DNA of 34,541 bases from Gammaproteobacteria bacterium (GTDB lineage Bacteria; Pseudomonadota; Gammaproteobacteria; Steroidobacterales; Steroidobacteraceae): contig JAJPKM010000039.1 of assembly GCA_021323735.1 (NCBI GenBank), positions 1-34,541 of the forward strand. The letters are read 5' to 3'. Below the pieces are notes generated by a model. That model was given only the letters and a program-made list of their open reading frames with translations. It was not told where the DNA came from and did not search any database. Made by a program: the position numbers and the translations under genes. Within the stretch, counting starts at the first letter, position 1, and the number at the start of each line of letters is the position of its first letter. Below are positions 1-34,541 of the stretch, in pieces.

Positions 1-1111
1 AGCGATGCACCCACTGGATGATGTTGTAGCGCGCGTCCATGGGATCGGCACCCTCGGAGAGAACGTCCACGCGAAATGTGCCCGGTGCCCAGCCGGCCGC
101 CTGAAATGCCTGATCCCACCAGCGCGCGCCTTCCACCAGGGCCGAGCGGATGGGCTCAGGCGCACCCCGGTCCACGAAGTACTGAATGGGTTTGACCGCT
201 GCGCAGGCTGTCGCGCAGGCAGGATCCTGCTTGATCAATCGATGCCGTACGATGAAACGCTGGTCCAGCGGCGCCCCGAGGGGTGCCGCATAGTCGCGAT
301 ACTCGAAAGGAAAGTAGCCGGCGCGCGGGTCGTAGTGTCGGGGTGAGTATCCGGGCCCCGGCAGTTCGAGAAACGACTGGTGCTCGCGCAGGGTGAGCGC
401 ATGGGCGTCCGGCGCGACCTGGCCGACGAACGATCCTCGAATGGGAGCATCGGACGCAAACGTCAGGATGGCCTCGACCTCGGTGTTCTTCGGAAAAACC
501 TTGGTCGCATCGATGGCAATGGCCGATCGCGCGGCATCGAGCTTGTAGACGCCCTGCTTGGCCAGCGCGTCGGATACGCCATGCACGTCGCGAAGGAAAA
601 ATTCGGTGGCATCCACCAGTACCGCGCCTGCACTTGCCCCGCCGACATCCTCGGCCACCACCGTAAAGCTGCCGATAATCGATTCCGGAAAGGATTGGCG
701 TACCGCGAGGCGCTCGGCGGCATCGTGCGCGGAACTTCGGAAGAACGCATTGGGCTGGGCCAGCAGAATCTTCGGACCGAAGCGCTCGAAGCGAACCAGC
801 TTCGCCGGGGACACCTGGCCGCGGTCCAGACCCAAATCGTTGGACCCGCTTCCATAGGGAAGCGAATCGAAATACAGCATGTCGGTATCGAGCTGCGAGA
901 TTTCCAAGTACAGCTTGCCGCCCTTGGCATCCCAATGCAGCGGTAGAAAACCGGGCATGTGATGCATCCCGGCGGTTTTCGCTTCGATGCTGGGAACCCC
1001 GGCGCCCGAGGCTGGCGAATCGGCGGCGAGCAAGAATTCCGGCGAGCAGAGAATCAGCGAGACCACTATCATGGTGCGCAGTGCGGTCGCGCGCGGGATG
1101 TTCTGCAGCAT
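1..1111 (-). CDS. Zinc-dependent metalloprotease (DUF5117/DUF4953 type), N-terminal part
   Basis: An open frame runs from an ATG at 1111 off the left edge, giving 370 visible residues with no stop. The start reads MLQNIPRATALRTMIVVSLI and continues into a hydrophobic stretch ending LLAAD, a Sec signal peptide with a basic n-region. The mature part begins with a MPGFLPLHWDAKGGKLYLEI-type segment and near the edge reads DARYNIIQWVHR. Both are typical of large secreted metalloproteases with DUF5117, DUF5118 and DUF4953 regions. The HExxH zinc site of the family lies after this last motif and is outside the window, so catalysis cannot be confirmed here. The likely role is periplasmic or extracellular proteolysis. 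The start is 2 bp from the start of the divergent methyltransferase, so each promoter must lie inside the other gene. Confidence 0.85.
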   Translation of the reverse strand, partial: MLQNIPRATALRTMIVVSLILCSPEFLLAADSPASGAGVPSIEAKTAGMHHMPGFLPLHWDAKGGKLYLEISQLDTDMLYFDSLPYGSGSNDLGLDRGQVSPAKLVRFERFGPKILLAQPNAFFRSSAHDAAERLAVRQSFPESIIGSFTVVAEDVGGASAGAVLVDATEFFLRDVHGVSDALAKQGVYKLDAARSAIAIDATKVFPKNTEVEAILTFASDAPIRGSFVGQVAPDAHALTLREHQSFLELPGPGYSPRHYDPRAGYFPFEYRDYAAPLGAPLDQRFIVRHRLIKQDPACATACAAVKPIQYFVDRGAPEPIRSALVEGARWWDQAFQAAGWAPGTFRVDVLSEGADPMDARYNIIQWVHR

Positions 1112-1113
1112 GG

Positions 1114-1755
1114 GTGAAACCTTTGGTTCTGGGTAAGCGTAAAAAGCCTGTAAAGGTACACGTTGGCAAAGCTGCGAACAATTTCACTGCCGCCTATTTC
1201 CAGAAATTCTATTTGAACACCGCTACGCGGGTGGTCACCGCTGCGGAAATGCATGCTCGGGCGGCGCTCATCGCCGCCGCCTTGAAGCAATGCCAGATCC
1301 CGATTCGAAGCATTTTGGATGCCGGTTGCGGCATTGGCCTGCTGCGCACGCCGTTTGCCAAGCTGCTGCCGCGGGCACGCTACGTGGGTCTGGAGTCGAG
1401 CGACTATCTGTGCGGCCGGTTTGGCTGGACTCGCGGCTCGATCGTCGATCACACGGCGCGCAAGCCGTTCGATCTGGTGGTCTGCTACGACGTTCTACAA
1501 TATTTGCCGGACGCGCAGGCTGCGCGCGCCATCGTAAACCTCGCCAAGCTGTCTGGCGCGGCCTTGTACGTGTCGGCGTTGACCACCGAGGATTGGCGCG
1601 AGAACTGCGATCGCAGCCGCACGGATCGCGCGGTGCATCTGCGCAGCGGCGCGTGGTATCGGCGGCGGTTGAATAAATCCTTCCGCTACTTAGGCTTTGG
1701 AATTTGGGTACGTAAGAACGTCACCACCATACTCTGGGACATGGAGCGTATCTGA
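1114..1755 (+). CDS. Class I SAM-dependent methyltransferase
   Basis: This 213-residue protein has motif I ILDAGCGIG at about residues 67-75, followed by an ARYVGLE strand (motif post-I) and FDLVVCYDVLQYLP (motif II/III region), the usual Rossmann methyltransferase order. The segment before it, FYLNTATRVVTAAEMHARAA, resembles the helical lid of small uncharacterised SAM methyltransferases. The substrate cannot be read from sequence. I chose GTG at 1114 because it starts just outside the divergent protease gene. An upstream GTG at 1081 would overlap that gene's signal peptide, and a later ATG near 1249 would remove part of the lid. The gene ends 19 bp before the 3' end of the convergent dacB. 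Cytoplasmic; no operon partner is seen. Confidence 0.85.
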   Translation: MKPLVLGKRKKPVKVHVGKAANNFTAAYFQKFYLNTATRVVTAAEMHARAALIAAALKQCQIPIRSILDAGCGIGLLRTPFAKLLPRARYVGLESSDYLCGRFGWTRGSIVDHTARKPFDLVVCYDVLQYLPDAQAARAIVNLAKLSGAALYVSALTTEDWRENCDRSRTDRAVHLRSGAWYRRRLNKSFRYLGFGIWVRKNVTTILWDMERI

Positions 1756-1774
1756 CGCCGTCGAGGCGCGCGGC

Positions 1775-3202
1775 CTAAAGGTGCTCGAGTATCCACTCCA
1801 CCAGGGCCGCGTGCACCGGTTCCGCCGCCCCGAAGTCTGCGCGCGGGTGATTGACCAATGAAACCAGAACGTAGGTCTTGCCGGCGGGCGTCGTCACATA
1901 GCCGGCGACGCCGCTGACGCTCTCGAGAGTCCCGGTCTTCAGGCGCACCGAACCGCCCGGCGCGCTCTTCATGCGTGTCCGCAGCGTGCCGTCCATTCCT
2001 GCCAAGGGCAGGGATGCCAAGTATTCCGGAGCGAAGCGGCTGTGGTATGCGGCATTCAAGACCTTCGCCATCTGCAGCGCCGTGATGTGCGTGCTGCGGG
2101 ACAAGCCGGATCCATTGTCGATATCCACGCCAGTCAGGTCGATGCCTCGCTCGTGGCTCCAATCGGCGATGGCGGCGGCGCCCTTTTCCAGCGTCGCGGG
2201 TTCACCGTAGCGCTCCTTGCCCAAGGTCAGGAGCAAGTGCCGCGCCATCAGATTGCTGCTGTGCTTGTTGGTGAGGCGCACGATCTCGCCCAAGCTCAAG
2301 GAGTCTTGAGTGAATACCAGTTGGGCATCCGCCGGCGTCGGCTCGATGCGCAATTTGCCGCCGAATTCGCCGCCGGACTGCCGCCACAACGTGACGAAGG
2401 TGCCGAAGGCATAGGTGGCAGGCGCCAGCAGCACGCGCGTGAAGCTTCGCTCGGCGCAATGGGGGGAGAGCGCACCGGAGAAGACCACCCGATCCCACGC
2501 CGGGGTGGCCACCTGAAAATCCACGCGGCCCGCGGACCCGCTGCAGCGGCCCGGCGCAAAGCGAATACGATTCTCGATAGCGAGATTCACCGGTGCCGGG
2601 CTTGCAATGACCTGGACCTTGCCGCTATCGCGATCGGCAAACAGCTTGAAGTCGATCGACTGAAAATTCACCATGAGCGCGTCGGGCAACACATTGTAGG
2701 AGCGATTGGGCCGCCCATCGAAGGCACCGGGATTTCCCCGGGGCAAGGCGAAGGCCGTGTTGTCGATCACGATATCGCCGCGAATCGATTTCAAACCCTG
2801 GGCACGCAAGCCTTGCACGAAGCTCCACCACCGCTCCATGGGCATGTACGGATCGCCCCCGCCCTGCAGGATCAAATCGCCGTCGCGGCTCCAGGCGCGG
2901 GTCTGCCAGAGAAAGGCCGGCCCCAGCATGTCGAGCGCCGCGAAAGTCGTCACGGTTTTGATCGTGGATGCCGGACTTCGCGGCGTATCCGCATTGTGAC
3001 CGGTCACGATACGGCCCGAGTCTGCCTCGAGGATCACGAAGCTGGCCGCGTTCGCGGGCAGGCGTTGTGCCGCCATCGCTTGCGTGACGACGGCGGGCTG
3101 CGTGACTGGGGTGGGCGCTGCCGCCTTCGCCTCGGAGGCCCGTGCGGTACCCAATACGGTACAAAGAAAACAGGTGATGGCGATGCGGTAAAACACAAAC
3201 AT
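1775..3202 (-). CDS. dacB: D-alanyl-D-alanine carboxypeptidase/endopeptidase (PBP4 family)
   Basis: 475 residues with an N-terminal signal peptide (MFVFYRIAITCFLC, cleavage near ARA). The three penicillin-binding motifs are present: SxxK as STIK at residues 79-82, SxN as SSN at 315-317, and KTG at 422-424. The long insert between the first two motifs (about 110-300) is the feature that separates PBP4/DacB (peptidase S13) from shorter DD-carboxypeptidases. The enzyme trims D-Ala from peptidoglycan stem peptides and cuts cross-links in the periplasm. The ATG at 3202 follows the MATE transporter stop by 11 bp, so the two are probably co-transcribed. The frame stays open further upstream into the transporter gene, but only this start yields a signal peptide. 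Confidence 0.95.
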   Translation of the reverse strand: MFVFYRIAITCFLCTVLGTARASEAKAAAPTPVTQPAVVTQAMAAQRLPANAASFVILEADSGRIVTGHNADTPRSPASTIKTVTTFAALDMLGPAFLWQTRAWSRDGDLILQGGGDPYMPMERWWSFVQGLRAQGLKSIRGDIVIDNTAFALPRGNPGAFDGRPNRSYNVLPDALMVNFQSIDFKLFADRDSGKVQVIASPAPVNLAIENRIRFAPGRCSGSAGRVDFQVATPAWDRVVFSGALSPHCAERSFTRVLLAPATYAFGTFVTLWRQSGGEFGGKLRIEPTPADAQLVFTQDSLSLGEIVRLTNKHSSNLMARHLLLTLGKERYGEPATLEKGAAAIADWSHERGIDLTGVDIDNGSGLSRSTHITALQMAKVLNAAYHSRFAPEYLASLPLAGMDGTLRTRMKSAPGGSVRLKTGTLESVSGVAGYVTTPAGKTYVLVSLVNHPRADFGAAEPVHAALVEWILEHL

Positions 3203-3213
3203 GGTCCGGCTCG

Positions 3214-4638
3214 TCAATTGAGGGGCAGCGCGATGCCAGCCCACGCGCGCGAGCGCCAGCGAAAAAATAACATCCACCCGAGGAAAAAGATGTAAATCAA
3301 GGCCGCAAACCATCCGCCGACCGCACCCAGTCCATATTGCGGCAGCCAATGCACCCAGCCCTGGCCGGACGCAAAGGATAGGCTGTGCGCCAGCGGCACG
3401 AACAGCAGCCACGACAGCGTCAGCACCATCAGCGCCGGGAGCCGCACGTCGCCGGCGCCACGCAATATCGCGCTGCTGCCGATGTTGAGGCCATCGAACA
3501 ATTGATATCCCGCCGCAATCCACAACAAGACGCAACCGCGCTTGACCACGGCACCGGCTTGGGGATCGGCAAAGTTGGTGAAGAACGGCAGCAGCCAAGG
3601 TCCCAGTGCGGCCAGTAGCACCCCGATCGCACCCATGTAGAGCACTGCAATCGACACGATGCCGTTGCCGACCTTGAAAGCCCAATCCCGCCGTCGTGCG
3701 CCGATGGCCTGGCCGACGAGGGTGGTGCCGGCCATCGCGATGCCCACGGCCGGCATATAGCAAAAGGATGTCAGCATCATGACGATTTGCGTCGAAGCAC
3801 CATCGATGGTTCCCAAGCGTACCTGCATCAACTGGAACAGCGCGAACCCGAGAATGTCGGCGGCGATGAGCAGGCCCATGGGAAATCCCAACTCGAGCTG
3901 GCGCCACAGTGCGCGGCCGTGAAATCGCGTGGTCAGATGCGATTTGTAACGCGCACGTGTCTTAAGTCCCAAGAACCAGACCAGTGCCGCCGCCACTCCC
4001 AAGAGCTGCGCGGCATTGGTGGCCCAGGCCGAACCTGGAAGACCCATCCCGAGATTGAACATGAACAGCTGATTGAGCAGCGCATTGATCACCGCCACGC
4101 CGCAGGCCACTCGCAGCGCAACGGTGGGCCGGCCGATGCCGTTGAAAAAACCCAGCACCGCCCACAGAGCCACGCCGAGTGGTGCGCCCAGCATGCGCGG
4201 CTGCCAATAAGTGAGTGCCAGGGAGAGGATGTCGCGCGGCAATCCAAACGGGCCGAACATCAGACCGCCGCCGAAGGCCAGCAATGCGAACAAGGGGATG
4301 GTCAGCACCGACGCCCATAGTGCGGTCCACGTGGCCCGCGCCGCCTGTGCGTAGCGGCGGCCTCCATAGGCTTGAGCCACCAAGGTCTGTACCGATAGCC
4401 CGACCCCGCCGAACAGCAGCACGAACACGAGTACCGGCCAGTACACGGCGCCGATTGCGGCGGTGGCAGCCGGGGATACGCGTCCGACGAACCAGGTATC
4501 GGTGGCGTTGAGCGCCGCCTGCACGGCGCTGTTTACCATGAAGGGGAACGCCAGCCTGACCACGGCCAGGTAGTCGAGCCGGGGCCTGCCGCTCTTGCTC
4601 GAGGCTTGTCCGGGAAGCAGGTCTATCGGCTCGTCCAC
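3214..4638 (-). CDS. MATE family efflux transporter
   Basis: 474 residues with about twelve hydrophobic segments in two pseudo-repeats. The first half contains LAFPFMVNSAVQAALNATDTW and a VQTLVAQAYGGRR segment; the second has AMAGTTLVGQAIGARRRDWA. These match the MatE domain pair of multidrug and toxin extrusion proteins, which export drugs or metabolites in exchange for Na+ or H+ across the inner membrane. The start is GTG at 4638, supported by AGGA at 4646-4649 on the minus strand. The gene is divergent from the small gene at 4679 across about 40 bp and lies directly upstream of dacB. Whether it is closer to NorM or DinF, and what it exports, cannot be told. Confidence 0.9.
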   Translation of the reverse strand: MDEPIDLLPGQASSKSGRPRLDYLAVVRLAFPFMVNSAVQAALNATDTWFVGRVSPAATAAIGAVYWPVLVFVLLFGGVGLSVQTLVAQAYGGRRYAQAARATWTALWASVLTIPLFALLAFGGGLMFGPFGLPRDILSLALTYWQPRMLGAPLGVALWAVLGFFNGIGRPTVALRVACGVAVINALLNQLFMFNLGMGLPGSAWATNAAQLLGVAAALVWFLGLKTRARYKSHLTTRFHGRALWRQLELGFPMGLLIAADILGFALFQLMQVRLGTIDGASTQIVMMLTSFCYMPAVGIAMAGTTLVGQAIGARRRDWAFKVGNGIVSIAVLYMGAIGVLLAALGPWLLPFFTNFADPQAGAVVKRGCVLLWIAAGYQLFDGLNIGSSAILRGAGDVRLPALMVLTLSWLLFVPLAHSLSFASGQGWVHWLPQYGLGAVGGWFAALIYIFFLGWMLFFRWRSRAWAGIALPLN

Positions 4639-4678
4639 TTAAGTATCCTGATCGTCAAACCGCCGGTAGGATGCAGCA

Positions 4679-5077
4679 ATGGGCCCAAAGATGCGACGCA
4701 ATTTTTCCGGTGCGTTTCTGGCACGCGACCGCGGCAACGGTACCTGGCAGCTGACCCGCGCGGCTCCGCACGGCATGGATGTGTTTCTGCGAGAGGCGGA
4801 ACGCGGCGCCGCGCGCGCCTTCGGCACGGCGCCAATCGTCGAGCTCGAGATTGAATGGCATGCCCGCAAGGTGCTGCTGACCTTCATGGCGGGCGATCGA
4901 CTAAGCAGCGTGGAAGGCGCAAGCGCCATCGTGCATGAGCCGTTCGGGCGTCTGTACGAGAGCCTGCCTCTCGCGACCATCGATGCGGACGCGCGGCGAT
5001 TTTGGCGCAGGATTTTTCGGCTGGTGCGCCTTCCCGGCGGCCGCTACCTGCTGAAGCTCCTGACGCGCCTTCGGTAA
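4679..5077 (+). CDS. Hypothetical protein, 132 aa
   Basis: I do not recognise this family. The protein is basic and probably cytoplasmic, with no signal peptide or membrane segment. It has a predicted alpha/beta core: VFLREAERGAARAFGTAP, then a strand pair IVELEIEWHARKVLLTFMAG, then a helical Arg-rich C-terminus ending YLLKLLTRLR. The composition looks like genuine coding sequence, and the competing frames on the other strand are Arg/Pro-rich shadows. The start could be the ATG at 4679 or an in-frame ATG at 4691. It is divergent from the MATE gene and about 160 bp upstream of the c-di-GMP gene. Confidence 0.65.
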   Translation: MGPKMRRNFSGAFLARDRGNGTWQLTRAAPHGMDVFLREAERGAARAFGTAPIVELEIEWHARKVLLTFMAGDRLSSVEGASAIVHEPFGRLYESLPLATIDADARRFWRRIFRLVRLPGGRYLLKLLTRLR

Positions 5078-5236
5078 CGCGCGGCGCGGCCCCCGCAGAA
5101 CCGCGATATCCATCACAAGAGGCGCTGGATATTGTCAATTTTCAGGCATTTATGCGTGTGCACTGCACGCCGTGCCGCAAATTCTTGTGTTGAATTGCGA
5201 CGCTCGTCAAAGCTGGTTATCGGGGATTCCATCACA

Positions 5237-7540
5237 TTGATCCGAGTCCCCAACCCAGATTCCGCGCGCAGGAAGCAGGCCTCTCAAGTGCTCGACATCA
5301 AGTCTCACGCCGTCGAAATTGCCGCCGCGGACGCGTCGTTCGACCCGTATGCGCGTCTGCTGCGCATGCTCATGCCCAGCCTGCGCGGTGTGGTTATCCA
5401 CGATGGCTATGCGAACTTGCAATGGACCAGCGATGACTGCGACTTGAGCGATGAACCGGAAGTTATCAACGAGGCCATCGCCAACGCCCTGTCGGACAAG
5501 GCGGAATTTCCGGGGGTCGCCAGGACGATCGATGCGGATCGGGTCGTCTATTCATTCGGCGTGCGTGGCGAGCACATTGAACTCTTGGGCCTCGTCAGCC
5601 TGGTGGTCCGCCTGTCGGGAACTCAAATCGAGCCGCGGCCGCTGCAGACGGTGCGCCAGCTCGTGCAACCCGCCCTGGAGTGCCTGCGCCGCGAATTGGC
5701 GCTGCGCGCGAAATTAGGTTCCAGCGAGCGGGACCTGAACATCAAAGAGCGCGATCTCGAGCTCATGATGGAAATTTCCTCCAACCAGGCAGCCGACAGC
5801 GATGCGGACGAATTCTCACAAATCCTCAAAACCGGGCTCGACCGCATGGGCTGTGCCCTGGCCGCGCTTTGGGTGCCGGACAAGAACATCTCGGTGTCCA
5901 TGACGCGCAGCGGTGCACCCATGTCCCCGGAGGCGCTGCAGCGGGCACAACACCATTTGACGGCGTGGATGCAGATGCAACAGCGCACCATCGTCATCAA
6001 TCACATCTCCAAGATCGCGACCGACGTGGCCGCGCCGTACAAGATACTGGCCTGTCCGATTCGGCATCATTCGGAGCGCGTCATGGGCGTGCTGGCCTTG
6101 TTCAATCCACCCAGTGCGGCGGATTTCGACGTGCAGCAAACCCGGGTCGCCGAGATGCTGGCGAAGCGATCCACCAGCATCATCCAAGCGCAGTACGACA
6201 CCAGCACGGGACTCATGACACGGCAGGCCTTCGAACGCCAGGCCTGCAACATCTTGGCAGCGACGGGGACTTCCGGATCGCACATCATTTTGTATCTTGA
6301 CATCGATCGCCTGCATGTCATCAACGAAACCTTCGGCATGCACATCGGGGACGACGTCATCAGCAGCGTGGCGGACCGCATGGCCAAGACGCTGCCGGCG
6401 GAGGCGCTGTCCGCTCGTATCTCCGGAGATCGGCTCGCCGCGCTCATCCCGAACGCCACCATGGAATCGGCGGCGGTCATCGCCGAGAACATCCGCGCTG
6501 CCGCCGAAGGCATCGTGCCTCGCGCCGGCCAGGGTTCATTCGAAGTCTCGGTTTGTTTGGGCGTCGCGCCCATCGGTCGCTCCGACAGTTCGCTCGCGCA
6601 TGCCTTGGCCACGGCCGAGATCGCCTGCAAGGCGGCGAAGGACCGCGGCCGAAATCGCGTGGAAATGTTTCAGGATTCCGACCAAAGCATCATCCGGCGG
6701 CACACCGACATCCTCGTGATCGGCCAATTGCGCGAGGCGCTCGATTCCGACGGCTTCCGTCTGGATGCGCAGCCCATCCTGCCGCTGCGCGGCAACTTCG
6801 GACGGCCGCGCTTCGAGCTGCTGATCCGGATGCTCGGAAAACACGGCGAAATGATCCCACCCGCCAAGTTTCTCTCCTCCGCCGAGCGCTACCAACTCAT
6901 GCCGACGATCGACCGCTGGGTGGTGCGCCGCGCCTGTGAGCTGCTCGGCGCCTACAGTGCTTCCGTGGGCGAGGAGTTTTCACGGTTTGCCGTCAATCTC
7001 TCCGGGCAATCGCTTCAGGATGAAGATTTCTTGGATTTCGTGGTGGAACAGCTCAAGGCAAGCAGCTTGCCGCCCGGCGTCCTGTGCTTCGAATTGACGG
7101 AAACCGCGACCATCGGCAACCTCGAAAAAGCGCAGGTGTTCATGCGCACGCTGCAGGAACTGGGCTGCCAGTTCGCGCTCGATGACTTCGGCACAGGGGT
7201 CAGCTCGCTGGCCTACCTGAAGGACTTGTCGGTCAATTACATCAAAATCGACGGCAGCTTCGTGCGCGATGCCGTGACCAACGCCCGCTCCGAATCGATG
7301 ATCAAGGCCATCGCTCAGCTGGCCAAAGTCATGTGCATGGAGACGATCGCGGAATACGTGGAGACCGACGTGCTGCGGGTACGCATGGCAGATCTTGGCG
7401 TCGATTACGGACAGGGATTCGCCATGGGCAAAGCCCAACCTTTGGAGAATCTGTTGGAAGAGCTGGCCTTCTACGAAGCCACCGTCAGCAACTGGGCGAC
7501 GACTGAAACCGCGACCGAACGCGTCATCGCGCAGCACTGA
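5237..7540 (+). CDS. GAF-GGDEF-EAL protein, probable c-di-GMP phosphodiesterase
   Basis: About 767 residues. The order is an N-terminal uncharacterised region (1-170), a GAF-like sensor domain (about 180-310), a GGDEF domain (about 315-480) and an EAL domain (about 495-745). The cyclase signature is degraded: the GGDEF position reads SGDRL at 396-400, so diguanylate cyclase activity is doubtful. The EAL domain keeps ELLIR at about 527-531, an Asn in FAVNLSG, the Glu in FELTET, DDFGTG at 649-654, the Lys of YIKIDGSF and the Glu of ETIAEYVET, so c-di-GMP hydrolysis looks intact. The start is uncertain. I favour TTG at 5237, with GGGGA ten bases upstream; the frame is open back to a TTG at 5132, and GTG at 5288 is another option. 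No membrane segment, so cytoplasmic. Confidence 0.9.
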   Translation: MIRVPNPDSARRKQASQVLDIKSHAVEIAAADASFDPYARLLRMLMPSLRGVVIHDGYANLQWTSDDCDLSDEPEVINEAIANALSDKAEFPGVARTIDADRVVYSFGVRGEHIELLGLVSLVVRLSGTQIEPRPLQTVRQLVQPALECLRRELALRAKLGSSERDLNIKERDLELMMEISSNQAADSDADEFSQILKTGLDRMGCALAALWVPDKNISVSMTRSGAPMSPEALQRAQHHLTAWMQMQQRTIVINHISKIATDVAAPYKILACPIRHHSERVMGVLALFNPPSAADFDVQQTRVAEMLAKRSTSIIQAQYDTSTGLMTRQAFERQACNILAATGTSGSHIILYLDIDRLHVINETFGMHIGDDVISSVADRMAKTLPAEALSARISGDRLAALIPNATMESAAVIAENIRAAAEGIVPRAGQGSFEVSVCLGVAPIGRSDSSLAHALATAEIACKAAKDRGRNRVEMFQDSDQSIIRRHTDILVIGQLREALDSDGFRLDAQPILPLRGNFGRPRFELLIRMLGKHGEMIPPAKFLSSAERYQLMPTIDRWVVRRACELLGAYSASVGEEFSRFAVNLSGQSLQDEDFLDFVVEQLKASSLPPGVLCFELTETATIGNLEKAQVFMRTLQELGCQFALDDFGTGVSSLAYLKDLSVNYIKIDGSFVRDAVTNARSESMIKAIAQLAKVMCMETIAEYVETDVLRVRMADLGVDYGQGFAMGKAQPLENLLEELAFYEATVSNWATTETATERVIAQH

Positions 7541-7580
7541 ACCGCTTAATTTTCCCGCCGCATTTCAATTGCAAGGGAAA

Positions 7581-7617
7581 GGGATGCGGGCGCAGGCGCC
7601 AGCCTAGGCAGCATTCC
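7581..7617 (+). other. Stem-loop between the EAL gene and csrA
   Basis: GGGATGC at 7581-7587 can pair with GCATTCC at 7611-7617 (7 pairs, one G-U), and the enclosed segment holds a second short palindrome, GGCGCAGGCGCC. No U-run follows, so a classical terminator is not supported. It may be an attenuated transcript end or part of the csrA leader. Confidence 0.3.
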
Positions 7618-7703
7618 TGGCCTCCCGTCGGTCAGAGTATTCCTACAGAGATTTAAAGCATCGGCCCACAGGAAAAACGCTGAGGCGTATGCATAAATGG
7701 GGA

Positions 7704-7898
7704 ATGCTAATACTGACACGGCGTGCCGGAGAGTCCTTGCGCATCGGAGACGAGGTGGAAGTGACCGTCATGGCGGTCAACGGCGCCCAGGTGCGCATCG
7801 GCATCAAGGCCCCCATCAGTATCAGCGTCGATCGCGAAGAAGTTGCCGAACGCAAGCGCCGCGAGAAGGAGAACTCCTCCGAATTGTTCAATCGTTAG
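7704..7898 (+). CDS. csrA: Carbon storage regulator CsrA
   Basis: The protein begins [20 protein letters not shown], the diagnostic first strand of CsrA, and continues [18 protein letters not shown], whose VDREEV motif carries the Arg used for RNA binding. At 64 residues it matches the family. CsrA dimers bind GGA motifs in mRNA leaders and change translation or stability, typically switching between motile and sessile states. An in-frame ATG at 7689 would add five residues (MHKWG). It has GAGG three bases upstream, while GGGGA touches the 7704 ATG directly, so the start is not settled by ribosome binding; conserved family length favours 7704. GGA motifs in the leader suggest autoregulation. 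It follows the EAL protein by about 160 bp. Confidence 0.95.
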
Positions 7899-8036
7899 AA
7901 GCTTGTTGCGGACCGGCCCAGCGGCTGCCCCGCTCCATGTCGCTTCCAACCGACACGTTTTAAGGTTATCTTTAAAAGAAAACCGATGAGGGATATCGGC
8001 TCCGTGGCTTACCGCTCGCGGCGTTTTCTTTTATTT

Positions 8037-8537
8037 ATGACAACGAATTGCGCCCCGGAGCTGCTGGTTCAATCCTGGTTCAACACCGATCGCCCCTTGA
8101 CCTTAGGTGCGCTGCGCGGGCGCGTTGTCGTGTTGGCGGCCTTTCAGGTGCTATGTCCGCATTCCATTGCCTCAGGCGTGCCGCAGGCGCAGAGAATTCA
8201 TGAAACCTTTGCGCCGAGCGATGTCACGGTGATCGGCGTACACACCACATTCGAGCATCACGATGCCTTCAGCACCGCGGTGCTGAAGGCTTTCATCCAG
8301 GAATATCGCTTGAAATTTCCGATCGCCTTGGATCAGCCCAATACGGTCAGCCCCATACCGCACACCATGGAGCGGTACAAGATGCGCGGCACCCCGAGCT
8401 TGGTGTTGATCGATAGGCACGGCGCGGTGCGTAAACATGCCTTCGGCGCCGTCGATGACCTGCGCATCGGCGCGGAAATCGGCGCATTGATCCAAGAATC
8501 CGGGAGCGCGAGCCTCGCTCGAAGCTCAGCGGCATGA
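8037..8537 (+). CDS. Redoxin / TlpA-like thioredoxin-fold protein lacking the second Cys
   Basis: About 166 residues with a thioredoxin-like fold: LVQSWFNTDRPLTLGALRGR, the strand VVVLAAFQVLCPHS, then VTVIGVHTTFEHHDAF, and the cis-Pro region MRGTPSLVLIDRHG. This resembles AhpC/TSA and TlpA-like proteins. The active-site stretch reads CPHS where a CPxC motif is usual, so only the first Cys of the pair remains. That would prevent ordinary dithiol-disulfide exchange and fits a one-Cys peroxidase or a binding role. There is no signal peptide. ATG at 8037 is chosen because the domain begins right after it; an ATG at 7986 would add a basic 17-residue extension, and neither has a clear Shine-Dalgarno sequence. 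The gene is convergent with the TonB-like gene. Confidence 0.8.
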   Translation: MTTNCAPELLVQSWFNTDRPLTLGALRGRVVVLAAFQVLCPHSIASGVPQAQRIHETFAPSDVTVIGVHTTFEHHDAFSTAVLKAFIQEYRLKFPIALDQPNTVSPIPHTMERYKMRGTPSLVLIDRHGAVRKHAFGAVDDLRIGAEIGALIQESGSASLARSSAA

Positions 8538-8599
8538 CCTGCGCACATTGGAGCTCTTAGGAGTCCGGATTGCGATCATGAGCAGCCGTGCAGCCGTGG

Positions 8600-10447
8600 C
8601 TAGGACACGGTGAAACGAAGCCGGATTTGGGTGCGCACGGGTACGGCTTTGGCATCGCGCAGGATCGGCCGATAGCGCCATTGATTCACGGCTTTGAGCG
8701 CGGCATCGTCGAAAACACCGGGTGTGCTGGTTGCGTGCACCGCGGCGTCCTGCACTTTTCCGGTTTCCGACACGGTGAATTCCACGTCGACCCATCCTTC
8801 CAGCTTGTGGTCCAGGGCTTTGGCCGGGTACACCGGCTGCACCGTCTTTAGTGGCGTGAGCTGACTGGCGGGAACCAGGCTGGTCATGAAGCTTTGTTTG
8901 GCAAGAACGGCATCCAGATCCTGCCGCGCGGAGTTGACTGCCGCGGAGCTGAAACCGATGGCGCTCTCCTCCTCCAGCCAGCTCTTCGCCGCATCGTATT
9001 GACCGAGAACCAACGCACGGCGCGCCTTGGTCGCCAAGCGGGTGCCCAAATCCTGTTGGACCGAAACCAGCGCCGCATTACTGGGATCGAGCTGTTTAAG
9101 GGTCAGGTAAAAAAACTTCGCATTGTCCTCGGCCGGCTCGATCAGCCGATCCTGCAGCAAACGCTCGTTGGCCTTCTTGAGAAGTTCTTCCGCGGCATCG
9201 AGTGAGGCCGCAGCACTGGGCCGCTCGGCGGGAACCCCGGCAGATGCGCCGGCAGCTGATGCGGTGCCGGCGGATGGGGTGGCGATGGCTGCGCCGAGAG
9301 CGGATGCGTTGGGAACCGGCGCGCCGGCGGTGGGCGGGTTGGGAGCGGACGCGCGCGGCGTCGCGCCGGCGGCTGCCTCCTGTTCCGGCGAAAACACCTC
9401 AGCCGGTTCGGCCGCGCGGGCAGCGGCGCGGAGGTCCGCCGGCGGCGCGGGCAGCGACCCTGGCAGACTCTTCTCCTCCGGCTTGGTGTCGTTGTGCGGG
9501 CGCGCCGACGATAGGACCCTTTCCCGCGCCGTCTTGATCTGCTCGCGCAACCTCGCGAGCTGCGCGCTCAAGAAGGCAATGCGTCCGCTTTCGACGCCGG
9601 ACCTGCGCGCCGTTTCGATGGCTGCCGCAGCTTCCTCCAATCGCTCTTCGAGCAAGGCGTTCTCCGCGCGCGCCAGCAACCGCTCGTGCACTTCCGAAAG
9701 CCCTGCTCGGGCATCCGCATCGCCTGGGTTGTGTGCGAGCAGCCCCGAATAAAGCTCCAACGCGTTGTCGCCGCGCGGTTCGGTGAGATTATTCGCGGCC
9801 AGCGCAGCGGCGGCGCGCGCCAACCCGGATGCATCCGCAGAATCGGCTTTTGTGATCTGCGTCGGCGCGGCCGCATCGCCCGGGCTTCGCCGCGCGAACC
9901 ATGCGACCGCGACCACGGCCATCAACACCAGCGCACCGACTGCACCGGCGAGCTGCCAGCGGCGATTCGAAGAAGCTTTGCGCCGGGCGAGCGGTATCGT
10001 CGCGCCGCGGAGCCGCTGTTCCTCGTAGCGCTTGATGGCGGCTTCGGCGAACAATTTTGCCCGCCCCGGAGACATGGGCTTGTGAATAAATCGGTACACC
10101 ATGCCGGTGCTGATCAAACCGGCCAGCGCCGTCTCATCCTCGCGGTGGCCGGCGGCCACGACCACGAGATCGGGAAATTGCCGCTTGATCTGTCCGACGA
10201 ACACGCTGGCTGCCTCGTGCAGGGCCTGCGCGTCGAGGACCACGATGCCTACCTCGCCGGCAACCAAGAGGTCACTGACTTTGTCGGCGGATGGAACATG
10301 CCATAGGCGTCTGGCGCCGCCCATCGCCACGCGCAAGGTCTGCAGGAAGGCTTCGTCGCGCGTCAAGACCAGCAGCTCGATGATCTCGCTCGCGAGGCTG
10401 AATTTCAGCGTCTGCAGCGTGCCGCCATCTTCGTCGGAAGCTAGCAC
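8600..10447 (-). CDS. Receiver-like domain / transmembrane / TonB C-terminal fusion protein
   Basis: About 615 residues. Residues 22-145 look like a response-regulator receiver: LLVLTRDEAFLQ, VVLDAQAL with a candidate phospho-Asp at 72, and FIHKPMSP with the conserved Lys-Pro at 123-124. The usual Thr/Ser position is Ala/Gly. A single membrane segment follows at about 167-185. Next come helical, repeat-like regions rich in Ala/Glu, a Pro/Ala-rich linker (about 320-420), a second helical region, and a TonB C-terminal domain over the last 80 residues (VQPVYPAKALDHKLEGWVDV, then WRYRPI). The topology implies a cytoplasmic receiver and a periplasmic TonB-like end. Start: AAGGAA lies just before TTG-GTG at 10450/10447, and I take GTG at 10447. 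No TonB-dependent receptor or ExbBD genes are in the window. Confidence 0.85.
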   Translation of the reverse strand: MLASDEDGGTLQTLKFSLASEIIELLVLTRDEAFLQTLRVAMGGARRLWHVPSADKVSDLLVAGEVGIVVLDAQALHEAASVFVGQIKRQFPDLVVVAAGHREDETALAGLISTGMVYRFIHKPMSPGRAKLFAEAAIKRYEEQRLRGATIPLARRKASSNRRWQLAGAVGALVLMAVVAVAWFARRSPGDAAAPTQITKADSADASGLARAAAALAANNLTEPRGDNALELYSGLLAHNPGDADARAGLSEVHERLLARAENALLEERLEEAAAAIETARRSGVESGRIAFLSAQLARLREQIKTARERVLSSARPHNDTKPEEKSLPGSLPAPPADLRAAARAAEPAEVFSPEQEAAAGATPRASAPNPPTAGAPVPNASALGAAIATPSAGTASAAGASAGVPAERPSAAASLDAAEELLKKANERLLQDRLIEPAEDNAKFFYLTLKQLDPSNAALVSVQQDLGTRLATKARRALVLGQYDAAKSWLEEESAIGFSSAAVNSARQDLDAVLAKQSFMTSLVPASQLTPLKTVQPVYPAKALDHKLEGWVDVEFTVSETGKVQDAAVHATSTPGVFDDAALKAVNQWRYRPILRDAKAVPVRTQIRLRFTVS

Positions 10448-10655
10448 CAATGATTTCCTTCGTGCGGAACCTAGAATGCACCCGAAACCGGCGCGATAGT
10501 GCAACGCAGCAACCGCGGCAGATTGAGGCTAGTGTCATTCCACCGGCGACGCTATACGATACGGGGTCTCAGGGCACGTACAAGCCTGCTGCAGTGCGTC
10601 AATTCAGTTCTGTGACTGGTCGCTCATTTGGCGATCTTTCGCCCGGGGGGTTCAA

Positions 10656-11099
10656 TTGGGCGCGTCGATCGGCATTACCTCGAAGCTGGCTGCGGCGCAG
10701 CGCCCCGCCTTGGAAGACCTGCTGTTCTTCAACGGCAACCAGCACCGTGTGCGGTTGGGAATCCAGCAATCGATCGATGCCTACGGGGTACCGGAAATTT
10801 ACGAGCAGGATGGGGACTTGCGCGTGCGCGTCGGCGATATCGCCGGGGTGCAGACCCTGTTCGCCACCTCCGAGGAGGGCCGGCCGGTCGGGGTGGCGGT
10901 TTTCGTTCGATCCGCCCATGAACGCTTCGCGGTCTTGCATCTGGGAGTTGACCCACGATGGAGCCCGACCGCCTACTTGAGCACCCGGGTGTTGCTGAAG
11001 CTCATGCACGAAATTCGCAGTACCGCGCGCCGCACACGCGGCGTCGACTGCATCGAATTGGTTTACAAGGTACGTCACGCCGTGCGTCTGCACGGCTGA
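10656..11099 (+). CDS. Uncharacterised protein, possible GNAT-like fold
   Basis: 147 residues, no signal or membrane segment. The middle (GRPVGVAVFVRSAHERFAVLHLGVDPRW) has the strand-strand-turn pattern of GNAT acetyltransferase cores, followed by a helix carrying LLKLMHEIRSTARRTRGVDCIEL. The usual acetyl-CoA pyrophosphate loop (R/QxxGxG/A) is replaced by SPTAYLSTRV, so catalytic activity is uncertain and the assignment is weak. The start is TTG at 10656, with a GGGGGG run six bases upstream. It heads a run of same-strand genes (exported RidA, Tag, S9 peptidase) with 27 bp to the next. A long open frame on the other strand across this gene and ridA is a shadow. Confidence 0.6.
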   Translation: MGASIGITSKLAAAQRPALEDLLFFNGNQHRVRLGIQQSIDAYGVPEIYEQDGDLRVRVGDIAGVQTLFATSEEGRPVGVAVFVRSAHERFAVLHLGVDPRWSPTAYLSTRVLLKLMHEIRSTARRTRGVDCIELVYKVRHAVRLHG

Positions 11100-11126
11100 A
11101 TTCAAAGGGTAATCAAAGGGGATGCG

Positions 11127-11672
11127 ATGTTCAGCATGATCCATGGGCGCAAGGCCATTCTCGCCGCCGGTGTTCTGGCGTTGCTTTCCGCGGCGCCGGG
11201 CTTTGCCGCCGATCCCGGCAAAGCCGCGAAAGCCGCGAAGGTCGAGCGGTTGCCGCTGCCCGACGGCAATGACTTTCCGATTTCCGCCGCGGTGACGGTC
11301 AAGGCAGGCGTCGATACCTATTTCCTGAGCGGTGCTCTGGCACCGGTCATCAACAAGGATGCTCCCAAGGGCAGTGTGGCGGCCTACGGTGACACGGAGA
11401 CCCAAACCGTGGGAGCGCTCAACTCCATAAAAGGAACTCTCGCCAAACTGGGACTTACCATGGGCGACGTGGTGAAAATGACCGTGTTCTTGGTCGGCGA
11501 TCCGTCCAAGGACAACAAGATGGATTTCGCCGGCATGATGGCGGGCTACAAGCAATTCTTCGCTACCGCCGACCAGCCCAACAAGCCTTCGCGCAGTGCC
11601 GTACAAGTCGCCGCCTTGGCGGCTCCCGGTGCATTGGTGGAAATCGAGGTCATTGCCGCCAAGTCGCATTGA
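11127..11672 (+). CDS. RidA family protein with signal peptide
   Basis: 181 residues. An N-terminal Sec signal (GRKAILAAGVLALLSAAPGFA, cut before ADPGK) precedes a complete YjgF/YER057c/UK114 domain: a long first strand segment with YFLSGALAPVI, the helix GALNSIKGTLAKLGLTMGDVVKMTVFL, and the C-terminal motif RSAVQVAALAAPGALVEIEVIA. The Arg of RSAV, which in cytoplasmic RidA binds the carboxylate of 2-iminoacids, is kept. Cytoplasmic RidA hydrolyses reactive enamines/imines; an exported version must act on something in the periplasm, which is not known from sequence. A good AAGGGG Shine-Dalgarno sequence precedes the ATG. It is followed by tag after 9 bp. Confidence 0.9.
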   Translation: MFSMIHGRKAILAAGVLALLSAAPGFAADPGKAAKAAKVERLPLPDGNDFPISAAVTVKAGVDTYFLSGALAPVINKDAPKGSVAAYGDTETQTVGALNSIKGTLAKLGLTMGDVVKMTVFLVGDPSKDNKMDFAGMMAGYKQFFATADQPNKPSRSAVQVAALAAPGALVEIEVIAAKSH

Positions 11673-11681
11673 GCGCGATCC

Positions 11682-12293
11682 GTGGCGCAAGATCGTCGGA
11701 AGATGAAAGTGCAGCGCCATGCGGACGGCAAGCTGCGCTGTGCCTGGTGTCCGCCGGACCCCGTGTACCTGGCGTATCACGACACCGAGTGGGGCGTGCC
11801 GTTACGCGCCGATAATGCGCTGTTCGAGATGCTGTGTCTGGAGGGCGCCCAGGCGGGATTGAGCTGGATCACCGTGCTGCGCAAGCGCGAATCCTACCGG
11901 CAGGCCTTCGATTATTTCGACGCCGAAAAAATCGTCCGCTACGGCGCGGCGAAACGCCGGCAGCTGCTCGAGGATCCCGGCATCATCCGCAATCGCCTCA
12001 AGGTCGAGGCCTTCATTGCGAATGCAGCTGCGTACCTCGACATCCGCAGCTCCAAAGGCTCCTTCAGCGACTATCTATGGCAGTTCACGGATGGCAAGGT
12101 GCTGCGCCGCCGGCCGGTGTATCTCGGGGAGGTGGCCCAATCGACGGCGCACAGCGACGCGATGAGCAAGGATCTCAAACAAAAGGGTTTCAAATTCGTC
12201 GGGTCCACGATTTGCTACGCCTTCATGCAGGCCGTGGGAATGGTGGATGAACATCAACGACGCTGTTGGGCAGCGGCTCGAAAACACAAATAA
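11682..12293 (+). CDS. tag: DNA-3-methyladenine glycosylase I
   Basis: 203 residues matching the Tag family: the zinc-ligand Cys in LRCAWC, the signature YLAYHDTEWGVPLRADNALF, EMLCLEGAQAGLSWITVLRKRESYRQAF, and the C-terminal GFKFVGSTICYAFMQAVGMVDEH, which carries the second part of the zinc site and the DNA-binding pocket. It removes 3-methyladenine from alkylated DNA as the first step of base excision repair. Start: GTG at 11682, or ATG at 11703, which has GGA only two bases upstream. Both leave the domain intact. It sits between ridA and the S9 peptidase with short gaps, so co-transcription is likely. Confidence 0.95.
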   Translation: MAQDRRKMKVQRHADGKLRCAWCPPDPVYLAYHDTEWGVPLRADNALFEMLCLEGAQAGLSWITVLRKRESYRQAFDYFDAEKIVRYGAAKRRQLLEDPGIIRNRLKVEAFIANAAAYLDIRSSKGSFSDYLWQFTDGKVLRRRPVYLGEVAQSTAHSDAMSKDLKQKGFKFVGSTICYAFMQAVGMVDEHQRRCWAAARKHK

Positions 12294-12304
12294 GGGGTTA
12301 ACGG

Positions 12305-14362
12305 ATGACGGTAGGCGCGCGAATTTCGGCGGCGGCGATTTCCATTCTCGTGGCCGTCCTCATGGCGACGCCGGGCTTTGCGCAGCAGAAGCCCGCCTTC
12401 AGGCCGCTCGATGTATTCGACCTTCAATGGGTTGCCGATCCGCAAATTTCTCCCGACGGACGCAGCATCGCCTATGTGCGCACCGGCTACGACATCAAGT
12501 CCGACCGTGCCCGCGGCAGCGTCTGGCTGGTGGGCATCGACGGGAAGAATGAACGCCCGTTATCCGGCGCGCCCGTAAGCAGCTCACCGCGCTGGTCGCC
12601 GGACGGCTCGCGCATCGCCTACATCGCACGGGCGGCCGACAACTCCGCGCAGCTCTTCATGTATTGGACGGCCAGCGGCGTCAGTGCGCCGATCAGTAAT
12701 TTTACCGACTCGCCCAGCGGCCTCGCATGGTCTCCCGACGGGAAATGGCTGACTTTCACCATGCCGGTGGCACAGGAACGCAAACCTTTCAAAGTTGAGC
12801 TGCCGGAGATGCCGAAGAACGCCAAGTGGGCGGACCCGCCGAAGCTCATCGACCGGATGGTGTTCCGCGCCGACGGCGAGGGCTACTTGCCCAGTGCCTA
12901 TGCCCAAGTCTTCGTGGTCTCGGCGGATGGCGGCGCGGCTCGCCAGGTGACACACGGTGATTTCGATCATCAAGGGCCGCCCGCCTTCACGGCCGATGGC
13001 AAGGGCGTGCTGGTCGCCGCCAATCGCCGCGCCGACGCCGACTATGCCCCTCTCGACAGCGAGATCTACCGCATCGATCTGGCGGACGACAGCATTCATG
13101 CTCTCACCGACCGGCGCGGCCCTGACCGCCAGCCCGTACCCTCGCCGGACGGCAAGCACATCGCTTACTTGGGATTCGATGACAGGGAACTGGGCTATCA
13201 GGCCGTGCAGCTCTATGTCATGGACAGCGACGGCAGCCACGCACACTCCCTCACCGCAGCGCTTGATCGCGACGCCGCCTCGCCGAAATGGCTCGCCGAC
13301 TCCAAGCAGCTGGTGTTCCAGTACGCGGATCACGGCTCGACCAAGATTGCCGCCATCGACTTGGCGGGCACGATGCGCATCCTCGCCGACGGCGTGGGCG
13401 GCAACGACGTGTCCCGGCCTTATGCGGGCGGTTCATTTTCGGTGGCAGCGAACGGCCGCTTCGCCTTTACCAAGGAGAGCCCCACGGCGCCGCCGGTACT
13501 GGCCACCGGCACCTCGATGCGGGATATCACGAGCTTAGAGTCCCTAAGCGGGAATCTGCTGGGACAACGCACCTTAGGCGCACTCGAAGAAATCAGCTTC
13601 GAATCCTCGGCAGATCATCGGCGCATGCAGGGCTGGATCGTCAAACCGCCGGGATTCGATCCCGCGAAGAAGTATCCCTTCATCCTGGAAATACATGGCG
13701 GCCCATTCGCCATGTACGCGCCGAGCTTTGCCGCGGAAATCCAGCTATACGCCTCCGCGGGCTACGTGGTGCTGTACATGAACCCGCGCGGCAGCACCGG
13801 CTACGGCGAGGAATTCGCCAATCTGATTCATCATGACTATCCCAACAAGGACTACGATGACCTCATCTCCGGCGTCGATGCCGTGATCGGTCGCGGCTAC
13901 GTCGACACCTCGCGCCTGTTCGTCACGGGCGGCAGCGGCGGGGGCGTGCTCACCGCCTGGATCGTCGGGCACACGGATCGCTTTCGAGCGGCGGTGGTCG
14001 TCAAACCGGTGATCAACTGGACCAGCTTCGTGCTGACCGGCGATATGACCAACTACTTCTACCGCTACTGGTTCGGCGAGTTCCCCTGGGACGATATGCA
14101 GGCCTATTGGAAACGATCACCGCTGGCCTACGTCGGCAACGTCAAAACGCCGACCATGCTGATGACCGGCGAGGTGGACTACCGCACCCCCTCGAGCGAA
14201 GCCGAGCAATTCTATCAAGCGCTGAAGCTGCGCAAGGTCGATACCGCGTTGGTGCGTGTTCCCAATGCTTCGCATGATATTTCCGCTCGGCCGAGTCTGC
14301 TCATCGACAAGGCGGCGTATGTGCTGGCCTGGTTCAAATCGCACGACGCGCCATCACCGTAG
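12305..14362 (+). CDS. S9 family peptidase, secreted (prolyl oligopeptidase-like)
   Basis: 685 residues with a signal peptide (ISILVAVLMATPGFA, cut before QQKPAF). The N-terminal two thirds carry repeated WSPDG/ISPDG-type blades (WVADPQISPDGRSIAYV, SPRWSPDGSRIAYI, LAWSPDGKWLTFT) of a beta-propeller. The C-terminal alpha/beta hydrolase starts near YPFILEIHGGPFAMY, and the catalytic triad is visible as Ser544 in GGSGGG, Asp625 in GEVDYRTP and His657 in NASHD. This is the S9C/acylaminoacyl-peptidase-like class that cleaves short peptides, here in the periplasm. AGGGG at 12292-12296 precedes the ATG, and the gap to tag is 11 bp. It is convergent with the unknown exported protein at 14375. Confidence 0.95.
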   Translation: MTVGARISAAAISILVAVLMATPGFAQQKPAFRPLDVFDLQWVADPQISPDGRSIAYVRTGYDIKSDRARGSVWLVGIDGKNERPLSGAPVSSSPRWSPDGSRIAYIARAADNSAQLFMYWTASGVSAPISNFTDSPSGLAWSPDGKWLTFTMPVAQERKPFKVELPEMPKNAKWADPPKLIDRMVFRADGEGYLPSAYAQVFVVSADGGAARQVTHGDFDHQGPPAFTADGKGVLVAANRRADADYAPLDSEIYRIDLADDSIHALTDRRGPDRQPVPSPDGKHIAYLGFDDRELGYQAVQLYVMDSDGSHAHSLTAALDRDAASPKWLADSKQLVFQYADHGSTKIAAIDLAGTMRILADGVGGNDVSRPYAGGSFSVAANGRFAFTKESPTAPPVLATGTSMRDITSLESLSGNLLGQRTLGALEEISFESSADHRRMQGWIVKPPGFDPAKKYPFILEIHGGPFAMYAPSFAAEIQLYASAGYVVLYMNPRGSTGYGEEFANLIHHDYPNKDYDDLISGVDAVIGRGYVDTSRLFVTGGSGGGVLTAWIVGHTDRFRAAVVVKPVINWTSFVLTGDMTNYFYRYWFGEFPWDDMQAYWKRSPLAYVGNVKTPTMLMTGEVDYRTPSSEAEQFYQALKLRKVDTALVRVPNASHDISARPSLLIDKAAYVLAWFKSHDAPSP

Positions 14363-14374
14363 GTACAAATCCCG

Positions 14375-15361
14375 TCAGTGGTGAATTTCCGCAGGTTCCA
14401 GCGCCAGGTGGTGTTCGCGCAGCAATGCGATGCAAACATCCTCCTCGCGCGGCCGGAGGCGCATTTCGGCCAGCCGTTTTCGCGCCCGCGCGTTCTGCGT
14501 CCAGGGCAGAATCGACAGTTCCCATTTGCCCACGGCGCCTGAGCGCCACTCCAGCAGCCGCCTGCGCTCGGCCAAGCTTTTCGCCTCCTTGCTGTCCGGT
14601 GCCACCAAGCGCCGCTCGATGCTGAAACCCACCAGCTGCACCACCACGGTGTCGCCTCTCTGCATGATCTTGGCCAGCCTCAGGCAATCCTCGTGCCGCG
14701 CGCTCGAGGGCGTCGATTCCCGGCAGGAATCGATCAGCGGCGAGAGGACCGGGATGATCTCGGCAGTGGCGACCCCGGAGAGCGTGGCCAACTTTGCCAT
14801 GTCAGAGGAGACCACGCCGCTCGGCAATTCCCGGCGGACCGCGCTCAAGGCATCGAACATCAGCACCATGAGTTGGTTGTAGTAAAGATCGAAGCGCGAA
14901 CCGCGCGCCATGTCCGAAAGCACCCGATCGATTTCCACCGCATCCCGGTCGCGGTGGGCGATGGTCAACTGCGACAGCCAAGCGGCGCCGTTGTCAGGAT
15001 CGACCCAGCGCAGTACGGTGGCGACGTCTCGGCTGTCACAGCCGGGCGTTGCGGTGCAGAGCTGCAGATGCAGCCAGCCGATCGCGCCGCTGTCGGGCGC
15101 CAACTCGCTGGCGCGCGTGATCAACTGCAGCGCCGCCGGTGCCGCCGCCGGCGCGGCGTAGCTGCTGGTAAAGGCCAAAGCGGCCGCCGTTGCCACGGAA
15201 TTCGCATCGGGCCGCGCCGCCAGCGCGCGCACGGCCTCGTCGCGCCAGACTTGGAATTTGTACGCCTCCGATTTGGGATTGAGCGCAGGAGAAGACATTG
15301 CGGCCGCCGAATGCGCGGCGGCCACCGTCAGAATCATGAGCTTCAATCCGTGTTTGACCAC
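14375..15361 (-). CDS. Hypothetical exported protein, 328 aa
   Basis: I do not recognise a named domain. The N-terminus (LKLMILTVAAAHSAAAMS) is a signal peptide. The rest is predicted helical and Ala/Leu-rich, with stretches such as PAALQLITRASELAPDSGAIGWLHLQLC and RWVDPDNGAAWLSQLTIAHR that look like loose tetratricopeptide or Sel1-like repeats, and a Cys-containing segment (CTATPGCDSRDV) that may form disulfides. GTG at 15361 is taken as start; ATG at 15337 would leave a short signal. It lies 13 bp downstream of the DUF502 gene and is probably co-transcribed with it. The periplasmic location is inferred from the signal alone. Confidence 0.75.
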   Translation of the reverse strand: MVKHGLKLMILTVAAAHSAAAMSSPALNPKSEAYKFQVWRDEAVRALAARPDANSVATAAALAFTSSYAAPAAAPAALQLITRASELAPDSGAIGWLHLQLCTATPGCDSRDVATVLRWVDPDNGAAWLSQLTIAHRDRDAVEIDRVLSDMARGSRFDLYYNQLMVLMFDALSAVRRELPSGVVSSDMAKLATLSGVATAEIIPVLSPLIDSCRESTPSSARHEDCLRLAKIMQRGDTVVVQLVGFSIERRLVAPDSKEAKSLAERRRLLEWRSGAVGKWELSILPWTQNARARKRLAEMRLRPREEDVCIALLREHHLALEPAEIHH

Positions 15362-15374
15362 GCGTCAAACCGCC

Positions 15375-15980
15375 TCAAACGTTGCGATTGCCGGCGGCCG
15401 TCAGCCCCGCGGTGATGGCGAGACGCATGGCGTCCTCGACCGAGATGTCCAGCGGCCTGACCCGATCCCGAGGCAGATAAATGGTGTAGCCGCCGAACGC
15501 ATAACTCATGGGAAAGTAGACGGTGACCCAGTTCTCGCCGCCATGCGCCAAGAGCACCGTGGGCACATCCTCGCGGGTCACGAAGCCGATGGCATGGACA
15601 TCGGCAAAGCGCGCCAGCACCACCCGCTGCAGGTCGCGCTTCTCGCCGCTGCCGGAGGGCAGCAAGCTCACCACGTCGCGAAATCCACCGTACAGGGTCT
15701 TGACGAACGGAATGCGGCCCAAGAAATCGTTCCAGTACTTGAGCAGGATTCTGCCGGCATAGGCGTTGACCACACCGCCGACGAACAGGAGCAGCAAGAA
15801 GCCTGCGATCAAGCCTAAGCCCGGCCAATAATGCTCGGGGCTGACCAATCTCAAGGCAATCAAAGCGCGCCGCAGCCAGCTCTCGACGGTATTCACCAGC
15901 CACCAAATCACATACACCGTCAAGGCCAACGGCAGGACGGTCACCAAACCGCTCATGGTGAGGGTTAAAATCTTGCGCAT
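15375..15980 (-). CDS. DUF502 family inner-membrane protein
   Basis: 201 residues. Two membrane segments (about 4-28, SGLVTVLPLALTVYVIWWLV, and about 55-75, LGLIAGFLLLLFVGGVVNAYAG) are followed by the conserved DUF502 block IPFVKTLYGGFRDVVSLL and a soluble beta-rich domain with VHAIGFVTRE and VTVYFPMSYAFGGYTIYLPRD. The family is widespread and its function is unknown; plant homologues are the COV (continuous vascular ring) proteins. ATG at 15980 is chosen because MRKILTLTMSG starts the first helix; an upstream GTG extension would add 15 polar residues. It is upstream of the unknown exported gene and divergent from the acetyltransferase at 16029. Confidence 0.9.
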   Translation of the reverse strand: MRKILTLTMSGLVTVLPLALTVYVIWWLVNTVESWLRRALIALRLVSPEHYWPGLGLIAGFLLLLFVGGVVNAYAGRILLKYWNDFLGRIPFVKTLYGGFRDVVSLLPSGSGEKRDLQRVVLARFADVHAIGFVTREDVPTVLLAHGGENWVTVYFPMSYAFGGYTIYLPRDRVRPLDISVEDAMRLAITAGLTAAGNRNV

Positions 15981-16028
15981 GGGATTATCATCGCATGATC
16001 GGGCCTCGCGCGCCCACTGGGGCAATCC

Positions 16029-16526
16029 ATGACACCGCCATCAGGTATCGACATCTCACCCGCAACACCCGCGGATGTGGCGCTGATTCTCTCCCTGATC
16101 AACGAACTCGCCGACTATGAAAAGCTGCGGCACGAGAGCGTCGCTACCGAGGCGTCGATACACCAAGCACTGTTCGGGCCAAAGCCGCATGCCGAGGCGG
16201 TGATCGCCCGATTGGGCGGCGAACCTGCGGGTTTTGCGCTGTTCTTTCACAATTTCTCGACCTTTCTCGGCAAGCCAGGGCTGTACTTGGAAGATCTATT
16301 CGTGCGCCCCGCCCACCGAGGCCGCGCGGTCGGCAAGTCCCTGCTGAGTCATCTCGCGGCGCTGGCCGTGGAACGCGGCTGCGGGCGCTTCCAGTGGCAA
16401 GTGCTCGACTGGAACCGGCCCTCCCGCGAGTTCTATGAACGCTTAGGCGCGCAGGCCGATCCGGCCTGGGTCAATTATCGGATGACCGGTGATGCGCTGC
16501 GGCGCTTGGCGGAAGGCCATTCATGA
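16029..16526 (+). CDS. GNAT family N-acetyltransferase (spermidine/diamine acetyltransferase-like)
   Basis: 165 residues with a complete GNAT core. ISPATPADVALILSLINELADYEKL is the substrate-side helix seen in SSAT-like enzymes. AGFALFFHNFSTFLGKPGLYLEDLFV is followed by the acetyl-CoA loop RPAHRGRAVGKSLL (motif A), then QWQVLDWNRPSREFYERLGA (motif B, with the Asn and Tyr typical of the family). The GLYLEDLFV and FYERLGA segments match polyamine/thialysine acetyltransferases, so a small diamine or amino-acid analogue is a plausible substrate (inference). It is cytoplasmic. Its last 6 bp overlap the 3' end of the convergent gspB. Confidence 0.9.
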   Translation: MTPPSGIDISPATPADVALILSLINELADYEKLRHESVATEASIHQALFGPKPHAEAVIARLGGEPAGFALFFHNFSTFLGKPGLYLEDLFVRPAHRGRAVGKSLLSHLAALAVERGCGRFQWQVLDWNRPSREFYERLGAQADPAWVNYRMTGDALRRLAEGHS

Positions 16527-17207
16527 TTGCCGCGGCAGTATGAAGCGCAGTCCCTGATAGTTGAGCACGACACCGTCGCGCCGAATGTGCTCGACGAGGG
16601 GCCCCTCAGGCAGGGAACTGCCTTCGTGATACTTGCGCATGTTGATGTAGACGAAACGCTCGGCCGGCCTGGTGGCATACACATGCACGTCCAAATGCAG
16701 CTCGGGCAGCGCCTGCGCGCCCGACAGGCTGATCTCGTTGATCGAGGGCAGCACTTCCTCGTTACCTCCATTGGCCTCCTCGACCAGCACGGGATCGGGC
16801 TGGCGCACGAGACGCGGCCCAGAATGCGAGCTTGAACGCGGAGTGACGAGCGGCGCGACGGCGGCCGGTCCTTGGCCCGCCGAAGCATCTTCCGAAGGCA
16901 CCGGGATTTCGGGTGCGTACACCGGCGCGGGATCCAGCGGACTGAAATGATCCGCGACCACTCGTGTCTTGTCCGCGGCCGGAGCCGCGGTATCGGGTCG
17001 CTTCAGGGTCGAAGCGGCCGGGGTGCCGGATCGTATGAGCATCACGCCGAGCACGACGAGGTTGATGCAGAGCAGGCCGCCCAGCAAGATCGCCCAGAGA
17101 GGCAAACGGCCGCGGCGCTGCGCGGCCGGCGCATCCATCAATCCCGGCTGAGATTGGCGCTGCCGCTCGATTTCGGATTTCTTCAACGCATCGAGAATGA
17201 AGGACAT
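16521..17207 (-). CDS. gspB: GspB-like general secretion pathway protein
   Basis: 228 residues. The N-terminus MSFILDALKKSEIERQRQSQ is the conserved cytoplasmic signature of GspB/ExeB. A single membrane helix follows (about 35-58, LPLWAILLGGLLCINLVVLG), then a Pro/Ala-rich periplasmic linker, and a C-terminal domain (about 150-228) with LPELHLDVHVYATRPAERFV and a VVLNYQGLRFIL ending, typical of the GspB periplasmic domain. With GspA it helps insert or assemble the type II secretion secretin through the peptidoglycan. It starts 15 bp after exeA/gspA, so the two form an operon. No other gsp genes are in the window. Confidence 0.9.
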   Translation of the reverse strand: MSFILDALKKSEIERQRQSQPGLMDAPAAQRRGRLPLWAILLGGLLCINLVVLGVMLIRSGTPAASTLKRPDTAAPAADKTRVVADHFSPLDPAPVYAPEIPVPSEDASAGQGPAAVAPLVTPRSSSHSGPRLVRQPDPVLVEEANGGNEEVLPSINEISLSGAQALPELHLDVHVYATRPAERFVYINMRKYHEGSSLPEGPLVEHIRRDGVVLNYQGLRFILPRQS

Positions 17208-17222
17208 GATCGCTCCTTGGGC

Positions 17223-18947
17223 TCAGCTGCGCGGCGCGTTGGCGAGCAACAAGGGCGAGCCAGGCTCGGCCAACGCCGTGTCGAGTACCACCTGGGTTTG
17301 CACGCCGGCGATGCCATCGACATTGAGCCGATGCTCACGCTGGAAATTCTGCACCGCAATCGCCAATTCCTGATCATAGACATCGGCGTGTTCGGGGTCC
17401 GCCGCGCCGCCTCTCAAGGCATTGAGGCTGCGGCGAAGCCAACGCACTTCATCACCCTGCATACCGACGGACAGCGATCGGGTCGGCGACGTCCTGGGTT
17501 TCCAGATCAGCGTGAACTCGCCGAACCAATCGCGAGACAGGTCGTCGAGCAGCACCTTCTGATTGTGTTCACCGAGGTTCAACGTCGCGGTCTTGTCATC
17601 GAGGCTGGACAGCACGACGCGATGGCGCTGACCCCGGTCATCGGTGAGCGTCAGAATGGCGGGCCGATTCAAGGTTCTCACCTGCGCCCACGAGCCGCGT
17701 TGCTCGAGGCAGGCCAGGCCCGCCTTGGCGGCCTGGCCGCAGGGATCCCTGTCGTCCGGCATCGCCGTACCCCACAGCGAGAGCAGGCGGCGGAAAGCCG
17801 CCGTGTCGGTGGTGTTCGCTTCATTGGCCTCGAGCAACGCATTGACCGAGGCGAATTTAGGCACGGGGACTGCGGCAGGCTGCAGCGCTCCTGCCACCGG
17901 CACGGGCACGGGCACCGGCGCGGATGCGATGGCGGCCGCAGCCCCATCGGAAGTAGGTGCAGCGGAAGTGGACGCCGCGTATGTAGGCGAGCGCGCGGCG
18001 GCAGTTTTCAGCGCACGCGAGGCGCCCAGCACCGGGCTCTGATGCCGCCAGAATTGCCAGCCAAGAAACAGGCTACCGGCCAGCACCGCTGCGCTCGATA
18101 AGCCCAGCATCCAGCCCACCCAGACCGGCAGGAATCTGCGGCCGTACACTTCGCCTGCCGCACGGCGTACCAGGCCGGCGGTAATTTTCTTCGCCTCCTG
18201 GGTATAGGCGCCCAGCAACGCGCGGTCGCAGGCCACATTGATCACTCGCGGGATGCCCTGGGACACCCGATGCAATTCCGTCAGCGCTCCGGGGGTAAAT
18301 ATCTCCTGCGCGGCGCCGGCAACGCGCAATCGATGGCGCACATAGCTCTTGGTTTCCTCGCGCGACAGAGGCTTCAAATGGTATCGGCCCGTGATCCGCT
18401 GGGCCAACTGGCGCAGCTCGGTTCGGTCCAGCAATTCCCGAAGCTCGGGCTGGCCGATCAAGATGATTTGCAGCAGCTTCTGGGTGGGAGTCTCCAGATT
18501 GGTCAAGAGACGTACCTGCTCCAATACCTCGATGGACAGATTCTGCGCCTCATCCACCAGCACGATGATGCGTCGGCCCTCCGCGTGCGCTCCCAGCAAG
18601 CGCCGGTTCAAGGCATCGACCATCTGCTTGACGCTGTCGCGATCGGCCGCGGCGATGTTAAGTCCGAGTTCCTCGCAGATGGTGAGCAGGAATTCCACGG
18701 GCGTGACCCGGGGATTCAAAATGACCGCGACGTCCGCATGATGGGGTACGCGCGAGAGCAGCGTGCGCACCACCGTGGTCTTGCCCGTCCCCACCTCCCC
18801 CGTCAATTGGATGAAGCCGCCGGATTCATTGATACCGTACAACAGGTGCGCCAACGCCTCGGCGTGCCGCTCGCTCAAGTAGAGATAGCGGGGATCCGGG
18901 GTGATGGCGAAGGGCTTTTCGCTGAGCCCGAAGAAACTGGTGTACAT
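17223..18947 (-). CDS. gspA: ExeA/GspA family ATPase with peptidoglycan-binding domain
   Basis: 574 residues. The start MYTSFFGLSEKPFAITPDPR is the canonical beginning of this family. It carries Walker A GEVGTGKTT at 50-58, Walker B IIVLVDEAQ at about 127-135, and the sensor/arginine region LIGQPELRELL. A membrane helix lies at about 273-298. The periplasmic part ends with a peptidoglycan-binding-1 domain (SLSVGMQGDEVRWLRRSLN, then AVQNFQREHRLNVDGIAG). GspA/ExeA uses ATP and contact with peptidoglycan to help the secretin pass the wall. ATG at 18947 was chosen because an upstream extension to 19034 adds only low-complexity residues. It is followed by gspB. Confidence 0.93.
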   Translation of the reverse strand: MYTSFFGLSEKPFAITPDPRYLYLSERHAEALAHLLYGINESGGFIQLTGEVGTGKTTVVRTLLSRVPHHADVAVILNPRVTPVEFLLTICEELGLNIAAADRDSVKQMVDALNRRLLGAHAEGRRIIVLVDEAQNLSIEVLEQVRLLTNLETPTQKLLQIILIGQPELRELLDRTELRQLAQRITGRYHLKPLSREETKSYVRHRLRVAGAAQEIFTPGALTELHRVSQGIPRVINVACDRALLGAYTQEAKKITAGLVRRAAGEVYGRRFLPVWVGWMLGLSSAAVLAGSLFLGWQFWRHQSPVLGASRALKTAAARSPTYAASTSAAPTSDGAAAAIASAPVPVPVPVAGALQPAAVPVPKFASVNALLEANEANTTDTAAFRRLLSLWGTAMPDDRDPCGQAAKAGLACLEQRGSWAQVRTLNRPAILTLTDDRGQRHRVVLSSLDDKTATLNLGEHNQKVLLDDLSRDWFGEFTLIWKPRTSPTRSLSVGMQGDEVRWLRRSLNALRGGAADPEHADVYDQELAIAVQNFQREHRLNVDGIAGVQTQVVLDTALAEPGSPLLLANAPRS

Positions 18948-19059
18948 AGGGTTTAAAGGCGTCCCGTGCGTGTAAGTAGGATAGTACCAACGGCCGTTAG
19001 TTTCAGGCTCACGGCCTAAGGCATGCCTGAGCAATTCATGAACGACATAAAAGCTACAA

Positions 19060-19171
19060 GAAGGCCGGATTGGGTGGGTATTTTACGGAGCGTAAAAACA
19101 GGACGTTTTTCCCGCAGCCTCCATGGATGGATTCACGGCGGTCCGGAAAATACCCACCCAATCCGGCCTTC
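19060..19171. repeat. Perfect 25-bp inverted repeat with 62-bp loop
   Basis: The arms 19060-19084 and 19147-19171 are exact reverse complements. The first arm starts GAAGGCCGGATTGGGTGG and the arms end where 19085/19146 and 19059/19172 mismatch. The loop carries a smaller stem (AAAAAC/GTTTTT near 19094-19109). It lies between dinB and exeA outside any coding frame. There is no T-run after either arm, so it does not look like a simple terminator. No flanking target duplication is evident. Confidence 0.85.
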
Positions 19172-19194
19172 GATCATAGTTTAAGCCGGCCAAG

Positions 19195-20370
19195 CTAGCC
19201 TTTGGGCAGCAGGCTGGCACGGGTCAATGAACCGTTCCCAAAGCGGTCGCGAATGCCGTCCACGGCCGAATCCAGCCTCGAGCCTGGGTCCTTGAGCGGT
19301 TCCGAGAACAGATCGGTCTGGCTCGAAGCCTGCAAATCGCTGACGCCGACGCCCAGCAGCCGCACGGCCGCCCGGGGTTGCGAGGCCAGCCAGGCGCGCA
19401 GCAACGTCGCTGCGGCCGCCGACACCACGGCGGTGTCCTGGGTCGGCGGCCTAAGAACGCATTGGCGGGTGAAAGTGGTGAAATCGCCGCGGCGAATCTT
19501 GACGTTGACCCTGCCGGCCAGGAGTTTCTGCGCCCGCAGCCGCGATGCCGTGCGGTCCGCCAAATGCACCAGCTGGGTTTCAAGCTCCGCGGCCGCGCGG
19601 ATGTCTGTGTCGAAGGTCTCTTCCGCGCTGATCGACTTCTCTTCCCGATCCGGTTCCACCGGCCGGTCATCGAGCCCGCTGGCGCGGTCGCGCATGGCGC
19701 TGCCGTGCTTGCCGAAGGCGCGCCACAGCACCTCGTCCGAGGCCGTACGTGCGTCGCCGAAGGTGTGGATGCCCGCCGCGAGTACCGCGGGCAGTGTCAT
19801 GCGCCCCACCCCGAACAGTTTGTGGATGGGCAGCGGATCCAGAATCTCGCGCATGTTGCCGGCATCGATGCGGCACATCCCGTCCGGTTTATTCAAATCC
19901 GATGCGATCTTCGCCAGCAATTTGTTGGGCGCGATTCCCACCGAGGCGGTGAGGCCGGTTTCCTCGAGGATGCGCCGCCGAATTTCCGCGCCGATCTCCA
20001 CCGGTCCTCCGAGCAGCCGGCGGCTGGCCGTTACGTCGAGAAAGGCCTCATCGAGCGACAGACCTTCGACCAGCGGCGTGAACTCCCGAAAAATCGCGAA
20101 CACCTGCCGCGACACTTCCTGGTAGCGCCCCATGCGCGGACGTATGACGATGGCATCGGGACACAGGCGCAGCGCCGAAGCCATGGGCATGGCCGAGCGC
20201 ACGCCATAGCGGCGCACCGCGTAACTCGCGGCCGCCACCACGCTGCGCCCGCCGGTGCCGCCGACGATGAGCGGCTTGCCCTTGAGCGCGGGCTCATCAC
20301 GCTCCTCGACGGACGCGTAGAACGCGTCCATGTCGATGTGCAGTATCGCGCGGGCTTCGTGGTGCCGCAT
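19195..20370 (-). CDS. dinB: DNA polymerase IV (Y family)
   Basis: 391 residues, close to the family length. Catalytic motifs are complete: ILHIDMDAFYASVEERDEP (first Asp cluster), the fingers YAVRRYGVRSAMPMASA, and GLSLDEAFLDV (second Asp-Glu). The helix-hairpin-helix region contains LFGVGRMTLPAVLAAGIHTFGD, and the little-finger domain follows. Near the C-terminus QTDLF is a likely beta-clamp binding motif. The enzyme copies past lesions during stress and is error-prone. Its ATG lies 10 bp after the DUF3667 stop, the last member of an mdh-fadE-DUF3667-dinB series. No SOS box is obvious because the gene has no intergenic space of its own. Confidence 0.97.
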   Translation of the reverse strand: MRHHEARAILHIDMDAFYASVEERDEPALKGKPLIVGGTGGRSVVAAASYAVRRYGVRSAMPMASALRLCPDAIVIRPRMGRYQEVSRQVFAIFREFTPLVEGLSLDEAFLDVTASRRLLGGPVEIGAEIRRRILEETGLTASVGIAPNKLLAKIASDLNKPDGMCRIDAGNMREILDPLPIHKLFGVGRMTLPAVLAAGIHTFGDARTASDEVLWRAFGKHGSAMRDRASGLDDRPVEPDREEKSISAEETFDTDIRAAAELETQLVHLADRTASRLRAQKLLAGRVNVKIRRGDFTTFTRQCVLRPPTQDTAVVSAAAATLLRAWLASQPRAAVRLLGVGVSDLQASSQTDLFSEPLKDPGSRLDSAVDGIRDRFGNGSLTRASLLPKG

Positions 20371-20380
20371 GGGTTACATC

Positions 20381-21550
20381 TTACAACTGCAGGGCGGCGT
20401 ACACGACTACGCTGGCAAAGGTCAGGCCGAGAACGATGCTGTAGACGAAGAAAAGCACCACCGCCTTGAGCAACGTGCCGCCCCAGCTGCGCCGGAATAC
20501 CCGCCGCATTGCAAAGAGAGTGTAAATGGCCGCATACCAGCCCAGTACGGTTTCGAGAGTATCCGACACTCCCGACAGTTTCGGCCACGAGGGCGCGGCG
20601 ATGATGGTGCAAATCATGACGATCGCCACCGAAAAGTAGAAAGCATGCAGGTGAATAAAAAACAGCAAGTGCTCCGCATAGCGGTGGCGCGGGCGCCAAT
20701 ACAGCAGCATATGCAGGAAGGCGATCAGAGGAAGAAAAATAAACATGGCCTTGGGGGCCGTATGTACCACCACAGGCAAGAGCGCTTTGCCATTGTCGCG
20801 CACCACCTCCAGGCACGCGTGCTGGAATCGCTGGTCCCATTTCGGATCGTGCGTGAACATGATGAAATTGGCATCTTGGCAGCCGGTCACCGGAGGGGCG
20901 CTCGATGCAGCCGCCGGTGCCGCGGCGTCGTCGAATTGAACGAGTGCGCCGATGGGATGCACGAACGACGCGATCAGGAAAAAGACGATGCTCAGGATCA
21001 AGTACAGGCGAAACGGCGGCAGATAGGCGATGCGCCGGCCGGCGACGAATTCCCGGGTAAGCATTCCCGGCTTGAACCACAACAACTTGAGCGTGCGCCA
21101 CAGCCGCGAATCCGAGTGCGTCAATCCCTCGAGCATTTCGTGTAAAAGCTCCACCGTGCTCGGAACGTGCACGTCGGCAGCCTGGCTGCAATTCACGCAG
21201 AACCGTCCGAGGAGCACCGCCTGGCAATTCTTGCAGCGCGCCGGCGGGGCCGGCGCCGCATCGAGCGGTACCGGATCTACACGCACGGGGTTCAGCAGCG
21301 CGGCACCGGGTGCCGCGGAGTCCTGTATCGCAAGGTCATGTATCGCAGGGCCCGATGCCGCTGAGTCCGGTATCGCGGGGTCCGCCGACCGCGCTGGATC
21401 CATCGGCGCCGGTTCCATACGCATGGGATTCGACTGCGCTGGGCCCATCGGTGCCGGTTCCATACGCATGGGATTCGACTGCGCTGGGCCCATCGGTGCC
21501 GGCTCGGGAACTGCCGAGCCGTCGGGCGCGCCGGTATCGATCGGCCGCAT
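20381..21550 (-). CDS. DUF3667 family membrane protein with zinc ribbon and repetitive N-terminus
   Basis: 389 residues. Residues 1-100 are low-complexity Pro/Ala/Met sequence containing tandem copies of EPAPMGPAQSNPMRM. A CxxC-CxxC zinc ribbon follows (CKNCQAVLLGRFCVNCSQ), then the DUF3667 motif region with HEMLEGLTHSDSRLWRTLKLL and REFVAGRRIAYLPPFRLYL, and about five membrane helices. The family's function is unknown. The start ATG overlaps the fadE stop as TAATG, so translation is coupled to fadE. The repetitive leader would vary by slippage in steps of 15 residues without shifting the frame. Confidence 0.88.
   Translation of the reverse strand: MRPIDTGAPDGSAVPEPAPMGPAQSNPMRMEPAPMGPAQSNPMRMEPAPMDPARSADPAIPDSAASGPAIHDLAIQDSAAPGAALLNPVRVDPVPLDAAPAPPARCKNCQAVLLGRFCVNCSQAADVHVPSTVELLHEMLEGLTHSDSRLWRTLKLLWFKPGMLTREFVAGRRIAYLPPFRLYLILSIVFFLIASFVHPIGALVQFDDAAAPAAASSAPPVTGCQDANFIMFTHDPKWDQRFQHACLEVVRDNGKALLPVVVHTAPKAMFIFLPLIAFLHMLLYWRPRHRYAEHLLFFIHLHAFYFSVAIVMICTIIAAPSWPKLSGVSDTLETVLGWYAAIYTLFAMRRVFRRSWGGTLLKAVVLFFVYSIVLGLTFASVVVYAALQL
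21391..21504. repeat. 45-bp in-frame tandem repeat
   Basis: Two full 45-bp copies (21391-21435 and 21436-21480; they differ at a few bases) and about 22 bp of a third (from 21481) encode the repeated EPAPMGPAQSNPMRM unit of the DUF3667 protein. Unit length is a multiple of three, so copy-number change keeps the frame. Confidence 0.9.
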
Positions 21551-24015
21551 TATTCGTCGGCGCCGATACCCAATTCATGGGGTGCGAAGTCATCGACGTG
21601 GATGAGATCCATCACCTTCGCATCGTAGTCGCGCAGTACCGCAGCTTCGGCCTCGGTCAGGATGCCGAGGCCCCGGGCTTCCGAGATCCGGCCGGGCAGA
21701 TCGAGTGCGGTAACGCGGCCGGTCTTGACGCCGTCGACTCGAATGCGCTTTTCCAGCGGCTCCGCCAGCGCGGCCATGACCAGCACCTCCTGCAGTTGTC
21801 CCAGGGGATTGTGCGATTCCAAAGTCTTGTAAATGTAGGTGCTGAGGCGCTCCCGGGTGGCGCTCGGCGCGGTGATGAGATCCGCGATTGTCCGGCCCAA
21901 GCGATCGCTCGGCGGCGAGTAGCTCAGCCCACGCGGGAAGATCAATAAACGCATCAGCAGTGCCAGCGGGCGGTTGGGGAAATTGCGCAGGAAGAGATGT
22001 AGCTGTTCCTGCGCCTGATAGAGAAGACTGCGGCAGGCCCATTCGACCAGCGGCAGATCGGCCTGTTCGCGGCCTTGATTCTCGTGGTGCTTGAGCACCA
22101 TTGAGGCGAGATACATCGATGACAGCACGTCGCCTAAGCGAGCGGACAGGGTCTCCTTTTTCTTCAGGTACCCTCCCAACGCCAGCATGGCGATGTCCGT
22201 CGCCAGTGCAAACGATGCGCTGTAGCGGTTGATGTGCTGGAAGTAGCGTGCTGTCGCGCCGGTCTGTGGTGCCTTGGAGAAGCGCGCGGAGGTCAGGCCT
22301 AAGACGAGAGAGCGAACGGCATTGGAGATCGCAAACCCGACGTGCCCCACCACGGCTGCGTCGAACTCCCGCGTTCCCACCTCGCGATCCGGATTCTTGG
22401 CGGCATTCATTTCCTTCAGGACGAAGGGGTGGCAGCGTACGGCGCCCTGGCCGAAGATGATCAAGTTGCGCGTCAGAATGTTCGCGCCCTCGACGGTAAT
22501 GGCCACCGGAACGACCTGATAGCCGCGCCCCAGGTAGTTCTTCGGCCCCAGGCAGACTCCCTTGCCGCCGTGAATGTCCATGGCATCGTTGGCGATCATG
22601 CGGCCGATTTCCGTGGCGTGATACTTGAGCATGGCGGAGGGCACGGAGGGCTTTTCTCCGCCGTCGATCGCGCCGGCCGTCACGGAGCGGCCGGCGTCGA
22701 CGATGTAGGCACGCGCCGCCATCCGCGCCAGGACCTGCTCGATGCCCTCGAAGCTGCCGATCGGGGCGTTGAATTGGCGGCGGATGCGCGCATAGGCGCC
22801 CGACGCATACACGGCGGCTTGCGCCCCTCCCGCGGCACTCGACGGCAATGAAATGCAGCGGCCCACCGACAATTGTTCGACCAGCATGCGCCAACCCTGG
22901 CCGGCGGTGGCAAAGCCGCCGATGATGGCATCGAGGGGCACGAACACATCGCGTCCCTGAATGGGACCGTTCTGGAACGGGACGTTCAAGGGAAAGTGCC
23001 GCCGTCCGATCGTGACGCCCTGCGTGTCGCGCGGGATCAGTGCGCAGGTGATTCCGAGGTCGACTTTCTCGCCCATCAGATGTTCCGGATCGTAGAGGCG
23101 AAACGCCAGGCCGATTACCGTGGCGATCGGTGCCAAGGTAATGTAGCGCTTCGAAAAATTCAGCCGTATGCCCACCACTTCCTGGCCTTGCCACAGACCC
23201 TTGCAGAGGATTCCGGTATCGGGGATGGACGCGGCATCGGAACCGGCGCGGGGACCGGTGAGGGCGAAGCACGGGACATCGTCGCCGCGCGCCAGCCGTG
23301 GCAAGTAGTGATTCTTCTGCGCCTCGGTGCCGTAATGCAGCAGCAGTTCCGCCGGTCCGAGAGAGTTCGGCACGGCGATGGTCGAAGAGGCCGTGGCGGA
23401 GCGCGACGCGATCTTGCTCAGCACGCAGGAATGCGCATAGGCGGAGAATTCCAGGCCGCCGAAAGTGCGCGGAATGATCATCGCAAAGAAGCCGCGCGAT
23501 TTGATGAAGGCCCACACGGAGGCGGGCAGGTCGGCGCGGCGATGGGTGATATCCCAGTCATCGAGCATGGCACACAGCTCTTCGCAGGGTCCGTCGAGAA
23601 AGGCCTGTTCCGCGGGCGTCAGCGCCGGGGCTTTCGCGGCCATCAGTTTCCGCCAGTCCGGGCCGCCGGTGAACAACTCGCCATCCCACCAGACCGTGCC
23701 GGCATCGAGTGCCTCTCGCTCCGTCGAGGACATCGCCGGCAGCAGCTTGCGGTACTTCTTCATGAAGGGCCGCGTCAACACGCGTCTGCGCAGCGGCCGA
23801 ATGTTCAATAGAAACAGGATCGCGAAAGGGATCGAGACCGCGATTTTCCAACCGTTGGGAGCGCTGCCCAGCACCCAATAGAACGCCAGCAACAAAAGCA
23901 GCACGCCGGTGCACAGGGTGAGGCTGGCGCGCCGGTACGCAAGAACACAGACGGCCCCCCCGAACAACACCAGCCAGCCAACCGCGATGCCGGCACCGAG
24001 CAGCAGGTGGTGCAT
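21550..24015 (-). CDS. fadE: Acyl-CoA dehydrogenase, FadE type
   Basis: 821 residues, matching the long FadE class (E. coli FadE is about 814) rather than the usual 380-residue dehydrogenases. Two N-terminal hydrophobic helices (about 1-27 and 33-70) anchor it to the inner membrane. The core shows FFAMIIPRTFGGLEFSAYA, CFALTGPRAGSDAAS (flavin binding) and the helical domain with DIHGGKGVCLGPKNYLGRGY. It oxidises acyl-CoA to trans-2-enoyl-CoA in beta-oxidation. An AGGAGG Shine-Dalgarno sequence lies just upstream of the ATG. It is 16 bp downstream of mdh and overlaps the DUF3667 start. Confidence 0.96.
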   Translation of the reverse strand: MHHLLLGAGIAVGWLVLFGGAVCVLAYRRASLTLCTGVLLLLLAFYWVLGSAPNGWKIAVSIPFAILFLLNIRPLRRRVLTRPFMKKYRKLLPAMSSTEREALDAGTVWWDGELFTGGPDWRKLMAAKAPALTPAEQAFLDGPCEELCAMLDDWDITHRRADLPASVWAFIKSRGFFAMIIPRTFGGLEFSAYAHSCVLSKIASRSATASSTIAVPNSLGPAELLLHYGTEAQKNHYLPRLARGDDVPCFALTGPRAGSDAASIPDTGILCKGLWQGQEVVGIRLNFSKRYITLAPIATVIGLAFRLYDPEHLMGEKVDLGITCALIPRDTQGVTIGRRHFPLNVPFQNGPIQGRDVFVPLDAIIGGFATAGQGWRMLVEQLSVGRCISLPSSAAGGAQAAVYASGAYARIRRQFNAPIGSFEGIEQVLARMAARAYIVDAGRSVTAGAIDGGEKPSVPSAMLKYHATEIGRMIANDAMDIHGGKGVCLGPKNYLGRGYQVVPVAITVEGANILTRNLIIFGQGAVRCHPFVLKEMNAAKNPDREVGTREFDAAVVGHVGFAISNAVRSLVLGLTSARFSKAPQTGATARYFQHINRYSASFALATDIAMLALGGYLKKKETLSARLGDVLSSMYLASMVLKHHENQGREQADLPLVEWACRSLLYQAQEQLHLFLRNFPNRPLALLMRLLIFPRGLSYSPPSDRLGRTIADLITAPSATRERLSTYIYKTLESHNPLGQLQEVLVMAALAEPLEKRIRVDGVKTGRVTALDLPGRISEARGLGILTEAEAAVLRDYDAKVMDLIHVDDFAPHELGIGADE

Positions 24016-24031
24016 GGGAAACCTCCTTTTA

Positions 24032-25009
24032 TCAGATCAAGTCTTTGACACCATCGCGTTCTTCCAGCAATTCACGGTGCGTCGCCTGCATCTTTTCGCG
24101 GCTGAAGTCGCTGACCTCGAGCCCCTGAACGATGCTGTACTCGCCATTCTTGCAGGTTACCGGATACGAGTAGATGACGCCCTCTGGGATTCCGTAGCTG
24201 CCATCGGACGGAACGCCCATGCTGACCCAATCGCCCGGTGACGTGCCGAGCATCCAATCATGCACATGATCCAGCGCCGCCGCCGCCGCGGAAGCCGCGG
24301 AGGAAGTACCGCGCGCCTTGATGACGGCCGCGCCGCGCTGCTGCACGGTGGGGATGAAACTGTCCTTGAACCAACTCGGGTCCACCAGCGAAAGCGCAGG
24401 CTTCCCATCGACCGTGGCGTGATGCAGATCCGGATACTGGGTGGCCGAGTGATTGCCCCAGATGATGACCTTCTTCACCTGGCTCAAGGGCGCGCCGGTC
24501 TTTTCCTTCAGCTGCGCAAGCCCGCGGTTGTGATCGAGCCGTGTCATGGCGGTGAATCGATGGCGCGGCAGAGAAGGTGCATTGCGTTGAGCAATCAGCG
24601 AATTGGTGTTGGCCGGATTGCCCACCACCAGCACGCGTACATTGCGGTTGGCGACGGCGTCGAGTGCCTTGCCTTGCGCGGAGAAAATTTTGGCATTCTC
24701 CAGCAGCAAATCCTTGCGCTCCATGCCCGGACCGCGCGGCCTGGCTCCCACCAACAGGGCAAAATCGCAGTCCTTGAAGCCGACATTGGCATCGGAGGTT
24801 GCCGTGACCTTGTTCAAGGTCGCGAAGGCGCAGTCATTCAGTTCCATCACCACACCCTGTACGGCGGCGCTGGCCGCAGGGATTTCCAACAGATTCAAGT
24901 TGATCGGCTGGTCCGGCCCCAACATCTGCCCTGACGCCACGCGAAACGCCAGCGCGTATCCGATGTTCCCGGCGGCGCCCGTGATGGTGATGGTAACCGG
25001 CTTCTTCAT
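24032..25009 (-). CDS. mdh: Malate dehydrogenase (NAD-dependent)
   Basis: 325 residues. The Rossmann loop [10 protein letters not shown] at 11-20 binds [18 protein letters not shown] carries the substrate Arg pair at 90/92-97, NPANTNS at about 131-137 is the nicotinamide-side motif, RLDHNRG gives catalytic Asp159, and [11 protein letters not shown] gives catalytic His187. This is the cytosolic/type-2 malate dehydrogenase sequence class. It converts malate and oxaloacetate in the citric acid cycle. GGGAG lies seven bases before the ATG. It heads the minus-strand series with fadE, DUF3667 and dinB. Upstream are 307 bp shared with the divergent YtrA operon. Confidence 0.97.
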
Positions 25010-25210
25010 GACGAACTCCCGCGCAAAAGTCAGGAATGGTAGCTGAAATAAGGCAGCAACGTCCTCGTAGCGCCCGCATCGCCAGCTGGGGGTTAGCCGG
25101 CGCTAATTTCTCGAATCTTCATATGCGCCTCTGGCAATTATTTTTCTAACGGGCGGTGATCTTCTGATTATTATCAATAAAAACAATGCGTTATCTAGAT
25201 AAAAAATAAA

Positions 25211-25227
25211 TGCGAAAGCGCTTGCAT
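25211..25227. promoter_or_regulatory. AAGCGCTT palindrome, possible LacI-type operator
   Basis: TGCGAAAGCGCTTGCAT centres on the palindrome AAGCGCTT (25216-25223) and resembles LacI-family operators (TGnAAGCGCTTnCA). Its right half overlaps the candidate -35 of the operon starting at 25317. The binding protein is unknown. Confidence 0.4.
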
Positions 25228-25256
25228 GTAGTGGTGTTGTATATTACTATATCACC
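25222..25256 (+). promoter_or_regulatory. Promoter and YtrA-type operator TGGTG-N16-CACCA
   Basis: A candidate -35 TTGCAT (25222-25227) and -10 TACTAT (25245-25250) are spaced by 17 bp. Lying across the -10 is GGTG (25233-25236), 16 bases, then CACC (25253-25256), extended by one more pair to TGGTG/CACCA. From memory this matches the GGTG-N16-CACC box described for YtrA regulators in Xanthomonas. It sits 60 bp upstream of the small protein start, in front of a gene for such a regulator, so autorepression is the natural reading. The rest of the 307-bp region (25010-25316) is AT-rich near 25140-25210 and contains a short TTAGC/GCTAA hairpin at 25094-25107 on the mdh side. Confidence 0.65.
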
Positions 25257-25316
25257 AAGTCACCGAAACACCGCGATGACAGACAGACAGAACCGAACGA
25301 TACACAGGAGACGATC

Positions 25317-25478
25317 ATGTACACCTCAATCTCAACTAAATTGGCAGCCCTTGCTCTGGCATTGATGGTCAACAGCGTGATCATGGGCAGCGTCGCTTAC
25401 ATGTTCTACGCGCAGCAGGCACCTACCAGCATTACGGCGCTGGCCAGCAACACTGCACCCTCGGCGAATGCCGGCTGA
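25317..25478 (+). CDS. Small membrane protein (53 aa) leading the YtrA operon
   Basis: ATG at 25317 is preceded by AGGAG (25306-25310) with six bases between, a very good ribosome binding site. The 53 residues begin MYTSISTKLAALALALMVNS and contain one hydrophobic helix up to about residue 33 (SVAYMFYAQQ), then a short Ser/Ala/Thr tail. It could be an uncleaved single-pass membrane protein or a short exported peptide. The family is not recognised. It is the first gene after the operator and is followed by the regulator with a 76-bp gap, so it is probably part of the same transcript. A small accessory subunit of the ABC transporter is one possibility (inference). Confidence 0.8.
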   Translation: MYTSISTKLAALALALMVNSVIMGSVAYMFYAQQAPTSITALASNTAPSANAG

Positions 25479-25554
25479 TCAAACGCACCCGACGCCCTGG
25501 TAGATTACCGTGCCATATGTCCCCAACACTGAGGGAAGGCACATCGAGCGAGAA

Positions 25555-25959
25555 ATGGACCCGAACTGGAACGACAACCAACCTATCTATCGCCAACTGC
25601 GCGATCGAATGGTCGCCCTGATCTTAGAGGGCGCGCTGAAGGAGGGTGACCCCTTGCCCTCCGTGAGGGCGGTGGCTGCCGACTACCGGCTCAATCCGCT
25701 CACCGTGCTCAAAGGCTACCAACAGCTGGTCGATGAGAATCTGGTCGAGAAACGCCGCGGTCGCGGCATGTATGTGAGCGACGGCGCTCGCCGTCTGTTG
25801 CTCTCCGGAGAGCGCGAACGGTTCCTGAACGAGGAATGGCCGCAAATTCTCGCCGTCATCAATCGGCTCGGCTTTTCCTCACAAGAGTTGTTCGCGCAAA
25901 CGCCGGCAACCACCCACCCCGCGCCCCCGCCCCGCGGCAGCTTACCTACGGAAGAATGA
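25555..25959 (+). CDS. GntR family transcriptional regulator, YtrA subfamily
   Basis: 134 residues. The winged helix lies at about 9-75: QPIYRQLRDRMVALILEGAL, LPSVRAVAADYRLNPLTVLKGYQQL and EKRRGRGMYVSDGA. The short C-terminal helical tail without a large ligand-binding domain is characteristic of the YtrA subfamily, which represses its own operon of ABC transporter genes, usually in response to cell-envelope stress or antibiotics. ATG at 25555 is chosen because MDPNWNDNQPIYRQL is the normal beginning; a GTG at 25510 would add 15 residues with no domain. The ABC ATPase starts 7 bp after the stop. Confidence 0.93.
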   Translation: MDPNWNDNQPIYRQLRDRMVALILEGALKEGDPLPSVRAVAADYRLNPLTVLKGYQQLVDENLVEKRRGRGMYVSDGARRLLLSGERERFLNEEWPQILAVINRLGFSSQELFAQTPATTHPAPPPRGSLPTEE

Positions 25960-25966
25960 GACTCAT

Positions 25967-26824
25967 ATGGCACCGCTCATTGAAGCTCGAGATCTGACGA
26001 AAAAATACGGCCAATTCGTGGCGTTGGATCGTGCCAACCTCAAGGTCGAGGCCGGCCGCATCGTCGGTCTCATCGGTCCCAACGGAGCCGGCAAAACCAG
26101 CGCGCTGCGCGCCATCCTGGGTCTCACGGACTACGAAGGCCAGCTTACGGTACTGGGCCGTGAGCCGTTTCGCGACCGCACCGCTCTCATGAACGATTGC
26201 TGCTTCATCGCCGATGTGGCAGTGCTGCCCTCCTGGCTGCGCGTCGACCAGGCCATCGATTTCGTGGCCGGCGTGCATCCGCGATTTCGCCGCGACCGTG
26301 CCGCGGCGTTCCTCGCCAAGACGCAAATCGGCGGCAAGCGGCGGATGCGGGAATTGTCGAAGGGAATGAAAACGCAGGTCCACCTGGCGTTGACCATGGC
26401 GATCGACGCCAAATTGCTGGTGCTGGACGAGCCCACGCTGGGCCTCGATATCTTGGCGCGCCGCTCTTTCTATGACGCATTGGTCAACGACTACATGGAC
26501 GAGACGCGAACCATTCTGATCACCACGCACCAAGTGGAAGAAGTAGAGAACCTGCTCACTGATATCATATTCATCGACAAGGGCCGCATCGTACTGGACG
26601 CTTCCCTCGAGGATGTCGCCACCCGTTTCGCCGCGGTCGCGGTGACGGGCGATCGCCTCGATGCGGCGCGTGCCGAAAGACCGTTCTACGAACGGCAGAT
26701 TCTCGGCAAGGTGGTTCTGTACTTCGACAGCGTCGATGCCGGCAGGTTGGCTCCATTCGGCGAGATGCACACGCCCAGCGTGTCCGATTTATTCGTTGCC
26801 AAGCTTTCCGGGGGTGTAGCATGA
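25967..26824 (+). CDS. ABC transporter ATP-binding protein
   Basis: 285 residues. Walker A GPNGAGKT is at 37-44, the signature is LSKGMKTQ at 130-137 (a variant of LSGGQ), Walker B LLVLDEP is at 150-156, the D-loop follows as GLD, and the switch His is in TTHQVEE. The variant signature and the C-terminal extension (about 220-285) are usual in YtrB/BcrA-like exporters. It powers the permease encoded next. The stop overlaps the permease start (ATGA at 26821-26824), so subunits are translationally coupled. The substrate is unknown; by analogy it may be a peptide antibiotic or an envelope component. Confidence 0.95.
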   Translation: MAPLIEARDLTKKYGQFVALDRANLKVEAGRIVGLIGPNGAGKTSALRAILGLTDYEGQLTVLGREPFRDRTALMNDCCFIADVAVLPSWLRVDQAIDFVAGVHPRFRRDRAAAFLAKTQIGGKRRMRELSKGMKTQVHLALTMAIDAKLLVLDEPTLGLDILARRSFYDALVNDYMDETRTILITTHQVEEVENLLTDIIFIDKGRIVLDASLEDVATRFAAVAVTGDRLDAARAERPFYERQILGKVVLYFDSVDAGRLAPFGEMHTPSVSDLFVAKLSGGVA

Positions 26825-27690
26825 ATACCAACATCTGGCTCATCCGCCGAGAATTCTGGGAAAATCGTGCCATCTGGATGATTCCGGCCATCTTCGGCAC
26901 GCTGCTGATCCTCGGCGCATTGTTCGGCCAGATCAGCATTCCCAGGCTTACGACGCCTGAACAAATGCACGAGGCCGCCGCGGCGTACCAGGTGATCGTC
27001 GGCGCGATGTTCTATGTGGTGATGTCGGTCTACGCCACTTGGTACCTCCTCGACTGCCTGTATGCAGATCGCCGAGACCGCAGCATCTTGTTCTGGAAGT
27101 CGCTGCCGATATCCGACGCCAAGACCGTACTCAGCAAGCTCATCGTCGGCATGGTGCTGATACCGTTGGTGTATTACGCGGTCGCCGATGCAACCGCGCT
27201 GGTCGGAGCATTCATCCTGTCGATTCGCGCAAGGGCATCGATCGGCGGTGCGCTGTGGCAGCCGGACGTCTGGTGGCAAATCCAAGTCCTGTGGGTGTAT
27301 TGCATCGTCACCACCGCCCTGTGGTACCTGCCCATCGCCGGCTGGCTGATGCTGGTGTCGGCCTGGGCCAAGCGTGCCGTGATGCTGTGGGCGGTGCTGC
27401 CGCCGCTGGTGGCATTCATCCTGGAGCGGGCGATTGTCGGCACTCAGGTGATTGGACACGTGCTCCTCGTCCGTTTAGCGGGACTGCCTTATGTGGCTTT
27501 CAACGGTGCCAATCTCGAGTGGACGGAGGGCAAGGGTATTGTGGATATTGACGGGGTTCCGGCCAGTGTGTGGCATCTCATCAACCCCAGTGGGTTTTTC
27601 ACCAGCGCCGACACCTGGATAGGCGCCGCCGTGGGAGCCGCCCTGATCGTCGCGGCCATCCAGCTCCGGACGCGCCGCACCGAAGTTTAA
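26821..27690 (+). CDS. ABC transporter permease
   Basis: 289 residues with about six membrane segments. An N-terminal amphipathic start (IWLIRREFWENRAIWMIP) leads into ILGALFGQI, then FYVVMSVYATWYLLDCLYADRRDRSILFWKSLP, a motif common to ABC-2 type permeases of this operon type, then hydrophobic runs around VLIPLVYYAVADAT, LWYLPIAGWLMLVSAW and WAVLPPLVAFI. It overlaps the ATPase stop by four bases and its own TAA overlaps the next ATG as TAATG. Together with the ATPase it forms the transporter; whether it exports or only senses is not known. Confidence 0.88.
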   Translation: MNTNIWLIRREFWENRAIWMIPAIFGTLLILGALFGQISIPRLTTPEQMHEAAAAYQVIVGAMFYVVMSVYATWYLLDCLYADRRDRSILFWKSLPISDAKTVLSKLIVGMVLIPLVYYAVADATALVGAFILSIRARASIGGALWQPDVWWQIQVLWVYCIVTTALWYLPIAGWLMLVSAWAKRAVMLWAVLPPLVAFILERAIVGTQVIGHVLLVRLAGLPYVAFNGANLEWTEGKGIVDIDGVPASVWHLINPSGFFTSADTWIGAAVGAALIVAAIQLRTRRTEV

Positions 27691-28679
27691 TGCGGGAGAT
27701 CAGAGCAGGGCGCGCCGCCGCTGAATGCGCCGCTGTTGCGGCGTTGCTCATCCTGCTTTCCGGCAGGGGGCGTGCGGACGAGTTTTTCCCGGTGCGCTAC
27801 GAAAATCCCCTGATCCGCGGCCTGTACCTGCCCCTGCCCAGCGACAGTCGGCTGACCGACGGAATGAATCTGTCGGCTACGTTGACCATCACCAACACGA
27901 TCAACGTGGAGAACCGCCCCGAGGAAAGTTCGTTCGTGGACGGCGAGAGCGACGCGCTCAGGCTGACTTACGAAAACTCCCTATTCCAATCCTGGCGCTA
28001 CCGCCTCACCCTGCCCGTCATCCATGACAGCGGCGGCATCCTGGATTCGGTCATCTCGGACTGGCACCGCTTCTTCGGGCTGCCGCAGGGCGAACGACCC
28101 TTCTACCCCGAGAACCGGCTGGTGTACTTCTACGCCGGCCGGGGTCGCGTCGACGTCACGCAGTCCCAAACCAGCCTTGGCGACATTTCCGGCGAAACCG
28201 GGTGGTTTGCCGCCGACGATGCGCATCGTACGCTGTCTTTCTGGGGAGGCCTCAAGGCTCCCACCGGTTCGGCGGCCAAGCTGACCGGCGACGGTGCATG
28301 GGACGGAGCGATGTGGGCGCATGGCGCCATACGCTGGAGCAATTGGCAGATGGCGGGGGAGTTAGGGATTGCGCAGCCTTTCGGCGATGAGGTCTTTGCC
28401 GGGGCCGCGCACAAGACTTCGGCTTTCGCGCGGTTCGCAGCCACGCGCACGTTGGGGTCGGTTTGGTCGGTGCGGGCACAACTCGACGGCCAGAGCGCCC
28501 GCGTCGAGGACAGTGAGATACGGTTATTGGGACCGAGCCTGGAACTCACCATCGGCGCGGTGCGGCGCCTGGGACAGCGGTGGCGCCTCGAATTCGGGTT
28601 CACCGAAGATGCCGCCGTGAACACCGGCCCCGACATCACGTTCTTTCTTGGGCTTCGCCGCCAAAGCGGTGCAAAATAG
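27690..28679 (+). CDS. DUF3187 family outer-membrane beta-barrel-like protein
   Basis: 329 residues with a signal peptide (AAVAALLILLSGRGRA, cut before DEFFPV). The mature N-terminus YENPLIRGLYLPLPSDSRL resembles DUF3187 proteins. Alternating hydrophobic strands follow (ALRLTYENSLFQSWRYRLTLPV, LELTIGAVRRLGQRWRLEFGF), and the protein ends with a strand FFLGLRRQSGAK, consistent with a beta-barrel in the outer membrane. Function is unknown. Its ATG overlaps the permease stop as TAATG, so it belongs to the YtrA operon. The family call rests on recollection of the motif; the barrel prediction is inference. Confidence 0.7.
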   Translation: MREIRAGRAAAECAAVAALLILLSGRGRADEFFPVRYENPLIRGLYLPLPSDSRLTDGMNLSATLTITNTINVENRPEESSFVDGESDALRLTYENSLFQSWRYRLTLPVIHDSGGILDSVISDWHRFFGLPQGERPFYPENRLVYFYAGRGRVDVTQSQTSLGDISGETGWFAADDAHRTLSFWGGLKAPTGSAAKLTGDGAWDGAMWAHGAIRWSNWQMAGELGIAQPFGDEVFAGAAHKTSAFARFAATRTLGSVWSVRAQLDGQSARVEDSEIRLLGPSLELTIGAVRRLGQRWRLEFGFTEDAAVNTGPDITFFLGLRRQSGAK

Positions 28680-28712
28680 CGTCCGAAGGTTCGTTCACCT
28701 GGAAGGGCGCTC

Positions 28713-29195
28713 ATGTACAAGACAAAGATCGATCTATCCGAGAAGGTTCGCCGCAACGTCATCGTTATTTTGAACGATCGCTTGGCATATGCCATCGATC
28801 TGCAGTCCCAGATCAAACAGGCGCATTGGAACGTCAAGGGTCCGAACTTCATCGCTCTGCACGAGCTGTTCGACAAGCTTTCGAATGTGGTGCTGGAACA
28901 GATCGATGAGATCGCAGAGCGCGTCACCAGCTTAGGGGGCACCGCGGAGGGTACGGTCGCCGTCGCGGCCAAGCGCAGCAAATTGAAGAACTACCCGTTG
29001 AGCATCACCTCCGGCAAGGACCATCTGTTCTATTTGTCGACGCAAATGTCGGTGTACGGCAAAGTGGTGCGCGAGGCGATCACCGACACCGATGAGCTGG
29101 GAGATGCGGACACGGCGGATCTTTTTACGGGGATTTCGCGCGACGTCGACAAGTACCTGTGGTTCCTCGAGGCGCATTTGCAGGAAAAGGCCTGA
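28713..29195 (+). CDS. dps: Dps-family DNA protection / iron storage protein
   Basis: 160 residues forming a ferritin-like four-helix bundle. Ferroxidase ligands at the dimer interface are all present: His38 (AHWN), His50, Asp54, Asp65 and Glu69, with the same spacing as E. coli Dps. The protein makes 12-mer shells that oxidise and store iron with H2O2 and protect DNA in stationary phase. The N-terminal tail carries few Lys residues, so DNA binding could be weaker than in E. coli. GGAAGGG precedes the ATG. It is 33 bp downstream of the DUF3187 gene and is followed directly by the PH/SHOCT gene. Confidence 0.95.
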   Translation: MYKTKIDLSEKVRRNVIVILNDRLAYAIDLQSQIKQAHWNVKGPNFIALHELFDKLSNVVLEQIDEIAERVTSLGGTAEGTVAVAAKRSKLKNYPLSITSGKDHLFYLSTQMSVYGKVVREAITDTDELGDADTADLFTGISRDVDKYLWFLEAHLQEKA

Positions 29196-29196
29196 T

Positions 29197-29817
29197 ATGA
29201 ACGATCCGGCGGCCGCCGCGGATCCCGGCCAGCGCGCGGCGCTCGCGACACTCCAGGGCTTGTTGACCAGCGGCGAGACGCTGGAAGCCTGGGCTGCCCA
29301 GCGCCGTGTCTATGCACTGACTCATCGGCGCGTCTGCATAGCCGCCACCAGCGGTCGATTCATCTCCCTCACCCGGTGGCTGTTCGGCGGCTACGATTCG
29401 GCCGATATTCGCTGGCAGGACCTGCAGGAAACGCGCATCAGCGCCGGGATCATCGCCGCGGACCTGACGCTGATCGCGCGTAGCAGTTCGGACCTCAATC
29501 TTGGCGCCGAGGTCAACCGCGTCTGGACCTTCGAGGGCCTGAACAAGGACCAGGCGCAGGCCATGTACCGCATCTGCCAGCAGCACGATCAGATCTGGCG
29601 CGAAAAGCGCCGCGTGCGTGAATTGGAAGAGCTGCGCGCAAAATCAGGCGGCGTGCAGATCAGCGGAGCGTCCGCGGGCTACGCGAGTACGGATGCCGCC
29701 GGCACCGAATCCGAACCCACGCGCCGTCTGCGTCAGGCGCGTGAGATGCTCGACGCCAAGCTCATCAGCGATGCCGAATTCGAATCCATCAAGGCGAAGA
29801 TCGTTTCAGGCTTGTAA
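29197..29817 (+). CDS. PH-like and SHOCT-domain protein
   Basis: 206 residues. The first 130 residues (VYALTHRRVCIAATSGRF, YDSADIRWQDLQETRISAGI, ADLTLIARSSSDLNL) have the strand pattern of bacterial pleckstrin-homology-like domains. A helix (about 115-150) and a Ser/Ala linker lead to a C-terminal SHOCT motif (RLRQAREMLDAKLISDAEFESIKAKIVSGL-like, about 175-206). SHOCT segments are thought to mediate oligomerisation. No signal or membrane segment is evident. The ATG lies one base after the dps stop, so it is probably co-transcribed with dps. Exact role unknown. Confidence 0.8.
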   Translation: MNDPAAAADPGQRAALATLQGLLTSGETLEAWAAQRRVYALTHRRVCIAATSGRFISLTRWLFGGYDSADIRWQDLQETRISAGIIAADLTLIARSSSDLNLGAEVNRVWTFEGLNKDQAQAMYRICQQHDQIWREKRRVRELEELRAKSGGVQISGASAGYASTDAAGTESEPTRRLRQAREMLDAKLISDAEFESIKAKIVSGL

Positions 29818-29928
29818 CGCCTCAAATCACCAACCGGGACTTCGGACCTTGTGGAAGTAGCGCTGTTTCGCCCGTGCTTCGAGCAGGCCGCGCTCGGGCG
29901 TGATCGACTTGCTGTTCGCTACGAGTCC

Positions 29929-31275
29929 TCAGCCCAACAAGTACGCAAAATAGCTGTTGCGCAGCCGGTTCACAGGATCGGTGCGCTGGCGCAGCGCGCG
30001 GAACAGTTTGGCGCGTTCACCGAAGGATTTGGCCACGTGTTCAGGCTGCAAGGCGCGCGTCTGATTGAACGTAGGCGTGCCGCCGTGCGAGGAGGCAAAT
30101 TCGTTGAAGTCGATGAGGAAGTCATCCCAGCCCTGTTCGCCGCTCGATGAGGGCTCCAGGGTGAACATCGGGCCTGAGTAGCTCGCGCTAAAGAGAGAAC
30201 CCCGGTCCTGATGCAGCCTGGCGGCGCCGCTCACCACGTTGCCGCGGTAGCGATGCTTCTTGTAATACGACTTGCAGAATGCGAAGTAGGCGCCGAGCAG
30301 CGCCGGATAGTCGGCTTGCGGGAAAGCCCAGAGGCTGTAGGTGTGACGCGCCTTCCAGGCCTCCTTCGGCATGTCGCGCATCCATTCGTGCGAGTACATC
30401 ATGACATCGCGGCTGCCGCCGGAGAGGGCACGGTGCATGCCCGAGAGCACGGCGGCGCGCAATCCGCGAGCCGCGAGGACGCTGCCCACCGTCGAGCCGA
30501 ACGCAGGCAGTACGTTGCGCATCACCGATTGTTTTATTTGCCAGATACCGGAGCGGGTGATCGAGGCGGATTCGGCCGGCGTGCGCCGTTCGATGGTGAT
30601 TCGGTCGTGAAAGGGCGATACATGCAGGCGCAGCGCGCCCGGCGCGCCGATCAAGGCCGGATATCGCGCGCCGAATTCCTTCAGGTTCAGCACCTGGTAG
30701 TCGATTTTGACGGGGAGCATGGGGCGCACGCGTACCACGACCTCGTGCACCAGCCCAAGCAGGCCGAAACTCGAACGCAGCACGCGCATCAAGTCGCGGT
30801 CCCGATCGGTGACGGTCATGTGCTTGCCCTGCGGCGTAACCATTTTTATTTCGCAGATGCACGATGACAACTGCGACATGCCGTCGGCGTACGAGGCCTG
30901 CGGCAGGGTGGTCATCGCCATTGCGCCCAGCGAAATCTGGCCCATTTCGGGCGTCAGCGGCAGTTCCTGCCCGCGTTCGGCGAGCGCTTTGACCAAGGTG
31001 CTCACGCGCACCCCCGCCTGCGCCCGGACGCTGTTTTCTCCAAATTCCAGGATCCTGTCGAGCCCCGCGGTGTCCACCGTGGTTCCGCCGTCCCCGCCGA
31101 CACAGCGAGTCTGCGAATAATCCGCCCCGACCATTCGAATCGGGCTGGGATAGCTTTTGGGTTTGGACAGGAGGCTGGGCAGGTCTTCGAAGCGCTTCAA
31201 GCGCAGGACAAGCCGGGGCCGGCGATAGATGCCTGATGAGTCCGCCCCGCGCGGATCGCTGACTTTATTGACCAT
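29929..31275 (-). CDS. FAD-binding oxidoreductase (ALO-type FAD-linked oxidase)
   Basis: 448 residues. The N-terminal half is a PCMH-type FAD domain: PIRMVGADYSQTRCVGGDGG, TTVDTAGLDRILEF, VRAQAGVRVSTLVKAL, and SLGAMAMTTLPQASYADGMS. The second half matches the D-arabinono-1,4-lactone-oxidase type C-terminal domain and ends PVNRLRNSYFAYLLG. The position where covalent homologues have His in GxxHS is Tyr (GADYS), so FAD is probably bound non-covalently. The substrate is unknown; sugar lactones or alditols are common in the family. ATG at 31275 has GGGGGGA five bases upstream and lies beyond the riboswitch; a GTG at 31377 would start inside it. Expression is probably under c-di-GMP control (see the leader). 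Confidence 0.88.
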   Translation of the reverse strand: MVNKVSDPRGADSSGIYRRPRLVLRLKRFEDLPSLLSKPKSYPSPIRMVGADYSQTRCVGGDGGTTVDTAGLDRILEFGENSVRAQAGVRVSTLVKALAERGQELPLTPEMGQISLGAMAMTTLPQASYADGMSQLSSCICEIKMVTPQGKHMTVTDRDRDLMRVLRSSFGLLGLVHEVVVRVRPMLPVKIDYQVLNLKEFGARYPALIGAPGALRLHVSPFHDRITIERRTPAESASITRSGIWQIKQSVMRNVLPAFGSTVGSVLAARGLRAAVLSGMHRALSGGSRDVMMYSHEWMRDMPKEAWKARHTYSLWAFPQADYPALLGAYFAFCKSYYKKHRYRGNVVSGAARLHQDRGSLFSASYSGPMFTLEPSSSGEQGWDDFLIDFNEFASSHGGTPTFNQTRALQPEHVAKSFGERAKLFRALRQRTDPVNRLRNSYFAYLLG

Positions 31276-31280
31276 GTGCT

Positions 31281-31329
31281 TCCCCCCGGAAGACGGCAAA
31301 ACGCTTGAATAAAGCTGGCTGTCGGGGGG
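31281..31329 (-). promoter_or_regulatory. Possible riboswitch expression platform sequestering the ribosome binding site
   Basis: On the minus strand CCCCCCG (31329-31323) is perfectly complementary to CGGGGGG (31288-31282), which includes the Shine-Dalgarno sequence of the oxidase gene. A rival local hairpin CTTCC-GGGG-GGAAG also covers the ribosome binding site. Neither ends in a U-run, which favours translational rather than transcriptional control. Two smaller hairpins (GCGCT/AGCGC and AAACC/GGTTT) lie between this and the aptamer. Confidence 0.6.
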
Positions 31330-31377
31330 CACAAAACCGGGCGGTTTCGTATGCGCTTCAAGCGCTAGAAGATTCAC

Positions 31378-31470
31378 TGGCGACCCCGCTATCGTCAGGC
31401 TTCCTCGCGGGAAGCCCCTTAGACCGGTGGTTTTGCGTCCCCACCTTTCGGCGGGTTTGCCCTTAAACAG
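31378..31470 (-). ncRNA. Cyclic di-GMP-I (GEMM-I) riboswitch aptamer
   Basis: Read on the minus strand, the sequence follows the GEMM-I consensus and the Vibrio Vc2 aptamer segment by segment: GGGCAAACC, a six-pair stem closed by a GAAA tetraloop, GGACGCAAA, then ACC-ACC-GGT in place of GCC-UCC-GGC (a compensated change), CTAA, a seven-pair hairpin GGCTTCC/GGAAGCC in the variable P3 arm, and ATAGCGGGGT. The GAAA loop and the CTAA region form the tetraloop-receptor contact of this class. It lies about 100 bases upstream of the FAD-linked oxidase ATG, in the same orientation. Confidence 0.93.
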
Positions 31471-31478
31471 CTGCCCTT

Positions 31479-31508
31479 ACTATGCGATGCCAACCGAAGC
31501 TTTGTAAA
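31479..31508 (-). promoter_or_regulatory. Candidate sigma70 promoter of the riboswitch leader
   Basis: On the minus strand TTTACA (31508-31503) and CATAGT (31484-31479) are separated by 18 bp, giving 5/6 and 4/6 matches. The start would fall near 31472, just before the aptamer. Confidence 0.55.
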
Positions 31509-31600
31509 GGGCTATTTCAGGGGCACTTAAGGGGCCATTTGAGGGGCATTTAAGGAGGGTATTCGAGGGTATTCGAGGGTATTTGAGTAGGTATTGAGGA
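31509..31600. repeat. Phased 10-12-bp repeat array
   Basis: Eight or nine G-runs on the plus strand, starting at 509, 520, 531, 543, 554/557, 567, 577, 590 and 598 (add 31000), are separated by AT-rich steps such as CATTTAA and TATTCGA. The period drifts from 11-12 bp to exactly 10 bp (ATTCGAGGGT units). It abuts the -35 of the riboswitch promoter and ends about 40 bp from the antiporter stop. Confidence 0.85.
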
Positions 31601-31638
31601 GTGTTGGCAAACGGCACCGGGCGGCCGAAACGGGGGTT

Positions 31639-33621
31639 TTAGCCCATCAAGAGCAGAGTTTCGGCATGTTCCACGGCTTCCGGGGTGCCGTACACCACCA
31701 CCACGTCCCCCTCCTTGAAGACCGTATCGGGCCCGGGCTCGCGCCCCACGATGCCGTCCCGGCGGACCGCGTTGACGGTGGCTCGCGAGCCGCGCTGGGT
31801 GAGCTCGGTGATGCTGCGCCCCACCGCCCAGGCTTGGGGCGGCAGGATGACGCTGTGCAACTCCTCCCGAAAAGCGTGGGAGTCGTCCAGCTGCTCGGCG
31901 TCCAGGGCGCGATAGTATTGACGCAGCATTTGATAGCGATGGCTGCGAATGTCGTTCACGGTACGGATCACCCGGCCCACCGGCAGCTTCATGAGCAGCA
32001 ACAGGTGAGACAGCAGCATGAGGCTGGCCTCGAAAGTCTCCGGCACCACCTCGGTCGCGCCTGCGGCCTGCAATTGCGTAAGCTTGGTGTCGTCCTGCGT
32101 GCGCACCAGGATGGGCACGTCGGTGCGCAATTCGCGCACCGATCGCAGGATACGCAGTGCCACATCCGGATTTGCGAAGGTGATCACGACGACGCTGGCC
32201 TGCGCCAGGCCGACGTTCTCCAAAACTTTGACTTCGGCCGCGTCGCCGTACACCACGGGATCGCCGACCTGCCGGCCGGTGCGGATGCGGTGTGCGTCGA
32301 CATCGAGGGCGATGTACTCGAAGCCGGCCTGCTCCAGCACGCGCGCGATGTTCTGCCCCACCCGGCCGAAGCCGCAGATCACCACATGCTCGCGCTCCGC
32401 GGCGGCCAGGGCGATGCGTTCGTGGCGCATCGCCTCGGTCTGCGGGTTGCCGGATTCGCGCAAAATGATGCGCGTGATGCGCCGATTGTGGCGGATGATC
32501 AAGGGCGACACGACCATGCTCAGTACCGTGGCCGCCAGCAGCGGTTGCACCACGCTTGGGTCGAGCAACTCCCGCCTCAGGAGCAGAATCAGCAGCGCGA
32601 AACCGAACTCTCCGCCCTGTGCGACGACCACGCCCGTGCGCAAGGACTTGAACCAGCTGTGCGTGGCCGGTTCGGCCACCACCGCGACCACCGCGGACTT
32701 GAGCAGCAGCAGGCCGATCAGGATCGCCATCACCACGGGCAAGTCCCGCAGCAGCAGGCCCACGTCCAGCAGCATGCCGACGGTGATGAAGAACAATCCC
32801 AGCAGCACCTCGCGGTACGAGCGTATGGTCGCCTCGATCTGATGCCGAAATTCGGTTTCAGCCAGCATCATGCCGGCGAGGAATGCACCGAGCGCAAGCG
32901 ACAGCCCGGCCGCATGGGTGGCCCAGGACGATGCCAGGACGGCGAGCAGCACCGCCAGCGAGAACAGTTCCGCCGACCGCACCGAGGCGATGAGCAGGAA
33001 CAGGGGCCGGAGCAGCCAGCGGCCGGCGGCCAACACCAGCAGCAACGCGAGTGCGGCGATGCCGATTGCGCTCAGAATGTGCGACGCATCCACAGCGCGC
33101 CCGCCGCCCAGCGCCGACACCAATGCCAGGAGCAGCGGAAAACTCAGGTCCTGGAACAGGCAGATGGCGACGGCCAGACGGCCGTGGGTACGATTGTTCT
33201 CCGATTGCTCCGTGAGCTGGGCGATGATGATGGCGGTGGAGGACATGGCCAGGGCACCGCCGATCACCACCGCGACGGCCGGCGCCACGCCGAAGATCAG
33301 CACCGCAGCCGCCGCGATGATGCCTGTCGTGATCAGCACCTGAGCGCCGCCCACCCCCAGCACTTCCCAGCGCATGGCCACCAGACGCGGCAGCGAGAAC
33401 TCCAAGCCCAGGGTGAAGACCAGGAATACCACACCGAAGTCCGCCAGCAACTGCGTCGTTTCATTGTCCGCCGCCAGCGCCAGCGCATGCGGACCCAACA
33501 GCATACCGACCGCGAGATATCCCAAAATCGCGGGCAACGCCAACTTACGCACGGCCGCGACCACGCACACCGACGCCGTGAGCAATATCAGGATCTGTAA
33601 CAGCGGATCGTTATGCCCCAT
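31639..33621 (-). CDS. CPA2 monovalent cation:proton antiporter, KefB/KefC-like
   Basis: 660 residues. About twelve membrane helices occupy residues 1-390 with the Na+/H+ exchanger motifs LALPAILGYLAVGMLLGP, VVFLVFTLGLEFSL and LSLALGAFLAGMMLAETEFR. A TrkA-N (RCK) domain begins HVVICGFGRVGQNIARVLEQ and carries the nucleotide-binding Gly motif, and a TrkA-C domain closes the protein (GREPGPDTVFKEGDVVVVYG). Such proteins export K+ (or Na+) in exchange for H+ and are gated by nucleotide or glutathione adducts. The KefFC glutathione site and a KefF/KefG partner are not seen, so Kef is a family label. No operon partner. Confidence 0.92.
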   Translation of the reverse strand: MGHNDPLLQILILLTASVCVVAAVRKLALPAILGYLAVGMLLGPHALALAADNETTQLLADFGVVFLVFTLGLEFSLPRLVAMRWEVLGVGGAQVLITTGIIAAAAVLIFGVAPAVAVVIGGALAMSSTAIIIAQLTEQSENNRTHGRLAVAICLFQDLSFPLLLALVSALGGGRAVDASHILSAIGIAALALLLVLAAGRWLLRPLFLLIASVRSAELFSLAVLLAVLASSWATHAAGLSLALGAFLAGMMLAETEFRHQIEATIRSYREVLLGLFFITVGMLLDVGLLLRDLPVVMAILIGLLLLKSAVVAVVAEPATHSWFKSLRTGVVVAQGGEFGFALLILLLRRELLDPSVVQPLLAATVLSMVVSPLIIRHNRRITRIILRESGNPQTEAMRHERIALAAAEREHVVICGFGRVGQNIARVLEQAGFEYIALDVDAHRIRTGRQVGDPVVYGDAAEVKVLENVGLAQASVVVITFANPDVALRILRSVRELRTDVPILVRTQDDTKLTQLQAAGATEVVPETFEASLMLLSHLLLLMKLPVGRVIRTVNDIRSHRYQMLRQYYRALDAEQLDDSHAFREELHSVILPPQAWAVGRSITELTQRGSRATVNAVRRDGIVGREPGPDTVFKEGDVVVVYGTPEAVEHAETLLLMG

Positions 33622-33880
33622 TGAGCGCTAGCATATCGCTATGTGCGGCCACGAGGGCAAGCCTGGGGCGGCGGGTGCGTGCCGGCCTGGACAGGGATCG
33701 CATCGCCATGCTTTGCCCTATGCCCCTTACACGTAGAAGGTGCGCTTTACCCGGTGTGAGGTAAGCTTGACCGCTGATTTTCGAGCCCGGGCGGATTGTT
33801 ATGGAGCGTACATGCCGTTCGATAAATCTGCTCGCATGCACGACGTCTTTGGCGCCTATTTAGTAGTTAGGCTGCTATCG
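33622..33880. other. Intergenic region between antiporter and lipoprotein genes
   Basis: About 260 bp, with the GC level dropping from left to right. It must hold the antiporter promoter (minus) and the lipoprotein promoter (plus), but no convincing -35/-10 pair was found. GGAG at 33803-33806 precedes an in-frame ATG at 33812, an alternative start for the lipoprotein gene. Confidence 0.5.
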
Positions 33881-34438
33881 ATGCGTGCATGGGTCGGAGC
33901 CCCGATTTTCCTTACAGCTGCTCTGTTAGCAGCCGCTTGCACACCGCAATATAGTGGCGACGGGACATTCACCGATCTCGGGCGGAATGCGTACGCTCCA
34001 AGATATCGTATTGATCTCGGCCCCGTTGATCTTAGCCACCCTGGCACCTATCGGTTCAGGATATCAGGGCTCCCTTCGACTCGGTTCCTCATCGGCCTCA
34101 CGAAGGTCGACATATCCAGTGGTTGCGATTCAAAAGTTGTTAGCGCAGTGCGCATTAGGATTCTAGTGGGTACCAATGACGGAACTGCGGTGGTATTTCA
34201 AGAGGCTCCGCTGAGAGACTGGACCACTTCACCCGATCTGCTGTTTCGGCGTGGCGTGGAGCACACGGAGTCATTGGGGAATGGTCAGGTACAGCTCTTT
34301 CAAGATGGAGGTTCAGGCTTCACGCCGATTCCAGATGAATCCTACACTGTTTTCTTTGATGTTTTGGAGGCGGATGGTGTCACCGGATGCAAAAGTCATC
34401 TTATTGCGATTGGCGGTGGACGGTATGTACGGATCTAG
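33881..34438 (+). CDS. Hypothetical lipoprotein
   Basis: 185 residues from ATG at 33881. The N-terminus MRAWVGAPIFLTAALLAAAC ends in a lipobox (LAAAC), so the mature protein should be anchored by its Cys. The rest is beta-rich with no recognised domain: YRIDLGPVDLSHPGTYRFRI, VRIRILVGTNDGTAVVF, and two Cys (SSGCDSK, VTGCKSH) that may pair. An ATG at 33812 has a better Shine-Dalgarno sequence but would put 23 residues before the signal. The gene is less GC-rich than its neighbours, suggesting transfer. Its stop TAG (34436-34438) sits on the CTAG at which an IS630-like element begins. Confidence 0.7.
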   Translation: MRAWVGAPIFLTAALLAAACTPQYSGDGTFTDLGRNAYAPRYRIDLGPVDLSHPGTYRFRISGLPSTRFLIGLTKVDISSGCDSKVVSAVRIRILVGTNDGTAVVFQEAPLRDWTTSPDLLFRRGVEHTESLGNGQVQLFQDGGSGFTPIPDESYTVFFDVLEADGVTGCKSHLIAIGGGRYVRI

Positions 34439-34541
34439 TGTCCCGTCCCGGAAATTCGCGACGTAAGTCTATCGAGTTTTTCAAGGATTGAGTCTGCTGT
34501 GGCGGTCCAGACGAAGGGCGAACAGGTTTTGTTGTACTGAG
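34435..34541 (-). CDS. IS630 family transposase, C-terminal end
   Basis: The minus strand reads QYNKTCSPFVWTATADSILE and then KLDRLTSRISGTGH before TAG (34437-34435). This matches the C-termini of IS630-family transposases (YN..PFxWTxTAdxILEK....RISGTGH). Thirty-four residues are visible; the DDE catalytic core lies off the right edge. The stop overlaps the lipoprotein stop within CTAG. Confidence 0.85.
   Translation of the reverse strand, partial: QYNKTCSPFVWTATADSILEKLDRLTSRISGTGH
34436..34541. mobile_element. IS630-family insertion sequence, one end
   Basis: IS630 elements insert at TA (IS630 itself at CTAG) and duplicate TA. The CTAG at 34435-34438 followed by GTGTCCCGTCCCGG fits the target plus the start of a terminal inverted repeat. 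The other end is outside the window. Confidence 0.7.

Follow-up and report, generated by a model that had tools for sequence, protein, structure and literature searches.

Class I c-di-GMP riboswitches (GEMM-I; Rfam RF01051) usually control genes for motility, chemotaxis and adherence, according to PMC6366702. Class I switches conserve an adenine at pocket position 47, which is stacked between the two guanines (PMC9049102), and the cGAMP riboswitch (GEMM-Ib) is recognized by G20A together with A14 (PMC6274999); the latter paper supplies the corresponding positions of the cGAMP-switch junction, and both papers helped us to map the pocket positions. Here we compare these systems with a locus in a stretch of 34,541 nucleotides, called the window below, where a c-di-GMP-I aptamer precedes the gene of an FAD-linked oxidoreductase. 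The pocket positions G20, A47 and C92 are given in what we take to be the Vc2 numbering.

The aptamer and its class

We scanned the whole window with cmscan at the Rfam gathering thresholds, and one RNA match was obtained, on the minus strand at 31470-31375. The program prints RF03167 (c-di-GMP-I-GGC) for this site, with 61.6 bits (gathering score 59, E = 2.2e-12), and omits one lower-ranked match of the clan from its output. The original prediction had placed a GEMM-I aptamer at 31378-31470, which proved right to within 3 bases, and the RF01051 covariance-model run that it proposed as a check gave 70.5 bits at 31471-31376 of the minus strand (gathering score 35, E = 1.3e-13 for the genome). 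RF03167 matched in 53 of 60 genomes, the window's own included, and RF01051 in 28 of 30, and neither matched in 14 control genomes. The pocket bases of the aptamer (31375-31470, minus strand) are canonical: G20 is G31461, A47 is A31434 and C92 is C31380, and none of the three varied among 20 own-family leaders or among 79 relatives from the order.

The "GGC" in the name of RF03167, reportedly coined by Weinberg et al. in 2017, presumably stands for G20-G47-C92. Where the consensus of this family reads GACGCG, the window reads GACGCA and thus has A instead of G at position 47. The same A occurred at all 35 aptamer loci, the window's own included, three of which (L013, L015, L016) were missed by the script motif and were read by eye. 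The base at position 47 makes the canonical c-di-GMP family a better fit than the GGC sub-model, and RF01051 also gives more bits than RF03167. We therefore rejected the GGC assignment, and consider it highly improbable that the aptamer belongs to that variant and senses a signal other than c-di-GMP, although cmscan reports the site under RF03167 and the gathering score of that family is passed. Caution is also due with other RF03167 hits, as those inspected in this order carry the canonical c-di-GMP pocket base. The cGAMP riboswitch was rejected as well, since it needs A at position 20, where the window has G31461 and 79/79 relatives have G. The site in the window is a real c-di-GMP-I (GEMM-I) aptamer.

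The stems were assessed in an alignment of 79 aptamers from the order (A4), which was fitted to the model and hence leans towards the model structure, with the P1 pairs added by hand. Within these limits, the paired cells were standard in 95.8%, and 113 cells had changed on both sides, compared to 36.5 in shuffles. Double changes occurred at 12 of the 20 aptamer pairs (as many in 3/500 shuffles), and the covariation score of 0.351 was reached by none of 500 shuffles. By this sequence comparison, the modelled P1, P2 and P3 stems are backed by covariation. The predicted compensated pair ACC/GGT is real and lies at the end of P3, with an outer pair that is GU in 44, GC in 20 and AU in 15 of the 79 relatives.

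The genome has 38 GGDEF and three PilZ matches. One GGDEF domain (6188-6658), carried by an open reading frame at 5132-7540, shares the window with the riboswitch. The other four c-di-GMP-I aptamers of the genome precede pilM, the gene of a GH71 protein whose start resembles that of a lipoprotein, that of an AhpC/TSA-type redoxin and that of a 165-aa protein without a Pfam match. Four own-genus genomes (L033, L027, L029, L030) have a c-di-GMP-I aptamer before the same protein, assigned as PilM by Pfam for L033 and by likeness for the other three. A multi-copy GEMM-I-like RNA of 106-117 bases was seen at loci L160-L179, L013 and L016 (genomes G042, G045, G058, G038 and G039), mostly ahead of secreted-looking proteins. 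Its long P3 extension (GGGTCCTCGCTTCCTCCG...GAAGGACCC) gives, by eye, an impression of strong conservation. In 8/22 rows, all of family f10, C-G replaces the ligand-contacting pair G21-C46; two rows represent the same place. The multi-copy RNA with the long P3 extension could be a distinct subclass.

The oxidase and its linkage to the aptamer

The gene downstream of the aptamer (29929-31275, minus strand) encodes a 448-aa protein whose sole Pfam match is FAD_binding_4 (PF01565; 52.1 bits, cut-off 26.4, E = 7e-14). The original prediction of an "ALO-type FAD oxidase" was borne out in the FAD linkage, but "ALO-type" is loose: TIGR01679 (bact_FAD_ox) gave 70.7 bits, and its curated cut-off of 292.25 was not reached. 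An AlphaFold model built from three sequences had a mean pLDDT of 31.2. Residue 53 is Tyr (DYS) in the window enzyme and His (QHS) in the f10 homologues L060 and L061. As we take this His position to be the covalent flavin site in related oxidases, covalent and non-covalent flavin forms may coexist within the family.

We searched the own genus, the order and the class for the oxidase and its aptamer. Of the 23 own-genus genomes, 21 have an orthologue, accompanied in 19 by a same-strand aptamer upstream, and a sister genus (G024) has both oxidase and aptamer. The two exceptions in the own genus kept the oxidase without a detected aptamer: G001 (L051) has lost the aptamer and kept the promoter-like TTTGACA...CATAGT, and in G018 (L048) about the last 20 bases of the aptamer are left. 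The oxidase family occurred in 106 of 296 genomes of the order (E 1e-20). From these matches we took 88 loci of genera other than the own one and G024 in which the match extends close to the N-terminus, start-less fragments and weak paralogues being excluded, and a c-di-GMP-I aptamer lay on the gene's strand at 79 of the 88. Four of these 79 (G038, G042, G050, G056) were among the 31 aptamers that built model R1 and match it by construction; the same four were also found by Rfam. The aptamer ended before the protein match in every one of the 79, at a distance of at most 246 bases. The nine loci without a detected aptamer comprised five of family f10 together with G039, G115, G244 and G261, and the upstream sequence among them spanned only 150 bases in G039 and 491 in G070. 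A class-wide draw of 369 genomes showed the oxidase family in four (E 1e-60), three of them within the order; the fourth, G633, had no aptamer in the 4.7 kb examined.

A FastTree tree of 11 of the 22 own-family orthologues, the 88 order rows and G633 placed every family with at least two rows on one branch. Six changes of aptamer state occurred among the 100 rows, and several long branches were flagged. Judged from these protein sequences, the oxidase tree follows the families. The gene neighbours differ among the loci inspected (L063, L064 and L066), so that the riboswitch with the oxidase looks like a conserved unit. The aptamer-oxidase pairing recurs in many genera of one gammaproteobacterial order and is no single-genome quirk, and the FAD oxidase proposed as riboswitch target stood up to this wider comparison. 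Conservation of the pair across many genera suggests that c-di-GMP control of the enzyme matters to these bacteria, and the pair offers a direct way into an FAD enzyme family whose annotation is poor. In PMC7082342, Woeseiales are placed next to the Steroidobacter clade; if the order is this Steroidobacter-Woeseia lineage, it includes bacteria that the same paper describes as common in marine sediments.

The leader and the probable direction of switching

A sigma70-like promoter, predicted to lie upstream of the aptamer, was found by a promoter scan at 31508-31479 of the minus strand (TTTACA at 31508-31503, CATAGT at 31484-31479, spacer 18), and its columns were invariant or at least 90% conserved in an alignment of 20 leaders. 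Short imperfect tandem repeats, some with units of 11/23 bases and others with a 10-base unit (GAGGGTATTC, 3.3 copies), lie at 31505-31587 between a Kef-type antiporter gene and the promoter and reach into the -35 element; they were not seen by eye in related leaders. The oxidase most likely starts at the ATG at 31275-31273, which is conserved in the leaders, whereas a GTG at 31377 was rejected as the start since it overlaps the aptamer.

Several parts of the leader are complementary to one another. GCUGU at the 5' end of the aptamer (31471-31467) is a P1 strand and has an alternative pairing with ACAGC at 31322-31318 (anti-P1). The latter belongs to the putative switching strand CCCCCCGACAGC (31329-31318), marked out by conservation and motif count, which joins the anti-P1 sequence to an anti-SD C-run at 31329-31324 and is the best conserved stretch between aptamer and SD in the 20 leaders. 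The conserved ribosome binding site CUUCCGGGGGGAAG (31292-31279) has an SD-like G-run at 31287-31282 and, in the folds, a local hairpin CUUCC-GGGG-GGAAG at 31292-31279 that covers the site. CCCCCCG (31329-31323) and CGGGGGG (31288-31282, minus strand) were thus present where the original prediction had located them, and the hairpin is the rival structure that it had named. No terminator-like site was found in a scan of the leader, in agreement with a predicted lack of a U-run, and terminator-based control was rejected on this ground.

We consider it likely that the locus is a canonical c-di-GMP class I riboswitch with its own promoter, whose ligand turns off translation of the FAD-linked oxidoreductase; the identity of the ligand, the OFF direction and the effect on translation are what we infer. 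The leader would be transcribed from its own promoter. When c-di-GMP is scarce, GCUGU...GGG at the RNA's 5' end would pair with the downstream strand CCCCCCGACAGC; this would break the aptamer and keep the G-rich ribosome site accessible. Binding of c-di-GMP would close P1 and set the downstream strand free to pair with GGGGGG, and translation would stop. The oxidase would most likely be off in the sessile, high c-di-GMP state.

Two pairings appeared in the ligand-free fold of the window leader, one between GCUGUU and GACAGC, the other between GGGC and GCCC where the C-run begins. With up to 15 nt of coding sequence at 37 °C, the anti-P1 pairing probability was 0.97 to 0.98 ligand-free and 0 with the aptamer imposed, and the freed strand then paired with the G-run at 0.96 to 1.00. 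The probability of an unpaired SD fell from 0.32-0.62 to 0.01 or less on imposing the aptamer (3 to 15 nt of coding sequence), and none of 40 linker shuffles reached the drop from 0.62 to 0.01. These OFF-type folds were obtained with four 5' ends at 37 °C and with one 5' end at 25 and 15 °C. The prediction depends on the 3' end chosen, however. With 33 nt of coding sequence, the anti-P1 probability was 0.19 and the sign was reversed (SD unpaired 0.14 free, 0.42 with the aptamer), and with 63 nt it was 0.07 and the SD was closed in both states (0.05 free, 0.01 with the aptamer). The aptamer-constrained fold proposed earlier as a check hence sealed the SD with up to 15 nt of coding sequence but reversed at 33 nt.

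Across the 20 leaders, the mean drop in SD-unpaired probability was 0.20, compared to 0.05 with shuffled linkers (standard deviation 0.04, maximum 0.13, 40 sets). A drop of more than 0.05 was seen in 11 leaders and none gained more than about 0.01; the change was 0.02 or less in nine (G017, G003, G007, G002, G024, G006, G019, G015 and G022), and only five (G000, G020, G011, G004 and G005) exceeded 95% or more of their individual shuffles. The C-run with the motif AC[A/G]G occurred in 18/20 linkers against a mean of 1.3/20 in mononucleotide-shuffled ones, a count that ignores kinship. In G004, which is without the motif, the strand GGAACGGC by eye complements GCUGUUC at the aptamer end (one G-U) and also CCGUUCC beside the SD. 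Outside the genus, we folded the 63 of 79 leaders whose start lies at least 40 nt past the aptamer and in which an SD-like core was found. With six shuffles each, 19 dropped by more than 0.05, five gained, and the mean drop was 0.067 compared to 0.031 in the shuffles, a weak two-state folding signal.

The ribosome sites of the relatives also bear on the direction. A script applied to the 79 leaders left 65 with the SD in the linker or unassigned. Seven relatives carry GGAG at the aptamer's 3' end, in the P1-forming part, with the start codon following within a few bases; seven others have AUG directly after P1 and GGAG inside P3. An eighth case of an SD at the aptamer end (L092), missed by the script, was seen by eye; the start of L089 is uncertain, and those of L104 and L135 are TTG and GTG. 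As ligand binding should close a ribosome site placed inside the aptamer or at the 3' end of it, the placement in these 14 relatives suggests OFF. The same aptamer and target might work with the opposite sign, with the ligand as an activator of translation that might, for instance, hold the P1 strand out of an inhibitory fold. Class I switches are known in both directions, and the Vibrio cholerae pair responds in opposite ways (PMC6366702). An ON switch would also fit the window fold that includes 33 nt of coding sequence and the five of 63 leaders that gain SD access, but we regard it as rather unlikely: the shorter window folds give OFF, none of the 20 leaders makes an appreciable gain, and SDs that lie inside the aptamer or where it ends could hardly be opened by the ligand. 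The models taken together thus favour an OFF switch, a direction on which the original prediction had not committed itself.

Column covariation of the anti-SD/SD helix was not above controls (alignment A1), perhaps because the C-run shifts register, and the full-leader fold was not unusually stable (z of -1.29). The former result would suit a remnant aptamer retained by descent near the gene with its switching lost, and the losses in G001 and G018 show that aptamers do decay here. However, the pocket bases are invariant in 99 sequences and compensatory change in the stems is strong, which points to lasting selection and makes a remnant quite improbable. Beyond the riboswitch in the window, we tentatively envisage, as a possibility short of an even chance, an order-wide, vertically inherited c-di-GMP regulon centred on a private FAD oxidase family and repressed at the ribosome, in which the aptamer serves as the ribosome site or start-codon context in several lineages. 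Its output would be new, perhaps surface-sugar or lipid-linked sugar oxidation that is off in biofilms. If this is true, one RNA would be both sensor and initiation region in several lineages, and the oxidase would represent a novel type of c-di-GMP output. Several wirings of one aptamer class to the ribosome site are on view in these leaders.

Comparison with known systems

The riboswitch class is known, whereas no description of an aptamer-FAD oxidase pairing was found in the literature searched, which did not cover the founding GEMM paper. Xylitol oxidase, L-galactono-lactone dehydrogenase and DprE1, which we take to be VAO-type FAD enzymes, likewise have an N-terminal FAD-binding domain and gave PDB sequence matches with E of 7e-8 to 7e-4. 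However, these matches are confined to residues 19-233 of the 448 in the window enzyme, and the NCBIfam scores are far below the cut-offs. The window aptamer scores above the gathering threshold of c-di-GMP-I-GGC but differs from it at position 47 (A, not G). It presumably shares its fold with the cGAMP (GEMM-Ib) riboswitch, from which it differs by G instead of A at position 20. The V. cholerae class I pair is said in PMC6366702 not to control termination, and the window leader is likewise without a terminator. With c-di-GMP-I (RF01051), the locus has in common the sequence and structure model, the G20/A47/C92 pocket and the position in a 5' leader; it differs from the GEMM-I systems in its target, an FAD-linked oxidoreductase, and 14 relatives differ further in that the aptamer contains the ribosome site or has it at the 3' end.
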